Assembly: GCF_010731775.1 (NCBI RefSeq)
Contig: NZ_AP022590.1
Location: 5,270,001 to 5,334,000 of the forward strand
Reading direction: 5' to 3'
Length of the DNA stretch: 64,000 nt
From: Mycobacterium mantenii
GTDB lineage: Bacteria > Actinomycetota > Actinomycetes > Mycobacteriales > Mycobacteriaceae
Part shown: positions 1-64,000 of the stretch, piece by piece
Layout of the letters: the number at the start of each line of letters is the position of its first letter
Position numbering within the stretch: position 1 is the first letter of the stretch
The notes under the pieces: generated by a model
Seen by the model: only the letters and a program-made list of their open reading frames with translations
What the model was told of the DNA's origin: nothing
The model's database searches: none
Made by a program: the position numbers and the translations under genes

Positions 1-526
1 CACGCTGCCGCCGGGATTGGTGGAAGCCAGTAGGTTCGCCGAACCGCTGTTCACCCCCGCGACGAAAGCCGCGCTGGGGGATCACGACGAGAACGTCCCG
101 TTCGCGCGGGTGATCGAGATGGTCGGCGGGGTGCGCGCCAACCAGTTGCGCGACCGCACTTTGCAGATCTACATACAGGCCGCCGATCACGCACTCCGGA
201 AGGGAATCATCATCGCGGACACCAAGTTCGAGTTCGGTACCGACCGCGACGGCAACCTACTGCTCGCCGACGAAATCTTCACGCCGGATTCGTCGCGGTA
301 CTGGCCGGCCGACGAATATCAGGTTGGTGTGGTCCAGAACAGCTTCGACAAGCAGTTCGTCCGCAACTGGCTGACGGGTCCCGACTCCGGCTGGGACCGG
401 CATGGCTCGCAACCCCCGCCGCCGCTGCCGGAGCACATCATCGAGGCCACTCGTGACCGTTATATCGACGCCTACGAACGCATTTCCGGCTTGCGCTTCG
501 GCGACTGGATCGGTCCCAGCGCATGA
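1..526 (+). CDS. purC: SAICAR synthetase, C-terminal part
   Basis: This is the 3' part of phosphoribosylaminoimidazole-succinocarboxamide synthase, which joins aspartate to CAIR in de novo purine synthesis (cytosolic). The open frame enters from the left edge and keeps about 174 of the roughly 300 residues usual for the family. Visible landmarks are the LPPGLVEAS segment, the LFTPATKA segment and the DTKFEFG motif. The C-terminus [11 protein letters not shown] is typical of PurC. The stop overlaps the start of the next gene in an ATGA junction, so purC and the oligopeptidase gene are probably co-transcribed and translationally coupled. Confidence 0.95.
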
Positions 527-2670
527 CCGAAACGCACCTGAACGGGTCGGAACCCCCTGTCGCCAAGCGGGTGGAGAGCCGGCGTGTGTATCACGGCGAC
601 GTCTTCATCGATCCGTACGAGTGGCTGCGTGAAAAGGCCAACCCCGAGGTCATCGCCTACCTCGAGGCCGAGAACGCCTACGTCGATCAGATGACCGCCC
701 ACCTCGAGCCGCTGCGGCAGCAGATTTTCGACGAGATCAAGGCGCGCACCAAGGAGACGGATCTGTCGGTACCGACCCGGCAGGGCGAGTGGTGGTACTA
801 CGCGCGCACCTTCGAGGGCAAGCAATACCGCGTCCAGTGCCGTTGTCCGATAAGCGGCTCCGACGACTGGGATCCGCCCGCCTTGGACGAGAACACCGAG
901 ATCCCGGGCGAGCAGATTCTGCTCGATTCCAATGCCGAAGCCGAGGGGCACGAGTTCTTCTCCCTCGGTGCCGCAACGGTGAGCCTGAATGGAAACCTGC
1001 TCGCGTATTCGGTCGACATCGTCGGTGATGAGCGCTACACGTTGCGGTTCAAGGACTTACGCACCGGTGAGCTGTATCCCGACGAGATCGCCGATATCGG
1101 GGCAGGCGCGACCTGGGCCGCCGACAACCGCACCGTGTACTACCTGACCCTGGATGCCGCCCACCGTCCCGACAAAGTGTGGCGGTATCGGGTGGGCTCC
1201 GGTACGGAGCCCGCGCTGGTCTATCACGAAGCCGACGAAAAGTATTGGCTCGGTGTGGGGCTCACGCGCAGCGAGGCCTACGTTCTCATCGCCTCCGGAT
1301 CCTCGATCACCTCCGAGTATCGCTACGCCGACGCTGCCGATCCGCAGGCACCGTTCACCGTGGTGCTGCCGCGCCGCGAGGGCGTCGAGTATTCGGTCGA
1401 GCACGCGGTGATCGGCGGGCAGGACCGGTTTTTGATCCTGCACAACGATGGCGCGGTCAACTTCACCCTCGCCGAGGCGCCGGTCAGCGACCCGACGCAG
1501 CAGCGCACACTGATCCCGCACCGCGACGATGCGCGGCTGGACGCGGTGGACGCATTCGCCGGCCACCTCGTCGTCAGCCATCGGCGGGAGGCGCTGCCCC
1601 GGCTGCAGCTGTGGCCCATCAATGCTGACGGCACATATGGTGAGCCCGAAGAGATTTCGTTCGACTCCGAGCTGATGTCGGCCGGTCTGGCCGGTAACCC
1701 CAACTGGGATGCGCCCAAGCTGCGGATCAGGGCCGGATCCCTGATCGTTCCGGCGCGGGTCTACGACATCGACCTCGCCACCGGGGAACGCACCTTGCTG
1801 CGCGAGCAGCCCGTGCTCGGCGATTATCGGCCCGACGACTATGTGGAACGGCGCGACTGGGCGGTCGCCGATGACGGCGCCCGGATCCCGGTGTCCATCG
1901 TGCACCGAGCGGATATCGAATTCCCGGCGCCCGCACTGCTTTACGGCTACGGCGCCTACGAGTTGTGCACCGACCCGAGCTTTTCCATCGCCCGGTTGTC
2001 GCTGTTGGACCGCCGCATGGTGTTCGCGATCGCCCACGTCCGCGGCGGTGGCGAGATGGGCCGGCTGTGGTACGAGCACGGCAAGCTCCTGGAGAAGAAG
2101 AACACCTTCACCGACTTCGTCGCCGTCGCAAAACATTTGGTGGACTCGAAGGTCACCCGACCGCGTCAGCTGGTGGCACTGGGGGGCAGCGCCGGTGGCT
2201 TGCTGATGGGGGCGGTGGCCAACCTGGCGCCGGACCTGTTCGCCGGAATCCTCGCGCAGGTGCCGTTTGTCGACCCGCTGACCACCATTCTGGATCCCTC
2301 GTTGCCGCTGACCGTCACCGAGTGGGACGAGTGGGGAAACCCTCTGGCGGACAAGGACGTCTACTCCTACATGAAGTCCTATTCGCCATATGAGAATGTC
2401 GAGGCCAAGCGGTACCCGGCGATTTTGGCGATGACGTCCCTGAACGATACGAGGGTCTACTACGTGGAGCCGGCCAAGTGGGTTGCGGCACTGCGCCACG
2501 CCAACGTCGACGGCAGCCCGGTCCTGTTGAAGACCCAGATGAACGCCGGGCACGGCGGTGTCAGCGGCCGCTACAAGAGTTGGGAGGAAGCCGCCTTCCA
2601 GTACGCGTGGCTGTTAGCCGTCGCCGAGCCCGACCGCTATGGCGGCGCCCAGATGATGTCCGGCAGCTAG
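523..2670 (+). CDS. ptrB: Oligopeptidase B (protease II), S9A family
   Basis: A cytosolic serine oligopeptidase that cleaves short peptides after basic residues. The 715 residues match the full family length: an N-terminal beta-propeller (about 70-420) and a C-terminal alpha/beta-hydrolase domain. The triad is visible as Ser556 in GGSAGG, Asp642 in LNDTRV and His677 in NAGHGG. The start ATG overlaps the purC stop (ATGA). In M. tuberculosis H37Rv the corresponding locus is annotated as two genes, ptrBa and ptrBb; here it is one uninterrupted frame, so a single active enzyme is expected. Confidence 0.95.
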
Positions 2671-2689
2671 CCACACGGCCGCGGTCAGG

Positions 2690-4303
2690 CTATTCGCCGG
2701 ACGGCAGGCTCGGCGGCTTCTTCGGCAAAAACGACGCCGGGATGATGGTGAACGCCACCAGCACGGCGGCTATCACGAACACCGTCGTATAGGCGTGCGC
2801 CAAGTGGTGAGACACGTGGCTGGCCAGATCGGGAGTCAACGGGTGCCCCGGGACGGCTGACGGATCGGCCGGCAGGCCCCGCTTGCCGGCGCCCGCGCGC
2901 ACCCCGCTTACTTCGTTCGCCGCCATCAGGGTCTCGTTGCGATTGAACTGATTGGTCAGGATCACCGCCATGAGCGCGGCCCCGATGGACCCGCCCACCT
3001 GTTGGTTCACGCTGAGCAGCGTCGTTCCGCGAGCGACCTGATGCGGCGCCAGCGCCTGCATGACCGCCGCGGACAGCGGTGTGGTGGTCAGCCCGATGCC
3101 CAGGCCCACGATCGCGAGCCCCGTCACCAGGACCGGTGAGTAGGCGGCCCGCGTGGCGACTCCGTAGGTGAAGACCCCCAGGCCCACCGTCATGAGCGGC
3201 AGCCCGATCAGCACGATGTTGCCGGGACCGCGTTTGTCCATGACGGCCCCGCCGAGGGGCATGGTCAGGACCGCGCCGATCCCGATCGGCAGCATGTGCA
3301 GGCCGGACTGCATCGGCGTCTCGTGGCCGGCGATCTGAAAGAAACTCGGCACCAGCAGCCCGATGCCGACCGAGGCGGCCCCGAACACCAGCAGCGTCAC
3401 ATTGACGTGGGTGACCACCGGATTCCGGAACAGCCGCAGGTCGATCAGGGGGTGGTCGGTGCGATACCAGGCATGCAGGATGAATGCAGCGATCAAGGCC
3501 AGTCCGACCAGGGCCGGGCCCAGCACGTAACGGTCGGCGATCGTGTGCCGGCCCGGGATCGAACACACCCCACACAAGAAGATCGCCACGCCGGGCGACA
3601 GCAGCAGGGCGCCGGTGATGTCGAGGGCCTCCGATGGGGCCGAGCGATCCTTGGGGAACATGATCGCCGCGAGCGCGAAGGCCGTCAGCCCGATCGGCAG
3701 GTTGATCAGGAAGATCCACTTCCAGCCGTAGGCGCCGATCAGCCAGCCGCCCAGGATGGGCCCACCGATGGGGCCGAAGAGAATCGGGATTCCGCCCACC
3801 GCCATCAGGCGGCCGACCCGCTTGGGTCCGGCCTCGCGCGTCAGGATGACAAAACTGAGCGGCAACAGCATGCCGCCGCCGATGCCCTGGATTACCCGAA
3901 ACAGGATCAGCAGCAATATATTCGGCGCTACCGCACAGAGCAACGATCCCAACGTGAACACCAGGACCGAACCCATGAACAGGCGTTTGGTGCCGAACCG
4001 ATCCGCCGCCCACCCGGTAATCGGGATGACGGTCGCGAACGCGAGCATGTAGCCGGCGATCGTCCACGAGACGATGGCCTGGGTGGCCCCGAATTGCGCG
4101 ATGAAGGTGCGCTGCGCGACGGCGACGACCGTGCTGTCCAGCACCGCCATGATGCAGGCCAGCCCGCACACTCCGGCGATCCGGAACAGCGCGGCGTCAA
4201 GCTTGTCGGGGTACTCGTCGGAGCGCAGGGACGGTCCCGGAGTGGTGGGCAACGGGACGGTGAGAGCTGCGGAACGGGTCTTCTGCATGGCGCCGCTGAG
4301 CAT
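2690..4303 (-). CDS. emrB: EmrB/QacA-type MFS multidrug exporter (copy 1)
   Basis: A 537-residue drug:H+ antiporter of the DHA2 group with 14 predicted membrane helices. The cytoplasmic motif A reads GWAADRFGTKR, and the antiporter motif C is GPIGGPILGGW. It matches Rv0783c by position. The next gene upstream on the same strand is a close paralogue with the same MLSxAM start, so the two arose by tandem duplication. The start could also be the internal ATG five codons later. The substrate cannot be told from sequence. It is convergent with ptrB, with only a 19-bp gap. Confidence 0.9.
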   Translation of the reverse strand: MLSGAMQKTRSAALTVPLPTTPGPSLRSDEYPDKLDAALFRIAGVCGLACIMAVLDSTVVAVAQRTFIAQFGATQAIVSWTIAGYMLAFATVIPITGWAADRFGTKRLFMGSVLVFTLGSLLCAVAPNILLLILFRVIQGIGGGMLLPLSFVILTREAGPKRVGRLMAVGGIPILFGPIGGPILGGWLIGAYGWKWIFLINLPIGLTAFALAAIMFPKDRSAPSEALDITGALLLSPGVAIFLCGVCSIPGRHTIADRYVLGPALVGLALIAAFILHAWYRTDHPLIDLRLFRNPVVTHVNVTLLVFGAASVGIGLLVPSFFQIAGHETPMQSGLHMLPIGIGAVLTMPLGGAVMDKRGPGNIVLIGLPLMTVGLGVFTYGVATRAAYSPVLVTGLAIVGLGIGLTTTPLSAAVMQALAPHQVARGTTLLSVNQQVGGSIGAALMAVILTNQFNRNETLMAANEVSGVRAGAGKRGLPADPSAVPGHPLTPDLASHVSHHLAHAYTTVFVIAAVLVAFTIIPASFLPKKPPSLPSGE

Positions 4304-4446
4304 ATCCGCAGGATTGCCCCGGCTGAAGGGTTTTTACTCGTATTCGAGTATTCGCACGCATGTAATTCAGTACTGCGCAGATTGCGTCTCGGACCGACGT
4401 TAAATCGGCAAACGGGCAGGTCGCGCGCCTATCGGGACGATTTATG

Positions 4447-6066
4447 TTATTCGCCGGCCGTTTCGCTTGCCGGCCTTTTCGGCAGAAACGACGCCGGAAT
4501 CACGGTGCACACCACCAGCACGACGGCAATCACGAAGACCGCGGCATAGGCGTGGGAAAGATCGTGCACCAGATTGCTGGAATATCCGGGAGCAAGTGAC
4601 TGCAGGGGGATCGCGGACGGGTTCACCGGCACGCCGTCGATCGCCGCCTTCTGATGCAGGGCGGCGAGCTTGTTTGCTGCACCGATGTTCGGGCTCCGGT
4701 TGAACTGGTTGGTCAGAATCATCGACATCAGCGCGGTTCCCATCGAGCCGCCCACCTGGTGGCTGACGCTCATCAGGGTCGTTCCCCGGGCGATCTGATG
4801 GGGCGCCAGCGCCTGCACCGATGCGACCGACAGCGGCATCATGGTGCAGCCCATGCCCAGGCCCATGATCGCCAGCCCGACCAGCAGCGTGGGCAGGTAG
4901 TTGGCCTGGGTGGCCACCCCGAAGGCGAAGGCGCTCAGGCCGGCGGTGATCAGCGCGATCCCGACCAGCACGATCTTGCCCGGGCCCTGCCTATCTACCA
5001 GCGGTCCGGTCAGCCGCATGGTCAGCATGGCGCCCAGTCCCTGAGGGATCATGTGCACGCCCGCCTGCATCGGCGTTTGGTGCAGCACCTGCTGGAAGTA
5101 GCTCGGGAGCAGCAGGCCGGCGCCGAAAAATGCGCCGGCGAAGACGAGCATCGTCACGTTGGCGTGGGTGAGCACGGGATTGCGGAACAGGCGCAGGTCG
5201 ATCAGGGGGTGATCGGCCCGGTGCCATGCGTGCGCGACGAAGCCCGCGATCAACGCCAGCCCGATCACCGCCGGTAGCACCACGTGGCGGTCGGCGACGG
5301 TGCCGCGGCCCGGGATGGACGACACCGCGAACAGGAACGTTGCCAGGCCCGGCGAGAGCAGCAGCACGCCGACGGCGTCGAAGGTTTCCGACCGGGCCGG
5401 GTGATCCCGGGTGAACACGATGGCGGCCAGCGCGATGGTCAGAAATCCGATCGGCACGTTGATCAGAAAGATCCACCGCCAGCTCGAGGCGTCGATCAGC
5501 CAGCCGCCCAGGATCGGCCCGCCGATCGGGGCGAGCAGCATCGGTATGCTCAGGATCGACATCAGGCGCCCGAGCCGTCTCGGGCCCGCTTCGCGGGTCA
5601 GGATCATGAATCCCAATGGCAGCAGCATGCCGCCACCGATTCCCTGTACCACGCGAAAACCGATGAGCTGCACGATGTTTGATGCGATCGCGCACAGCAG
5701 CGAGCCAAGCATGAACGCCACCACCGAACCCATGAAGAGCCGTTTGGTGCCGAACCGGTCGGCCGCCCACCCGGTTATCGGGATCACGGTCGCCAGGGCG
5801 AGCGTGTAGCCGGTCATCGTCCAGGCCACGACAGCCTGCGAGGACGCGAACTGATCGATGAAGGTGCGTTGCGCGACGCTGACCACCGTGACATCCAGGA
5901 TCGCCATCACCGTGGCCAAGATGCACACGCCGGAGATCCGCAACAGCGGGGCATCGAGTTTGTCGGGATATTCCCGTTCTTCGACGGCCGGCTGCCCGGG
6001 GCGGGCGTGGGGCAGCGGCGTTTTGGCCGCTGCGTACGAGGCCTCATCCATGGCGTTGCTTAGCAT
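4447..6066 (-). CDS. EmrB/QacA-type MFS multidrug exporter (copy 2)
   Basis: A second DHA2-family exporter, 539 residues from the chosen ATG, aligning along its whole length with the downstream copy (shared EYPDKLDA segment, GWAADRFGTKR motif A, GPIGGPILGGW motif C). The frame stays open upstream to 6588, but the ATG at 6066 reproduces the MLSxAM N-terminus of the paralogue, and the extra upstream sequence is arginine-rich and unlike coding sequence. A 143-bp gap separates the copies, so each could have its own promoter. Substrate unknown. Confidence 0.88.
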   Translation of the reverse strand: MLSNAMDEASYAAAKTPLPHARPGQPAVEEREYPDKLDAPLLRISGVCILATVMAILDVTVVSVAQRTFIDQFASSQAVVAWTMTGYTLALATVIPITGWAADRFGTKRLFMGSVVAFMLGSLLCAIASNIVQLIGFRVVQGIGGGMLLPLGFMILTREAGPRRLGRLMSILSIPMLLAPIGGPILGGWLIDASSWRWIFLINVPIGFLTIALAAIVFTRDHPARSETFDAVGVLLLSPGLATFLFAVSSIPGRGTVADRHVVLPAVIGLALIAGFVAHAWHRADHPLIDLRLFRNPVLTHANVTMLVFAGAFFGAGLLLPSYFQQVLHQTPMQAGVHMIPQGLGAMLTMRLTGPLVDRQGPGKIVLVGIALITAGLSAFAFGVATQANYLPTLLVGLAIMGLGMGCTMMPLSVASVQALAPHQIARGTTLMSVSHQVGGSMGTALMSMILTNQFNRSPNIGAANKLAALHQKAAIDGVPVNPSAIPLQSLAPGYSSNLVHDLSHAYAAVFVIAVVLVVCTVIPASFLPKRPASETAGE

Positions 6067-6221
6067 ATCGAACAGATCACAGCCGCTGACGCCCGCGGCG
6101 GTCGTGATCTGCGCTGCTGTCGCTGCGGCCAAAGTAACCAGCCCTCTTGGGCGAACGCATATACGCCTGCTGTCTGCGTGTCCTTCACCATTCCGACACT
6201 TGGGATCGGCAAACTGCTGGT

Positions 6222-6926
6222 GTGTCTGGAAAATTGATCGTCTCGGTCTCGGGGATTGGGGAACGCACCCTGCCCGACGTCGAGGCGTTCTGCGCGCACA
6301 TGGATGCCCGCAACGTACCGGTGTCGTTGCTCGTGGCTCCCCGCCTGTCCGGTGACTACCGGCTCGACCACGACCCGCAAACCGTCGACTGGCTGACCAC
6401 CCGTCGCGCCGGCGGCGACGCCATCGTGCTGCACGGCTACGACGACGCGGCCACCAAGAAGCGCCGTGGCGAATTCGCGATCCTGCGGGCACACGAGGCC
6501 AATTTGCGATTGATGGCCGCCGACCGGGTGCTCGAGCACCTCGGGCTGCGTACCCGGCTGTTCGCCGCGCCCGGCTGGGTGGTGTCACCCGGCGTTGTCA
6601 AAGCATTGCCGGACAACGGATTCCGCCTGCTCGCCGACCTGCACGGGATCACCGACCTGGTGCGCCACAGCACCGTCCGCGCACGCGTCCTCGGCATCGG
6701 CGAAGGCTTCCTCACCGAGCCGTGGTGGTGCCGGATGGTGGTGCTGTCCGCCGAGCGGATCGCCCGTCGCGGCGGTGTCGTGCGGGTCGCGGTCGCGGCG
6801 CGCCACCTCCGGAAACCCGGGCCGCTGCAGGCCATGGTGGACGCGGTTGACCTTGCATTGATGCACGACTGCGCGCCCACCGTGTATCGCTGGGACCGCG
6901 CTAAGGCAGTGCTCGACGCCGCCTGA
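6222..6926 (+). CDS. DUF2334 polysaccharide deacetylase-like protein
   Basis: A protein of 234 residues, the orthologue by position of Rv0784. It has the fold signature of DUF2334 deacetylase-like proteins: an N-terminal SVSGI strand, the conserved segment SLLVAPRLSG, the IVLHGYDD motif and the FAAPGWV segment. The GTG at 6222 is chosen because the homologous region begins at SGKLIVSVSGI; an ATG at 6147 would add a low-complexity leader. The catalytic activity of this family in mycobacteria is not established, so a carbohydrate deacetylase role is only suggested by fold. Confidence 0.75.
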   Translation: MSGKLIVSVSGIGERTLPDVEAFCAHMDARNVPVSLLVAPRLSGDYRLDHDPQTVDWLTTRRAGGDAIVLHGYDDAATKKRRGEFAILRAHEANLRLMAADRVLEHLGLRTRLFAAPGWVVSPGVVKALPDNGFRLLADLHGITDLVRHSTVRARVLGIGEGFLTEPWWCRMVVLSAERIARRGGVVRVAVAARHLRKPGPLQAMVDAVDLALMHDCAPTVYRWDRAKAVLDAA

Positions 6927-6960
6927 CGAAGCGACTGCCTGACCTGCTGGTCGCGGGCAC

Positions 6961-6966
6961 TACCCT
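6961..6966 (+). promoter_or_regulatory. Candidate -10 box for a leaderless flavoprotein mRNA
   Basis: TACCCT lies eight bases before the ATG at 6975. This is the spacing expected when transcription starts at the first base of the codon, a common arrangement in mycobacteria. No Shine-Dalgarno sequence is visible, which agrees with a leaderless transcript. No convincing -35 box is seen. Confidence 0.4.
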
Positions 6967-6974
6967 GGTCCGGC

Positions 6975-8642
6975 ATGAGCGATTCTTCGGTTGCGGGGTT
7001 CGACACTGATGCCATCGTCGTCGGAGCGGGGCTGGCCGGCCTGGTGGCCGCCTGCGAACTGGTGGATCGCGGCTTGCGGGTGCTCGTCGTCGACCAGGAG
7101 AACAGCGCCAATCTGGGCGGGCAGGCCTTCTGGTCCTTCGGTGGTCTGTTCTTCGTCGACAGCCCCGAGCAGCGCCGGCTGGGTATCCGCGACAGCCACG
7201 AGCTGGCATTGCAGGACTGGCTCGGTACGGCGGCGTTCGACCGCCCCGAGGACTACTGGCCACGCCAATGGGCGCACGCCTACGTGGATTTCGCGGCGGG
7301 GGAGAAACGCAGCTGGCTGCGTTCACGGGGGCTCAAGCTTTTCCCGCTGGTGGGCTGGGCCGAGCGCGGCGGGTACGACGCACTGGGACATGGCAATTCG
7401 GTTCCCCGCTTCCACATCACCTGGGGCACCGGGCCGGCGCTGGTGGAGATATTCGCCCGTCAGCTGCGGGACCGCTCGACGGTGCGCTTTGCCCATCGCC
7501 ATCAGGTCGACGAGTTGATCGTCGAGGGCGAGGCCGTGACCGGTGTCCGCGGCACGGTGCTGGAGCACTCGGCCACGGCGCGGGGAGTCGCGTCTTCGCG
7601 AAAATCGATAGGGCAGTTCGAATTTCGTGCCAGTGCGGTGATCGTGACGAGCGGTGGCATCGGCGCCAACCACGAGCTGGTACGCAAGAATTGGCCGAAG
7701 CGCATGGGTCGCGTCCCCGAGCAACTGCTGAGCGGGGTGCCGGCCCATGTCGACGGCCGGATGATCGCCATCTCGCAGCAGGCGGGCGCGCGGGTGATCA
7801 ACCCCGACCGGATGTGGCACTACACCGAGGGCATCACCAACTACGACCCGATCTGGCCGCTGCACGGGATCCGCATCATTCCGGGCCCGTCTTCGCTGTG
7901 GCTGGATGCGGGCGGCAAGCGCTTGCCGGTACCGCTCTATCCCGGTTTCGACACACTGGGCACCTTGGAATACATCACCAAATCGGGATCCGACTACACC
8001 TGGTTTGTGTTGAACGCCAAGATCATTGAGAAGGAATTCGCGCTCTCCGGGCAGGAGCAGAATCCCGACCTGACCGGACAGAGCGTTCGCGAGCTGCTGC
8101 GCAACCGGGCGCGTTCCGGGCCGCCGGCGCCGGTGCAGGCGTTCGTCGACCGAGGCGTGGACTTCGTCAGCGCAAACTCGTTGCGCGACTTGGTGACCGC
8201 GATGAACAAGCTGCCCGACGTGCAGCCGCTGGACTACGCCACGGTGGAGGCCGAGGTCACCGCCCGGGATCGGGAGGTCGCCAACAAGTTCAGCAAGGAC
8301 GGTCAGATCACCGCGATCCACGCCGCCCGCAATTATCTGGGCGACCGGCTCGGCCGGGTGGTGGCGCCGCACCGGCTGACCGATCCGAAGGCGGGACCGA
8401 TGATCGCGGTCAAGCTGCACATCCTGACCAGAAAAACATTGGGCGGCATCGAAACCGACCTTGCCTCCCGGGTGCTGAAGGCGGACGGCACGGCGCTCAC
8501 CGGTCTGTACGCCGCGGGCGAGGTCGCCGGGTTCGGTGGCGGCGGCGTGCACGGCTACCGCGCCCTGGAGGGCACGTTTTTGGGCGGCTGCATCTTCTCG
8601 GGCCGCGCCGCCGGCCGCGGCGCCGCCGACGACATCACCTAG
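6975..8642 (+). CDS. FAD-binding dehydrogenase (fumarate reductase/KSTD-like)
   Basis: A 555-residue flavoprotein matching Rv0785. The N-terminal Rossmann dinucleotide motif is VVGAGLAGLVAA (GxGxxG at about 17-22). The C-terminal flavin-contacting segment LYAAGEVAGFGGGG is typical of the succinate dehydrogenase/fumarate reductase/3-ketosteroid dehydrogenase superfamily. It is annotated in mycobacteria as an FAD-binding dehydrogenase of unknown substrate; a steroid- or enoate-type substrate is plausible but unproven. The ATG sits directly downstream of a -10-like element, suggesting a leaderless mRNA. Confidence 0.85.
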   Translation: MSDSSVAGFDTDAIVVGAGLAGLVAACELVDRGLRVLVVDQENSANLGGQAFWSFGGLFFVDSPEQRRLGIRDSHELALQDWLGTAAFDRPEDYWPRQWAHAYVDFAAGEKRSWLRSRGLKLFPLVGWAERGGYDALGHGNSVPRFHITWGTGPALVEIFARQLRDRSTVRFAHRHQVDELIVEGEAVTGVRGTVLEHSATARGVASSRKSIGQFEFRASAVIVTSGGIGANHELVRKNWPKRMGRVPEQLLSGVPAHVDGRMIAISQQAGARVINPDRMWHYTEGITNYDPIWPLHGIRIIPGPSSLWLDAGGKRLPVPLYPGFDTLGTLEYITKSGSDYTWFVLNAKIIEKEFALSGQEQNPDLTGQSVRELLRNRARSGPPAPVQAFVDRGVDFVSANSLRDLVTAMNKLPDVQPLDYATVEAEVTARDREVANKFSKDGQITAIHAARNYLGDRLGRVVAPHRLTDPKAGPMIAVKLHILTRKTLGGIETDLASRVLKADGTALTGLYAAGEVAGFGGGGVHGYRALEGTFLGGCIFSGRAAGRGAADDIT

Positions 8643-8666
8643 CCGGGTGCGGGGCGAACCCGACCG

Positions 8667-9305
8667 CTAGAACGTGACGGCGTCTTCTTCGGGTAGCACC
8701 TGGAAGTCGGTGGTGGTCATCTCGGTGAGCCGTCCGTAGTAGATGCCCCGCGCATCCGGGGCGATGATCCCCTGGTGGATCGGAACGGCACGCGCCGGTG
8801 CCACCGCACGCAGGTAATCGACGGCTTCGGACACCTTCATCCACGGTGCGGCCGCCGGCGTGGCCAACACGTCCACCGGCTCGTCGGGCACGTACAGCGC
8901 GTCGCCGGGATGCATCAATCGCGCACGATGGTCGGCATCGCCCACCAAAAACGAAATGTTCTCTATCACAGGGATTTCCGGGTGAATGACCGCATGTTTG
9001 CCGCCGACGGCGCGAACCGTCAGCTCGCCGATCTGCAGTTCGTCGCCGACGTGGACCTCGCGGCAGGGCGCGCCCAATTGCGCGGCGGTCTGTGGGTCGG
9101 CATAAAGCGCCGCGTCCGGGTTACCCTCGAGCAATGCGGGCAGCCGTTTGGCGTCGACATGGTCGGGATGCTGATGGGTGATCAGGATGGCGGTTAGGCC
9201 GGTGATTCCCTCGAAGCCGTGCGCGAAGGTACCGGGGTCAAAGAGCACGCGGGTGTGGTCGAACTCGGCAAGTAGGCACGAATGGCCGAAATGCGTCAGT
9301 TGCAT
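8667..9305 (-). CDS. Metallo-beta-lactamase-fold hydrolase
   Basis: A protein of 212 residues with the MBL-fold metal-binding motif HQHPDH at 44-49, plus conserved LFDPGTF and GGKHAVIHP segments. It resembles the UlaG-like/UPF0173 group and corresponds to Rv0786c. The start at 9305 (MQLTHFGHS) gives the normal N-terminus, where the first histidines of the fold appear; an upstream extension of the frame is not protein-like. It is convergent with the flavoprotein gene and divergent from the secreted protein gene, with start codons only 18 bp apart, so the two share a very compact promoter. Confidence 0.85.
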   Translation of the reverse strand: MQLTHFGHSCLLAEFDHTRVLFDPGTFAHGFEGITGLTAILITHQHPDHVDAKRLPALLEGNPDAALYADPQTAAQLGAPCREVHVGDELQIGELTVRAVGGKHAVIHPEIPVIENISFLVGDADHRARLMHPGDALYVPDEPVDVLATPAAAPWMKVSEAVDYLRAVAPARAVPIHQGIIAPDARGIYYGRLTEMTTTDFQVLPEEDAVTF

Positions 9306-9323
9306 ATCTACGATTGTGCCTTG

Positions 9324-10016
9324 ATGGACAAGCTGCCGATGCGCGTGATCGTGGCCACGTTCCTGGTCGCCGGCAGTTTCGCAGTTGCTCTGATCGTCGT
9401 CATTCCTGCGCACGGGGACCCGGAGACTTGCCCTGGGGTGTGTGACCGCATCCCGAATACCGCGTGGATCGATCAGCATGCCGTGCCGCTGGACACGGTG
9501 TATCACTGGCCCGCGCTCGCCGCCCAGGCCGTGCAGACGACCGGTTCGGCGCCCGGGCCGCACTTCCGGTTCGAGGAGCTGTGCGCCGCGCCGGCGCTAC
9601 CCCAGGACCCTCGCGACTCGGCGGTCGCGGCTCGCTCGACGGTTCAGCATCCGGACGGGCAATGGCAGCTGCAGGCCCAGGTCCTGCACTGGCGCGGGGA
9701 TACGGCCCACGGCGGCGCGATCGCGGCCACCGCGTTCGGCAACGCCGTCGCCGCGTTGCGGGCCTGCCAGCAGCGCGCACCGCAGGAATCACCGTCGCTG
9801 ACCAGCGACGAAGCGAATCGGATGGCCGCCGTGATCAGCGGCCCGGTGGTGATGCACACCTACCTGTTCGCCCACCCGGCCAGCAGCACGATCAGCGAGG
9901 TCACGCTGTGGTCGACGGCGCCGCCGCAGGTGGCGTGGCCGGCGATGGCGGACGATCCCGTGCTCAACGCCATGAGCGCACCCCTGTGCGAGGCCTACAT
10001 TGCGTCGTGCCCGTAA
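9324..10016 (+). CDS. Secreted conserved mycobacterial protein (Rv0787-like)
   Basis: About 230 residues. The N-terminus has a short basic start, a hydrophobic stretch (VIVATFLVAGSFAVALIVV) and a likely signal peptidase site after AHG, so the mature protein is probably exported. It contains several cysteines (CPGVC near the mature N-terminus, CAAPAL, ACQQR, and a C-terminal CEAYIASC) that could form disulfides. No enzyme motif is recognised. The start may instead be the ATG at 9339. It lies just ahead of purS, as Rv0787 does in M. tuberculosis. Confidence 0.7.
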   Translation: MDKLPMRVIVATFLVAGSFAVALIVVIPAHGDPETCPGVCDRIPNTAWIDQHAVPLDTVYHWPALAAQAVQTTGSAPGPHFRFEELCAAPALPQDPRDSAVAARSTVQHPDGQWQLQAQVLHWRGDTAHGGAIAATAFGNAVAALRACQQRAPQESPSLTSDEANRMAAVISGPVVMHTYLFAHPASSTISEVTLWSTAPPQVAWPAMADDPVLNAMSAPLCEAYIASCP

Positions 10017-10078
10017 CCCCTGGCTGGGCGTTCGCCGGTAGAGTTGGCGCCGAAACCGCCAACTGAGGAGGAGCGCCG

Positions 10079-10318
10079 GTGGCCCGGGTGATCGTGAGCG
10101 TGATGCCCAAAGCGGAGATTCTCGACCCGCAGGGTCAGGCGATCGTGGGCGCGCTGGGTCGCCTCGGACATCTGGGAATCTCGGAAGTGCGGCAGGGCAA
10201 GCGATTTGAGCTCGAAGTGGACGACAGCGTCGATGACTCGGTGCTCGCCGAGATAGCGGAATCGCTGCTGGCGAACACCGTTATCGAAGACTGGACGATC
10301 AGCCGGGAGACGCAGTGA
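10079..10318 (+). CDS. purS: Phosphoribosylformylglycinamidine synthase subunit PurS
   Basis: A 79-residue small subunit of the PurSLQ FGAM synthase complex. Conserved features are the [14 protein letters not shown] start and the RQGKRFEL segment. The GTG start is supported by a strong AGGAGGAG Shine-Dalgarno about eight bases upstream. The stop overlaps the GTG of purQ (GTGA), giving translational coupling of the two subunits. The large subunit purL lies some 21 kb away in this window. Confidence 0.95.
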
Positions 10319-10989
10319 CGGCGCGCATCGGGATCATCACGTTTCCCGGCACGCTCGACGACGTCGACGCCGCCCGCGCGGCGCGCCGCGTCGGGGCCGA
10401 GGCGGTCAACCTGTGGCATGCCGACGCCGACCTCAAGAGTGTCGACGCCGTGGTGGTGCCCGGCGGCTTCTCCTACGGTGATTACCTGCGCGCCGGGGCG
10501 ATCGCCAGGTTCGCCCCGGTGATGACCGAGGTGGTGCACGCCGCGCGGCGCGGCATGCCAGTGTTGGGTATCTGCAACGGTTTTCAGGTGCTCTGCGAGG
10601 CCGGGCTGCTGCCCGGCGCGCTGACTCGCAACGTGGGTCTGCACTTCATCTGTCGCGACGTGTGGCTGCGGGTGGCCTCGACCTCGACGGCGTGGACGTC
10701 GCGTTTCGAGCCCGACGCCGACCTGCTGGTCCCGCTGAAGTCCGGCGAGGGACGCTACGTGGCGCCCGCCGGCGTGATCGAGGAGCTCGAGGGTGAGGGG
10801 CGGGTGGTGTTCCGGTACCACGAGAACGCCAACGGCTCGCTGCACGACATCGCCGGGGTCAGCTCCGCCAACGGCCGCGTGGTGGGCCTGATGCCGCATC
10901 CCGAGCACGCCATCGAAGCGCTGACCGGGCCCTCCGATGACGGCCTGGGGCTGTTCTATTCGGTGCTGGACGGGGTGCTCGCGGGCTGA
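10315..10989 (+). CDS. purQ: FGAM synthase glutamine amidotransferase subunit PurQ
   Basis: Class I glutamine amidotransferase of 224 residues that supplies ammonia to PurL. The nucleophile Cys87 is in the motif GICNGFQ, and the His/Glu pair is in MPHPEHAIE near the C-terminus. The GTG start overlaps the purS stop by four bases. Its 3' end overlaps the 3' end of the convergent WS/DGAT gene by 34 bp. Confidence 0.95.
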
Positions 10990-12371
10990 GTGGAAACGCC
11001 TGCGGCATCGCGTAATTCGGCGAAGGATGCGCTGATGGCATCCGTTGCCTCGTGCGGATCCTTGAAGGTCCGGTCGTCGGTGAGCACCGCGACGCCGAGC
11101 CGGTCCACATAACTCCACACGGTGATGTTGACCGGGGCGCCGGGGGAAAGCACGCCGGTGGAATAGATCTCGCTGACGGCCGCGCCGCCGAAGTGGCCCC
11201 GCTCGCGCGGCCCCATCACGCTGGACACCGCGACGTTCATCAGCTTGTTCGGCGCGTCGCGCAGGCCCAGCCACCGAAATGCGGCGGGAGCGAACGCGGT
11301 CGGAAGATAGGCCATCATTTTCCCGTACAGCTCCGGGCCGAGGACTTCGTGGTCTTCCTTGGCGATCTTGGTGGCCAGGGCGACCAGCCGGGCCCGTTCC
11401 GTGGGGTCGTCGACATGGACCGGCAGCGAGATCATCAGACCGCTGATCTCATTGCCGGTGATCCGGTCCGACTTGTCGGTGGCCGTCGGCACCGAGGCGA
11501 TGATCGGGCGTTCGGCCGCGCCGTCATAAGCCAGGAGGAGTGTCCGCAACCCACCGGCCGCCATCGCCAGCACCACGTCGTTGACCGTGATACCCAACGC
11601 TTTTGCCGTCGCCTTGACCTCCGGTAGTGACAACGACGCACTGGCGAACCAGCGCCGCGGGGAGACGACATGGTTGAGGAAGGTCGGCGGCGCATCAAAC
11701 GGATCGGCTAGGTCGGGGTGATCCCCGCGCTCTCGGGACCGGCGGCGCACTCGCATCATCCCGACGGCCGCGTCCTTGAGCAGTCCGGGCAGTTCGCCGA
11801 TCTGCCGGACATGGTCGCGCGCCGCCGCCCGCAGCAGGTCGGCATTGGACGTGGTGACACCGGCTTCGTCGTTGTCACGCTCGTCGGTGCGCCCATCGCG
11901 CAGGTCCATCGCGCGGGCCAGCAGGTTGGCTGAGGCGACACCGTCGGCCAGCGCGTGGTGGAGTTTGCCGATCAGGGCGAATCGGCCGCCGGCCAGTCCC
12001 TCGGCGAAATGAAACTCCCACAGCGGGCGAGTGCGGTCCAGGGGCGTGGACGCCACCTCGCCGATCACCTGATCGAGCTCGCGCCGCCCGCCCGGTGCGG
12101 GCACCCGCACGCGCCGCAGATGGTAGTCCAGATCGACGTCGCAGTCCTCCTGCCACATCGGGTGATGCAAATGCCAGGGGATGTCGACGAGCTTGTAGCG
12201 CAACGGTTCCAGAAGATGGAGCCGGCGGCGCACATGGTGGCGAAACACCTCGAAGCCGAAGTCGCCGTCGTAGTCGGCGGGGTCGATGACGGCCACCTTC
12301 AGCGTGTGCGTGTGCAGGTTGGGCGTCTCGCTGTAGAGCAGCATCGCGTCCATGCCGTTGAGTCGTTTCAC
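10956..12371 (-). CDS. Wax ester synthase/diacylglycerol acyltransferase (WS/DGAT)
   Basis: A 471-residue WS/DGAT family enzyme, which transfers acyl groups from acyl-CoA to diacylglycerol or fatty alcohol for triacylglycerol/wax storage. The active-site motif HHALADG is at 138-144, and the N-terminal [10 protein letters not shown] region is typical. The GTG at 12371 is chosen because homology starts there; the upstream frame is arginine-rich non-coding sequence. It lies 28 bp downstream of an acyltransferase gene, implying a lipid-assembly operon. Its 3' end runs antisense into purQ. I know of no WS/DGAT gene beside purQ in M. tuberculosis. Confidence 0.9.
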
Positions 12372-12399
12372 GCGCCACCTCCCGCGGCATCGGGGACCG

Positions 12400-13215
12400 T
12401 CAGCCCAGGATCGGGAACCGGCGCTGCCCGGCCAGCCGCTTGAGCGCGGCCTCCATGACGGCGCGTACGTGGGCGTCGACCTCGTCGACGTCGGGGTCAT
12501 TGCCGAACCGGGCGCTGACGTCGATCGGCTCGAGAACCTCGGTGACCACCTTTGCGGGCAGCGGCACGTTGGGCGGGAAGATCACGCTCAGGCCGAACGG
12601 GAACCCGACGCTGATCGGCAGGATGTCCATCCGGGCCTTGGTCAGCCCCAGCTTGCGGGCCAGCCAGTTGCCGCGGGTCAGGAACAACTGGGTCTCCTGG
12701 GCGCCGATGGAGACGGCCGGCACGATGGGCACCCCGGCTTCGATGGCGGTCCGGACGTAGCCGGTGCGGCCGTTGAAGTCGATGGTGTTCGCGTTGAACG
12801 TCGGCCGGTAGGAGTCGTAGTCACCACCGGGGAACACCAACACCACCGCGCCGGAATGCAGGGCGGTGGCGGCGTTTTCGCGGCTGGCCTCGATGACCCC
12901 GAGGCGGCGCAGCCAGCCGTCCAGCGGCCCGATGAACAGCCCGTAATGGCCCAGGGTGTAGACCGGGCGGTCGTAACCGAACCTCTCGTAGAAGGCCGGG
13001 GAGAAGATCAGCACGTCCGGGGTCAGCATGCCGCCCGAGTGGTTGGAGACCACCAGGGCGCCACCCGAGGACGGGACGTTGTCGATGTTTCGCACCTCGG
13101 CCCGGTAGTACCGCTTGATGGCCGGTCCGAGCACTTTCGTGACCTGCTCGGTGAAAGCCGGATCCCACTTGGCGGTTTCGTGGTTGTCCGCCGCGTCCAC
13201 ACCGTTGCCCTTCAT
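12400..13215 (-). CDS. PlsC-like lysophospholipid/glycerol acyltransferase
   Basis: About 271 residues with the LPLAT fold: a VSNHSGGML block in place of the usual NHxxxxD motif, followed by FPGGDYDSYRP, corresponding to the substrate-binding FPEG block, and the IVPAVSIG segment. It probably acylates a glycerol-phosphate or lysophospholipid at the membrane, though no clear transmembrane helix is seen. The ATG at 13215 is chosen; an upstream ATG at 13275 would overlap the promoter region. It is followed at 28 bp by the WS/DGAT gene, so the pair may act in successive acylation steps of glycerolipid synthesis. Confidence 0.82.
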   Translation of the reverse strand: MKGNGVDAADNHETAKWDPAFTEQVTKVLGPAIKRYYRAEVRNIDNVPSSGGALVVSNHSGGMLTPDVLIFSPAFYERFGYDRPVYTLGHYGLFIGPLDGWLRRLGVIEASRENAATALHSGAVVLVFPGGDYDSYRPTFNANTIDFNGRTGYVRTAIEAGVPIVPAVSIGAQETQLFLTRGNWLARKLGLTKARMDILPISVGFPFGLSVIFPPNVPLPAKVVTEVLEPIDVSARFGNDPDVDEVDAHVRAVMEAALKRLAGQRRFPILG

Positions 13216-13290
13216 GGCTCCCCGCTGTCCGTCCGTGCCCTTTGCTACTTGTTGCCGGTGTGACGCCGGTCTCAAACCTCAGGCGCTGAT

Positions 13291-13324
13291 TGACATATGC
13301 TACTCTCCGTTTAAGAGAATGTCA
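13291..13324. promoter_or_regulatory. Inverted repeat in the acyltransferase/epimerase divergent promoter
   Basis: TGACAT (13291-13296) and ATGTCA (13319-13324) are perfect inverted 6-bp arms around a 22-bp core. That core holds a second, off-centre pair, TCTC and GAGA. The element sits between two divergent genes, 75 bp from one start codon and 37 bp from the other. It is a candidate operator, but no regulator gene is adjacent. Confidence 0.35.
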
Positions 13325-13361
13325 TATCCGTTTGCTGGGGGGCGACCGTCCGGTGGGGAGC

Positions 13362-14432
13362 ATGTCCGAAAAGGTTCTGGTTACTGGAGGTTTCGGCCTC
13401 GTCGGCTCACAAACGGTGCGCCGGTTGGTTGCCGACGGCCATCGCGTCGTCGCGGCCGACCTGGGCTCCGCCGCCCAGCGGAAAGCCGCGAGGACGCTGC
13501 CGGCCGGCGCCGAGGCGCACTGGGCGGATCTGACCGACGCCGGTCAGGTTGATCGCCTGCTCGCCGAGACCTCACCCACCGCCATCGTCCATTTGGCCGC
13601 GGTGATCCCGCCGCTGATCTATCGCCGGCCCGCAGTGGGGCGCCGCGTCAACGTCGACGCGACCGTCACGCTGCTGCGCGCGGCGCAGTCGCGGCCACAC
13701 CCGGTGCGGTTCGTCGAGGCGTCGAGCAACGCCGTGTACGGCGCGCGCAACCCCTATCGCCATCATGAACTGTTACGCCCGGACTCCCCGATGAACCCGG
13801 CCGACCTCTACGGCGCGCACAAGGCCGAGGCGGAGCAGCACATCCGGGCCTCGAATCTCGAGTGGGTCATCCTGCGACTGGCCGGGGTGATAAGCGTGGA
13901 ACCGGACGCCATGCCGTTCAGCGTCGATGCGTTGTTCTTCGAAAGCGCCCTGCCGACCGACGGCCGCATCCATACCGTCGACGTCCGCGATGTCGCGCGT
14001 GCGTTCGCCGCGGCGGTCACAGCGGACGTCGCCGGTGAGACGCTGCTGATCGCCGGTGACGAGTCACACCGGCTCCGGCAGGGCGATGTCGGAAGGGCCC
14101 TGGCCGCCGCGCGCGGTTTGGTCGATGTCCTGCCCGGCGGTCGGCCGGGCGATCCGGACAGCGACGACGACTGGTTTGTCACCGACTGGATGGACACCGT
14201 TCGCGCCCAACAGGTTCTGCAATTTCAGCGCCACTCGTGGCCGGACATGCTCGACGAGATGCGAGCCATTGCCGGGTGGCGCCGCTACCCGATGCGGCTG
14301 ATCTCGCCGCTCGCGCGGCAGTTCCTGAAAAGCCGTGCGGCCTACCGGGATACCCCCGGACGCTTCGCCGATCCGTGGGGTGCGATCCGGGCGAAGTTGG
14401 GCGAGCCACGCCCGGACGCTCCGGCGAGGTAG
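13362..14432 (+). CDS. NAD-dependent epimerase/dehydratase (SDR extended)
   Basis: A 356-residue extended short-chain dehydrogenase. The NAD-binding motif TGGFGLVG is at 8-15, followed by a conserved acidic residue region (VVAADLG). The catalytic serine region is EASSNAVYG, and the YxxxK motif is YGAHK. The chosen ATG has a GGTGGGGAG Shine-Dalgarno just upstream; the open frame begins earlier, at 13290, within the divergent promoter. It is transcribed away from the acyltransferase pair. The substrate (nucleotide sugar or lipid) cannot be inferred. Confidence 0.85.
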   Translation: MSEKVLVTGGFGLVGSQTVRRLVADGHRVVAADLGSAAQRKAARTLPAGAEAHWADLTDAGQVDRLLAETSPTAIVHLAAVIPPLIYRRPAVGRRVNVDATVTLLRAAQSRPHPVRFVEASSNAVYGARNPYRHHELLRPDSPMNPADLYGAHKAEAEQHIRASNLEWVILRLAGVISVEPDAMPFSVDALFFESALPTDGRIHTVDVRDVARAFAAAVTADVAGETLLIAGDESHRLRQGDVGRALAAARGLVDVLPGGRPGDPDSDDDWFVTDWMDTVRAQQVLQFQRHSWPDMLDEMRAIAGWRRYPMRLISPLARQFLKSRAAYRDTPGRFADPWGAIRAKLGEPRPDAPAR

Positions 14433-14448
14433 GTAGCCGGGCGCGACG

Positions 14449-14916
14449 TCAGCCGGCGTCGCGCAGCAACGGCCGTTCCGTGGACGGCAGTTCGACGGTG
14501 GGGCTCAGCTCCTCGAAGAGTTCGGTGGCGTCCGCGATGGTCCGGTCGACGAAGGACGCGAAATCGCCGAAGGAGATGTCGCGTCGGATCCATTGCGACT
14601 TGCGGGCCATGACGCCGATACGCCGGGGATCAGATGATCCGTGCACGATCGCGGTGACCTGGCGGTCAAGACGGTTCCACCTGTCGCAGAAGTACGTCAA
14701 CCAGGGGCGGTCGGCCGCCGGGAAATAGCGCCCGGGAGTGACGCGGATGATCAACACATCGTCGTGTGCGGGAGAGATCTCGAAGTGGACGTGCAAGCGC
14801 CGCGGGGCGTTGGTGACGAAGAAGTATTCGCCGTCGTGGTGGCCACGAAAATAGCGCCGCCCGCGGGTGCGCAGGTACCGTTCGACCAGGTTTGCGCACA
14901 GCTGCTCATTCGTCAT
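14449..14916 (-). CDS. YbjN-like conserved protein
   Basis: A 155-residue protein from MTNEQL. The arrangement of an N-terminal helix (LVERYLRTRG), short beta strands with aromatic residues, an FCDRWNR helix and a long C-terminal helix (DRTIADATELFEEL) resembles the YbjN/type III secretion chaperone-like fold seen in actinobacterial proteins. No signal peptide or membrane segment is present. It is convergent with the epimerase gene. Function unknown; the fold assignment is by eye. Confidence 0.6.
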   Translation of the reverse strand: MTNEQLCANLVERYLRTRGRRYFRGHHDGEYFFVTNAPRRLHVHFEISPAHDDVLIIRVTPGRYFPAADRPWLTYFCDRWNRLDRQVTAIVHGSSDPRRIGVMARKSQWIRRDISFGDFASFVDRTIADATELFEELSPTVELPSTERPLLRDAG

Positions 14917-15031
14917 GGATTGATGGTGCGGCCGGTGACTTTGGGAATGCTTGGAGTCGAGCGATGCGGCACCGAAGAATCTGTTGAGAATTCGCTGAGT
15001 GAGTGCCGGCCGGCAGTATTTTCCCCCGCGC

Positions 15032-15859
15032 TCAGGTGGGTTCGCGCCGCTCGACGATACCGGCCTCAGTGCCGGGCATGATGCGCGGCAACGTGACCGA
15101 AAACCTGTATCGCTCGGGACGATAGTGGAATTCCACGACCTCGAGCGGCTTGTCGTCATGGCCGTAGCTGGTGCGTTCGAGCACCAAGACGGGAGACCCG
15201 AGCGGTAGCTTCAAAGCGCCGGCCACCTCCAGCGATGCGCCGGCCGCATGAATGTCGTAGCTGGCCCGGGCGACAGGAATGCCCAGGCGCCGCTCCCACA
15301 TGGTGTAGGTGCTTTCCAACGCCTGCGCGGTCTGCTCATCGGTTGCGCTCGTCAGCAGCGGTTCCACGGCGTGGCCCAATCCCGGTGGCAGGTAGGCGAT
15401 CATCAGCGCGAGGGGCTGGTCGCCGTCGCGAAAACGCCGGTGCACACACAGGACTTTCGACAGGCCCAGCGTGTCGGCGATCCGCTGCGGCGCGTCTTCG
15501 ACGCGATGCGACAGGACATCGACGTTCGGCGTGATCCCGGAGCTGGCCAGCACCTCGGTGATGGTGCGCACGCCGGGTCCGAGTTCCTGTTTGACCGGGT
15601 TGGCCACGAAGGTGCCCAGGCCCTGCTTGCGCACCAGCCATCCTTGCCGTTCGAGCAGCCCGACCGCCGCGCGCACGGTCACCCGGCTCACGCGGGTGCG
15701 ATCGATGAGTTCTCGCTCGGTGGGCAAGCGCGCGCCGCGGGGCAGCCGTTGTTGGACAATGGCCGCCTTGAGGGCTTCGGCGAGTTGGGTGCTGGCCGGC
15801 ACGCTGCCGCGGGAGATCCGGAGGTCGGCAACGTCGAGGTCCAACTGGTCAGGGGCCAC
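15032..15859 (-). CDS. GntR/HutC-family transcriptional regulator
   Basis: A 275-residue regulator matching Rv0792c. The N-terminal winged helix-turn-helix (about 25-90) contains LPTERELIDRTRVSRVTVRAA, broken by the usual wing GLGTFV. The C-terminal UTRA ligand-binding domain (about 105-260) ends with the family signature VVEFHYRPERYRF. It is divergent from a VOC-family gene, and a short palindrome lies in their shared intergenic region, so it may control both. The ligand is unknown. Confidence 0.88.
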   Translation of the reverse strand: MAPDQLDLDVADLRISRGSVPASTQLAEALKAAIVQQRLPRGARLPTERELIDRTRVSRVTVRAAVGLLERQGWLVRKQGLGTFVANPVKQELGPGVRTITEVLASSGITPNVDVLSHRVEDAPQRIADTLGLSKVLCVHRRFRDGDQPLALMIAYLPPGLGHAVEPLLTSATDEQTAQALESTYTMWERRLGIPVARASYDIHAAGASLEVAGALKLPLGSPVLVLERTSYGHDDKPLEVVEFHYRPERYRFSVTLPRIMPGTEAGIVERREPT

Positions 15860-15936
15860 GAAATGTATTAAAACGTCCTATTCGCCGGCCGTAAAGCAAT
15901 GGCTGCCGGCGCGGGCGACCAACAGTGCGGATTAAT

Positions 15937-15945
15937 CTGGTACAG
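15937..15945. promoter_or_regulatory. Candidate GntR operator CTGGTACAG
   Basis: CTG-GTA-CAG is a compact palindrome inside the AT-richer part of the GntR/VOC divergent region. GntR-family sites often have a GT..AC core with short spacing. It overlaps plausible -10 hexamers for the + strand (TAATCT just before it). Binding is inferred only from position and symmetry. Confidence 0.35.
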
Positions 15946-16015
15946 AATGCTTTTCGTGTGTGTGCCGCCCGACCAGCGGGCGGCTGCAGATTCGCGCGGG
16001 TCAGGAGGGCCGAAG

Positions 16016-16414
16016 GTGTCGATCGTCGTGGAACGGTTCGACCACATCGTCGTGAATTGCCGCGACGTCGAGGCCACCGCCGCGTGGTACGAACGGGTGC
16101 TGGGCATGCGCCGCGAGACGTTCGGGCCGGCGCGCAGAACGGCGCTGCGCTTCGGCGATCAGAAGATCAACCTGCGACCCGTCGGCGCGCTCGCCGACGA
16201 TCCCGACTGGTTCACCGGGTCCATCGAGGCGGCCGGTTCCGAAGACCTGTGCTTCGTCACCCGAGCCAGCCCCGATGACGTTCGCACTCATCTCGCCGCG
16301 TGTGGAGTGGACGTGATCTCCGGACCGGTGACCAGGGTGGGGGTGCTGGGGGAGATGACCTCGCACTACTGCCGTGACATCGACGGGAACCTGATCGAGA
16401 TCGCCGTCTACTGA
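16016..16414 (+). CDS. VOC/glyoxalase-fold protein
   Basis: A 132-residue vicinal-oxygen-chelate protein. The first half carries RFDHIVVNCRDVEATAAWY with the metal-ligand histidine in FDHIV; the second has YCRDIDGNLIEIAVY with the conserved C-terminal glutamate. The GTG start follows an AGGAGGG Shine-Dalgarno. Members act as glyoxalases, dioxygenases or resistance proteins, and the specific reaction cannot be told. It resembles Rv0801 in type, and it is divergent from the GntR gene. Its 3' end overlaps the cupin gene by 7 bp. Confidence 0.82.
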   Translation: MSIVVERFDHIVVNCRDVEATAAWYERVLGMRRETFGPARRTALRFGDQKINLRPVGALADDPDWFTGSIEAAGSEDLCFVTRASPDDVRTHLAACGVDVISGPVTRVGVLGEMTSHYCRDIDGNLIEIAVY

Positions 16415-16875
16415 GGCCCGGCCAGCGGATACAGCGCGGGAAGATTGATCACGATCGCTTCCTGGGTGCTGCGGGCGATCACGACCTCGGCGGTGGTGTG
16501 GGGGTTGGGGTTTTCCTCCCGGTGCGGCAGATAAGGCGGGATGAAGACGTAATCGCCGGGCGCGGCCGCGATGCGAACCTCGTCGGTGCCGTCGTGAAAG
16601 ACGAACTCCGGGTTTCCGCTTCGTACATAGATGGCCGTCTCCGATTCACCGTGATGATGGTTATCCGAGGCCGATTGCGGCGCCGCGTGTGTCTCACCCA
16701 TCCAGAGCTTCTCCGCTCCGACCGACCGGCCGGACAGGGCGGCGAAGCGCCGCAGCCCCTCCGACTGTGCGGTATCGGAGCTGATCTCGGACGCCTTGAT
16801 GTGGCGTACCCGGTTGCGTGCGACCGGTGTCGCCGTGTCGTCGAAGTCCGGATGGAATCCATCTGAGGTGGCCAT
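16408..16875 (-). CDS. Cupin-domain protein
   Basis: A 155-residue single-domain cupin. Metal ligands are visible in NHHHGESETAIYV (motif 1, HHxxxxE type) and in GDYVFIPPYLPHREENP (motif 2). Such proteins are sugar isomerases, dioxygenases or small-molecule binding domains; the substrate is unknown. It ends convergently inside the VOC gene and starts only 4 bp after the stop of the upstream disulfide reductase gene, so it is probably the last gene of that transcript. Confidence 0.8.
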   Translation of the reverse strand: MATSDGFHPDFDDTATPVARNRVRHIKASEISSDTAQSEGLRRFAALSGRSVGAEKLWMGETHAAPQSASDNHHHGESETAIYVRSGNPEFVFHDGTDEVRIAAAPGDYVFIPPYLPHREENPNPHTTAEVVIARSTQEAIVINLPALYPLAGPQ

Positions 16876-16878
16876 TAC

Positions 16879-18336
16879 TCAATTATCGTCCGAGACCTCC
16901 CGATACGCTTCGAGCAGTCTGAGCCACAGCTCGCTGATCGTCGGGAAGCACGGTACGGCGTGCCACAGCCGGTCGACGGGAACCTGCCCGGCGACGGCAA
17001 TGGTGGCCGAGTGCAGCAACTCGATACAGCCCGGGCCGACCATGGTGACGCCGAGCAGGTGGCCGCGATCCAGGTCGACCACCATCCGCGCGCGGCCCGT
17101 GTAGCCATCCGCGTAGAGCTTCGCACCCATCACCACATCACCGATCTCGATATCGACCGCGCGGGCTCGATATCCGGCCTGTTCGGCTTGTTGAGCCGTC
17201 AGTCCGACGGCGGCGGCCTCGGGGTCGGTGAAGAAGCCCTGCGGCACCGCGTGATGGTCGGCGGTCGTCGCATGCGCACCCCACGGTTTGGTGTCCAATG
17301 GCTTCCCCGCTGCGCGGGCTCCGATCGAAGCACCCGCGATCCGGCCCTGATACTTGCCCTGATGAGTTAGTAACGCCCGGTGATTCACGTCGCCCGCCGC
17401 GTAGAGCCAGCCGTCCTCGTCGGCTCCGTGAACCAGGCAGGTGTCGTCCACCTCGAGCCAGCTGCCCGGCGTCAAACCCACTGTCTGAAGGCCGATGTCG
17501 TCGGTCAGCGGCGCACGGCCGGTAGCGAAAAGGACCTCGTTGACCTGCAACTCGGTGCCGTCGTCCAGGTCTAGGATCACGTGGGGGTCGTCCGGCCGGC
17601 GCAGCGCGCGAACCGAGACCCCGAGCCGCACGTCGACACCGGCATCGGTCAACCCGCGTCCGATCAGCTCGCCCACGAAGGGCTCCATCCGGGGCAGCAG
17701 TCCCGGACCGCGTGCCAGCAATGTCACTTGGGAGCCCAAGCCCTGCCAGGCCGTCGCCATTTCGACGCCCACGCCCCCGGCGTCCACGACGGCCAGGCGC
17801 TGCGGGACCACACTGCTATCGGTGGCTTTCCGGTTGGTCCATGGCTTCGCCTCCGTGATGCCCGGCAGATCGGGCAACGCCGAGCGGCTTCCGGTGCACA
17901 CGACAACCGCATGCCGTGCGGTCAATTTCACCCCTTCACCGTCGCCGTTGGTGACGGTGACTCGGCGCGGGCCGTCCAATCGCCCATGCCCCCGGATCAG
18001 CGTCGCACCAATTCCGTCGACCCAGTCTGCCTGGCCACTGTCGTCCCAGTCGCTGACGTAGCGATTGCGGCGGCCGAACACGCCGTCGACATTTATCGAG
18101 CCGGTGACCGCGTCCCGCGCGCCGTCGATGCGGCGGGCATCGGCAAGGGCAATGGCCGGGCGCAACAACGCTTTACTGGGCACGCACGCCCAATACGAGC
18201 ACTCGCCGCCGACGAGTTCGCGTTCGACCAGAGCCACACGAAGGCCTGCGGCCCGGGCACGTTCGGCGGCGTTCTGGCCGATCGGTCCGGCGCCGAGCAC
18301 TATGACGTCGAAGTCTCCTCCGGTGGCTGATGCCAT
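16879..18336 (-). CDS. FAD-dependent pyridine nucleotide-disulfide oxidoreductase
   Basis: A 485-residue lipoamide dehydrogenase/mycothione reductase-like flavoprotein, equivalent to Rv0794c. The FAD motif [12 protein letters not shown] is at the N-terminus, and the redox-active pair is in [13 protein letters not shown] (Cys-x4-Cys). A second Rossmann motif for NAD(P)H follows ([12 protein letters not shown]). The C-terminal dimerisation domain is present. The ATG at 18336 has an AAAGGA Shine-Dalgarno, and the open frame upstream is not protein-like. The disulfide substrate is not known. The closely spaced cupin and HAD genes suggest a shared transcript. Confidence 0.87.
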
Positions 18337-18391
18337 GATCGACGATCCTTTCGCATGGGTAGGTGGCCATGGCCCTAAAAGGGGACCCCCG

Positions 18392-19099
18392 TCAGCGCTC
18401 GGCGGATCCGTCGATGAGGCTCTCGGCGAGCCCGCGCACATCGCTGACGACGATGTCCGGCTGCGGCAGGCCGTCGACCGGCAGTGGCGCGTTGCCGCGC
18501 CGCGTGATCAGGGCTCCACTGAATCCGACATTCTGGGCGCCGATGGTGTCCCAAACATGCGCGGCCACCATCATGCAGTCCGCGGGGGCGACCCCGACCG
18601 TCTCGCACGCGTACCGGTAGACGGCGGGCGACGGTTTGAAAGCGCTGCGCGCATCGACGCTCAGTTGATGTTCGAAGAAGCCCGCCAGCCCGGAATTCTG
18701 CAGTGCCGTCGGGCCGTCCGGATTGGGCGGGGAGTTGGTCAAGGCGACCAGCCGAAAACCCTTGTCACGTAGGGTGACAAGCCCGTCGGCGGCATCCGGG
18801 TGTGCCGGCATGGTGAGCAGTGCGGTCTTCAGCCGGTCCAGATCGCCTTGGGTGATGTTCACCCGATGGATATCCCCGAGCATGCGCAGCACCCCCTGGC
18901 CAAGCACCGGGAACGTCACGTAATGCTCGGCCAGCGTGATGGTCATCGAGTACATGACCAATTGCGCGAACCATTCCCGCAACACGCGATCGTCACCGAA
19001 CAATTCGCCGAAAAGCGGTGCGATGGACTCGATATCGAGCAACGTCTCGTTGACGTCGAAGACCAGGATGGACGGTTTCGGCATGCTAGGACTCGGCAT
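18392..19099 (-). CDS. Type II haloacid dehalogenase (HAD superfamily)
   Basis: A 235-residue HAD hydrolase. The nucleophilic Asp15 is in [10 protein letters not shown], motif II is LTNSPP, the lysine is in AFKPSPAVY, and the cap region resembles 2-haloacid dehalogenases. A second ATG at 19084 would begin one base after the upstream stop (TAG-C-ATG), and the first ATG overlaps the upstream gene by 14 bp; either way translation is coupled to the channel gene. Substrate not determined: dehalogenase annotations in this family are often wrong. Confidence 0.83.
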
Positions 19100-19685
19100 T
19101 CCTCGTGGAGGGGATGTCCGGCCGCAGATACCCGGCCAGGCACAGGCAGATCAATACCATCCCGGCTGCCGGCCACCTGAGTGCGACGACTGCCGCCGCA
19201 GCGAAGACACCGACCGTGAAGAAGGATCTCATCCGCAAGAGTCGTCGCACGCGCTGCGTGAGGTCCTCATGGGCGGGCCGATCGACCACTTCTTGACACA
19301 GGGCCAGATAGGTGATGTTGACGAGCACGAACACCGACGCATACAAGGTCACGGGCGCTGCGGCCAGCCGACTATCGGCGATCCACTCGGTGGTGATCGG
19401 AATCAGTGACACCGAGAACAGGTGCGCGAAGTTCGCCCACACCAGTCGCGGCGTCGCCACCTCCGCATAGCCGAACAGGTGATGATGGTTTACCCACACG
19501 ATCGCGATAAAGACATAACTGACAACATAACTCAGCCCGGTGGGCCACTCAGGCAGCAACGCGTTGAACGTGAAGGCCTTCGGTGGTTTGAGCTCCAGGA
19601 CGAGGATCGTGATGAGTACGGCGAACACCCCGTCGGAGAAAGCTCCCAGCCGGTCTGGACCGGTTTTCCGCGCGGACGCCCTCAT
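19086..19685 (-). CDS. TMEM175-family (DUF1211) potassium channel-like membrane protein
   Basis: A 199-residue integral membrane protein with about six helices. The signature RLGAFSDGVFAV at 12-23 is the TMEM175/DUF1211 motif that forms the ion-selectivity region in characterised members. A WVNHHHLFGY segment follows, as in bacterial homologues. A potassium-selective leak channel is the family function; it has not been tested here. The ATG overlaps the DUF427 gene stop (ATGA), and its own stop abuts the HAD gene, giving a tight three-gene unit. Confidence 0.85.
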   Translation of the reverse strand: MRASARKTGPDRLGAFSDGVFAVLITILVLELKPPKAFTFNALLPEWPTGLSYVVSYVFIAIVWVNHHHLFGYAEVATPRLVWANFAHLFSVSLIPITTEWIADSRLAAAPVTLYASVFVLVNITYLALCQEVVDRPAHEDLTQRVRRLLRMRSFFTVGVFAAAAVVALRWPAAGMVLICLCLAGYLRPDIPSTRNAES

Positions 19686-20563
19686 GACGCACGACCGGTC
19701 GGGTTCTTCGGTAAGACCTCGTCCGTGTCGAGTCCGCGGTCGACGCCGTGCGGGATCACGGTCTGGCCGGGTTCCAGCCGCAGTTGCCTGTCGTCAAGCT
19801 GCACGCTGATCTTGTCCGGTTCGAAGGAGACCAGGTTGCGGACCCTTGCGACCTCCGTCCAAGCGTCGACGTAGGACCACGCCGCGCGCTGGTGGCTGCC
19901 GATGTCGTAGTAAGAACATATTCCCTTGTAGGGGCAAAACGTCTGTACATCAACGGGTTTGAGGGTGGACTCGTCGACGTCGTCGCGCGGCACGTACCAC
20001 CGAGGCGCAAAACCCGATTCATAAAGCGCCAGCGGACGGTGGGTGTTGGCGATCACCTGGTCACCGTCCCGTACCACGAGATGACGTGCTGTGGAGCGGA
20101 TGTCGATGCGATGATAGGCGTCCGTGGCGTGGCCGACGATCCGTTCCTCTTCTTCGTAAAAGGCATCCATCGCGCGCCAGGCAAACGCCACCCGGCCATC
20201 GAAAACGGCGGCATGAGAGGCAAGCTCGGTGTGTTGCCACGCCGCGTGACTAACCTCGCGCTCTGCGACCTTGACCGCAAACCACTGCGTCGCGCCGAGA
20301 TCGCGGTGCTGTGTCACGCGGTCCTCGGCCACCAGAATTCCGGCCTCGATATCACCGCGCGCAAAGTAGGCCACGGGGTAGTGGCCCGGCTCGTGCAACA
20401 AGATCACGTCTTCGCTGTCGGCTATCCAGCTGTCCCCGAAGCGAACTCTCATTCGTCGCCGTAGTGGCTCGGCGAAGAGCAACCGTGTTGGCAGCGGCTG
20501 CTCTGTCAGGAAATGTCCTACCGAGCCGGTCGCAAGCGGACCCTGCTGCCATGCCAGCCCCAT
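19682..20563 (-). CDS. Protein with two DUF427 domains
   Basis: A 293-residue protein with two related modules: an N-terminal one (about 40-130) with RVRFGDSWIADS, and a C-terminal one (about 160-270) with ARHLVVRDGDQVIANT and a CPYKGICSYYDI motif, both typical of DUF427. The family is small, cytosolic and of unknown biochemistry. The ATG at 20563 gives the MGLAWQQGPLA N-terminus common to such proteins; the upstream frame is not supported. It lies 46 bp after the dehydrogenase and is ATGA-coupled to the channel gene. Confidence 0.8.
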   Translation of the reverse strand: MGLAWQQGPLATGSVGHFLTEQPLPTRLLFAEPLRRRMRVRFGDSWIADSEDVILLHEPGHYPVAYFARGDIEAGILVAEDRVTQHRDLGATQWFAVKVAEREVSHAAWQHTELASHAAVFDGRVAFAWRAMDAFYEEEERIVGHATDAYHRIDIRSTARHLVVRDGDQVIANTHRPLALYESGFAPRWYVPRDDVDESTLKPVDVQTFCPYKGICSYYDIGSHQRAAWSYVDAWTEVARVRNLVSFEPDKISVQLDDRQLRLEPGQTVIPHGVDRGLDTDEVLPKNPTGRAS

Positions 20564-20609
20564 CGTCGTGTCCCTTCGTCGAACGAAATCTGCCGGCCCC
20601 GAAGTCGCG

Positions 20610-21584
20610 TCACTGCATGACGACGACCATCTTCCCGCCGGCTTCACCCGCCTCCATCACGCGGTGCGCCTCGCGAATCTGGTCGAATGAGAAGACGTGT
20701 GACGGCTTTGCATCCAGCTCGCCGTCGGCGACCTGCCGGGCGATGTCTTGCAGGGGCACATCGGAGAGCGGAAAACCCGGTGTCCCAAAGATGAAGCTGC
20801 CGAAGAAGTTCCAGTTCACACCGCTGGCCATACGCAACAGCGGGTTGAAATCACCGATCGGATCTAGTCCGCCCAGCCATCCGGCCAGGCACGCCGTGCC
20901 GCCGCGCCGCAACATGTCGAGGGAGTCGAGGATGGTGCTGTTGCCCACCAGGTCCAGGACCGCGTCGATGTGTTTGGCTTCGGCGATGTGGCCGGCGAGG
21001 TCGCGCCTCTCCGGCTCGACGCGCGAAGCGCCGAGCCGCTCCAGCATCGGGAAGCGATCGCTGCGCCGCGCCGTAGCGATGACCCGCGCTCCGGCGGCGA
21101 CCGCCATCTTGAGTGCGGCTTGGCCGAATGATGAGGTCGCGCCGCGTAACACCAACGTCTGTCCGGATTTCAGGTCGAGGTTGCGGAACAGGCATGTCCA
21201 GGCGACCGCGTAAGTTTCGGGCAAGGCGGCCAAATCCGACCAGGGCAGGTCCGACTCGAAGAGGGCGACATTTGCTGCGCGCGCGCGAGTGTATTCGGCG
21301 TAGCTGCCGTTGATTGTCCGGCCAAGGCCGCCCATCAGTGCGGCCACCTTGGCGCCGACCGGGAACTCGCCTCCCGGACATGAGTCGACGATGCCGACGC
21401 ACTCGATCCCGCTGACCTCGGCGGCCTCTGCCCATTCGCCCCGACGCATGTGAAGTTCGGCGTGATTGATGCCGAAACCCTTTACCGCGATGACGACTTC
21501 GCCGTCCCTGGGCAACGGCTTGGGGATGTCGGAGTAGACCAGGCTGTCCAGTCCGCCGAACCGTTCCAGGATGATCGCCCGCAT
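20610..21584 (-). CDS. Zinc-type alcohol dehydrogenase/quinone oxidoreductase
   Basis: A 324-residue MDR-superfamily oxidoreductase starting MRAIILERFG. The coenzyme-binding region is LVLRGATSSFGQAALKMA, and no structural zinc cysteine cluster is seen, so it belongs to the zinc-independent quinone oxidoreductase/enoyl reductase side. The frame is open upstream to 21722, but that would place the start inside a palindromic operator, favouring the shorter protein. Two copies of the palindrome shared with neighbouring promoters lie upstream (21705-21744), so it is probably repressed by one of the adjacent TetR proteins. Confidence 0.82.
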   Translation of the reverse strand: MRAIILERFGGLDSLVYSDIPKPLPRDGEVVIAVKGFGINHAELHMRRGEWAEAAEVSGIECVGIVDSCPGGEFPVGAKVAALMGGLGRTINGSYAEYTRARAANVALFESDLPWSDLAALPETYAVAWTCLFRNLDLKSGQTLVLRGATSSFGQAALKMAVAAGARVIATARRSDRFPMLERLGASRVEPERRDLAGHIAEAKHIDAVLDLVGNSTILDSLDMLRRGGTACLAGWLGGLDPIGDFNPLLRMASGVNWNFFGSFIFGTPGFPLSDVPLQDIARQVADGELDAKPSHVFSFDQIREAHRVMEAGEAGGKMVVVMQ

Positions 21585-21704
21585 GGTTTCGCCGCCGGGT
21601 TGTTCGCGCACCACCGCGGGCGCGGTGGGCAGCTGGGGCGAATCGGTGGCAGCCACGTACCGCCCCCTCCAGATCGTCAGCGATGCTCGGTCAATCGGCA
21701 CTGA

Positions 21705-21722
21705 ATGGGCCATCTGACCCAT
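21705..21722. promoter_or_regulatory. TetR-type operator, site A1 (ATGGG-N8-CCCAT)
   Basis: Perfect 5-bp inverted arms with an 8-bp spacer, upstream of the dehydrogenase gene. The same architecture occurs at four other places in this 2.6-kb stretch, always in intergenic DNA around the two TetR genes. Confidence 0.6.
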
Positions 21723-21726
21723 TATT

Positions 21727-21744
21727 ATGGGCGCACCTTCCCAC
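21727..21744. promoter_or_regulatory. TetR-type operator, site A2 (ATGGG-N8-CCCAC)
   Basis: A near-perfect copy of the neighbouring palindrome, offset by 22 bp (about two helical turns), so two repressor dimers could bind side by side. One arm base differs from perfect symmetry. Confidence 0.5.
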
Positions 21745-21766
21745 TATGTCCAGGGGAGCGGCGCCG

Positions 21767-22438
21767 TCAGGCTTTACGTCGGCCGCGCGACGACGTGGAT
21801 CGCCCCTCGCGCGACGGGGGTTGGGGCGCGAAAGAGCGCACGTAGTCGACGGCGGCATTGACGGCGGCCCGCAGCGGTTGCGGATCGCCGGTGGCGTGGG
21901 TGAGCATCGCGCCGCCCTGGTGTGCGGCGACGAGCGATACGGCCAGATGCCGCGGGTCGGCGTCCGGGCGCAGGTCGCCGCGCTCGCGCATCGACTCGAG
22001 GCCCGCCCGAAACAGTTCTATCCATTGGTCATATCCCGCGGCGAGGTCGTCGTGCATCTCGCGGTCGGCCTCGATCAATTCGCCCGCCAGAGATCCGTAG
22101 ACGCAACCCCCGACCCGGTACACGGCGTCGATGTCGGACACGCAGGCATCCGCCCACGCCTGCAGCGCATCAAAGCTGTCCAGGCCGGCGAACCGCGGCT
22201 GAGAGTGGAACGCCCGCACGTTGTTTCGGCGCGCCTCGACGACGTGCCGGGTCAAGTCGCGCTTATCGCGGAAGTAGTGCGAGATCTGGGATCCGCCCAC
22301 CCCGGCGGTGCGGCGCACCTGGTCGACACTGGTGTTGGCGACGCCGCGCTCGAACATCAGCCGGGCGGCGACCTCGATGATGCGCGCGCGCGTCGCCATT
22401 CCCTTGCGGGTGAACCGCGATGAGGGCTGTTCGGTCAT
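21767..22438 (-). CDS. TetR-family repressor (first of two paralogues)
   Basis: A 223-residue TetR protein with an N-terminal helix-turn-helix (about 15-65; VDQVRRTAGVGGSQISHYFRDK) and a C-terminal ligand-binding domain with TetR_C-like features (VYGSLAGELIEADREM). It is clearly paralogous to the next TetR upstream (shared R-F-T-K-G-ATR-R-I start, GSQ-HYF-DK recognition region, FHSQP-GL-SFD linker). It starts 24 bp after that gene stops, so the two are probably one transcript. The likely operator is the shared ATGGG/CTGGG palindrome. Ligand unknown. Confidence 0.87.
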   Translation of the reverse strand: MTEQPSSRFTRKGMATRARIIEVAARLMFERGVANTSVDQVRRTAGVGGSQISHYFRDKRDLTRHVVEARRNNVRAFHSQPRFAGLDSFDALQAWADACVSDIDAVYRVGGCVYGSLAGELIEADREMHDDLAAGYDQWIELFRAGLESMRERGDLRPDADPRHLAVSLVAAHQGGAMLTHATGDPQPLRAAVNAAVDYVRSFAPQPPSREGRSTSSRGRRKA

Positions 22439-22462
22439 GTTGGCATCTTGGGCGCGGAGGGT

Positions 22463-23158
22463 TCAGCCGGCTTGCCGTGCCGGGCGGCGGACCCGCGACC
22501 GCCGCGGCGGACGCGGCGCCCGCTCGGCGCTGTTGGTGGCGAACATGCGCAGGTAGTTCACCGCGAAACGAATCGCGTCGGCGTGCGGCCACTCCTCTTG
22601 GTAGGTGAAGGTCAACACGCCGCCCCCTTGATGCGCGGCGACGATCACCCACGCGAGTTGCCGTGGGTCGGCATCGGCGACCAGCAGGCCGTCATCCTTC
22701 ATTCGCTGAATTGCGCTCTGCAACAGGTCGACCCACTGTCGATAACCGGTCGCCAAGGCGTCGCGCGTCGTGTCGTCGGATTTCGCCAACTGGGCTGCCA
22801 GCGCGTGATAGGTCGGCGTGCCGAAGTACCCGATGCGACGCAGGAAGCGCATGTTGAGGTTGACCCACCGCTCGAAGTCGTCAAAAGAACCCAGGCCCCG
22901 AAGCGTGGGCTGGCGGTGAAAATCCAGCACCACACCGATCTGGCGGCGGATCACCGCGCGGATCAGTGCCGCCTTGTCGGCGAAATAGTGGGCAAGCTGT
23001 GAGCCGCTGACCGAGGCCGCGCGCCGCACATTCTCCATGTTGGACGCCGAGAGGCCCTCGGTGACGATCAGCTGGGCGGCGGCCTGCACGATCCGGTCGC
23101 GGGTGGCCCGCCCCTTGGCGGTCAACCGTTGTTCGTCGTGAACATCGGGATGGGCCAT
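22463..23158 (-). CDS. TetR-family repressor (second of two paralogues)
   Basis: A 231-residue TetR protein, paralogue of the gene downstream. The helix-turn-helix region contains NVRRAASVSGSQLAHYFADK. The C-terminal domain is similar, but the C-terminus is arginine-rich. A perfect palindrome of the shared operator type lies 32 bp before its start codon, suggesting autoregulation. With recognition helices this similar, the two paralogues could compete for the same sites or form heterodimers; that is inference. Confidence 0.87.
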   Translation of the reverse strand: MAHPDVHDEQRLTAKGRATRDRIVQAAAQLIVTEGLSASNMENVRRAASVSGSQLAHYFADKAALIRAVIRRQIGVVLDFHRQPTLRGLGSFDDFERWVNLNMRFLRRIGYFGTPTYHALAAQLAKSDDTTRDALATGYRQWVDLLQSAIQRMKDDGLLVADADPRQLAWVIVAAHQGGGVLTFTYQEEWPHADAIRFAVNYLRMFATNSAERAPRPPRRSRVRRPARQAG

Positions 23159-23190
23159 CGCGTCAGGCTAACCCGGGAGTCCCTTCATTT

Positions 23191-23208
23191 ATGGGATATC
23201 CAGCCCAT
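23191..23208. promoter_or_regulatory. TetR-type operator, site B (ATGGG-N8-CCCAT)
   Basis: A perfect palindrome, extendable by one base each side (TATGGG/CCCATA), placed between the hydrolase stop and the start of the upstream TetR gene. The position fits autoregulation of the TetR pair. Confidence 0.65.
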
Positions 23209-23217
23209 ACATCGGGA

Positions 23218-24087
23218 TCAGGCCTGGAGTCGCCTGGCTAGGAAGCCCCGGATCAACCGGGCGACGTCCTCGCCCGCGGACTCCAACAGAAAATGCCCGC
23301 CGTCGAGCAGGTGGATCTCGGCCTCGGGCAGGTCGTCGGCGAACGCTTCGGCGCCGGCCGGCCCGAAGATCTCGTCGCCGCGCCCCCACACCGCAAGCAG
23401 CGGCACCCGGGTGGCGCGGAAGTACTCGTGCAGGCGCGGATACATCGGCGCATTGGTGGCGTAATCGCGAAACAGCTTCAGCTGCACCAGATCGTTGCCG
23501 GGGCGGGAGAGCAGCGAGTAGTCGTGATACCACGAGTCGGGATCGACCAGCGTCTCGTCGGCCACCCCGGTCAGGTACTGCCACCGGGTGGCGTCCAGGG
23601 TGAGGAACTGCCGCACCGGCGCCTCGGTTTCCGCCGTCTGCTCCTGTTGGTACGCCTGCACGACCTTCCAGAAGCTTTCGACGAATCCCGCGTCATAGCC
23701 ATTGCCGTTCTGGCTGATGATTGCGGTGATCGCGGATGGGTCGCGCAGTGCGAGTCGCCAGCCGATCGGCGCGCCGTAGTCCTGGACGTACATGGCATAC
23801 CGGTCGAGGCCCAGGCTTCGCAGCAGACCCGCCGTGAGGTCGGTCAGCGCGTCGAACGTGTAGTCGAACTCCTCGACCGGTGGGGCGTCGGACAGGCCGA
23901 ACCCCAGGTGATCGGGCGCGATGACGTGGTAGCGGTCGGCGAGGGCCGGGATCAAGCGGCGGAACATGTATGAGCTGGTGGGAAACCCATGCAGGAGCAC
24001 CACCGCGGGAGCGGCGGGATCCCCGGCCTCGCGATAGAAGAGCCGATGGCCGTCGGCGGTGGCGTATCGATGATGAACGGCAGGCAC
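23218..24087 (-). CDS. Alpha/beta hydrolase, haloalkane dehalogenase/epoxide hydrolase type
   Basis: A 289-residue alpha/beta hydrolase. The oxyanion motif is LLHGFPTSSY. The nucleophile is Asp103 in YVQDYGAPIG, which places it with haloalkane dehalogenases and epoxide hydrolases rather than serine esterases. The catalytic histidine is in DGGHFLLES near residue 265. An acid residue in VWGRGDEIFG completes the site. The gene is divergent from the MOSC fusion gene, and two operator palindromes lie between them, so both are probably derepressed by the same signal. Confidence 0.88.
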   Translation of the reverse strand: MPAVHHRYATADGHRLFYREAGDPAAPAVVLLHGFPTSSYMFRRLIPALADRYHVIAPDHLGFGLSDAPPVEEFDYTFDALTDLTAGLLRSLGLDRYAMYVQDYGAPIGWRLALRDPSAITAIISQNGNGYDAGFVESFWKVVQAYQQEQTAETEAPVRQFLTLDATRWQYLTGVADETLVDPDSWYHDYSLLSRPGNDLVQLKLFRDYATNAPMYPRLHEYFRATRVPLLAVWGRGDEIFGPAGAEAFADDLPEAEIHLLDGGHFLLESAGEDVARLIRGFLARRLQA

Positions 24088-24171
24088 GAGGTTCCCCCTG
24101 ACTCAACAGGATTCGGCACCGAGCGTCGTGGTGGCGTCCGATGAAGGTGTGCGAAACCCAGCGCTCAGGTT

Positions 24172-24189
24172 CTGGGTTATACGACCCAG
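24172..24189. promoter_or_regulatory. TetR-type operator, site C (CTGGG-N8-CCCAG)
   Basis: A perfect 5-bp inverted repeat with 8-bp spacer, 85 bp before the hydrolase start codon. It has the same layout as the sites near the TetR and dehydrogenase genes, with C/G in place of A/T at the outer base. Confidence 0.6.
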
Positions 24190-24261
24190 TATGCACCAAA
24201 CCGGCGAGAGGCAACAGTCCGCGAACCGAATATGTTGCCCAGCACACCGGCCTGCCATATT

Positions 24262-24279
24262 CTGGGCCGATCATCCCAG
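24262..24279. promoter_or_regulatory. TetR-type operator, site D (CTGGG-N8-CCCAG)
   Basis: A perfect inverted repeat, 40 bp before the start codon of the MOSC-ferredoxin reductase gene. Sites C and D are 90 bp apart, one serving each divergent gene. Confidence 0.6.
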
Positions 24280-24319
24280 TTGACGGCTCGCGCGATAGGG
24301 GCTGGTTCGAGGTGACACA

Positions 24320-26032
24320 GTGGGCAGGCTCGTTTCGGTAAACGTGGGCACGCCCAAAGACGTGCACTGGCGGGATAAGACCGTGTACACCGGGATCTGG
24401 AAGACCCCCGTCGCGGGGCCGGTCATGGTGCGCCGGCTGAACATCGACGGTGACGGCCAAGGCGACCTCGCCGGTCACGGCGGGGAACAACGCGCGGTCA
24501 TGGTGTACCAGAGCGAGTCCTATGACTTCTGGAAGATCTACCTGGGTCGCGACGACCTACGGCCGGGTCACTTCGGCGAAAACTTCACCGTCACGGGGCT
24601 CGCCGACGACGACGTCTGCATCGGCGACCGCTACCGCATCGGCGATGCCGAATTCGAGGTTACCCAGCCGCGCGTCACCTGCTTTCGCGTCGGCATCCGG
24701 CTTGACGAGCCCGATATGCCCAACCTCCTGGTCTCCCAACATCGTCCGGGCTTCTACTTTCGCGTGATCACCGAGGGACACGTGCGGGCCGGCGACGACA
24801 TCGTGCGGACGCGCCGCGGCCGTCACGAACTCAGCGTCGCCGACGTCGACGCCCTGCTCTATCTACCCGACCGCAACGTCGAAACGCTGCGCAAGGCCGT
24901 CGACGTTCCGGGGCTCAGTCCGGGCTGGCAGCAGTCTTTTCACGACCTGCTTGCCGCACACGAGGGCGCGGTTTCCGCGCTAGCGCCACCCGTGAGAGCC
25001 GAACCCGGGTGGCCGGGATTTCGGTCGTTGCGCGTCACCCAAACCCGCAGGGAGAGTGCACAAGTGCTCTCGATCCGGCTGGAAGCCGACGACCAGAATC
25101 CATTGCCGCCGGCGCTTCCGGGCCAGTACTTGACGGTCAAGATCGCGGGCGCCGGCGAGCCCGCACCGTTGCGCAGCTACTCCCTGTCGGACGATTCCTC
25201 CACCGGGTCCTATCGCATCAGCGTCAAGCGCGAGGATCACGGTGTGGTGAGCCGATGGCTGCACGCCTACATCCGGCCCGGGTCGCTGATAGCGGCGGCG
25301 GCCCCACGTGGCGATTTCTACCTCACCGACGACAGCGGACCGGTCGTCCTGTTCTCCGCCGGAATCGGCGCGACTCCGGTACTGGCGATGCTGCATGCGC
25401 TGGCCGCCGCCGGCAGCCGCCGTGACATCTGGTGGCTGCACACCACTCGCAATCGCGAAACCCAGGCGTTCGCAGAGGAGGTCACAACGCTCATCGAGTC
25501 GTTACCACACGCCAAACAGCAGGTCTTCTACACGGCAACGCAGGGCCGCCTTGGCCGCGAGTCCCTCGTGGCCTTGGGTCTGCCCGTAAGTGCCACCGTT
25601 TACCTCTGCGGTCCAACGCAATTCATGGCCGACATGCGCGATGGCTTGGCCGGCATGGGCTTCGACCCGGGCCGCATGCACAGCGAGCTGTTCGGCGCGC
25701 TGCCGGCGATCAACCCGGGGATTGTCGACACCGAGGAGCGCAGGCCACCGCACCCGCCCGTCGGACCGCCGGGCACCGGGCCGGCGATCACGTTCGCGCG
25801 CAGCGGGTTAACGGTCAACTGGCCACCCCGCTTCCGGAGCATCCTCGATCTGGCCGAAGCCTGCGACGTGCCGACCCGCTTCTCCTGTCGAAGCGGGGTG
25901 TGTCACGTGTGCGTCACCGGCATCGTCGACGGGACGACCACTTACGTTCAGCGACCGCTGGAGTCACCCGGCGACGGGTCGGTCCTGATCTGCTCGGCGG
26001 TCCCGGAAACCGATGTGGTGCTGGACCTCTAG
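24320..26032 (+). CDS. MOSC domain fused to ferredoxin reductase and 2Fe-2S domain
   Basis: A three-part 570-residue protein. Residues 1-200 are a YiiM-like MOSC domain with the conserved cysteine (Cys121 in RVTCFRVG) expected to hold a molybdenum-cofactor sulfur/Mo centre. Residues 235-465 are an FAD/NAD(P)H reductase domain (RSYSLSD flavin motif, FSAGIGATPVLAML nucleotide motif). Residues 485-570 are a plant-type 2Fe-2S ferredoxin with Cys523, Cys528, Cys531 and Cys558. YiiM-type proteins reduce N-hydroxylated compounds; here the electron chain is built in. The GTG start follows GAGGTG. A predicted operator lies just upstream. Confidence 0.88.
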   Translation: MGRLVSVNVGTPKDVHWRDKTVYTGIWKTPVAGPVMVRRLNIDGDGQGDLAGHGGEQRAVMVYQSESYDFWKIYLGRDDLRPGHFGENFTVTGLADDDVCIGDRYRIGDAEFEVTQPRVTCFRVGIRLDEPDMPNLLVSQHRPGFYFRVITEGHVRAGDDIVRTRRGRHELSVADVDALLYLPDRNVETLRKAVDVPGLSPGWQQSFHDLLAAHEGAVSALAPPVRAEPGWPGFRSLRVTQTRRESAQVLSIRLEADDQNPLPPALPGQYLTVKIAGAGEPAPLRSYSLSDDSSTGSYRISVKREDHGVVSRWLHAYIRPGSLIAAAAPRGDFYLTDDSGPVVLFSAGIGATPVLAMLHALAAAGSRRDIWWLHTTRNRETQAFAEEVTTLIESLPHAKQQVFYTATQGRLGRESLVALGLPVSATVYLCGPTQFMADMRDGLAGMGFDPGRMHSELFGALPAINPGIVDTEERRPPHPPVGPPGTGPAITFARSGLTVNWPPRFRSILDLAEACDVPTRFSCRSGVCHVCVTGIVDGTTTYVQRPLESPGDGSVLICSAVPETDVVLDL

Positions 26033-26061
26033 GAGAGTCCGTGGCCCGCGGACATTTATTC

Positions 26062-26859
26062 CTACGGGGTCAACGGGACGGACGCCTCCGCGGTGTAGCA
26101 CAGGAAGGTCAGGGTCTCCTGCAGATACAGCTGCACGGTGTCCGCATCATGGCTGGTGTACCCGATCGACACGTCGTGCCCGAGCTGCAGGTCGAAGTCG
26201 CCGCCGCGAGTGGTCAGCACGAAGGCGCCGTCGATGGCCGGGGCCCAGATGATGTCTCCGGGAACCAGCCGGTCGATGTGTTCGAGGATGGGGTAGCCGT
26301 GTTCGGTCGTCTCGCTGACCATGGTGTAGACCTCGGCGGACAGCAGCACCGAGTAGGGGCCGTCGACACCGGCCAGCCGGAGTTCGGAGATCGCCTGGGT
26401 GATGACGTCGGGAATCTCGCGCGGATCCGCGGGCAGGGTCAGCGACTTGTTCGAGCTGGCGGAGCGGATGCCCTCGATGGACGCCGCGGAGTAGCCCTCG
26501 AAGATGGCCCGGTCTTCGACGAACGCCAGCTTCTTGGCGGCCTCCTTCACCGGGTCCCAGTCGGAGTCGTTGGCGCCGCGCTCGACGTTGTCGATCTCGT
26601 AGCGCGACAGGGTGAACGGAACCCGCAGCCGGACAAGGGGTTTGCTCTCCCTCAGGTGAGCCTCCACGCCGTCGGTGGGTGACGCCACGTTGGTCAGCCG
26701 ACCGGTGCTCACCGCGGCCGTGACCGGGCCGCCCGGCTCGCTGACGTCGACGACCCGGCGTCCGGCGATGTGGCGTTTGAAGGTCCGTGCCGCCTCCACT
26801 TCGATTTCCTTCCAAGCGGCTTCGGTGACCGGTGCCAGGTCGCGATAGAGGTTGTTCAT
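26062..26859 (-). CDS. Encapsulin nanocompartment shell protein
   Basis: A 265-residue HK97-fold shell protein (linocin/Cfp29 family, Rv0798c) that self-assembles into a protein nanocompartment. The N-terminal [16 protein letters not shown], the central ERGANDSDWDP region and the C-terminal YTAEASVPLTP are characteristic. Its start overlaps the DyP peroxidase stop by four bases, so shell and cargo are translationally coupled. The DyP C-terminus carries the loading peptide. In M. tuberculosis this pair is linked to oxidative-stress defence at acidic pH. Confidence 0.95.
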   Translation of the reverse strand: MNNLYRDLAPVTEAAWKEIEVEAARTFKRHIAGRRVVDVSEPGGPVTAAVSTGRLTNVASPTDGVEAHLRESKPLVRLRVPFTLSRYEIDNVERGANDSDWDPVKEAAKKLAFVEDRAIFEGYSAASIEGIRSASSNKSLTLPADPREIPDVITQAISELRLAGVDGPYSVLLSAEVYTMVSETTEHGYPILEHIDRLVPGDIIWAPAIDGAFVLTTRGGDFDLQLGHDVSIGYTSHDADTVQLYLQETLTFLCYTAEASVPLTP

Positions 26860-27866
26860 GAAGTGGTTCCTTTCAGGCTGCCGATCGAAAGTGAGCCGCC
26901 CTGTGCAACAGGCGTTTCCGCCGCCGGTGCTGCGGGCAGCGGCGGCGGGTCATCGAGAAAGTCGAGGGTGGGGGATAAGAACAATCCGCCGGTGACGGCC
27001 GTGGAGAAGTCCAGGATGCGGTCGGTGTTGCCGGGCGGATCGCCGAGGAACATGTTGCGCAGCATTTGTTCGGTGACTTTCGGCGTGCGCGAATAGCCGA
27101 TGAAATATGTGCCGTATTCACTTTCGCCGAGCTCGCCGAACGGCATGTTGTGCCGCACGATCTTCAGCTCGGTGCCGTCGTCGTCGGTGATCACATTGAG
27201 GGCGACGTGGGCGTTGCCCGGCTTGACGTCGTCATCGAGCTCGATGTCATCGAGCTTGGTGCGGCCGATCACCCGCTCCTGCTCGGCGACCGGAATCGAA
27301 TTCCACGACGACATGTCGTGCAGGTACTTCTGCACGTGCACGTAGCAAGAGCCGGCGAAGTCGGGGTCCTCGTCGCCGACCGCGGTGGCACTGGCCGCCA
27401 ACGCGCCGTCCGGGTTCTCGGTGCCGTCAACGAATCCGAGCAGGTCACGGTTGTCGAAGTAGCGAAAGCCATGCACCTCGTCGACCACAGTGACCGCGCC
27501 GGCCATCGCTTTGAGGATCCGGTCGGCCAGTTCGAAACAGACATCCAGGCTCTCGGCCCTGATGTGGAACAACAGGTCCCCCGGCGTGGCGGGAGCGGTG
27601 TGCCGCGGTCCCTTCAGCTCGGGGAACCGATGCAATTCGGCGGGACGCGGTCCGGAGAACAGGCGATCCCAGGCGTCGGAGCCGATCGAGGCGATCGCCG
27701 ACAACCGCTTCTGGGGTTCGCGGAAACCGATCGCACGCACCAGGCCGGGAATGTCGGGCAGCGCGTCGTGCACCGTCGCCTCTCCGCCGTCGTCGATGGT
27801 CACCACCAGGAAGATCGCCGCGGGGGTCAGCGGCGCGAGGATGGGTTGCGGTTGGACGGGGGGCAC
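26856..27866 (-). CDS. DyP-type heme peroxidase, encapsulin cargo
   Basis: A 336-residue dye-decolourising peroxidase (Rv0799c type). The distal-side GFVDGTENP motif and the NAHVALNVI region with a conserved histidine are visible. The C-terminal segment SLSIGSLKG is the encapsulin targeting peptide, so the enzyme is packaged inside the shell encoded by the next gene. The GTG at 27866 ([13 protein letters not shown]) is chosen by comparison with family N-termini. The open frame continues upstream through a 57-bp tandem repeat, which would add repeated [16 protein letters not shown] units and is unlikely to be translated. Confidence 0.93.
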
Positions 27867-27872
27867 GTTGGT

Positions 27873-27999
27873 GACCCTAGCGTGGCGACGGCGAGCGCAC
27901 GAAGTGGAGCGAGCAAGGAGCGCGCAATCGAACCCAGCGTGGCGACGGCGAGCGCACGAAGTGGAGCGAGCAAGGAGCGCGCAACCGACCCTAGCGTGG
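27873..27999. repeat. 57-bp tandem repeat, about 2.2 copies
   Basis: Two full 57-bp units (27873-27929 and 27930-27986) differ at about three positions and are followed by a 13-base partial third copy. The unit contains purine-rich GAGCG-type motifs resembling mycobacterial interspersed repeats. It fills most of the 154-bp gap between the DyP start and pepC, so it overlaps both divergent promoters. Copy number could vary between strains. Confidence 0.8.
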
Positions 28000-28020
28000 A
28001 CCGTCCGGTGGCGGACAGCC

Positions 28021-29331
28021 ATGATGTTCAGCATGTCCGGCGGGCCTCGAAACCAAGCGAAGTCCTCAGCGAGTGCGCAAGGACTCTGCGATTTCATCGA
28101 CGCCTCTCCGTCGCCATTTCATGTGTGCGCCACGGTGGCCGCTCGGCTGATCGCTGCCGGATACACCGAACTGAGCGAAGCTAAACACTGGCCGTCCGAG
28201 CCGGGGCGCTACTTCACGGTGCGGGCGGGCTCGCTGGTGGCCTGGAATTCGGACGGGGCGCACGGCCCGTTCCGGATCATCGGTGCGCACACCGACAGTC
28301 CCAACCTCCGGGTCAAACAGCATCCCGACCGGGTGATCGCCGGCTGGCGGATGGTGGCACTGGAACCCTATGGGGGCGCGTGGCTCAACTCCTGGCTGGA
28401 CCGCGATCTGGGAATCAGCGGGCGCCTGTCGGTGCGGGCGGACGGTCAAGACGGCGGGATCGCGCACCAATTGGTGCGGATCGACGAGCCGATTCTTCGG
28501 GTGCCGCAGCTGGCCATCCATCTGGCCGAGGACCGCAAGTCGCTGACGCTGGATCCGCAGCGGCACGTCAATGCGGTGTGGGGCGTCGGGGAGACCATGC
28601 GGTCATTCGTCGATTTCGTCGCCGAGCGCGCCGGGGTGGCGCCGGGCGACGTGCTGGCCGCCGACCTGATGACCCACGACCTGACCTCCGCCACGATGAT
28701 CGGCGCCGACGGCGCCCTGCTGAGTGCGCCCCGGCTGGACAATCAGGCCAGTTGCTATGCGGGGCTGGAGGCGCTGCTGGCCGTCGAACGAGCACCGTCC
28801 TATCTGCCGGTGCTGGTGCTCTTCGACCACGAGGAGGTCGGTTCGTCGTCGGACCACGGCGCACAGTCCGACTTGCTGGGCACCGTGCTGGAGCGAATCG
28901 TGTTGGCCGCGGGCGGTACCCGCGAGGACTACCTGCGCCGGCTGCCGGCATCGTTGCTGGCCTCGGCGGACATGGCGCACGCCACCCATCCCAATTACCC
29001 GGAGCGGCACGAGCCCAGCCACCCGATCGCGGTCAACGCCGGGCCGGTGCTGAAGGTGCACCCGAACTTGCGCTACGCCACCGACGGCCGCACCGCCGCG
29101 GCGTTCGCGCTGGCCTGCCGGCAGGCCGGGGTGGCATTGCAGCGCTACGAACACCGAGCCGACCTGCCGTGCGGGTCGACGATCGGACCGTTGGCCTCGG
29201 CGCGGACGGGCATCCCGACCGTGGACGTCGGCGCCGCGCAGCTGGCGATGCACTCCGCGCGCGAGTTGATGGGCGCCCACGACGTGGCCGCCTACTCGGC
29301 CGCGATGCAGGCGTTCTTGGCGCCGGCCTGA
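28021..29331 (+). CDS. pepC: M18-family aspartyl aminopeptidase
   Basis: A cytosolic zinc aminopeptidase of about 436 residues (Rv0800). Metal-ligand motifs are present: [34 protein letters not shown] and [10 protein letters not shown], with a late histidine region before STIGP. Starts at 28021, 28024 and 28033 are all possible in frame. The conserved part begins with [15 protein letters not shown], so the choice affects only a short tail. It is divergent from the DyP-encapsulin operon across the 57-bp repeats. Confidence 0.9.
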
Positions 29332-29335
29332 CGCC

Positions 29336-29941
29336 TCAGTCGGGCGTGGCCACGCCGCGCAGTAGCGCGTCGAGCAACCCATCGAAAGAGCTTGAGCCGC
29401 CGACGAACTCGCCGGTGCCCCGGTGGGTCAACGCGCGAAAGAGCATGGTGCCGACCAGCGCGTGCGCGACGGCGTCCAGGTCGGCGTCGGCGCTCAGGTC
29501 GCCGTCCTGGACCGCGCGGCGCAGCCGTGTCATCAGTCCGGCCAGCTGCGGCACGCTGAGTTGCTGGTAGAGATCGTCGCCGTCGGCCGGGCGGGCCGCT
29601 GCCGCGGCGATGAGCGCGCGCACCAACGCGGCGTTCGGTGGCTCGGCCAGGAAGGCGGCGTGCTCGCGCAGCCAGGCCTTCAGGTCGGCGCGAAGGTCTC
29701 CGGTCTCGGCGACGGGAAACGAGCCGGATCCGCCGTAGGCCGCCAGGACCGCTTCTGCGACCAACGGCGCTTTCGAGGGCCACCGCCGGTACAGGGTCTT
29801 CTTTCCCACGCCCGCGCGGGCGGCAACGCTTTCCATCGACAGGTCGGCGTAGCCGCCGGTGGTCAGCAGCTCGCGCGTGGCGTCGAGAATCGCGTGATGC
29901 AGCCGGCTGTCCCGGGGTCGGCCGACCCGCTCGTCAGGCAT
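29336..29941 (-). CDS. TetR-family transcriptional regulator
   Basis: A 201-residue TetR protein: helix-turn-helix at about 15-60 (MESVAARAGVGKKTLYRRWPSK) and a TetR_C-type effector domain with the LMTRLRRAVQDGDLSADADLD helix broken by acidic residues. It is divergent from a phosphotransferase gene. A strong 24-bp palindrome of the GAAACG/CGTTTC type sits between them, about 107 bp from its own start and 30 bp before the other. It probably represses both. Ligand unknown. Confidence 0.87.
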   Translation of the reverse strand: MPDERVGRPRDSRLHHAILDATRELLTTGGYADLSMESVAARAGVGKKTLYRRWPSKAPLVAEAVLAAYGGSGSFPVAETGDLRADLKAWLREHAAFLAEPPNAALVRALIAAAAARPADGDDLYQQLSVPQLAGLMTRLRRAVQDGDLSADADLDAVAHALVGTMLFRALTHRGTGEFVGGSSSFDGLLDALLRGVATPD

Positions 29942-30047
29942 GCGCCGAGCCTAGGTGGCCGCGCCGGATGCGCCGGCCAACCGCGGAAACCGATCCGGTA
30001 CTGGCATGCGGGCGGGCGTTCGGGTTACGTTCACCCATGACAGTGTA

Positions 30048-30071
30048 GAGAAACGATACGTGTCGTTTCTC
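30048..30071. promoter_or_regulatory. Strong TetR-type palindrome (GAGAAACGA-N6-TCGTTTCTC)
   Basis: Perfect 9-bp inverted arms separated by six bases (TACGTG). This is the classical form of GAAACG-type TetR operators. It lies 30 bp upstream of the phosphotransferase start and in the TetR upstream region, fitting repression of the phosphotransferase and possibly autoregulation. Confidence 0.7.
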
Positions 30072-30100
30072 GCTCGCGGTGTGACGAAGGGGTCCAAACC

Positions 30101-30504
30101 ATGAATGCCGTCTCGTTGTCGGTGCCCAAGACCTGGGATGACATCACGCCGCACTGGATGTCGGCGGCGCTGGCGGCCGACCACCCCGGCGCCGACGTGG
30201 ACACCGTCAACGTGGAAGCCCGCGACGACGGCACCAACCGGCGCGCCCGCCTGGGTGTGACGTACCGCAGCGGCAGCGGACCGGGGTCGGTGTTCGTCAA
30301 GGGCGCGGAGCCCGCCCACAAAGAGATGATCCGCATGACCAGCGGCATGTTCCACGAACCGCGGCTGTTCACCTGCGGGGTCCAGCTGCCCCTCGAGCAT
30401 CCCCACATCTACACTGCGTTGATCGACGAGGCCGCCTACGACTTCGTGATGGTCATGGAAGACCTCACCGCGCGGGGCGCCGATCCCCGCGATGCACCAG
30501 GCCG

Positions 30505-30508
<4 letters not shown>
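30101..30508 (+). CDS. Phosphotransferase (APH-like), N-lobe fragment
   Basis: 135 residues that look like the N-terminal lobe of an aminoglycoside/choline-kinase-like phosphotransferase. It has a beta-rich segment, a likely ATP-binding lysine in VFVKGAEP and the hinge-like MVMEDLTARGADPRDA. The frame then ends in PGR-stop, while the matching continuation lies in the next frame, so a single-base deletion near 30492-30500 probably splits one gene of about 357 residues. The stop overlaps the next ATG (ATGA), so two separate polypeptides could be made instead. Confidence 0.72.
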
Positions 30509-33551
<3,043 letters not shown>

Positions 33552-33570
33552 GTGCGCGCAGCGAATCCTG

Positions 33571-34200
33571 ATGTCGGCCAGGCATTTCCGTCAGGCCGGC
33601 GCACTGTCCTTGGCCGCCGCGCTGGTCGGCTGGAGCTTCGTCGGTCCGCGATTGCCGGCCGCGTGGCGGGCGGTGCTGCAGGCCGGCGCGGGCGGGCTGC
33701 TGGTGTGGGTGACGCGGGCGCCGCTGGGCCTGGGCCCGCCCCGGCTATCGTCAGGCTTGCGGCTGGGCGCACTGGCGGCGTCCTCGGCGGCGAGTGCGGT
33801 GGCCGCGACGACGCTGCTACCGCCGGTGCGCCAATCGATGGCCGACCGCGAGCTGCCGGCGACGGCGCCGGACTGGCTGCTGTGGCGGATACCCGTGGGC
33901 ACCGTGTGGTCGGAGGAGTCCGCCTTCCGTGGGGCGCTGGCCGCCGCAGGCTCCGCCGCGTTCGGAGCACGCGGTGGACGGTTGTTGCAGGCCAGCGCTT
34001 TTGGCCTCTCGCACGTCGCCGACGCGCGCGCGACGGGTGAGCCGGTGGCCGCCACCGTGCTGGTCACCGGCATCGCGGGCTGGCTCTTCGGTTGGCTGGC
34101 CGACCGCTCCGGCAGCCTGGCCGCGCCCATGCTGGCGCACCTGGCCATCAACGAGGCCGGGGCCATCGCCGTGCTGGCCGCGAAGTCCCCGAATCGCTGA
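33571..34200 (+). CDS. CPBP-family intramembrane metalloprotease
   Basis: A 209-residue membrane protein, the same length as Rv0804. It carries the three CPBP/Abi motifs: EESAFRG (Glu115-Glu116), FGLSHV and HLAINEAG, which place the glutamates and histidines of the intramembrane metal site. About six hydrophobic helices surround them. Relatives process membrane-anchored proteins or give bacteriocin self-immunity; the substrate here is unknown. It is downstream of purL with a 19-bp gap. Confidence 0.85.
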   Translation: MSARHFRQAGALSLAAALVGWSFVGPRLPAAWRAVLQAGAGGLLVWVTRAPLGLGPPRLSSGLRLGALAASSAASAVAATTLLPPVRQSMADRELPATAPDWLLWRIPVGTVWSEESAFRGALAAAGSAAFGARGGRLLQASAFGLSHVADARATGEPVAATVLVTGIAGWLFGWLADRSGSLAAPMLAHLAINEAGAIAVLAAKSPNR

Positions 34201-34207
34201 CCAGCCG

Positions 34208-35422
34208 TCAGGGATTGATGGTGTAGTCGCCCAGTTGGCGGCCCCACACGAAATCGACCGCGAGCGGCGACCCGAGTTCGAAGTGGTTGTAGGGAGCCAT
34301 GCTCGCGCCGGTGTCCATCACCAGGAAGGGGGCGGGCCACAGTTCGCGGGTGATCTTCTGCCAACAGCCCGCCCGTCCGCCGGGACCGCCTCTGGCATTT
34401 GTTCGTGGCAGGTTCTCCGGCCAGATGTACGGGTTGGGGGCACCCGCGATGGCGCCCGACGCGTGGGCGCCCAGCGAGTAGCCGTTATCCCCCAACGCGT
34501 TGTGGATTCGTGGTGCGACCTCATCGAAATTATGGATGGTGCAATAGATTTCGGGACTATATTCGTCGAGCAGCTGGCTGCTGGGAACCAGGTCGGTCGC
34601 GCCGCGGACGAAAAAGGGCCCGCTGCGGCCCAAGACGTCGGCGCCGGCGTCGCCCAATCCGGCGGCCGCCAGCAGCGCGGCGTCGAGGTCGCGTTGCCGG
34701 GAATTGAGTGTGCGCGCGGTGGTCACCGCGTGGTCGAGCGCGTCCCACAGGTCCGGTGAGGCTCGCGCGTAGGTATCGCCCAGCGCCGCCAGCCGCTGAA
34801 TGTCGTTGCGCAGGGCGGGCATCCGGGGGTTCAGGTCGTCGAGGACGGCGTTGCCGTTCGTCAGCGAGGCGCCGAACTTCTGGCCCAATCCGGTCAGCGC
34901 CCGCGCGGCCGCGCTGAGCGTGAGGTTCACCTTGACCGGATCGACCTTCTCGGCGATCGACGTGAGCGTCTCGAAGAGGGTGTTGAACTCGGTTGTCACC
35001 GACGTCGCATCGATCACGATCGAGGGGGTGATCGGTTGCGCCGCGGGGTTTTTCGGCGAGCTCAGCGCGACATATTTGTTGCCGAACACGGTGGTCGCCT
35101 TGACGGCCGCCGCGACGTTGGCCGGGATCTGCTTGATGTATTTCGGGGTGATGTCCAGGATGACCTTGGCCGCCGGCCGGCCGTCATGCGTGGTCTCCGA
35201 GACGCTCGACACGCGGCCGATCTGCACCCCGTTATAGGTCACCTTGGAGCCGGGATCCATCACCAGGCCCGCCCGGGCGGCCACCATCGTCAACTTCGTG
35301 GTCGGCGTGAGGTCGCCCCGAAATTGCAGGTACAGGAGCAACCCGATCAGCCCCGTGACCACGATCGTCACCAGGCCGGCGGTCTTGTACGGCGGCCGCG
35401 CCCTCGAGCGACGGGGCTCCAT
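34208..35422 (-). CDS. Orphan Mce-family (MlaD-domain) protein
   Basis: A 404-residue Mce protein like an MceA subunit. It has an N-terminal basic stretch and membrane anchor (LVTIVVTGLIGLLLYLQF, about 17-35), an MlaD domain (about 40-125; RAGLVMDPGSKVTYNGVQIGRV), a helical middle and a C-terminal region with DEYSPEIYCTIHNF. Mce proteins form lipid-carrying tubes with YrbE permeases and usually occur in operons of eight or more genes; none of those partners is nearby. The locus lies where M. tuberculosis has Rv0805 and cpsY, so it replaces or displaced them. Confidence 0.88.
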   Translation of the reverse strand: MEPRRSRARPPYKTAGLVTIVVTGLIGLLLYLQFRGDLTPTTKLTMVAARAGLVMDPGSKVTYNGVQIGRVSSVSETTHDGRPAAKVILDITPKYIKQIPANVAAAVKATTVFGNKYVALSSPKNPAAQPITPSIVIDATSVTTEFNTLFETLTSIAEKVDPVKVNLTLSAAARALTGLGQKFGASLTNGNAVLDDLNPRMPALRNDIQRLAALGDTYARASPDLWDALDHAVTTARTLNSRQRDLDAALLAAAGLGDAGADVLGRSGPFFVRGATDLVPSSQLLDEYSPEIYCTIHNFDEVAPRIHNALGDNGYSLGAHASGAIAGAPNPYIWPENLPRTNARGGPGGRAGCWQKITRELWPAPFLVMDTGASMAPYNHFELGSPLAVDFVWGRQLGDYTINP

Positions 35423-35431
35423 GATTTTGAG

Positions 35432-35441
35432 ACCCTAGGGT
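35432..35441. promoter_or_regulatory. Palindrome ACCCTAGGGT in the mce/SCP divergent start region
   Basis: A perfect 10-bp palindrome fills half of the 19 bp between the two divergent start codons. On the minus strand its TAGGGT half lies nine bases before the mce ATG, close to the spacing of a leaderless -10 box. On the plus strand the palindrome abuts the ATG directly. Confidence 0.35.
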
Positions 35442-35831
35442 ATGGCCCCCCGCGACAAAGCCGATCCGGCCAAGACCCGGCAGGCTGTGCTGGCCGTCGC
35501 GGACTGGCTGCGCGACGAATCCCGTCCGATCCCCGACCGGCAGGAATTGGCGACGGCCGTTCGGCTGACCGCCCGCACCCTGGCCGCGGTGGCGCCCGGG
35601 CGCAGCGTGGAACTGCGGATCCCGCCGTTCGTCGCGGTGCAGTGCATCGCCGGGCCCGCGCACACCCGCGGCACCCCGCCCAACGTGGTGGAAACCGAAC
35701 CGCGGACCTGGCTGCTGCTGGCCACCGGAATCTCGTCGTTCGCCGACGCGAAGCTCACCGGTGCGCTGCGCCTTTCCGGCTCCCGCGCCGGTGAGATTGA
35801 ACACTGCCTGCCCCTGTTCGATGTGGGCTGA
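35442..35831 (+). CDS. Sterol carrier-like protein (Rv0807-like)
   Basis: A 129-residue protein equal in length to Rv0807. It matches the mycobacterial sterol-carrier family of small proteins: RTLAAVAPGRSVELRIPPFVAVQ with conserved GPAHTRGTPPNVVE and the ALRLSGSRAGEIEHCLPLF end. No catalytic motif is visible, and lipid binding is the usual guess. It lies between the orphan mce gene (divergent) and purF. A later start is possible because nothing resembling a ribosome-binding site precedes this ATG. Confidence 0.78.
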   Translation: MAPRDKADPAKTRQAVLAVADWLRDESRPIPDRQELATAVRLTARTLAAVAPGRSVELRIPPFVAVQCIAGPAHTRGTPPNVVETEPRTWLLLATGISSFADAKLTGALRLSGSRAGEIEHCLPLFDVG

Positions 35832-35968
35832 ATGTAACCCTGAACTGCAGGTTTAGCTCTTCGGGGTGGGATTTCGTCGTTCAACACGCCCGACGGATTC
35901 GGCGGCGCGGCTCCAGTGCCCGTAGACTCCGGTACGTCACCAACCGTTCCCCGGGGAGCTGCCTAATC

Positions 35969-37495
35969 GTGACCGTCCAGGAACCCGAAGAGGACTTCAA
36001 CGCACCCCGTGAAGAATGCGGTGTATTCGGGGTTTGGGCCCCGGGCGAGGACGTCGCCAAACTCACCTATTACGGCTTGTACGCGTTGCAGCATCGCGGT
36101 CAGGAAGCCGCCGGCATCGCCGTCGCCGATGGATCCCAGGTTTTGGTCTTCAAGGACCTAGGCCTGGTCAGCCAGGTTTTCGACGAGCAGACGCTGGCGG
36201 CCATGCAGGGCCACGTCGCCATCGGCCACTGCCGCTACTCGACCACGGGCGACACGACGTGGGAAAACGCACAGCCGGTGTTCCGCAACACAGCGGCCGG
36301 CACCGGGGTTGCGCTGGGACACAACGGAAACCTGGTCAACACCGCCGAGCTGGCCGCCCGCGCACGCGACGAGGGGCTGATCGCCCGGCGCGCACCGGCG
36401 CCGGCGACGACGGACTCCGACATCCTGGGTGCGCTGCTGGCCCACGGCGCGGCGGATTCCACCCTGGAGCAGGCGGCGCTGGATCTGCTGCCGACCGTGC
36501 GCGGCGCCTTCTGCCTGACCTTCATGGACGAGAACACCCTGTACGCGTGCCGCGACCCGCATGGGGTGCGGCCACTTTCGCTCGGACGGCTGGACCGCGG
36601 CTGGGTGGTGGCCTCGGAAACGGCGGCGCTCGACATCGTGGGCGCCTCCTTCGTGCGCGACATCGAGCCGGGCGAACTGCTGGCGATCGACGCCGACGGC
36701 GTGCGCTCGACGCGTTTCGCCAACCCCACCCCGAAGGGCTGCGTCTTCGAGTACGTGTACCTGGCCCGACCCGACAGCACGATCGCCGGCCGGTCCGTCC
36801 ACGCGACGCGGGTCGAGATCGGTCGACGGCTGGCCCGCGAACGCCCCGTCGAGGCCGACCTGGTGATCGGCGTGCCCGAGTCGGGCACCCCGGCCGCGGT
36901 CGGATATGCGCAGGAGTCGGGCATTCCCTACGGCCAGGGGTTGATGAAGAACGCCTACGTCGGGCGCACCTTCATCCAGCCGTCGCAGACCATCCGCCAG
37001 CTCGGTATCCGGCTGAAGCTCAACCCGCTGCGCGAGGTGATCCGGGGTAAGCGACTCATCGTCGTCGACGACTCGATCGTGCGCGGCAACACCCAGCGCG
37101 CCCTGCTGCGGATGCTGCGCGAGGCCGGTGCCGTCGAAGTGCACGTGCGGATCGCCTCACCCCCGGTCAAATGGCCCTGCTTCTACGGCATCGACTTCCC
37201 GTCACCCGCGGAATTGATCGCCAACGCGGTCGAAGACAAGAAAGAGATGCTCGAGGCGGTGCGGCATGCCATCGGCGCCGACTCGCTGGGTTACATCTCG
37301 CTGCGCGGCCTGGTCGCGGCCTCCGAGCAGCCGGCGTCGCGGCTGTGCACCGCCTGCTTCGACGGCCAGTATCCGATCGAACTGCCCGGGGAAACCGCGT
37401 TGGGCAAGAACGTCATCGAGCACATGCTCGCCAACGCCGCCCGCGGCGCCGGGCTCGACGATCTTGCGGCCGACGAAGTGCCGGTTGTGCACTGA
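35969..37495 (+). CDS. purF: Amidophosphoribosyltransferase
   Basis: A 508-residue enzyme for the committed step of purine synthesis (PRPP + glutamine to phosphoribosylamine). The N-terminal glutamine-hydrolysing domain starts with the mature nucleophile Cys17 in EECGVFG after a short propeptide. The PRPP-binding motif is VVDDSIVRGNT. Cysteines in PCFYGIDFPS and RLCTACFDGQYP indicate the Fe-S cluster-containing B. subtilis type. The GTG start is preceded by GGGGAGCTGCC. The 137-bp gap before it holds a TAGACT element like that of purL, but too far upstream for a leaderless mRNA. Confidence 0.95.
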   Translation: MTVQEPEEDFNAPREECGVFGVWAPGEDVAKLTYYGLYALQHRGQEAAGIAVADGSQVLVFKDLGLVSQVFDEQTLAAMQGHVAIGHCRYSTTGDTTWENAQPVFRNTAAGTGVALGHNGNLVNTAELAARARDEGLIARRAPAPATTDSDILGALLAHGAADSTLEQAALDLLPTVRGAFCLTFMDENTLYACRDPHGVRPLSLGRLDRGWVVASETAALDIVGASFVRDIEPGELLAIDADGVRSTRFANPTPKGCVFEYVYLARPDSTIAGRSVHATRVEIGRRLARERPVEADLVIGVPESGTPAAVGYAQESGIPYGQGLMKNAYVGRTFIQPSQTIRQLGIRLKLNPLREVIRGKRLIVVDDSIVRGNTQRALLRMLREAGAVEVHVRIASPPVKWPCFYGIDFPSPAELIANAVEDKKEMLEAVRHAIGADSLGYISLRGLVAASEQPASRLCTACFDGQYPIELPGETALGKNVIEHMLANAARGAGLDDLAADEVPVVH

Positions 37496-37552
37496 GAGCG
37501 CTCGACTGCAGTTCTTGACCGACGTTTGATACCGGCCGTCAGCGCCGCCCGG

Positions 37553-37558
37553 TAGCCT
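37553..37558 (+). promoter_or_regulatory. Candidate -10 box TAGCCT for leaderless purM
   Basis: TAGCCT lies eight bases before the purM ATG with no Shine-Dalgarno between, consistent with a leaderless transcript. It is 57 bp after purF stops, so purM may have its own promoter in addition to read-through. Confidence 0.4.
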
Positions 37559-37566
37559 TTATCGCG

Positions 37567-38661
37567 ATGACGGATCCCGGAAAGAGCCCCGACCGCCACC
37601 ACGGCAATCAGGGCATCACCTACGCGTCGGCCGGGGTGGACATTGAAGCCGGCGACCGCGCCGTCGAATTGTTCAAGCCGCTGGCCACGAAAGCCACGCG
37701 ACCCGAGGTTCGGGGCGGTTTGGGCGGATTCGCCGGCTTGTTCGCGCTACGGGGCGACTACCGCGAGCCGCTGCTCGCGGCGTCCACCGACGGCGTCGGC
37801 ACCAAGCTGGCGGTCGCCCAGGCGATGGACAAGCACGACACCGTCGGGCTGGACTTGGTCGCGATGGTGGTCGACGACCTCGTGGTGTGCGGCGCCGAGC
37901 CGTTGTTCCTGCAGGATTACATCGCGGTGGGCCGGACGGTGCCGGAACGCCTGAGCGCCATCGTCAGTGGCATCGCCGAGGGATGCGTGCGGGCCGGCTG
38001 CGCGCTGCTGGGCGGAGAGACGGCCGAACACCCCGGTCTGATGGAACCGGACCACTACGACATTTCGGCCACCGGTATCGGTGTCGTCGAGGCCGACGAC
38101 GTGTTGGGGCCCGACCGTGTCAAACCCGGCGACGTCATCATCGCGATGGGCTCGTCCGGTCTGCATTCCAACGGCTATTCGTTGGCGCGCACGGTGCTGC
38201 TCGAGATCGACCGGATGAATCTCGCGGGCTACGTGGAGGAGTTCGGCCGCACCCTGGGCGAAGAGCTGCTCGAACCCACCCGCATCTACGCCAAGGACTG
38301 CCTGGCGCTCGCGGCCGAAACCCACGTCCGCACCTTCTGCCACGTCACCGGCGGCGGACTGGCCGGCAATCTGCAGCGCGTCATCCCGCACGGGCTGGTC
38401 GCCGAGATGGACCGCGGCACTTGGACGCCCGCGCCGGTGTTCGCCATGATCGCCCAACGCGGCCGGGTGACGCGGGAGGAGATGGAGAAGACGTTCAACA
38501 TGGGCGTCGGGATGATCGCCATCGTGGCTCCCGAGGACACCGACCGCGCCTTGGCCATCCTGACCGCACGGCATCTGGACTGCTGGGTACTGGGCACCGT
38601 CGGCAAAGGCGGAAAAGAGGGCCCGCGGGCCAAGATGGCCGGTCAGCACCCGAGGTTTTAG
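37567..38661 (+). CDS. purM: AIR synthetase
   Basis: A 364-residue phosphoribosylformylglycinamidine cyclo-ligase, the step after FGAM synthase. Conserved regions are SAGVDIEAGD, STDGVGTKL (ATP/substrate loop), MVVDDLVVCGAEPLFLQDY and the CHVTGGGLAGNLQRVIP block. It follows purF by 71 bp. The downstream DUF3073 gene is convergent. Confidence 0.95.
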   Translation: MTDPGKSPDRHHGNQGITYASAGVDIEAGDRAVELFKPLATKATRPEVRGGLGGFAGLFALRGDYREPLLAASTDGVGTKLAVAQAMDKHDTVGLDLVAMVVDDLVVCGAEPLFLQDYIAVGRTVPERLSAIVSGIAEGCVRAGCALLGGETAEHPGLMEPDHYDISATGIGVVEADDVLGPDRVKPGDVIIAMGSSGLHSNGYSLARTVLLEIDRMNLAGYVEEFGRTLGEELLEPTRIYAKDCLALAAETHVRTFCHVTGGGLAGNLQRVIPHGLVAEMDRGTWTPAPVFAMIAQRGRVTREEMEKTFNMGVGMIAIVAPEDTDRALAILTARHLDCWVLGTVGKGGKEGPRAKMAGQHPRF

Positions 38662-38727
38662 GAAGCTCGCACTTCGGCCGAACTAACGCGGCGCCCGTGC
38701 ACTACGCATCGGCGCCGGGGCGTTGGT

Positions 38728-38913
38728 CTAGCGACGCCAGTTGTCCTGGTTATCCCAGGCTTCGTCGGATCCGTCGCTGTCCAGGTCCGCGGATTCATCC
38801 GAATCCGACCCTGACAGCTCGCGCTGAAGCCGCTGGAAGTCGGTCTGCGGAGAACTGTATTTGAGTTCTCGAGCAACCTTGGTCTGCTTTGCCTTAGCCC
38901 GGCCGCGGCCCAT
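38728..38913 (-). CDS. DUF3073 small acidic-tailed protein
   Basis: A 61-residue protein matching Rv0810c/DUF3073. It has a basic N-terminus (MGRGRAKAKQTKVARELKY), a middle PQTDFQRLQREL and a strongly acidic C-terminal tail rich in Asp, Ser and Glu. The charge split suggests interaction with nucleic acid or a ribosomal partner, but function is unknown. Convergent with purM. Confidence 0.87.
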   Translation of the reverse strand: MGRGRAKAKQTKVARELKYSSPQTDFQRLQRELSGSDSDESADLDSDGSDEAWDNQDNWRR

Positions 38914-39059
38914 GGGGGAACCCCCTCGCGCAATAACGGAGCGGCCTAACGAGTAGGCGGCTCCGATCTCCTGGTGTCATTTTGTCCTGCTGACAGTTTA
39001 CCGTGCCTCGCTACTGAGCGGTGGAGCCCCCTGCTAGCTGTGGCGGACGTTACCGTTCA

Positions 39060-40154
39060 TTATCCCGCACCGCCCCGCAACCGTTCAACAGCTAACCGTC
39101 CGGCGCCGATCTGTTCGGTGGCGGGCAGCGAATCGGCATCGATCGCCGCAGCCACCGAGGCCTCCGGGCCGGTCGCCAATTCCGTCTCGGCGGGCAGCCC
39201 ACGCTTGACGAGCGCCAGCGCTATCGGCCCGAGATCCACGTGGTCGACCACCGTGCCGAGGCGGCCGACCGTGCGGCCGCCGGCCAGCACCGGCTCACCG
39301 GTCGACGGCCGGTCCACCGACCCGTCGAGATGCAGCAGCACCAGCATCCGGGGCGGTCGGCCCAAGTTGTGCACCCGTGCGACGGTCTCCTGCCCCCGGT
39401 AGCAGCCCTTGTCCAGATGGACGGCCCCGGTGCCGGGGCCACCGATCCAGCCCACTTCGTGCGGGATCGTGCGCTCATCGGTGTCGACGCCGAGGCGGGG
39501 TCGCAGGGCCGCGACGCGGTGGGCTTCGTAAGCCCACACCCCGCTGGGCCGCACACCGGCCTGCGTCAGGCGAGTCCGCCACTCGACGGCCGCGGCGCGC
39601 GGGACCAGCAGGTCCAGTTCGATCTGGCCGGCCGGGGCGCCCGGCATCCGCCGCACGAAGCCATCACCGGCGGGAACCGCGGTCAGCTCGGCGGGCAGCG
39701 CATCCACCCCGAGCGCGTGCAGAACCGCCTGGTCGGCCAGCTTCGGGCCGAGCAACGACAGCACGGCCAGGTCCGCGCCGGCCGGGGTGACCTCGGACCA
39801 GAACACCATCTTGCGCAGGTAGTCCAGGAGCGGCTGGGCCCGCCACGGTTCGGTGTCGAGGTAGGTGGTGTCGGCCAGCTCGGTCTGGATCCAGTGATCC
39901 TCGACGCGGCCCTGGCCGTCGAGGCTGAGGTTCTGCGTGCTGGCGCCGTCGGGAAGGTCACTGACGAATTGCGTCGAAATGCTGTGCAGCCAGGTCTGCC
40001 GGTCTTTCCCCGTCAAGGTGAGGACACCGCGGTGCGAGCGGTCGACCAATACCGCCTCGTTCTCCGCGGCACGCTGCTCGCCCAGCGGATCGCCGTGATG
40101 CCAGACGGCACCGGCGTCGGGACCGGTTTCGGGGGCGGGGACGGGTTGGCTCAC
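39060..40154 (-). CDS. YgfZ/GcvT-like folate-binding protein
   Basis: A 364-residue protein (Rv0811c) related to aminomethyltransferase, with the YgfZ signature KGCYRGQET (here in LDKGCYRGQETVARVHN). YgfZ-type proteins bind tetrahydrofolate and help iron-sulfur cluster assembly or repair. The start codon is GTG at 40154. It is divergent from pabC, itself a folate synthesis gene, with 80 bp between them, so folate-linked genes share a promoter region. Confidence 0.88.
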   Translation of the reverse strand: MSQPVPAPETGPDAGAVWHHGDPLGEQRAAENEAVLVDRSHRGVLTLTGKDRQTWLHSISTQFVSDLPDGASTQNLSLDGQGRVEDHWIQTELADTTYLDTEPWRAQPLLDYLRKMVFWSEVTPAGADLAVLSLLGPKLADQAVLHALGVDALPAELTAVPAGDGFVRRMPGAPAGQIELDLLVPRAAAVEWRTRLTQAGVRPSGVWAYEAHRVAALRPRLGVDTDERTIPHEVGWIGGPGTGAVHLDKGCYRGQETVARVHNLGRPPRMLVLLHLDGSVDRPSTGEPVLAGGRTVGRLGTVVDHVDLGPIALALVKRGLPAETELATGPEASVAAAIDADSLPATEQIGAGRLAVERLRGGAG

Positions 40155-40234
40155 GAGTCAACTCTACGGACCGCGCCAGTCGCTCCGCCCGCTCGCGGTC
40201 GTGAGATCGACCTCATTGGATAGGCTTCTCGACC

Positions 40235-41122
40235 ATGGCCGGCCGGACGGGAGTGATTGTCACGCTGGACGGCGAAATACATTCGCCGGATGCGCCGCTG
40301 CTGCACGCCGACGACCTGGCGGCGGTCCGCGGCGACGGCGTCTTCGAGACGCTGTTGGTCCGCGACGGCCGGGCCTGTCTGATCGAGTCGCATCTGCAGC
40401 GGCTGACCCAGTCGTCCGCGATGACCGATCTGCCCGCGCCGGATCTGCCGCGCTGGCGAAGCGCGATCGAGGTAGCCACCCGACAGTGGTGCGCGGGCAA
40501 CGCCGACGAGGGCGCGATGCGGTTGATCTACAGCCGCGGCCGCGAGGGTGGTTCGGTGCCGACGGCCTACGTCATGGTCAACCCCGTTCCCGAACGGGTG
40601 ACGGCGGTCCGGCGTGGCGGGCTGGCGGCGATCACGCTCGACCGCGGGCTGCCCGCCACCGGTGTCGACGCGATGCCGTGGCTGTTGGCCGGCGCCAAGA
40701 CCCTGTCGTACGCGGTCAACATGGCCGCCCTGCGCCATGCCGCCCGCCGAGACGCCGGCGACGTGATCTTCGTCAGCACGGACGGCTACATCCTGGAAGG
40801 GCCCCGCTCGACCGTGGTGATCGCCACCGCCGCCGAGACTCCGGACGGTCAGCCGTGCCTGCTGACACCGCCGCCGTGGTACCCGATCCTGCGCGGCACC
40901 ACCCAGCAAGCCCTCTTCGAGGTGGCCAGGGACAAGGGGTACGACTGCGACTACCGGGCGCTGCGCGTCGCGGATCTGGATGCCGCCCAAGGTGTTTGGC
41001 TGATCTCCAGCATGACCTTGGCGGCCCGCGTGCACACACTCGACGGCCGCCCACTGCAAACGTCCCCGATGGCCGCGGAATTCGCCGAACTGATCGACGC
41101 CGCCATCGTCAGCGATCGCTGA
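40235..41122 (+). CDS. pabC: Aminodeoxychorismate lyase / class IV aminotransferase
   Basis: A 295-residue fold-type IV PLP enzyme (Rv0812). The PLP lysine is in AGAKTLSYAVN; other family blocks are HADDLAAVRGDGVFETLL, RLIYSRGR, and ISTDGYILEG-like VSTDGYILEGPRSTV. In folate synthesis PabC makes p-aminobenzoate from aminodeoxychorismate. Some relatives are branched-chain or D-amino-acid aminotransferases, so a small doubt remains. Two micro-ORFs and a hairpin follow on the same strand. Confidence 0.87.
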   Translation: MAGRTGVIVTLDGEIHSPDAPLLHADDLAAVRGDGVFETLLVRDGRACLIESHLQRLTQSSAMTDLPAPDLPRWRSAIEVATRQWCAGNADEGAMRLIYSRGREGGSVPTAYVMVNPVPERVTAVRRGGLAAITLDRGLPATGVDAMPWLLAGAKTLSYAVNMAALRHAARRDAGDVIFVSTDGYILEGPRSTVVIATAAETPDGQPCLLTPPPWYPILRGTTQQALFEVARDKGYDCDYRALRVADLDAAQGVWLISSMTLAARVHTLDGRPLQTSPMAAEFAELIDAAIVSDR

Positions 41123-41185
41123 GCGCTGAATTCTGTTGTCGGCTGGCCGATTCGCGGGTACGGTCGGCCGTACACAAGGAAGGAG

Positions 41186-41221
41186 GTGGTCCGCGAAATT
41201 GATAGCTTCATGGACATGTGA
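41186..41221 (+). CDS. Micro-ORF 1 (11 codons)
   Basis: A GTG-initiated 11-residue frame, VVREIDSFMDM, preceded at a five-base spacing by AAGGA within the strongly purine-rich AAGGAAGGAG. It ends TGA overlapping the GTG of a second micro-ORF (GTGA), the arrangement of translationally coupled genes. Sixty-three bases separate it from the pabC stop. I do not recognise the peptide. Coding status rests on the Shine-Dalgarno and the coupling only. Confidence 0.4.
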   Translation: MVREIDSFMDM

Positions 41222-41277
41222 GGTGGCTGCGCGCTAGCAGCACCTGCTCGGAAGAGCTGGCGTCACACGTGCGCTAG
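41218..41277 (+). CDS. Micro-ORF 2 (19 codons)
   Basis: A GTG-initiated 19-residue frame, MRWLRASSTCSEELASHVR, starting in the four-base overlap with micro-ORF 1 and ending TAG. It has one cysteine and an amphipathic SEELASHVR end. Its DNA also forms a small hairpin (GGTG-CTGC arms at about 41222-41243). A long hairpin follows 20 bp later. Function unknown: possibly a regulatory leader, a signalling peptide, or a chance frame. Confidence 0.4.
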   Translation: MRWLRASSTCSEELASHVR

Positions 41278-41297
41278 CGAATTCCCCGCAGTCACCC

Positions 41298-41347
41298 GGC
41301 CCCCGAGCTTCCGGTTTTTGTCCAACCAGGAACACGGCTCGGGGGCC
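41298..41347. terminator. Long hairpin between pabC/micro-ORFs and the TIR gene
   Basis: GGCCCCCGAGC (41298-41308) and GCTCGGGGGCC (41337-41347) form a perfect 11-bp GC-rich stem around a 28-base loop. A short T run (TTTTT) lies inside the loop rather than after the stem. Placed between convergent genes, it could stop transcription in both directions. It sits 19 bp from the TIR gene stop codon. Confidence 0.65.
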
Positions 41348-41365
41348 GCTCCATGTCTGGAGCGG

Positions 41366-42892
41366 TTACTGGTTCACCCTCGCGGCGATGTCCCCGGCGA
41401 TCTTGCCGGCCTGACCGGTGCCGGCGTCCGGGCCGCACACCAACAAGTCGACGACCACGTTGGACGCCGCGTGCAGCGCGTGATGGCAGACCCGGGTTCC
41501 GTCCGCTTGGGTTCGCTGCTGGTAGATCTTCGGCGGAGCTCCGGTGACGTCACCGAATGTCCAGCCATACGACTTGCCGTTGAAGCTCATCGTGATCGAC
41601 TGCCCCGCGCACGCCTTCCATTTGTCGACCGTCGCCTGCACGAACGCGGCGGCCTTCTCGGGCGACGAGAACGCCGCGACGGCTTCGTACACACGGTGCG
41701 GCGGGCTTTCGCCGGCGGTGTGCACGGCCTGCCCACTGACGGCGGTGTAGCCGTCGGCGTTCTGATAGTTCGAGCTTTCGATGGGCTCCCAGGCGTTTTT
41801 GCAGTTCGGGTTGGACAGCGTTGCCCGCAGGTTGCGCAGCTGTCCGGCCTTCTCGGAGACCACCAGGTCCTGGTCGCCGATGATGGGACCGATCTCGGCG
41901 GGCCCAAGCAGATAAGAGTCCAGCTTCGACGTATTAGATCCGTTGGTCGCCGTCGGCCCCGCGCCGGCGGCCGGCGCCGAATTCGAGCCCGCCTTGGGCG
42001 CTTTGGTCTTGCCGCCCTGCATCGCCAGCACGACGACGATCGCGATCACCGCGATCACGGCGACGGCGGTGCCGCCGATGACCAGCAGCCACTTGTTGGA
42101 TCCGCCGCCCGCCGCGGGTGGGACGGGGGCCTTGGTCGACGGTCCGCCGGCCGGTGCCGCGCCAGCCGGCGCCTTCGCGACGGTTGGCGTGGACTGTGTC
42201 GACGCAGCGGCCGCCGGGCTGCCCCCCGCGTTGTTCTTGGCCTCGATTTCGGCCAGCACGTTGTCGATTTCGGTTCGGGTGCGGTACGTGACGTCGTGGC
42301 GCAGGCGCAGCATGCGCAGCAGCTGGCCGATATCGCCGCGAGCGCTGGGGTCTTCGCCGTCCTCGTCGAGGCCCGACCGGAGTTCGATGAGCAGTTGTGT
42401 CTGCTGCTGGGGGCTCAGCTCCTTTTCGGCGAGGATGTTGCCCAGCCGGGTGATGTACCCGAACGGCACCGGCGGGTCTTCGGGCAGCGGGTCGGGCAAC
42501 GGCACCGGCTTGCCCTGCAGGGCGTGCACCGCGGTGACCAGTTGGATGCCGGCGTCGACGGTCGGCTCGCGGTAGTCGATGATCTGCAATGCGGCAAGGG
42601 GATTCACGCGCATGCTGTCGACGTCGCCGATGCGGACCGGAAGGATCGGCCGGTTCAGGGCCCGCGCGTAGCGCAACTCGGCTTGACTGGGTTTGGACTG
42701 CAGCCAGTTGTTCGACAGCGCGACGATGAACACGTCGCACGAGCGGATCTGCTCCAAGATCTTGTTCCACCACGATTCGCCGCCGCCGAGTTCCTGGTCG
42801 AACCAAACCTGCTGCTGTCCGCGCCGAAGGGCGCTCGTCAGGGCATCGACCGTCGCCCGGTCTTGGCTCGAGTAGCTGATGAACAGCGCCAT
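41366..42892 (-). CDS. TIR domain-transmembrane-PknH-sensor protein
   Basis: A 508-residue membrane protein with three parts. Residues 1-130 are a TIR domain (LFISYSSQDRATVDALTSAL; Glu72 in SQAELRYA at the position of the NAD-hydrolase glutamate). A Pro/Ala/Gly-rich linker follows, then one membrane helix at about 267-292 (WLLVIGGTAVAVIAVIAIVV). The C-terminal extracytoplasmic domain (about 315-508) resembles the PknH sensor domain, with four cysteines (NPNCKN, KACAG, RVCHH, LVCGP) able to form two disulfides. The ATG at 42892 follows AAGGAGA. It lies downstream of the RyR-domain membrane gene. It may sense envelope signals and respond with NAD cleavage. Confidence 0.85.
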   Translation of the reverse strand: MALFISYSSQDRATVDALTSALRRGQQQVWFDQELGGGESWWNKILEQIRSCDVFIVALSNNWLQSKPSQAELRYARALNRPILPVRIGDVDSMRVNPLAALQIIDYREPTVDAGIQLVTAVHALQGKPVPLPDPLPEDPPVPFGYITRLGNILAEKELSPQQQTQLLIELRSGLDEDGEDPSARGDIGQLLRMLRLRHDVTYRTRTEIDNVLAEIEAKNNAGGSPAAAASTQSTPTVAKAPAGAAPAGGPSTKAPVPPAAGGGSNKWLLVIGGTAVAVIAVIAIVVVLAMQGGKTKAPKAGSNSAPAAGAGPTATNGSNTSKLDSYLLGPAEIGPIIGDQDLVVSEKAGQLRNLRATLSNPNCKNAWEPIESSNYQNADGYTAVSGQAVHTAGESPPHRVYEAVAAFSSPEKAAAFVQATVDKWKACAGQSITMSFNGKSYGWTFGDVTGAPPKIYQQRTQADGTRVCHHALHAASNVVVDLLVCGPDAGTGQAGKIAGDIAARVNQ

Positions 42893-42967
42893 CGAAGTCT
42901 CCTTGGTGAGATGGAGCGAACTCACTCGGGCGAAAGCCCCGGATGCGGCGGCTATTGCACGTGCGCC

Positions 42968-42978
42968 GATACCGTATC
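42968..42978. promoter_or_regulatory. Palindrome GATAC-C-GTATC upstream of the TIR gene
   Basis: A perfect 5+1+5 palindrome in the 147-bp gap between the RyR-domain gene and the TIR gene, about 76 bp before the TIR start codon. It overlaps plausible -10 hexamers on the minus strand, so it may be an operator for separate control of the TIR gene. Confidence 0.35.
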
Positions 42979-43039
42979 AGTGTTGGGCCCTATCAGAAGG
43001 CGCAAATTCACTGCCATTTGGGTTGCTGGCGGTCGAAAC

Positions 43040-45415
43040 CTAACCGTCGGAGGCGTCGAGAACTCGGGCTTCTTCGGACGGGCGGACTTCGGCGTAGCGG
43101 CGCGCGAATTCCGCACCGGGGACCGGCCATTGCTCGCCCGCCCGCCCGCGTACCACCCAGTCGCCGTCGGCCGCGATCGTGGGTCCCTCGAGGGTGTCGA
43201 TGGTCTCGCCGGGCTGGGCCGGGCGGGCTTGCACCCGTCCCTTGCGTCGCCACCGGCCATCGCCGGCGGGTTCGTAGGTGTCGCGGAAGATGTCGTCGCG
43301 CACCGACCAGAGCTTGCCGTCTTCGGTGATCGCCCAATCGCCGGCCTCGGCGCGCATGGTGTGACCCGAATCCGACGTCCACGTCCAGCCGGCGCTGCGC
43401 TGCTCCGCGCTGACCGTCCCCACCCGGGAAAAGGATTGCCACAGTGGGCGTGAGCGAAAGCCCAGCTGCCGCAGGCTCCACAAGGTGCCGGCCAGACTGC
43501 GGACCGCGGCGTTGAGCAGATCCGGGTTGGTCTCGACCGTCGACCAGTCGACCAGTTTGTCGTGGATCTTGCGCGAGTCGTCGCGCGGCGAACCGTACTT
43601 CCAGCCGTTGCGGCGGTAGTAGCGACACCAGTCCTCGTGCTCCGCTTTGGCCATGCTCATCGCCGCGTCGTCATCGAAGCCCATCAACGCCAGCTGTTGC
43701 AACGGCGCCAATCCCGCCATGTCGCGTCCGGACAGCTGAGCCGGCGGACTGCCCCAGGTATTCCAGGTATGTCCGGCAATCTGTTCCACCATCCACAGCG
43801 CGTTGCGCACCTGTCGGCGGTTGGACCCGCGGTAGAACTCGTTGAGCTCGGCCCACGGCAGTGCGGCCGCCGACCGCGGCGCCGCCGGGTCGATCGTCGA
43901 GACGTAGCGCTCGTGGATCAGCCGTGCCGCGCGCTCCCAGGCGTCCTGTACCTGGCCCTCCTGGGTGTCGAGCACCAGCGAGTAGGACTGCAGCCGGCCG
44001 ACTACCCGGATCGAGTCGTCACTGATGCTGGTGTTGAGATCCGAAGCGTGGATGGGCATTTCGGGGAACCGGGCGGCAAGTCGGGCGGCCGTCGTCGCGG
44101 CGTGGGCGTCCACGAAGATCACCGCGCACGTGGCGGGGTCGGCCTCGCCGATCAACTTCAGCATGGCCGGTACGGTCGGCGCCTCCGCCACCGCGTCGAT
44201 GGCCGGTCCGTCCGACATGAATCCCGCCTGCTGCCGGTAGAACTCGTGATCGGCCAGGTAATCCTCGGCGTCGCGTTCGACGAGGGTGAGCGCGGGCAAC
44301 GGGACCGCGTCGGGTGGGGTGTAGAAGTCGCGCTCCAGGGCGCGCTGGGTCAGATTGGCGCACAGCGCAAGAGTCAATTGAGATGTGCCGCAGACAAATA
44401 CGCGCTGCGTTCGATGAGTCGCGCCGATGGCATCGAGGAGCCTGCCGGCGGTCACCTCGTATTTGCCGACGACGTCGGCCGCCCACCGGGTGTCGGATCC
44501 GCCGAACTGCTGGGCGCGCCACGCCTGAGCTAGCCACGGGTCGTCCATGCGCACGATGAGGGGCAACCGCCGCTTGTGGGCGACCTCGGCGAGCCGGTGG
44601 CTGATCAGGTCGAGCCACAGCAGGTTGATCGCCGGGTCGGGTGCCATCAGGTAAAGACGGGAAAGGTTGCGCCACAGCCGAAGTGAAACCAGCGTGGACG
44701 GGGTGTTGAAGTCCACCAACACCACCCGGGCACCCTGCCTGCGGGCCCGTGCCACCCGGTCGTCGCTGGCGCCGGTGATGACGACCAGCGTGGTGCGGCG
44801 GTCCAGGGTCCGTGCGACCGCGCTGATCATCGATTGGGTGTCAGCGTCGACACCGACGATGGCCGTGACGGAGTCGGCCAGGTTGGCTCGCAGGCGATCC
44901 ACCTGGGACCGGAACACGCCGACGACCACGCCGCCCAGTCCGGTGAAAATCGCCGCCAGCGCTGCGATCCGGGCCAGTTCGAGCCCGACCGGCGTGGGGT
45001 TGGGGCAGGTTCGCCCGCTCACCGAGAAGTCGCCGGTGCCGCCCTTGACCAGACTGGCCGTCGCCATCAGCGGGGTGAAGAAGGCCGGATGGTTGGCGTC
45101 GTGGCATCCCCAATAGGAGGTGAGGCCCAGCACCGCGCCCATGCTGACGAGCGCAGCGATCACGGTGAACGAAACCCCCACCACCCGGTGGCTGCTGTCC
45201 GAGCGGAAGGTCAGCACGCAGGCCGCGATCAGCACGGTGACCACGATCGCCAGTGTCGGCATCGATCCCGGCCGGCCGAACCAATTGAGCGACGGCGGCA
45301 GCGCGTCGAGGACCGCGGGCTGCAAATCCAGGACGGCCAGATAAAGGATCAGCAGCAGGCCGGTCGCGCTGACCGCCCGGTGCAGAAGGCGCGAGGGTGA
45401 CCGCGTGGGACGCAT
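43040..45415 (-). CDS. Membrane protein with Rossmann-like, RyR and PGDYG-like domains
   Basis: A 791-residue protein from the ATG at 45415, which follows GGGAGG. About four membrane helices lie in residues 12-170. Two Rossmann-like segments follow (TLVVITGASDDRVARAR near 210; RVFVCGTSQLTLALC near 350), resembling TrkA-N/NAD-binding domains. Around 590-640 is a ryanodine-receptor (RyR) repeat-like domain (EHEDWCRYYRRNGWKYG, then RDDSRKIHDKLVDW). The C-terminus (about 690-780) has paired GDW motifs like PGDYG modules. Bacterial RyR domains are predicted nucleotide-ligand sensors in conflict systems. It is placed next to the TIR protein. Confidence 0.8.
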   Translation of the reverse strand: MRPTRSPSRLLHRAVSATGLLLILYLAVLDLQPAVLDALPPSLNWFGRPGSMPTLAIVVTVLIAACVLTFRSDSSHRVVGVSFTVIAALVSMGAVLGLTSYWGCHDANHPAFFTPLMATASLVKGGTGDFSVSGRTCPNPTPVGLELARIAALAAIFTGLGGVVVGVFRSQVDRLRANLADSVTAIVGVDADTQSMISAVARTLDRRTTLVVITGASDDRVARARRQGARVVLVDFNTPSTLVSLRLWRNLSRLYLMAPDPAINLLWLDLISHRLAEVAHKRRLPLIVRMDDPWLAQAWRAQQFGGSDTRWAADVVGKYEVTAGRLLDAIGATHRTQRVFVCGTSQLTLALCANLTQRALERDFYTPPDAVPLPALTLVERDAEDYLADHEFYRQQAGFMSDGPAIDAVAEAPTVPAMLKLIGEADPATCAVIFVDAHAATTAARLAARFPEMPIHASDLNTSISDDSIRVVGRLQSYSLVLDTQEGQVQDAWERAARLIHERYVSTIDPAAPRSAAALPWAELNEFYRGSNRRQVRNALWMVEQIAGHTWNTWGSPPAQLSGRDMAGLAPLQQLALMGFDDDAAMSMAKAEHEDWCRYYRRNGWKYGSPRDDSRKIHDKLVDWSTVETNPDLLNAAVRSLAGTLWSLRQLGFRSRPLWQSFSRVGTVSAEQRSAGWTWTSDSGHTMRAEAGDWAITEDGKLWSVRDDIFRDTYEPAGDGRWRRKGRVQARPAQPGETIDTLEGPTIAADGDWVVRGRAGEQWPVPGAEFARRYAEVRPSEEARVLDASDG

Positions 45416-45506
45416 CCGACCGACCTCCCTTCCCGGGCATATCGTCGACCATCGGACGCTCGGACGTCGAACAGTACACGCAGAAAAGTCGGCCGCGGGC
45501 CGGTTG

Positions 45507-46169
45507 CTAACCGGCGAACCGGGACAGCCGCGCCGATAGATGGGGGACCAGACCGCCGTCGGCGTCCACGCGCTCCTCGACGTAGGCCAGATCGCCGCCT
45601 TCGACGATGCCGTAGAGGCGTTTGGCGCCGCCGACCAGCACACCCGACCTACTGCGGGCCAGCGCATCGGTGACCAGCTCCCATGACGACTGGGTCAGAG
45701 GGCGGCCGTAGAACAGTTCGACGTAGCCCGCCGAATGTGCCAACAGCAGTTCGATCGCGTTGGATTCGCCGGGGTCGTCCGGATCGTTGACGAAGCGCCA
45801 GAAACCGCTCTCGCGCAAGCCCCGCTCTTCGTAGTCGCCCTCCTCGCTGAGCCGCCAGGAGCGGGCTTCCCAGTTCAGGTAGTCGCCGCCGTCGTGCGAG
45901 ACCACGATCTGCTGGCCGAACCGGTAGTCCCCGTCATGTCCACGGCCCTCGCCTTCGCCGCGCCAGACGCCGACCAGCGGCAGCAGCGCCAGCAAGGTAT
46001 CGCTCAGATCGGCGCCCTCGCGCAGGTTGGCGGTGTCGGCGGGCAAGGGCAGGTCATCGTAGGAGGGGACGTTGCGCCCGGCGGTCAGCTTGGCGCGTTC
46101 AGCGGCGGCGGCCACCGCCCGGTCGCCGGAGCTAGCGGAGCTCAATGGGTCGTCGCCGGAGTGGGTCAC
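45507..46169 (-). CDS. Nitrobindin-like heme/fatty-acid-binding barrel protein (Rv0813c-like)
   Basis: A 220-residue beta-barrel of the nitrobindin/FABP-like family. The signature [11 protein letters not shown] lies near residue 60, and the C-terminal part has the [18 protein letters not shown] strand region with conserved histidine-containing surroundings. Relatives bind heme and act on nitric oxide or peroxynitrite. The GTG at 46169 is in a GTGA overlap with the stop of a tiny membrane protein, so the two are coupled. It is the last gene of the sulfur cluster. Confidence 0.83.
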
Positions 46170-46264
46170 GACTCGTCGGTGATGAGCCGGTAGAGGGTGT
46201 ACAGGGCGAACCATGAGATCACCACGACCGACACCACCAGCATGATTTCGAAGAACAACACCAC
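46166..46264 (-). CDS. Tiny single-helix membrane protein
   Basis: A 32-residue frame beginning GTG GTG ([19 protein letters not shown], then [13 protein letters not shown]). It is almost entirely one hydrophobic helix with a polar, charged C-terminus, typical of small membrane proteins. The stop overlaps the GTG of the nitrobindin gene (GTGA). It starts 51 bp after sseC. No ribosome-binding site is obvious, so the start may be at either GTG. Partner and function unknown. Confidence 0.7.
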
Positions 46265-46315
46265 GGCGACAAGTCTATTAGTCCCGCGGCGTCCCCGTCG
46301 GGGGCGGCTGGTGGG

Positions 46316-46618
46316 TCAGGCGATCTTGACGTCGACCTCGTGGATGCCGGCACCCGACGGCGCCACCACGGCGTCACCATTACCGGCCTTGGACAGCGCG
46401 CGCAGGGTCCAGGATCCCGGAGCTGCGAAGAACCGGAAGTCACCGGTGGCCGACGCCACCACCTCGGCGGTGAACTCGTCCGAGGAGTCCAGCAGGCGGA
46501 CGAACGCGCCACCCACCGCCTGACCGTCGCCGTCCACGACGCGGCCGGTGATCACCGTTTCCTTTTCCAGGTCGACGCTGGCGGGCAACGTCACTCCTTG
46601 TTTCGGTGCAGAGCACAT
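46316..46618 (-). CDS. sseC: SseC-like DUF1416 protein
   Basis: A 100-residue protein matching SseC2 (Rv0814c) in length and start (MCSAPKQGV). The sequence forms an Ig/carboxypeptidase-regulatory-like beta sandwich (VITGRVVDGDGQAVGGAFVRLLD). It is always found after cysA-type thiosulfate sulfurtransferase genes and is thought to take part in sulfur metabolism, but its activity is unproven. It starts one base after the cysA2 stop, so translation is coupled. Confidence 0.92.
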   Translation of the reverse strand: MCSAPKQGVTLPASVDLEKETVITGRVVDGDGQAVGGAFVRLLDSSDEFTAEVVASATGDFRFFAAPGSWTLRALSKAGNGDAVVAPSGAGIHEVDVKIA

Positions 46619-46619
46619 A

Positions 46620-47453
46620 TCAGCTTCCCAACTCGATCGGGGCACCCACCAGGGAGCCGTATTCCGTCCAACTGCCGTCGTAGTTCTTCACATTCCGATG
46701 CCCGAGCAATTCATAAAGAACGAACCAGGTGTGCGACGAACGCTCGCCGATGCGGCAGTAGGCGATCGTTTCCTTCTTGCCGTCGAGGCCTGCGTCGGCG
46801 TAGAGCTTGGCGAGCTCGTCGTCGGACTTGAAGGTGCCATCCTCATTGGCGGCCCTGCTCCACGGCACGTTGATGGCGCCGGGGATGTGGCCGGGCCGCT
46901 GGCTCTGCTCCTGCGGCAGGTGCGCCGGCGCCAGGATCTTGCCGGAGAACTCGTCGGGGGAGCGCACGTCAACCAGGTTCTTGACGTTAATGGCCGCGAT
47001 GACGTCGTCGCGGAACGCCCGGATGCTGTTGTCCGGTGCGGCGGCGGTGTACGACGTCGCCGGCCTGCTGACGGGGTCGCTGGACAGCGCGCGACCGTCG
47101 AGCTCCCACTTTTTGCGGCCGCCGTCGAGCAGCTTGACCTTGTCGTGGCCGTACAGCTTGAAATACCAGTACGCGTAGGCGGCGAACCAGTTGTTGTTCC
47201 CGCCGTAGAGGATCACGGTGTCGTCATTGGCGATACCCCGCTCGCTGAGCAGTTTCGAGAACTGCTGGGCGTCGACGAAGTCGCGTTTGACCGGGTCCTG
47301 CAGATCGGAGCGCCAGTCCAGCTTGATCGCGCCGGGGATGTGGCCGGCGTCGTAGGCGCTGGTGTCCTCGTCGACTTCGACGAAGACGACGCCCGAGGCG
47401 TCGAGATTGCTCTCAGCCCAGTCGGTGGAGACCAGGACGTCGGAGCGTGCCAT
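46620..47453 (-). CDS. cysA2: Thiosulfate sulfurtransferase (rhodanese)
   Basis: A 277-residue two-domain rhodanese (Rv0815c). The C-terminal domain carries the active-site Cys233 in YCRIGERSSHTW; the N-terminal domain (about 1-135) lacks a cysteine at the matching place, as usual. It moves sulfane sulfur from thiosulfate to thiol acceptors such as cyanide or thioredoxin. It is in an operon with a DUF4395 membrane protein upstream and sseC downstream, behind a polycysteine leader peptide. Confidence 0.95.
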   Translation of the reverse strand: MARSDVLVSTDWAESNLDASGVVFVEVDEDTSAYDAGHIPGAIKLDWRSDLQDPVKRDFVDAQQFSKLLSERGIANDDTVILYGGNNNWFAAYAYWYFKLYGHDKVKLLDGGRKKWELDGRALSSDPVSRPATSYTAAAPDNSIRAFRDDVIAAINVKNLVDVRSPDEFSGKILAPAHLPQEQSQRPGHIPGAINVPWSRAANEDGTFKSDDELAKLYADAGLDGKKETIAYCRIGERSSHTWFVLYELLGHRNVKNYDGSWTEYGSLVGAPIELGS

Positions 47454-47485
47454 GGAGTGGATCCTTTCGCTTTTGTTACAGCAGG

Positions 47486-47956
47486 TCAGGTGGTACGCGC
47501 GGGGCGCCGGAAACGGGCCACCAGCGGGTAGAGCTGGCAACCCAGGCAGATGCCGAAGGCCGCATTGAGAAACGCGGCCGCCAGGGCGGCCGCGGTGGCG
47601 ATGACGCCGGCCAGGACGGCGCCGGCGGCGAAGCCGGCCGTTCCCAGCAGGGCGAAGATCAGGCCGACGAGTTGGGCGAACTTCAGCGGTGCGGTCGGTT
47701 CGCGATCCTGCACCGGGCCCAGCCGGGGCGCGACGACGGTTGCGAATATCCGGCCGTACGGATGCTTGCGCGGGCCACCGGCCGCGCCGATGGCGAAGAT
47801 GACGGCCTGGACGACCAGGATCACCGCCGCGGCCGGCGGACTTGCCGCCGACACGACAAGGGCCAACACCAAGACTGCGGTGGTGACCCAGGCGGCGAAT
47901 CGCGGTCCACGCACATCGACCAGGTCGGGCTGCGTGATGGTGTTGCTGCTTGGCAA
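47486..47956 (-). CDS. DUF4395 integral membrane protein
   Basis: A 156-residue membrane protein with four hydrophobic helices. Conserved DUF4395 features are DVRGPRFAAWVTT, KHPYGRIFATVVAPRLGP and the C-terminal NAAFGICLGCQLYPL, where two cysteines (CLGC) could act in redox or sulfur transfer. The start is TTG at 47956, supported by GAGGAG eight bases upstream. It sits between the polycysteine leader and cysA2. DUF4395 proteins often accompany rhodaneses and thioredoxins, suggesting sulfur-compound transport. I recall no counterpart at this position in M. tuberculosis. Confidence 0.85.
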   Translation of the reverse strand: MPSSNTITQPDLVDVRGPRFAAWVTTAVLVLALVVSAASPPAAAVILVVQAVIFAIGAAGGPRKHPYGRIFATVVAPRLGPVQDREPTAPLKFAQLVGLIFALLGTAGFAAGAVLAGVIATAAALAAAFLNAAFGICLGCQLYPLVARFRRPARTT

Positions 47957-48060
47957 GGTACTGCTCCTCGATGCCCCTGTTTGCTGACGGAAATGACGAA
48001 TGGAGACGTGCCACGGTGTGGATCCGGGCCGCTCCGAGTGCTACGCGAAAGCGCGGCTAC

Positions 48061-48129
48061 TCAGCAGCAACAGCAACAACAACAGCCCGCGGTGCGGCAC
48101 AGGTCAACTGCGCGGCGCTGGGTGAGCAT
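48061..48129 (-). CDS. Polycysteine leader peptide (cysteine attenuator)
   Basis: A 22-codon frame starting MLTQRRAVDLCRTAG and ending in seven consecutive cysteine codons before TGA, plus one more cysteine at position 11. Polycysteine leader ORFs of this kind upstream of the cysA/sseC-type operon have been reported in mycobacteria as cysteine-responsive attenuators. Ribosome stalling at Cys codons when cysteine is scarce exposes downstream translation. Here it precedes DUF4395-cysA2-sseC by 104 bp, a suitable distance for alternative RNA folding. It starts 51 bp after the thiX stop. Confidence 0.88.
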   Translation of the reverse strand: MLTQRRAVDLCRTAGCCCCCCC

Positions 48130-48179
48130 GGGCTCGAGGCGGGCTGACACGTCGGTCAGCTTACCCAATGACACGGTGG

Positions 48180-48599
48180 TCAAGCCAACAGCGGTTTCAG
48201 CGCGGACCGCAGGTCGGCGGCGCTGGGCACTCCGGAGGTGCGGTATCGCTGCCGACCGTCGAGGTCGAAGATCAACGTGGTGGGCAGGGACAGGACCGAA
48301 TACCGGCGTGCGGTCTCCGGATTGGCGTCGAGGTCGACCTCGACGTGGGCCACATCGCCCAGGTCGTCGCAGACCTGTTCGATGACCCGGCGGACCCGAT
48401 CACATGGTCCGCACCAGGGGGCGCTGAAATGAACCACGGTCGGCCCGGTGTCGGAGAGCCCCAGCGCCGCGATGTCGGCGTCGGTGTCGCGGTCCGGCCG
48501 CGAATCGATTTCCCGGATGCTTCCGGAGCGACGGGTCAGCAACCACCCGGCCAGGGTTGCGGCGGCGAGCACCGCGACGGTCACGACGATGACGGTCAT
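48180..48599 (-). CDS. thiX: Membrane-anchored thioredoxin-like protein
   Basis: A 139-residue thioredoxin-fold protein (Rv0816c). An N-terminal hydrophobic helix (VIVVTVAVLAAATLAGWL) anchors it, and the active site is WCGPC with Cys63 and Cys66. The cis-proline loop is SLPTTLI. It probably faces outward and reduces or exchanges thiols at the membrane. The ATG overlaps the lmeA stop (ATGA). The polycysteine leader follows. Confidence 0.9.
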   Translation of the reverse strand: MTVIVVTVAVLAAATLAGWLLTRRSGSIREIDSRPDRDTDADIAALGLSDTGPTVVHFSAPWCGPCDRVRRVIEQVCDDLGDVAHVEVDLDANPETARRYSVLSLPTTLIFDLDGRQRYRTSGVPSAADLRSALKPLLA

Positions 48600-49465
48600 G
48601 ACTGCTTGAACGCCTCGAGGGTCACGGTTACTCCATGGGTGATGCCCTCGATGATCACGTCGGATCCCCGCGCCCCCTCGGTGGTCGGTGCGACACCGAA
48701 GGGCAGCCGTTGGTTGGGCAGCCGTCCGCTGAAGGCGTGCAGCACGGCGTCGTGCTTGTCCGCCGGCACGGTCTGGTTGGCGGTGTCGGATCCGGTGAGG
48801 ACGCCGGTCGGGGTGAAAACCAGCGTCGCCGGGTCATCCGGGGCGATCGAGAGGTCAACCGAGACGCTGACCCGGCGATCGAAGCCCGCCGATCTGGGTG
48901 TCCCGGTGAACACCAGCCCGTGGCTGTCCGAGATGCCCGATGCGGTGACGCCGCCGGTGGAGGTGTTGGTTTCCTTGGGCGGTGCCTCCACCATCAGGTC
49001 GCTGACGCCCATGAACCGGCCCAGGTGCGTCGAGTCGACGATGATCCGGCTCTCCAGCCTGCCCACCGCGAGCTTTGCATCCGGGCTGATCAGCCACGAT
49101 GCCTGGGCCAGGTCCACCGCGTACATCGTGGCCTCCAGGGTGGCCCGGCCGGTCATCGCGTGGTCGACGGCGTTGGCCTTGATCTCCACCTGGCTGTAGT
49201 TGCCCCGCATCGCCTGCGGAAGGAAGGGGAAGGCCACGATGGCCACGAACGGATCGGTGCCGAGCTTGGCCGCTTTCCGGACACTTGACGACAGCCGGTA
49301 TTCGGCATAGATGCTGGTCCCGTAGTCGAAACCAATCGCGCCCAGGGCCAGGACCGCAACCAGGATCGCCGTCGCGGTCACAGCAGTCAGCACCTTGCGC
49401 ACCCGCACATTGTGGCCTAACGCCCAGGAGTCCGTCGCCGCCGGATCGGTCGTGGCGGGGCTCAC
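48596..49465 (-). CDS. lmeA: LmeA-like lipomannan elongation factor (DUF2993)
   Basis: A 289-residue periplasmic/membrane-associated protein of the DUF2993 family, matching Rv0817c, whose M. smegmatis counterpart LmeA is needed for full-length mannan in lipomannan/LAM. An N-terminal membrane helix (VLTAVTATAILVAVLALGAIGF, about 25-46) is followed by a lipid-binding-like beta-rich domain. The start is a GTG at 49465; internal starts remain possible. It is divergent from glnR and translationally coupled to thiX. Confidence 0.85.
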   Translation of the reverse strand: MSPATTDPAATDSWALGHNVRVRKVLTAVTATAILVAVLALGAIGFDYGTSIYAEYRLSSSVRKAAKLGTDPFVAIVAFPFLPQAMRGNYSQVEIKANAVDHAMTGRATLEATMYAVDLAQASWLISPDAKLAVGRLESRIIVDSTHLGRFMGVSDLMVEAPPKETNTSTGGVTASGISDSHGLVFTGTPRSAGFDRRVSVSVDLSIAPDDPATLVFTPTGVLTGSDTANQTVPADKHDAVLHAFSGRLPNQRLPFGVAPTTEGARGSDVIIEGITHGVTVTLEAFKQS

Positions 49466-49490
49466 ACTGGTCTGTCTGCCACGCGAAAAA

Positions 49491-49523
49491 ACCAGGTGAC
49501 ACGTTATCGTTAGGTGACCTGGT
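49491..49523. promoter_or_regulatory. Inverted repeat in the lmeA/glnR divergent region
   Basis: ACCAGGT (49491-49497) and ACCTGGT (49517-49523) are perfect inverted 7-bp arms. The element also contains a direct repeat AGGTGAC and a compact AGGT-G-ACCT palindrome at the right end. It sits 62 bp before the glnR start and 25 bp from the lmeA start. A regulatory site is likely; the binding protein is unknown, and GlnR autoregulation is only a guess. Confidence 0.4.
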
Positions 49524-49536
49524 AACTAACGCTTAA

Positions 49537-51294
<1,758 letters not shown>

Positions 51295-51427
51295 CCGCGG
51301 GTACGAGGCGTATTCAACCAGGTCGTTAATCTGGTCGTGGCCACAACGACGTGGCTGTGGGCCGCGTCGGCGCATACTTTCGCCCGGACTTGGCAACCTC
51401 ACAGGAGGAGAGGCCGGCGGCGCCCAC

Positions 51428-52585
51428 ATGCGTTCGCGACGCGTCAAGAAAGCGAGATCGGTGAGGCTCGACAGGCAGGGCAGGGCGCTAGCCGCCGTGG
51501 CGTTGGCAACAACACTGGGCGCCGGCACGCTGACTGCCTGCGGTAGCGACGAGAACCGCCGCGGGCCCGCGCCGCCCAGCGTCTCCGCGGCCACCGGAAC
51601 GGCGGGGTGTGGCGGCAAGGACAAGCTGACGGCGGAGGGTTCCACCGCGCAGGAGAACGCGATCACGGTGTTCAACCGGGTCTGGGGCCAGTACTGCCCG
51701 GGCAAGGCTCTGGCCTACAACCCGACCGGGTCGGGCGCCGGCCGCGAGCAATTCATCGCCGGACACGTCGATTTCGCCGGCGCGGACTCCCCCTTGGTCG
51801 CGGACCAGATCGGCCCGGCCGCCAAACGCTGCGACGGGAACCCGGCGTGGGACTTGCCGCTGGTCTTCGGGCCGATCGCGATCGCCTACAACCTGCCCGG
51901 AAATCCGGCCCTGGTGCTCAACAGCGATGCCCTGGCCAAGATCTTCAGCGGCAAGATAACCCGGTGGAACGACCCGATCCTGGCGGCCCTGAACCCGGGT
52001 GCGGCGCTACCCGACACCAAGATCACCCCGATCTACCGCACCGACTCGTCGGGAACCACCGACAACGTGCAGAAGTATCTGACCGCCGCCGCGCCGCAGA
52101 GTTGGGCCAAAGGAGTCGGGACGGAATTCCAGGGGGGCGTCGGCGAGGGTGCCGAGAAGTCGGCCGGCGTCGTTCAGGCGGTGCGCGCCACCCCGGGCAG
52201 CGTGGGCTACGTCGAGAAGGGCTTCGCCGACCAGGCCGCCATGCCCTACGCGAAGATCGCGACCCGCGGGGGCGTGATTCCGCTGACCAACGACACGGCC
52301 GGAAACGCCGTAAAGGCGGCAACATTCCTCGCCGAGGGCGACGACTTGGTGCTCGACCTCAAGGCCATGTACAGCTCCGAGGAGCCGGACGTCTACCCGT
52401 TGGTGCTGGTCACCTACGAGATCGTGTGCTCCAAGGGTTACGACGCGCAGACCTCGGCGGCCATCAAATCGTTCCTCGCCGTAGCCGCTAACAACGCGCA
52501 GGGCGAGCTTTCCTCGGCCGGCTACGTGCCGCTGCCCGATAAGGTCAGGGAGCGACTGGTCAGCGCGATCAATGCGTTGCAGTAA
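51428..52585 (+). CDS. pstS: Phosphate-binding lipoprotein PstS
   Basis: A 385-residue periplasmic phosphate receptor anchored as a lipoprotein: hydrophobic signal LAAVALATTLGAGTLTAC with the lipobox cysteine. The phosphate-binding loops are visible in EGSTAQENA, GTGSG-like NPTGSGAGREQF, and YRTDSSGTTDNVQ. The ATG at 51428 is possible; a GTG at 51461 in frame would give a signal peptide of more usual length. It heads a complete pstSCAB operon after mshD. M. tuberculosis keeps only the ATPase gene (phoT) at this position. Confidence 0.92.
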   Translation: MRSRRVKKARSVRLDRQGRALAAVALATTLGAGTLTACGSDENRRGPAPPSVSAATGTAGCGGKDKLTAEGSTAQENAITVFNRVWGQYCPGKALAYNPTGSGAGREQFIAGHVDFAGADSPLVADQIGPAAKRCDGNPAWDLPLVFGPIAIAYNLPGNPALVLNSDALAKIFSGKITRWNDPILAALNPGAALPDTKITPIYRTDSSGTTDNVQKYLTAAAPQSWAKGVGTEFQGGVGEGAEKSAGVVQAVRATPGSVGYVEKGFADQAAMPYAKIATRGGVIPLTNDTAGNAVKAATFLAEGDDLVLDLKAMYSSEEPDVYPLVLVTYEIVCSKGYDAQTSAAIKSFLAVAANNAQGELSSAGYVPLPDKVRERLVSAINALQ

Positions 52586-52636
52586 CGAATTGAATCGGGT
52601 GTCAAGGAGCGACAGCAGAACTGTGGCGGGATCCCA

Positions 52637-53671
52637 GTGACAACGCCGAATCCCACCGACGCGGGTTCGGGTGCGGTGGTCGCCGCGCCGTTCCCGGGGT
52701 CGCCGGCAACACCCACCAGCCCCTGGGGGCAGGGGCGACCGCATGTCGCGGACCGGATATTTCGCTGGCTCGCGCAGTCGTCGGGAGTGTTCATCGTCGT
52801 GGTGATCGCCGCGATCGCGGCCTTCCTGCTGGGCCGCGCGATACCGGCGCTGCAGCGCAATCGCGAGAACTTCTTCAGCTACGGCGGCAACTGGGTCACC
52901 ACCAACACCTCGGCGATGCACTTCGGGATTGCCAGCCTGCTGCCGGTCACTGTGTTCGTGTCGCTGTTCGCGCTGACGCTGGCTATGCCGGTCGCGCTGG
53001 GCGTGGCCGTCTTCATCACCCAGTACGCACCGAGGCGGGTGGCCACACCGCTGGCGTATTCGGTCGACCTGCTGGCCGCGGTCCCGTCGATCATCTACGG
53101 GGCGTGGGGCCTGTACGTGTTGGCCCCGCAGCTGCGCCCTGTCGCCATCTGGCTCAACCGGTCCCTGGGCTGGTGTTTCCTGTTCGCCAGTGGCAACGCG
53201 TCGGCCGCTGGTGGCGGCACCATCTTCACCGGCGGGATCGTCCTGGCGGTGATGATTCTGCCAATCATCACCGCGGTCACCCGGGAGGTGTTCGTCCAGA
53301 CACCGCAGGATCAGATCGAGGCCGTGCTGGCGCTCGGCGCCACCCGTTGGGAAGTTGTCAAGACCGTTACGCTGCCGTTCGGCCGGTCGGGGTATGTCAG
53401 CGGCTCGATGCTGGGGCTGGGCCGCGCCCTGGGCGAGACGGTCGCGCTTTTGATCATCTTGCGGGGCACCCAGTCGGCGTTCGGCTGGTCGCTGTTCGAC
53501 GGCGGCTCGACCTTCGCTACCAAGATCGCCGGGGCCGCGGCCCAATTCAACGATCCGTACCAAGCCGGCGCGTACATCGCCGCCGGGCTGACGCTCTTCG
53601 TGGTCACCTTCGTGGTCGACGCCATGGCCCGGGGAGCCGTCGCCGGGACGGGCCGAAAGGGCGTCCGATGA
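52637..53671 (+). CDS. pstC: Phosphate ABC transporter permease PstC
   Basis: A 344-residue permease with six predicted helices after a long polar N-terminus. The EAA loop reads LALGATRWEVVKTVTLP, the contact with PstB. The GTG start lies 51 bp after pstS. The stop overlaps the pstA ATG (ATGA). Confidence 0.93.
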   Translation: MTTPNPTDAGSGAVVAAPFPGSPATPTSPWGQGRPHVADRIFRWLAQSSGVFIVVVIAAIAAFLLGRAIPALQRNRENFFSYGGNWVTTNTSAMHFGIASLLPVTVFVSLFALTLAMPVALGVAVFITQYAPRRVATPLAYSVDLLAAVPSIIYGAWGLYVLAPQLRPVAIWLNRSLGWCFLFASGNASAAGGGTIFTGGIVLAVMILPIITAVTREVFVQTPQDQIEAVLALGATRWEVVKTVTLPFGRSGYVSGSMLGLGRALGETVALLIILRGTQSAFGWSLFDGGSTFATKIAGAAAQFNDPYQAGAYIAAGLTLFVVTFVVDAMARGAVAGTGRKGVR

Positions 53672-54582
53672 CGTCGATGCTGGACCGCCCACTCAAGTCG
53701 CGGACTTTCTCACCGCTCAGCCGCCGCCGCCGCGTCACGAATTGCGTTGCCACCGGACTGGTTTCGCTGTCGTTGCTTATCGCTGTGACTCCGTTGGTGA
53801 TGGTGCTGTGGTCGGTGGTCGCCAAGGGATTCAAGGCGATCGCGTCGACGGTGTGGTGGTCGCACTCGCAGGCGGGGATGACGGCATTCGTGACCGGGGG
53901 CGGCGCCTACCACGCGCTGGTCGGCACCGTGCTGCAGGGACTGGTATGCGCCGTCATCTCGATCCCGCTTGGCCTCATGGTCGCGATCTATCTGGTCGAA
54001 TACGGTGGCGGCACCGCGTTGGGCAGGCTGGCCTCCTTCATGGTCGACATCCTGAGCGGAGTGCCATCGATCGTGGCGGCGCTGTTCATCTATGCGCTGT
54101 GCGTGGCCACGCTGGGTCTTCCACGGTCGCAGTTCGCGGTGTCGCTGGCGCTGGTCTTGTTGATGCTGCCGGTGATCGTGCGCGCCACCGAGGAAATGCT
54201 GCGGATCGTGCCGGTGGATCTTCGCGAGGCCAGTTACGCGCTGGGCATCACCAAGTGGAAGACCATCACCCGGGTGGTCATCCCCACCGGGCTATCCGGC
54301 ATCGTCACCGGGATACTGCTGGCGATGGCCAGGGTGATGGGGGAGACGGCGCCGCTGCTGATCCTCGTGGGTTATGCACAGTCGATGAACTTTGACATCT
54401 TCAGCGGCTTCATGGGCACGCTACCTGGCATGATGTTCAATCAGACGTCGGCGGGCGCAAGCCTCAACCCCATCCCGACGGACCGGTTGTGGGGTGCCGC
54501 ACTAACCCTCATCCTGGTGATCGCCACCATTAACATCGCGGCCCGAGTGATAACCAGATTCCTCGGCGCCAGGAAGTCATAG
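53668..54582 (+). CDS. pstA: Phosphate ABC transporter permease PstA
   Basis: A 304-residue second permease subunit. The EAA loop is YALGITKWKTITRVVIP, and GVPSIVAALFIY and MGETAPLLIL are typical PstA segments. The ATG overlaps the pstC stop. A long open frame further upstream in the same reading frame lies inside pstC and is not used. Confidence 0.93.
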   Translation: MTSMLDRPLKSRTFSPLSRRRRVTNCVATGLVSLSLLIAVTPLVMVLWSVVAKGFKAIASTVWWSHSQAGMTAFVTGGGAYHALVGTVLQGLVCAVISIPLGLMVAIYLVEYGGGTALGRLASFMVDILSGVPSIVAALFIYALCVATLGLPRSQFAVSLALVLLMLPVIVRATEEMLRIVPVDLREASYALGITKWKTITRVVIPTGLSGIVTGILLAMARVMGETAPLLILVGYAQSMNFDIFSGFMGTLPGMMFNQTSAGASLNPIPTDRLWGAALTLILVIATINIAARVITRFLGARKS

Positions 54583-54595
54583 GCAGGAGCACTAA

Positions 54596-55372
54596 GTGGC
54601 CAAACGGTTGGACCTCAAGGCCGTCAACATCTATTACGGCGCGTTTCACGCGGTCGCGGATGTGACGCTGTCGGTTCTGCCCCGCAGTGTGACGGCGTTC
54701 ATCGGTCCGTCGGGTTGCGGCAAGACAACGGTGCTGCGCACGCTCAACCGGATGCACGAGGTGGTGCCCGACGGGCGCGTCGAGGGCAGCGTGCTCCTCG
54801 ACGACGAAGACATCTATGGCCCAGGCGTCGACCCGGTCGGCGTCCGCCGGGCCATCGGGATGGTGTTCCAGCGCCCGAACCCGTTCCCCGCCATGTCGAT
54901 TCGCGACAACGTGGTGGCCGGCCTGAAGCTGCAGGGCGTGCGCAACCGCAAGGTCCTCAACGAGACGGCAGAGTACTCGCTGCGCGGGGCAAACCTGTGG
55001 GATGAGGTCAAGGACCGGTTGGACCGGCCCGGCGGCGGACTGTCCGGCGGGCAGCAGCAGCGCCTGTGCATCGCGCGGGCCATCGCCGTGCAACCCGATG
55101 TGCTGCTCATGGACGAGCCGTGTTCCGCGCTGGACCCCATCTCGACGATGGCCATCGAAGAGCTGATCAGTGAATTGAAGCAGGACTACACCATCGTCAT
55201 CGTCACCCACAACATGCAGCAGGCGGCCCGAGTCAGCGATTACACGGCGTTTTTCAACCTGGAGGCGGTCGGAAAACCGGGGCGCCTGATCGAGGTCGAC
55301 GACACCGAGAAGATCTTTTCCAACCCGACTCAGAAGGCGACCGAGGACTACATTTCCGGCCGGTTCGGCTAG
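54596..55372 (+). CDS. pstB: Phosphate ABC transporter ATPase PstB
   Basis: A 258-residue ATPase (PhoT in M. tuberculosis). Walker [10 protein letters not shown] is at 37-45, the signature is LSGGQQQR, Walker B is [12 protein letters not shown], and the switch histidine is in VTHNMQ. The GTG start follows AGGAGCAC. It is the last gene of pstSCAB; phoU is convergent 26 bp away. Confidence 0.95.
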
Positions 55373-55398
55373 CGGGGGGCCGCGGGCGCGGTGTTCCC

Positions 55399-56067
55399 TT
55401 ACTGCGAAGCGGGTTTCGCGTCTTCCTCGGGCAGTTTGCCGGTCGCCTGGAAAATGACCCGGCGGGCCACCTCGACGGCGTGGTCTGCGAAGCGCTCGTA
55501 AAACCGGCCCAGCAACGTCACGTCGACGGCGGCTGCGACGCCGTGCTTCCATTCCCGGTCCATCAGCACCGAGAACAGATGCCGGTGGAGATCGTCCATG
55601 GCGTCGTCTTCTTCGCGAATCCGGGCGGCCTTCTCCGGGTCGCGCGACAACACCACCTCTTGGGCGCTGTTGCCCAATTCGACTGCAATGCTGCCCATTT
55701 CGGCGAAGTAGCCGTTGACCTCTTCGGGCAGTGCGTGCTGGGGATGGCGCCGGCGGGCGATCTTGGCGACGTGCAGCGCCAGCGCACCCATCCGGTCGAT
55801 GTCTGCCACCATCTGGATGGCACTCACTATGGCCCGCAGGTCACCGGCCACCGGTGCCTGTAATGCCAGCAGTACGAAGGCGCTTTCCTCGGCGCGCGCG
55901 CTGAGCGCGGCGATGGCTTCGTGATCGGAGATGACTTGTTCGGCTAGCACCAAGTCGGCCTGCAGCAGAGCCTGGGTGGCCCGCTCCATGGCGATTCCCG
56001 CCAAGCCGCACATCTCGCCGAGACGCTCCGACAACTCCGAGAGCTGCTCGTGGTAGGCGGTCCGCAT
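55399..56067 (-). CDS. phoY2: PhoU-type phosphate regulator
   Basis: A 222-residue all-helical protein with two PhoU repeats, each with the E(A)xxxD metal-binding pattern ([34 protein letters not shown]; and [12 protein letters not shown]). It links the Pst transporter with phosphate signalling and dampens the phosphate response; the M. tuberculosis PhoY2 is also tied to drug persistence. It is convergent with the pst operon rather than part of it. Confidence 0.92.
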
Positions 56068-56125
56068 ATCGTCAAGCGTACGGTCTTCCGGGCCCGAACG
56101 GGCGGCGGAGCGCCGTCAAAAGCGG

Positions 56126-58228
56126 TTACTCGCAGGTGGTGTCGGCCGCGTTGGTGACGGTCAGGTCCTCGGGCAGCTTGGCTGGTGCGTTGCTCGAGCC
56201 GCGTTCTATTTGCAGGCTGATCGACGAACCGCTGGGCGAGGGAGTGGTGACCGACTTGAAGTCGGGGCCCAACACCACCTGCACGACCTGCCCGTAGCCG
56301 GAAACCCGCTGGACTTTCGCATTGGCGAACGAGGACGCGACGGTGGCGGCGGCCTCTTCGTTTCCGGGCGAGAACAGCACCGTGGTCGCGCCCACCGAAC
56401 TCGGGTAGTCGTCGGGTGACATCACGTTGAAGCCGTCCCGCTTGAGCTGTGTTGTCGCGGTGGCCGCCAGACCGCTCTGGGTGGTCGCATTGGAAACCCG
56501 CACCGTCACCCCGCCGGGCGAGGTCGTCGTGACCTGCTCACGTTGCGCTTCCGGCGCCGGCGCCGGCGACTTCTTCGTGGTGGGCGCCTTCGACGGGCCC
56601 TTCGTCGGAGACGTACTCAAATTCTGTGCGTTCTGGTCGTTTTCCTCGGGCAGTGGATCATCGTTGATGACGGCATCGAACAGCGCCCGCATGTCGGCCA
56701 TCCGCGGTGGCTCGTCGCCGTTCTGGTCGGTCACCCCGGTGGGCACGGTGACGAACGTGACGTGCCCGGCCGCCATGCCCTGCAACGACTGACCGAGTTG
56801 CACCAGATCCTTGGACTTCACGTTGTCGACGACGGTGTCGCTGATGAACATGTTGACGACGTTGTTGAGCTTGTTGGGGTCCAGCAGCGTGTCTTCGGAG
56901 ATCAACGACCGCAGCAGTGACGACAAGAACAACTGCTGGCGTTTGATCCGGCCGTAATCGCCGTTGACCTCGGTGGTGACCTGGCGTGCCCGCACGTAGT
57001 TCAAGGCGGTGGAGCCGTCGAGGACCTGGCGTCCGCCGTGTTCGAGGACCGTTCCCAGCTCGTAGTCGTGCAGCGGCGTGCTCGAGCAGACCTCGACCCC
57101 GCCGAGCGCGTCGACCATTTTCGCGAAGCCGGAGAAGTCGACGGCGATGAAGCGGTTGATGCTCAAGCCGGACAGCTTCTGGATTTCCTTGACCAGACAC
57201 TTCGGACCGCCGAACGCGAACGCCGAGTTCAGCTTGGTCTCGGTGTAGATGGTCTTCGGGCCGTACGTCTTGGTCTTCGGGTCGTAGAGGGGCCCGTACT
57301 TGCCGGTTTGTGGGTTCCACGCTTCGCATTGCATGGGGGTGATCGCCAGGTCGCGGGGGAACGACACCGCCACCACGCGTTTGCGGTTCGCCGGGATGTT
57401 GACCAGCATGACCGTGTCCGAGCGTTCTCCGTCGGCGTCGTCGGTGGTACCGGCGCCCATGTTGGCGTTGTCGCCCAAGCGCGAGTCGAGACCGACGATC
57501 AAGAAGTCCTCGTCGCCGTTCTGTCCACTCGGATCGCGGATGTCGCTGGAGTTCTGGTCCAGCGCGCTGATCGTATTCAGCCGGGCGTTTTTCGACGTGC
57601 TCCATTGCCACGCCCCGCCGGTCATGGTCAGGGCCAGCACGGCAGCCAGGGCCGCCGTCGACCGCGCGGCCACCAGCAGCGGACGGCGCCGGCGGTTGGG
57701 CTTCTCCTCACCGGTGTCGACGGAGTCGGCGGCCGGGTCGTCCGGGTCGTCGTCGTTCGGATAGTCCGCGGCCTCGAGTGCGCGAAGCTCGGCGACGGCG
57801 TCCAGGGAGTAGGCCAGGTCGTCGATCACCTGTGTTTTCTGCAGCTCGATCGGCAAGGCCTGCTGCGCCCCAGACGGCTCGACGTCCGAACGGTCGGCCT
57901 CGTACGGCTCGTCCGCCGGACCCTCGGGAGCGGCGCGATGGTGAACGGGCCGGGCGGGGGCACCGATTTTGGCGATCAGATCGGCAACGCTGAGGCCCCC
58001 GCCGGTGTGACATCCGCCCTGCTCGGGCTCTACGGGCTCTACGGGCTCGATGCGCTCGATCGGGGCCTCGGGCTGCCATCGGTGCAGGCCGTCGTCGGCG
58101 GGCGGTTCGAAGAATCGCTCCCAGGGAGCCGCGCCCAACGGCGCGGGATTCGGCGCGATCGGGTGCGCGTGCGTCCCGCCCGGGCCGTGCCGACCATTAC
58201 GAGTGGCGTCGCTCTCGGCGTCACTCAT
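56126..58228 (-). CDS. LytR-CpsA-Psr (LCP) family cell-wall ligase
   Basis: A 700-residue membrane protein (Rv0822c type). A long acidic, disordered cytoplasmic N-terminus (1-185) precedes one membrane helix (about 188-208; STAALAAVLALTMTGGAW). The LCP domain (about 240-450) shows DTVMLVNIP, SFPRDLA, FAKMVDALGGVEV and LNYVRARQ. The C-terminal LytR_C domain (about 570-660) follows a Pro/Ser/Lys-rich linker. LCP enzymes transfer arabinogalactan or similar polymers onto peptidoglycan. It is unusually long at the N-terminus compared with Lcp1. Confidence 0.9.
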   Translation of the reverse strand: MSDAESDATRNGRHGPGGTHAHPIAPNPAPLGAAPWERFFEPPADDGLHRWQPEAPIERIEPVEPVEPEQGGCHTGGGLSVADLIAKIGAPARPVHHRAAPEGPADEPYEADRSDVEPSGAQQALPIELQKTQVIDDLAYSLDAVAELRALEAADYPNDDDPDDPAADSVDTGEEKPNRRRRPLLVAARSTAALAAVLALTMTGGAWQWSTSKNARLNTISALDQNSSDIRDPSGQNGDEDFLIVGLDSRLGDNANMGAGTTDDADGERSDTVMLVNIPANRKRVVAVSFPRDLAITPMQCEAWNPQTGKYGPLYDPKTKTYGPKTIYTETKLNSAFAFGGPKCLVKEIQKLSGLSINRFIAVDFSGFAKMVDALGGVEVCSSTPLHDYELGTVLEHGGRQVLDGSTALNYVRARQVTTEVNGDYGRIKRQQLFLSSLLRSLISEDTLLDPNKLNNVVNMFISDTVVDNVKSKDLVQLGQSLQGMAAGHVTFVTVPTGVTDQNGDEPPRMADMRALFDAVINDDPLPEENDQNAQNLSTSPTKGPSKAPTTKKSPAPAPEAQREQVTTTSPGGVTVRVSNATTQSGLAATATTQLKRDGFNVMSPDDYPSSVGATTVLFSPGNEEAAATVASSFANAKVQRVSGYGQVVQVVLGPDFKSVTTPSPSGSSISLQIERGSSNAPAKLPEDLTVTNAADTTCE

Positions 58229-58438
58229 GTCCTACCGGCCTCCGAAGCTCTGCTGCAGACGTCAGCGTGTCCCTGCGTAATGTCAGCGCAACGCTGCATT
58301 GTGGGCGCTGCGGCTCGTGCCAACCAGTTCTTGTCACCCCCGTGCAGCGGCACCGAACCCATCCGCTACCCGAGCGCGTGCAACAAAGCCCACATCGTAC
58401 TGAGTTATCGCTCCGGACGCGATTTCGAGACGCCCGGC

Positions 58439-59572
58439 TCAGCCTCCGGAGTGCATGACGTCGGCGCCCGCGGGCACCGTGCAGTCGTCGGGATCGGCCA
58501 GCCACCCCTCCGGCAGCACCACCCGCGCCGGGGAACCCTGCCGGCCGCGAGGGCCGGTCGCCTCGTCCGGGAACGGCACGGCGCCGTCCAACCGGTCGAG
58601 CAGGGAATCCAGCTCGTCGAGCGTCTTGACCATCGCCAGCGCCCGGCGCAGCTCGGAACCGGCCGGAAAACCGTGCAGGTACCAGCCGACGTGCTTGCGG
58701 ATGTCGCGCATGCCCTTGTCCTCGCCGAAGTGCGCGGCCAGCAGCTGCCCGTGCCGGCGGACGATGTCGGCGACCTCGCCCAGGGTGGGCGGCGTGGGCG
58801 GCGGGCCACCGGTGAATGCGGCCGACAGCTCGGCGAAAAGCCAGGGCCGCCCCAGGCAGCCGCGGCCGATGACGACTCCGTCGCATCCGGTGGTGGCCAT
58901 CATCGTCAGCGCGTCGCTGGCGTCGTAGATATCGCCGTTGCCGAGCACCGGGATCGTCTGCACATGCTCTTTGAGCCGGGCGATCTCTTTCCAGTCCGCG
59001 GTGCCGGAGTAGCGCTGCGCCGCCGTCCGGGCATGCAGCGCGACGGCCGCGGCCCCCTCGGCTTCGGCGATGCGCCCGGCATCGAGGTGCGTGTGGTGCT
59101 CGTCGTCGATGCCGATGCGGAACTTGACGGTCACTGGGATCTGTGTGCCCTCGGTACCGCGCACCGCCGCGGCGACGATCTGGCCGAACAGCCGCCGTTT
59201 GTAGGGCAGCGCCGATCCGCCGCCGCGTTTGGTCACCTTGGGCACCGGGCAGCCGAAGTTCATGTCGATGTGATCGGCCAAGCCCTCGTCGGCGATCATC
59301 TTGGCGGCCGCGTAGGTGGTCGCGGGGTCCACGGTATAGAGCTGCAGCGAGCGTGGCGACTCGTCGGGCGTGAACGTGGTCATGTGCATGGTGGCCGGAT
59401 GGCGCTCGACAAGCGCACGCGCCGTTACCATTTCGCAGACATACAGCCCGCTGACGGTGCCGGCCTTGGCTTGCTCCAGTTCGCGGCACAGCGTCCGGAA
59501 TGCAACGTTGGTCACGCCCGCCATCGGTGCCAGAACCACCGGGCTGGCGAGCGCGATGGAACCGATGCGCAC
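58439..59572 (-). CDS. dus: tRNA-dihydrouridine synthase DusB-like
   Basis: A 377-residue FMN enzyme (Rv0823c) reducing uridine to dihydrouridine in tRNA. It has LAPMAGVTNVAFR at the N-terminus, the catalytic Cys108 in MNFGCPVPKVTKRGGG, VTVKFRIG and VLGNGDIYD. A 210-bp gap separates it from the LCP gene downstream. It is 7 bp from the desA1 stop codon, so it probably lies on the desA1 transcript. Confidence 0.93.
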   Translation of the reverse strand: MRIGSIALASPVVLAPMAGVTNVAFRTLCRELEQAKAGTVSGLYVCEMVTARALVERHPATMHMTTFTPDESPRSLQLYTVDPATTYAAAKMIADEGLADHIDMNFGCPVPKVTKRGGGSALPYKRRLFGQIVAAAVRGTEGTQIPVTVKFRIGIDDEHHTHLDAGRIAEAEGAAAVALHARTAAQRYSGTADWKEIARLKEHVQTIPVLGNGDIYDASDALTMMATTGCDGVVIGRGCLGRPWLFAELSAAFTGGPPPTPPTLGEVADIVRRHGQLLAAHFGEDKGMRDIRKHVGWYLHGFPAGSELRRALAMVKTLDELDSLLDRLDGAVPFPDEATGPRGRQGSPARVVLPEGWLADPDDCTVPAGADVMHSGG

Positions 59573-59579
59573 CGCTTGG

Positions 59580-60602
59580 TTACCGCCGGCTCATGGTCAG
59601 CGTGCCCGCGGTCAGATGCAGCTCGGCTGCGGTGGTCCTCTTGCCGGTGCGGACTTCCCGCTCGAGCTGGCGCTGCTTCGAGATCTCGAATTTCTCGCAG
59701 GTTTGCTCGAGCTCCTTGATCAGCACACCGAGGTCGTCGCGCATCGCGGCGGCGTCGCCGGTGAAGTCCTCGCGCTCGAAGATGCGCCATTTCTTCAGCA
59801 CCGGCATGACCACATCGTCGAGGTGGATGCGCGGGTCGTACACGCCGCCCACGGCGATGACGACGGCCTTGCGGCGGAACTCGGGCACCTGGTAGCCGGG
59901 CATCTGGAAGTTGCGCAACACCTTGTGCAGCGATCGCATCGCCTGGTTGGGGCAGGCCTCGAAACCGGCCTCGCTGACGTCCCGGTAGAAGATCATGTGC
60001 AGGTTTTCGTCGGCCGAGATCTTGGCCAGCAGCTGGTCAGCGATGGTCTCGTTGCAGGCCTTGCCGGTGTTGCGGTGCGAAATCCGCGTCGCCAGCTCCT
60101 GGAACGTCACGTAGATGACGGAGTCGAACAGGCTCTCGGCGAACAGGTCGGCGCGAATCTGCTGGTTCTGACCCGGGCTGAATCCCCGGTTCACCACCTC
60201 GATGCGCAGCTTCTCCAGCTCGACCGGGTCGACCGCGCGGGTCACCACCAGGTAGTCGCGCAGCGCGATGCCGTGCCGGTTCTCCTCGGCGGTCCACCGG
60301 TTGACCCACTGGCCCCACGCGCCGTCCATGCCGAAGTTCATCGCGATCTCGCGGTGATACGAGGGCAGGTTGTCTTCGGTCATCAGGTTCTGCACCATCG
60401 CCACCTGGGCGAGGTCGGAGAGCTTGCTCTCCTCGGGGTGCCAGTCCTGCCCACCGAGCGCGTAGTAGTTCTTACCGTCCGACCACGGGATGTAGTCGTG
60501 CGGGTTCCAGTCCTTGTGCATGCTCTCGTGCCGGTTCAGGTATTTCTCGACGAACGGCTCGAGTTCCTGCAGCAGCTGTAGGTTTGTCAGCTCGGCTGAC
60601 AT
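59580..60602 (-). CDS. desA1: Acyl-ACP desaturase DesA1
   Basis: A 340-residue soluble di-iron desaturase (Rv0824c), essential for mycolic acid synthesis in mycobacteria. Iron ligands are in TAEENRHG and SADENLHM, with upstream glutamates in FQELATR. The 171-bp gap upstream contains two direct ACACAGATA elements (minus strand) and separates it from a TetR gene on the same strand. Confidence 0.94.
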   Translation of the reverse strand: MSAELTNLQLLQELEPFVEKYLNRHESMHKDWNPHDYIPWSDGKNYYALGGQDWHPEESKLSDLAQVAMVQNLMTEDNLPSYHREIAMNFGMDGAWGQWVNRWTAEENRHGIALRDYLVVTRAVDPVELEKLRIEVVNRGFSPGQNQQIRADLFAESLFDSVIYVTFQELATRISHRNTGKACNETIADQLLAKISADENLHMIFYRDVSEAGFEACPNQAMRSLHKVLRNFQMPGYQVPEFRRKAVVIAVGGVYDPRIHLDDVVMPVLKKWRIFEREDFTGDAAAMRDDLGVLIKELEQTCEKFEISKQRQLEREVRTGKRTTAAELHLTAGTLTMSRR

Positions 60603-60613
60603 AGGCCCTCCAG

Positions 60614-60650
60614 TATCTGTGTCGATGGGTAGCAGTCAATATATCTGTGT
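60614..60650 (-). promoter_or_regulatory. Repeated ACACAGATA elements upstream of desA1
   Basis: The nine-base sequence ACACAGATA (minus strand) occurs at 60614-60622 and 60642-60650, 28 bp apart, within 50 bp of the desA1 start codon. Such spaced direct copies may be activator or repressor sites or promoter duplications. No palindrome is obvious. Confidence 0.3.
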
Positions 60651-60773
60651 ACTTCAGTAGCATCAAGTTCCCCGTCCGGCGCGGCAGATGACGGTTTGAT
60701 GCCGGTTTCAAGCTGACACGGTCTCTACGTATAGTTGTACGACTTGCCGATGCGACGCGAAAGAAAACGCGCG

Positions 60774-61388
60774 TTACTGCGACTTGCCCAACTCGCCCGC
60801 CGGGACGTACGGCGCGGCCGTGATGTACAGCATGTTGACGCAGTAGTCGATGAATTGTTTGCGCGTGGCGCCCAGCTGACCGTGCAGATAGGCGGTGAAC
60901 AGGCTCGACAGGCCGCCGACCAGGCTGGTGGCGATCATCTTCTGCAGTACGGCGTCGCCGATCCGGGATAGCTTGCGCTGCAACAGGTCGATGAAATTGG
61001 GCATCCATTCCGCGCCGGAGCGGGTCAGAACCGGTTCCACCGCCGGCGCCAGCAACAGCACGCGACCGCGAACCGGATCGTCGACCATCAGCTCGACGAA
61101 TCGCTCGACGGCCTCCCGCGGGGTCGTCGCCGACGTCAGGGTGGTCATGGCGCGCGTGCAGACATCGTCGTAGACCGCGCGCACGAATTCGTCACGGTCG
61201 GCGAAGCTTTCGTAGAAATAGCGTTCGGTCAGTGCGGCCTCCCGGCAGACGGCGCGCACGGTCAGCGCCGGCCCGCCCGGACTGCCGAGCAACTGCACGC
61301 CGGCGCCGATGAGGTTGTCACGGCGAAGCGCGAGGCGACTCTCCAAGGGGACGCCGGTCCAGCGCCCCCGTCGTTGACCCGTCTGCAC
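60774..61388 (-). CDS. TetR-family regulator (Rv0825c-like)
   Basis: About 204 residues from the GTG at 61388. The helix-turn-helix region reads TVRAVCREAALTERYFYESFADRDE, and the C-terminal helices are typical of TetR. An ATG at 61427 would lengthen it but would overlap the divergent palindrome and the opposite promoter. It is divergent from the DUF2236 gene and upstream of desA1 on the same strand. A palindrome in the shared promoter is its probable site. Confidence 0.85.
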   Translation of the reverse strand: MQTGQRRGRWTGVPLESRLALRRDNLIGAGVQLLGSPGGPALTVRAVCREAALTERYFYESFADRDEFVRAVYDDVCTRAMTTLTSATTPREAVERFVELMVDDPVRGRVLLLAPAVEPVLTRSGAEWMPNFIDLLQRKLSRIGDAVLQKMIATSLVGGLSSLFTAYLHGQLGATRKQFIDYCVNMLYITAAPYVPAGELGKSQ

Positions 61389-61410
61389 ATCGCTCCTAAG
61401 CTCTAAAGTG

Positions 61411-61421
61411 ACAACGGTTGT
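61411..61421. promoter_or_regulatory. Palindrome ACAAC-G-GTTGT in the TetR/DUF2236 promoter
   Basis: A perfect 5+1+5 inverted repeat flanked by GAC and AGTC, lying 23 bp from the TetR start and 35 bp from the DUF2236 start. A likely operator for the adjacent TetR protein. Confidence 0.5.
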
Positions 61422-61455
61422 AGTCAAAATTCACGATACCTACAGGGATCCAATA

Positions 61456-62529
61456 GTGACTCAAGATACGTCCGCATCGCGCCCTCTGACCAGCGACGTC
61501 GCAGGCGGCGATGTCGTCGCCACCGCTGAGCAGTCGGTTTCGGCCGGGCCGACCGACGCCTCCGACGGTGTCGCGGGCGGCTGCCCGGTGTCCCCGGCGG
61601 GGTACGACGCGCCCCCGGCACCGCTGGGGCCCGATTCGCTGACCTGGCGGTACTTCGGGGACTGGCGGGGCATGCTGCAGGGGCCGTGGGCGGGGTCGAT
61701 GCAGAACCTGCATCCGCAGCTGGGCGCGGCGGTCATCGATCACTCCACGTTCTTCCGCGAGCGCTGGCCGCGTCTGCTGCGCTCGTTGTATCCCATCGGC
61801 GGAGTCGTCTTCGACGGTGATCGCGCGCCGGTCACCGGCGCCGAGGTCCGCGACTACCACACCGACATCAAGGGTGTCGACGACCAGGGCCGGCGCTACC
61901 ACGCGCTGAACCCCGACGTCTTCTACTGGGCGCACTCCACCTTCTTTATGGGCACCATTCATGTGGCCGAACGGTTTTGCGGCGGGATCACCGAGGAACA
62001 GAAGCGTCAGCTGTTCGATGAACATGTCGAGTGGTACCGCATGTACGGCATGAGCATGCGGCCGGTGCCGGATTCCTGGGAGGACTTCCAGGCTTACTGG
62101 GACCACATGTGCCGCAATGTGCTGGAGAACAATTGGGCGGCCCGGGCCGTCCTCGATCTGACCGAGCTACCGAAACCCCCATTCGCGCAGTGGATTCCGG
62201 ACTTCCTGTGGGCCGCGCAGCGCAAGCTGCTGGCGCCGTTTTTCGTCTGGGTGACGGTCGGCCTGTACGACCCACCGGTGCGGGAGCTGATGGGCTACCG
62301 GTGGTCACAGCGCGACGAGTGGCTGCACCGGCGCTTCGGGGACGTCGTTCGTGGCGTGTTCGCCCTGGTGCCCAGCAGGTTCCGCAAGCACCCGCGGGCC
62401 CGGGCCGGCTTGGACCGCGCCAGCGGGCGGATCCCCCTCGATACGCCATTGGTGCAAACCCCGGCGCGCAACCTGCCGCCCGAAGACGAGCGCGGCGACC
62501 CCAAGCATTACTGCCCGGTGGTGTCCTGA
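61456..62529 (+). CDS. DUF2236 (MpaB/latex-clearing-type) oxygenase-like protein
   Basis: A 357-residue protein matching Rv0826. The DUF2236 core (about 55-330) includes LRSLYPIGGVVFDGD, the conserved HALNPDVFYWAHSTFF region and EHVEWYRMYGMSM, whose histidines could bind heme or metal as in the latex-clearing protein and MpaB families. No membrane segment is clear. The GTG at 61456 is chosen over an ATG at 61408 that overlaps the palindrome. Substrate unknown, perhaps a lipid. Confidence 0.85.
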   Translation: MTQDTSASRPLTSDVAGGDVVATAEQSVSAGPTDASDGVAGGCPVSPAGYDAPPAPLGPDSLTWRYFGDWRGMLQGPWAGSMQNLHPQLGAAVIDHSTFFRERWPRLLRSLYPIGGVVFDGDRAPVTGAEVRDYHTDIKGVDDQGRRYHALNPDVFYWAHSTFFMGTIHVAERFCGGITEEQKRQLFDEHVEWYRMYGMSMRPVPDSWEDFQAYWDHMCRNVLENNWAARAVLDLTELPKPPFAQWIPDFLWAAQRKLLAPFFVWVTVGLYDPPVRELMGYRWSQRDEWLHRRFGDVVRGVFALVPSRFRKHPRARAGLDRASGRIPLDTPLVQTPARNLPPEDERGDPKHYCPVVS

Positions 62530-62550
62530 GCCGCGCTGGCGCCGTCCGCG

Positions 62551-62754
62551 TTATGCGTGGGGGTGACCGTGAACTTCCTCCAGGCCCGCCTGGTGCACGT
62601 GCTGGTGGGTGTGTTCGGCGCCGTCGGCGTGAGCGTGTGAGTGCTCGTGCTCGACGTGGTCATGTTCGTGGCTCGTGTGAGCGTGGGCGTGGGTCACGTC
62701 CCCGTGCCGGTGTTCGTGCGCGTGCGGCGCGTCGTGGGTGTGCTGTTCGTTCAC
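62551..62754 (-). CDS. Histidine-rich small metal-binding protein
   Basis: A 67-residue protein in which about a third of residues are histidine, in HxH patterns (HTHDAPHAHEHRHGD, HEHDHVEHEHSHAH, HPHA), with interspersed acidic residues. It is soluble with no signal peptide. It should bind nickel, zinc or cobalt for storage or buffering. The GTG start follows AGGAGAG. A near-palindromic AT-rich element lies about 70 bp upstream. It is convergent with the DUF2236 gene. M. tuberculosis has the metal sensor KmtR (Rv0827c) at this position. Confidence 0.75.
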   Translation of the reverse strand: MNEQHTHDAPHAHEHRHGDVTHAHAHTSHEHDHVEHEHSHAHADGAEHTHQHVHQAGLEEVHGHPHA

Positions 62755-62820
62755 CGGTGTTCTCTCCTCGGGTGAAATGCCGTGTGGCTGCTGGCCCGCG
62801 CCCGCCCCGGTCTTTGCCGC

Positions 62821-62842
62821 TATCTGCATGTATACGCAAATA
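62821..62842. promoter_or_regulatory. Imperfect 22-bp palindrome upstream of the His-rich gene
   Basis: The half-sites TATCTGCATGT and (reverse strand) TATTTGCGTAT match at eight of eleven positions. The AT-rich form and symmetry resemble ArsR/SmtB-type metal-sensor operators. It lies 66 bp upstream of the GTG of the histidine-rich gene. Confidence 0.4.
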
Positions 62843-62877
62843 CTAGTGAAGGTTGGTCCCGCTGCCAAGGACGCGGT

Positions 62878-63375
62878 TCAGGCCGAGGGGACGACCGTCG
62901 ACCGGCGGCCGCCGTTGCGCTCGTTCCAGAGCCGATAAACCTCCACCGCGTTGTCTCTGGGGTCGTAGCGCATGGGCAGCCGTCGCTGGTCCCATTCCTT
63001 GCCGAATTCGTCGTAGAACGTGGACAACTCGAAGTATTTGCGGTCATCGAGGTAGTACTGCTCGTAGCTGTCCCGGGTGGTCAGGAAAACGACTGCTTTG
63101 GGTGAGCAGTAATACAGCGAGCCCAGGCACATCGGGCACGGATGGGCCAGCGCGTAGATGGTGGCGTCGACGAGGTGCTCGGTGCCCAGCTTCATGCAGG
63201 CGTCGCGGATCGCCAGGATTTCGGCGTGGGCGGTGGGATCGTTGGTCTGGGCGACCTTGTTGGCGCTCTCGGCGAGCACCGTGCCGTCCTGGACGATCAC
63301 CGTTGCGAACGGGCGGCCACCCTCTGTCACGTTGCGGCGAGCCAGGTCGATCGTCCGCTGTGCGAAATCGGTCAC
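62878..63375 (-). CDS. Cytidine/guanine deaminase-family protein
   Basis: A 165-residue zinc deaminase. The ligand motifs are TAHAEILAI (His and catalytic Glu) and HPCPMCLGSLYYC (two cysteines), as in guanine deaminases and tRNA adenosine deaminases. It corresponds to Rv0828c. The GTG start is at 63375. The substrate may be guanine or another purine. It is convergent with nothing and divergent from the methyltransferase gene. Confidence 0.87.
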   Translation of the reverse strand: MTDFAQRTIDLARRNVTEGGRPFATVIVQDGTVLAESANKVAQTNDPTAHAEILAIRDACMKLGTEHLVDATIYALAHPCPMCLGSLYYCSPKAVVFLTTRDSYEQYYLDDRKYFELSTFYDEFGKEWDQRRLPMRYDPRDNAVEVYRLWNERNGGRRSTVVPSA

Positions 63376-63493
63376 GGGTCCTCCGGCGTGAACGGGAGCA
63401 GATACGTCGGAGAGTAGTCCCGCGGGCCGGGCTGCGGCCCTGTGATACTAAGTAGATTGTCTATGTTTTTCGTGACCCGTTGAAGGCGGCACC

Positions 63494-64000
63494 ATGGCAC
63501 GCACCGAACGTGATCGTTGGGATCTTGCGACGAGTGTCGGGGCGACGGCGACCATGGTGGCCGCCCAGCGGGCCCTGTCTTCGGACGCGAAGTTGATCGA
63601 GGACCCCTATGCGGCGCCGCTGGTGCGGGCCGTCGGGATCGACGTCTACGTCCGGCTGGTGAACGGCGAAATCGCGGCCGGCGGGAACACGGAGTTCGAT
63701 CCACAGCGCATGGCGCAGGGGATGGCCTGCCGGACCCGGTTCTACGACCAATTCTTTCTGGACGCGACCCGCTGCGGCATCGGCCAGGTGGTGATCCTTG
63801 CATCGGGCCTCGATTCCCGGGCCTACCGGCTGCCGTGGCCGGAGGGAACGGTCGTCTACGAGGTCGACATGCCGGAGGTGATCGAATTCAAGACCCTGAC
63901 GCTGGGCGACCTGGGGGCCGAGCCGACCGCGGAGCGGCGCACCGTTGCCATCGACCTGCGCGACGACTGGGCCTCGGCCCTGCAGGCAGCCGGATTCGAC
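63494..64000 (+). CDS. SAM-dependent methyltransferase (Rv0830-like), 5' part
   Basis: The first 169 residues of a leucine-carboxyl-methyltransferase-like protein (mycobacterial putative SAM-dependent methyltransferase family). Conserved blocks are the [16 protein letters not shown] start, [18 protein letters not shown], and the SAM-site region [18 protein letters not shown]. The ATG is preceded by GAAGGCGGC. The frame runs off the right edge with no stop. Its substrate is unknown. Confidence 0.9.

Follow-up and report, generated by a model that had tools for sequence, protein, structure and literature searches.

A TIR-PknH_C membrane protein and its RyR-RCK neighbour as a possible Thoeris-like signalling module in Mycobacterium mantenii

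In Thoeris systems a TIR protein makes a signal that a separate effector reads; one effector may be served by several TIR sensors, and Thoeris effectors are not known to work as ion channels. PknH-type receptor kinases are laid out as a signalling domain, one transmembrane helix and a PknH_C domain. Thoeris signals are targets of RyR-family proteins from phages, according to a 2026 preprint: RyDEP cleaves 2'/3'cADPR, and homologous RyR-domain proteins bind it (PMC13232231). Among the RCK channels, CASTOR is described with four predicted transmembrane segments and no TVGYG filter (PMC6697748).

The locus described here resembles Thoeris in that a TIR protein has as its neighbour a second protein, with a predicted nucleotide-binding domain, and differs from it in that the partner is a RyR-bearing RCK membrane protein and the TIR protein is membrane-anchored and carries a PknH_C domain. 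The TIR protein shares the layout of PknH-type kinases, but has a TIR domain where those have the Ser/Thr kinase. Its partner has the tandem RCK fold, behind a last transmembrane pair predicted to be pore-like, that is found in CASTOR/DMI1, Slo1/BK, GsuK and MthK; unlike these RCK-gated channels, it is a predicted channel and adds a RyR domain, a PGDYG tail and linkage to TIR genes. With RyDEP and RyR Repeat12 it has in common a PF02026 domain with His-Trp-His contact residues. RyDEP, however, is a free phage protein, whereas here the domain is part of a host membrane protein, and, judged by spacing, the catalytic Asp position of RyDEP does not appear to be conserved in the RyR proteins.

The TIR-PknH_C protein and its chromosomal site

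The window analysed is a stretch of 64,000 nucleotides of M. mantenii DNA. Both open reading frames that a sequence-only reading had described as adjacent and co-oriented were found there, neighbouring on the minus strand. They lie between two site markers that do not belong to the system, both among the matches listed: a plus-strand gene at 40235..41122, which we take to be pabC-type following that reading and our own recall, and a minus-strand Rv0813c-type gene at 45507..46214 (THAP4_heme-bd, E 7.9e-39).

The first gene (41366..42925, minus strand; reading frame, Pfam and alignment) encodes, in order, a TIR domain, a helical domain, a linker, one transmembrane helix and a PknH_C-type domain. 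Translation from the GTG at 42925 gives 519 residues; the ATG at 42892, a conserved start in the alignment, is likelier and gives 508. The TIR domain (42560..42883, TIR_2, E 2.5e-22), taken as cytosolic, contains a glutamate, Glu72 when numbered from MALF, that all 27 aligned orthologues share and whose motif position suggests that it is the catalytic residue, in keeping with the earlier assignment. The structure model (pLDDT 62.6, under 50 in the TIR part) served for strand-helix order only, so the TIR fold is taken from Pfam. PADLOC and NCBIfam gave weak, TIR-level matches, those of PADLOC to Thoeris ThsB covering the TIR domain only, and Pfam detected no kinase family at E 0.1.

Downstream of the TIR domain, a conserved helical domain (residues 129-222, 42227..42508) was delimited from the alignment and the model helices, and a single membrane helix was placed by eye at about residues 268-290 (42023..42091). 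The PknH_C-type domain (41378..41932), taken as outside the cell, was recovered by Pfam (E 8.9e-40) and by a match to 4esq (E 3e-32), and its four cysteines are invariant in 27 of 27 orthologues, which bears out the proposed cysteine-bearing, PknH-like sensor domain.

The pair is kept in place across many named species and survey genomes. Median dN/dS values, computed on the first ten rows of each alignment, were 0.09 for TIR, 0.08 for RyR and 0.13 for RCK, indicating purifying selection; the helical domain gave 0.12, and the PknH_C-type domain evolves faster (0.33). Purifying selection and conservation in place across many species together argue that the pair is not a chance arrangement. Among relatives its presence is patchy, with joint absence and broken copies. 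Seven close relatives were chosen in which the flanking genes lie only a short way apart; four of the gaps were clean, and the other three held pieces matching the end of the TIR gene (E 6e-12, 2e-6 and a weak 9e-4). We considered whether the site arose through a mobile element; for these three relatives the remnants lead us to prefer loss by deletion. At L202 and L203, where the gap is longer, only the flanks matched, and three further fetched sites (L204-L206) gave no match to our custom profiles.

Membrane part, tandem RCK fold and ligand pocket of the RyR protein

The reading frame of the second gene spans 43040-45667. Judged from the alignment, the conserved start lies at 45415, giving a protein of 791 residues (43040..45415, minus strand) in which a membrane part is followed by tandem RCK units, a RyR domain and a PGDYG end, as delimited by reading frame, Pfam, alignment, model and fold matches. 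It matched no PADLOC family at E 0.1 and no described ThsA model in the 2023 library.

Four membrane helices are predicted from the model and alignment (residues 9-31, 52-71, 77-104 and 142-179; 44879..45391, minus strand), with a short helix at 113-123 between the last two, flanked by the conserved Cys104 and Cys137. Behind them, residues 182-458 (44042..44872, minus strand) form two Rossmann units, 182-330 and 338-458, in a model of mean pLDDT only 66.8. Fold searches with this model matched RCK gating rings, and the corresponding Pfam signal was weak (TrkA_N, E 0.06). Structure prediction here agrees with the sequence-only reading, which had put the membrane helices at about four and seen two Rossmann-like segments. 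That reading missed the resemblance of the modelled layout to a channel and the tandem RCK gating ring within it. Given the RCK fold, weak matches to nucleoside diphosphate kinase and PALP were taken as chance.

Structure alignments to GsuK and MthK extend into the membrane part with an rmsd over 10, and model confidence there is poor (block pLDDT 41-70). The protein has no TVGYG selectivity filter, and identification as a potassium channel by filter motif was rejected for that reason. Its pore-like loop reads KGGTGDF, with G125 in 44 of 45 aligned proteins and D129 in 20 of 45. With a poor membrane model, no TVGYG and a variable D129, we can only infer an open pore.

The RyR domain (43526..43672, minus strand) matches PF02026 with E 1.1e-7 and 32.5 bits, against a gathering score of 27.4, and the tandem beta domain that follows (residues 660-776, 43088..43438, minus strand; Pfam and model) matches PGDYG with E 1.6e-6; both had been anticipated. 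Within the RyR domain, H593, W596 and H618 are present in 43, 45 and 45 of 45 proteins and are spaced as H75, W78 and H100 of RyDEP. A phmmer stretch to 35tm_A, which we take to be RyDEP, places these residues at 76, 79 and 101 if it is free of gaps. At the position equivalent by spacing to the catalytic Asp117 of RyDEP the M. mantenii protein has N, and D occurs in 12 of 45 in a loop whose alignment is unsure; this fits binding more than cleavage. When phages were searched with just the RyR domain, seven weak records came up; no mycobacteriophage was among them, and RyDEP was not recovered.

TIR genes at other RyR loci

The survey covered genomes of the window's genus, family and class, one related-locus scan, and phage and plasmid searches. 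Elsewhere in the genus, 27 of 32 RyR-protein loci hold a TIR gene, a count in which L193 was set aside as unclear and G291 (L077, also with a TIR gene) left out as lying outside the survey. Four of the 32 have no TIR gene in reach, and two of these four sit on truncated contigs. The TIR profile behind these figures is partly circular, since nine of its ten source TIRs come from RyR-protein loci; among the matches listed, Pfam TIR_2 independently identifies all of the 27 but L191, which was recognized by the profile only.

At these loci the TIR partners are exchangeable, a feature that had gone unnoticed. Across a 45-row comparison the RyR protein stays constant while the partners vary in architecture, carrying STAND-WD40, WD40, LRR or other domains. 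Fourteen rows are labelled STAND-WD40 (eight by Pfam scan, six by length and TIR similarity) and six WD40 (four of them scanned by Pfam). Often the two genes diverge, converge or lie kilobases from each other, and a plasmid copy of the RyR locus has two TIR genes nearby. A plasmid locus is represented by L207, from a soil strain of Rhodococcus qingshengii. In family f20, whose genomes are, at a guess, probably those of streptomycetes, none of 15 RyR-domain proteins had a TIR gene in the fetched flanks; TIR_2 matches number from 6 to 43 in each of these genomes, one of them lying about 12 kb away and beyond the flank, and 7 of the 15 proteins show an RCK-like part by custom profile.

Because the linkage recurs at many sites with different TIR proteins, the functional pair first proposed for M. 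mantenii is now well supported. Two checks by which the sequence-only reading could have failed, adjacency in other genomes and the RyR/RCK fold, did not refute it. That the two genes are unrelated and merely share an insertion site, as co-inheritance could explain at this one locus, is scarcely credible when 27 of 32 loci elsewhere also hold TIR genes of differing architecture. The kept pairing in relatives suggests an alarm-molecule signalling system, probably directed against phages.

Proposed mechanism and competing explanations

We propose, with roughly even confidence, that the two genes form one Thoeris-like signalling module comprising a TIR sensor and a channel-like RyR-RCK effector. 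The TIR protein would be a single-pass membrane sensor whose outside PknH_C domain detects a trigger, a role taken at other loci by STAND-WD40, WD40 or other partner domains. On triggering, the cytosolic TIR domains would cluster and convert NAD to a messenger, for which a cyclic ADP-ribose isomer is the likeliest candidate. The messenger would bind the RyR domain of the RCK-gated, channel-like partner, probably a tetramer, and change its pore, so that ion flow or depolarization would bring the growth of a cell under infection or stress to a halt. The logic would be that of Thoeris, with the effector built as a ligand domain like that of animal ryanodine receptors on an RCK channel scaffold. 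The earlier suggestion that a sensor responds by way of NAD or a nucleotide is at present the favoured interpretation, to which the preprint on RyR-domain proteins that bind 2'/3'cADPR contributes (PMC13232231). More tentatively, and somewhat short of an even chance, the loci may form a cADPR-to-RyR-domain channel pathway in which TIR receptors with interchangeable sensors use a cADPR isomer to open an RCK-gated channel; this would be the bacterial counterpart of the action of cADPR on ryanodine receptors and a new class of effector in TIR immunity.

Alternatively, the pair could be an envelope- or ion-stress module rather than a defence system, PknH_C reading the envelope and a TIR product or protein contact tuning an RCK-regulated ion channel in a housekeeping role. 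Many ligand-gated K+ channels contain RCK domains (PMC6697748). PknH_C is known both from a Ser/Thr kinase (4esq) and from TiME, an envelope protein (7cu8, 7cu9), and purifying selection at a fixed chromosomal site in many species also accords with this explanation. The patchiness of the pair among relatives, some of which lack both genes or have broken copies, points the other way, as do the plasmid copy with two TIR genes nearby and the STAND-WD40, WD40 or LRR domains of other TIR partners, which are associated with conflict systems; we consider this explanation rather unlikely.

The order of events might instead be reversed, the RyR-RCK protein detecting ions, membrane potential or a nucleotide and switching on, by contact, the TIR protein, which would kill by plain NAD depletion. 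TIR proteins such as SpbK and Cat1 reportedly work as NADases in defence, and the genes are neighbouring and co-oriented in M. mantenii. Across loci, however, the TIR proteins bring varied extra domains of their own while the RyR protein is constant, as would be expected if many sensors fed into a single effector, and the variable orientation and distance of the genes do not suggest a fixed complex; we regard this order as improbable. The RyR protein could also be an off-switch, protecting the cell from its own response by binding or hydrolysing the TIR signal as phage RyDEP does. Such a role would agree with the shared His-Trp-His pocket and with the RyDEP cleavage and homologue binding of 2'/3'cADPR described in the preprint (PMC13232231). 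The catalytic position is Asp in only 12 of 45 proteins, the four-helix membrane part and tandem RCK would be superfluous, and no other constant partner was noticed among the neighbours, which were surveyed in part; this role appears very unlikely.

If the Thoeris-like reading is correct, TIR immunity would gain an ion-channel class of effector, in which an RCK channel scaffold uses a RyR domain to read the TIR signal. It would also be a mycobacterial system at which phage RyDEP could be aimed; RyDEP was reportedly tested against Bacillus Thoeris systems, and tools for easy Thoeris characterization in mycobacteria are said to be lacking (PMC13232231). TIR proteins can evidently be laid out like receptor kinases, outside sensor domain included, and a small bacterial protein would make testable the old question of whether RyR repeat domains sense signals of the cyclic ADP-ribose kind.

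The TIR and RyR genes as a two-gene module

In the window, the pabC-type gene and the Rv0813c-type gene enclose two minus-strand genes. In the product of the downstream gene of the pair (41366-42925), a TIR domain and a conserved helical domain are joined through a variable linker and a single membrane helix to a PknH_C domain, in which four cysteines are invariant in the alignment of orthologues. The layout is like that of a PknH-kind receptor kinase, with the TIR domain standing where the kinase would be. The product of the upstream gene (43040-45415) has a membrane part of four predicted helices, then two Rossmann units (read as tandem RCK gating-ring domains), a RyR domain and, as its tail, a tandem PGDYG-type domain. 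Open reading frames, Pfam matches and a structure model bore out the coordinates and structural description that the sequence-only reading had proposed for both genes.

The RyR protein was present in 72 of 198 surveyed genomes of the genus, which named relatives indicate to be Mycobacterium (broad GTDB sense). By coordinates, 38 of the 72 carry it at this site (36 located via the Rv0813c-type gene and 2 via pabC, on the same contig), and a TIR_2 match adjoins it in 37, the exception (G735) being a broken copy. The remaining 34 genomes carry the RyR protein elsewhere; 32 such loci were fetched, representing 31 of these genomes plus a second copy in G753, with three partial or broken hits omitted. 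Within the fetched flanks of about 8 kb a TIR gene was present at 27 loci, ambiguous at one and not found at four, two of which lie on shortened contigs. The chance expectation for a TIR neighbour, derived from TIR counts in 12 genus genomes having a RyR match, is about 0.005 per locus. Across the survey, TIR_2 occurred in 69/72 genomes with the RyR protein versus 31/126 without it (Fisher p 8e-25, kinship ignored). The named-species set placed 45 of 51 loci at this site, with a TIR gene visible in 44 (at L072 in broken pieces only); the other locus (L073) is interrupted by a contig end. The TIR and RyR genes are a real, conserved two-gene module. Searches of open-licence PMC papers brought up no title or abstract opening that describes such a pair in bacteria.

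Genome G786 has a TIR match between the pabC-type and Rv0813c-type genes (contig C9, 3730-4047) on a contig without a RyR match; its RyR protein sits on another contig, in an assembly with 7% contamination.

Exchange of partners and variant architectures

Pfam scans of the loci showed that the TIR partners of the RyR protein belong to more than one family. The PknH_C-bearing partner occurs at this site and at loci L074, L168-L170, L172, L188 and L189; all eight long partner proteins scanned carry nSTAND1 and WD40, and in some loci the partner carries WD40 alone. Other partners bear LRR (L081, outside the genus) or DeoRC (L190), or have little besides TIR (L155, outside the family, and L192). 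Along a tree of 45 RyR proteins, the label given to the partner (with 'none' counted as a label) switches at least 16 times. A Rhodococcus qingshengii plasmid (L207; 523 kb, typed mobilizable) carries a RyR protein whose surroundings, out to 8 kb, include a DUF4062 gene and two genes annotated as TIR; WD40 genes also lie around it.

Several neighbourhoods depart from the two-gene layout. A second, shorter RCK-RyR gene adjoins the full RyR protein at L167:7416-9155 (equivalent to L057:412-2151), where TIR was not found on the 9.6-kb contig. A patatin-like phospholipase gene lies between the RyR and TIR genes at L075:4126-5160 (by Pfam) and L078:6217-7359 (by look only), and L078 also has a 160-aa free-standing RyR-domain ORF adjoining the RyR membrane protein (4351-4833). 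In L077, L186, L187 and L191 the PGDYG-type tail is encoded apart from the RyR gene, by a small ORF nearby, which in L186 and L187 sits past the TIR gene. In L083 and L084 a PGDYG-type domain is present without RyR or RCK, and in L083 it adjoins a TIR gene, within one group of five TIR_2 matches in about 21 kb. In another family of the order (L157, G390) a 100-aa RyR ORF adjoins a 748-aa TIR protein, and at L161 (G167) a 641-aa RyR protein without a PGDYG tail adjoins a 1404-aa TIR protein.

Around RyR-domain hits of a class search, 20 loci were fetched; TIR was present in 4 of them, and in none of the 15 loci of one family from that search (f20) within the fetched flanks. Our own profile detected an RCK-like part in only 7 of the 15 RyR-domain proteins of f20, and none of the 15 has a PGDYG tail. 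Because TIR is often missing from the fetched flanks of such loci, a TIR neighbour is dispensable for RyR and RyR-RCK proteins.

Loss, breakage and selection

The pair is absent at this site in seven close relatives, chosen for a short gap there, and the flanks of these empty sites align to within about 40 bases of both gene ends. Three of the seven (L198, L199 and L201, from G701, G772 and G745) retain short stretches that match the end of the TIR gene, although the L201 match is weak; because these stretches persist, they are probably scars of a deletion of the pair. The TIR gene is broken at differing positions in L054, L055, L060, L072 and L085, the species affected including M. genavense, M. 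asiaticum DSM 44297, M. sherrisii and M. tilburgii, and the RyR gene is likewise broken in L054, L060 and L072; these are draft assemblies and some breaks may be sequencing errors.

For the 45 pairs formed by the first ten rows of each alignment, the median dN/dS in the RyR protein was 0.08 for the RyR domain, 0.13 for the RCKs and 0.22 for the membrane part. In the TIR protein it was 0.09 for TIR, 0.33 for the PknH_C domain and 0.46 for the linker together with the membrane helix. A patchy distribution, the joint absence of both genes and a fast-evolving outside domain fit a defence system, without proving it, better than they fit a housekeeping stress sensor.

A putative messenger and its reader

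A clue to the ligand of the RyR domain comes from the part of a preprint of May 2026 (PMC13232231) that concerns RyDEP, a phage RyR-domain protein; it reports cleavage of 2'/3'cADPR by RyDEP and binding of this signal by homologues. H593, W596 and H618 of the window protein have the same spacing as the RyDEP pocket residues H75, W78 and H100 described there, and they are retained in 43, 45 and 45 of 45 relatives, respectively. The position of the RyDEP catalytic residue, Asp117, is N in the window protein and D in 12 of the 45 relatives; this lack of conservation would fit a sensor better than an enzyme, the loop alignment being unsure.

According to the working model, the sensor-TIR protein would make a NAD-derived messenger, which the RyR-RCK membrane protein would read. 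This mode of action would be like that of Thoeris; however, the RyR protein matched none of the described Thoeris effector families when these were tested, and the pair is therefore not filed as Thoeris. On the simplest reading, a constant membrane protein accompanied by many sensor-TIR proteins is the pattern expected of a shared effector that would read a diffusible TIR product.
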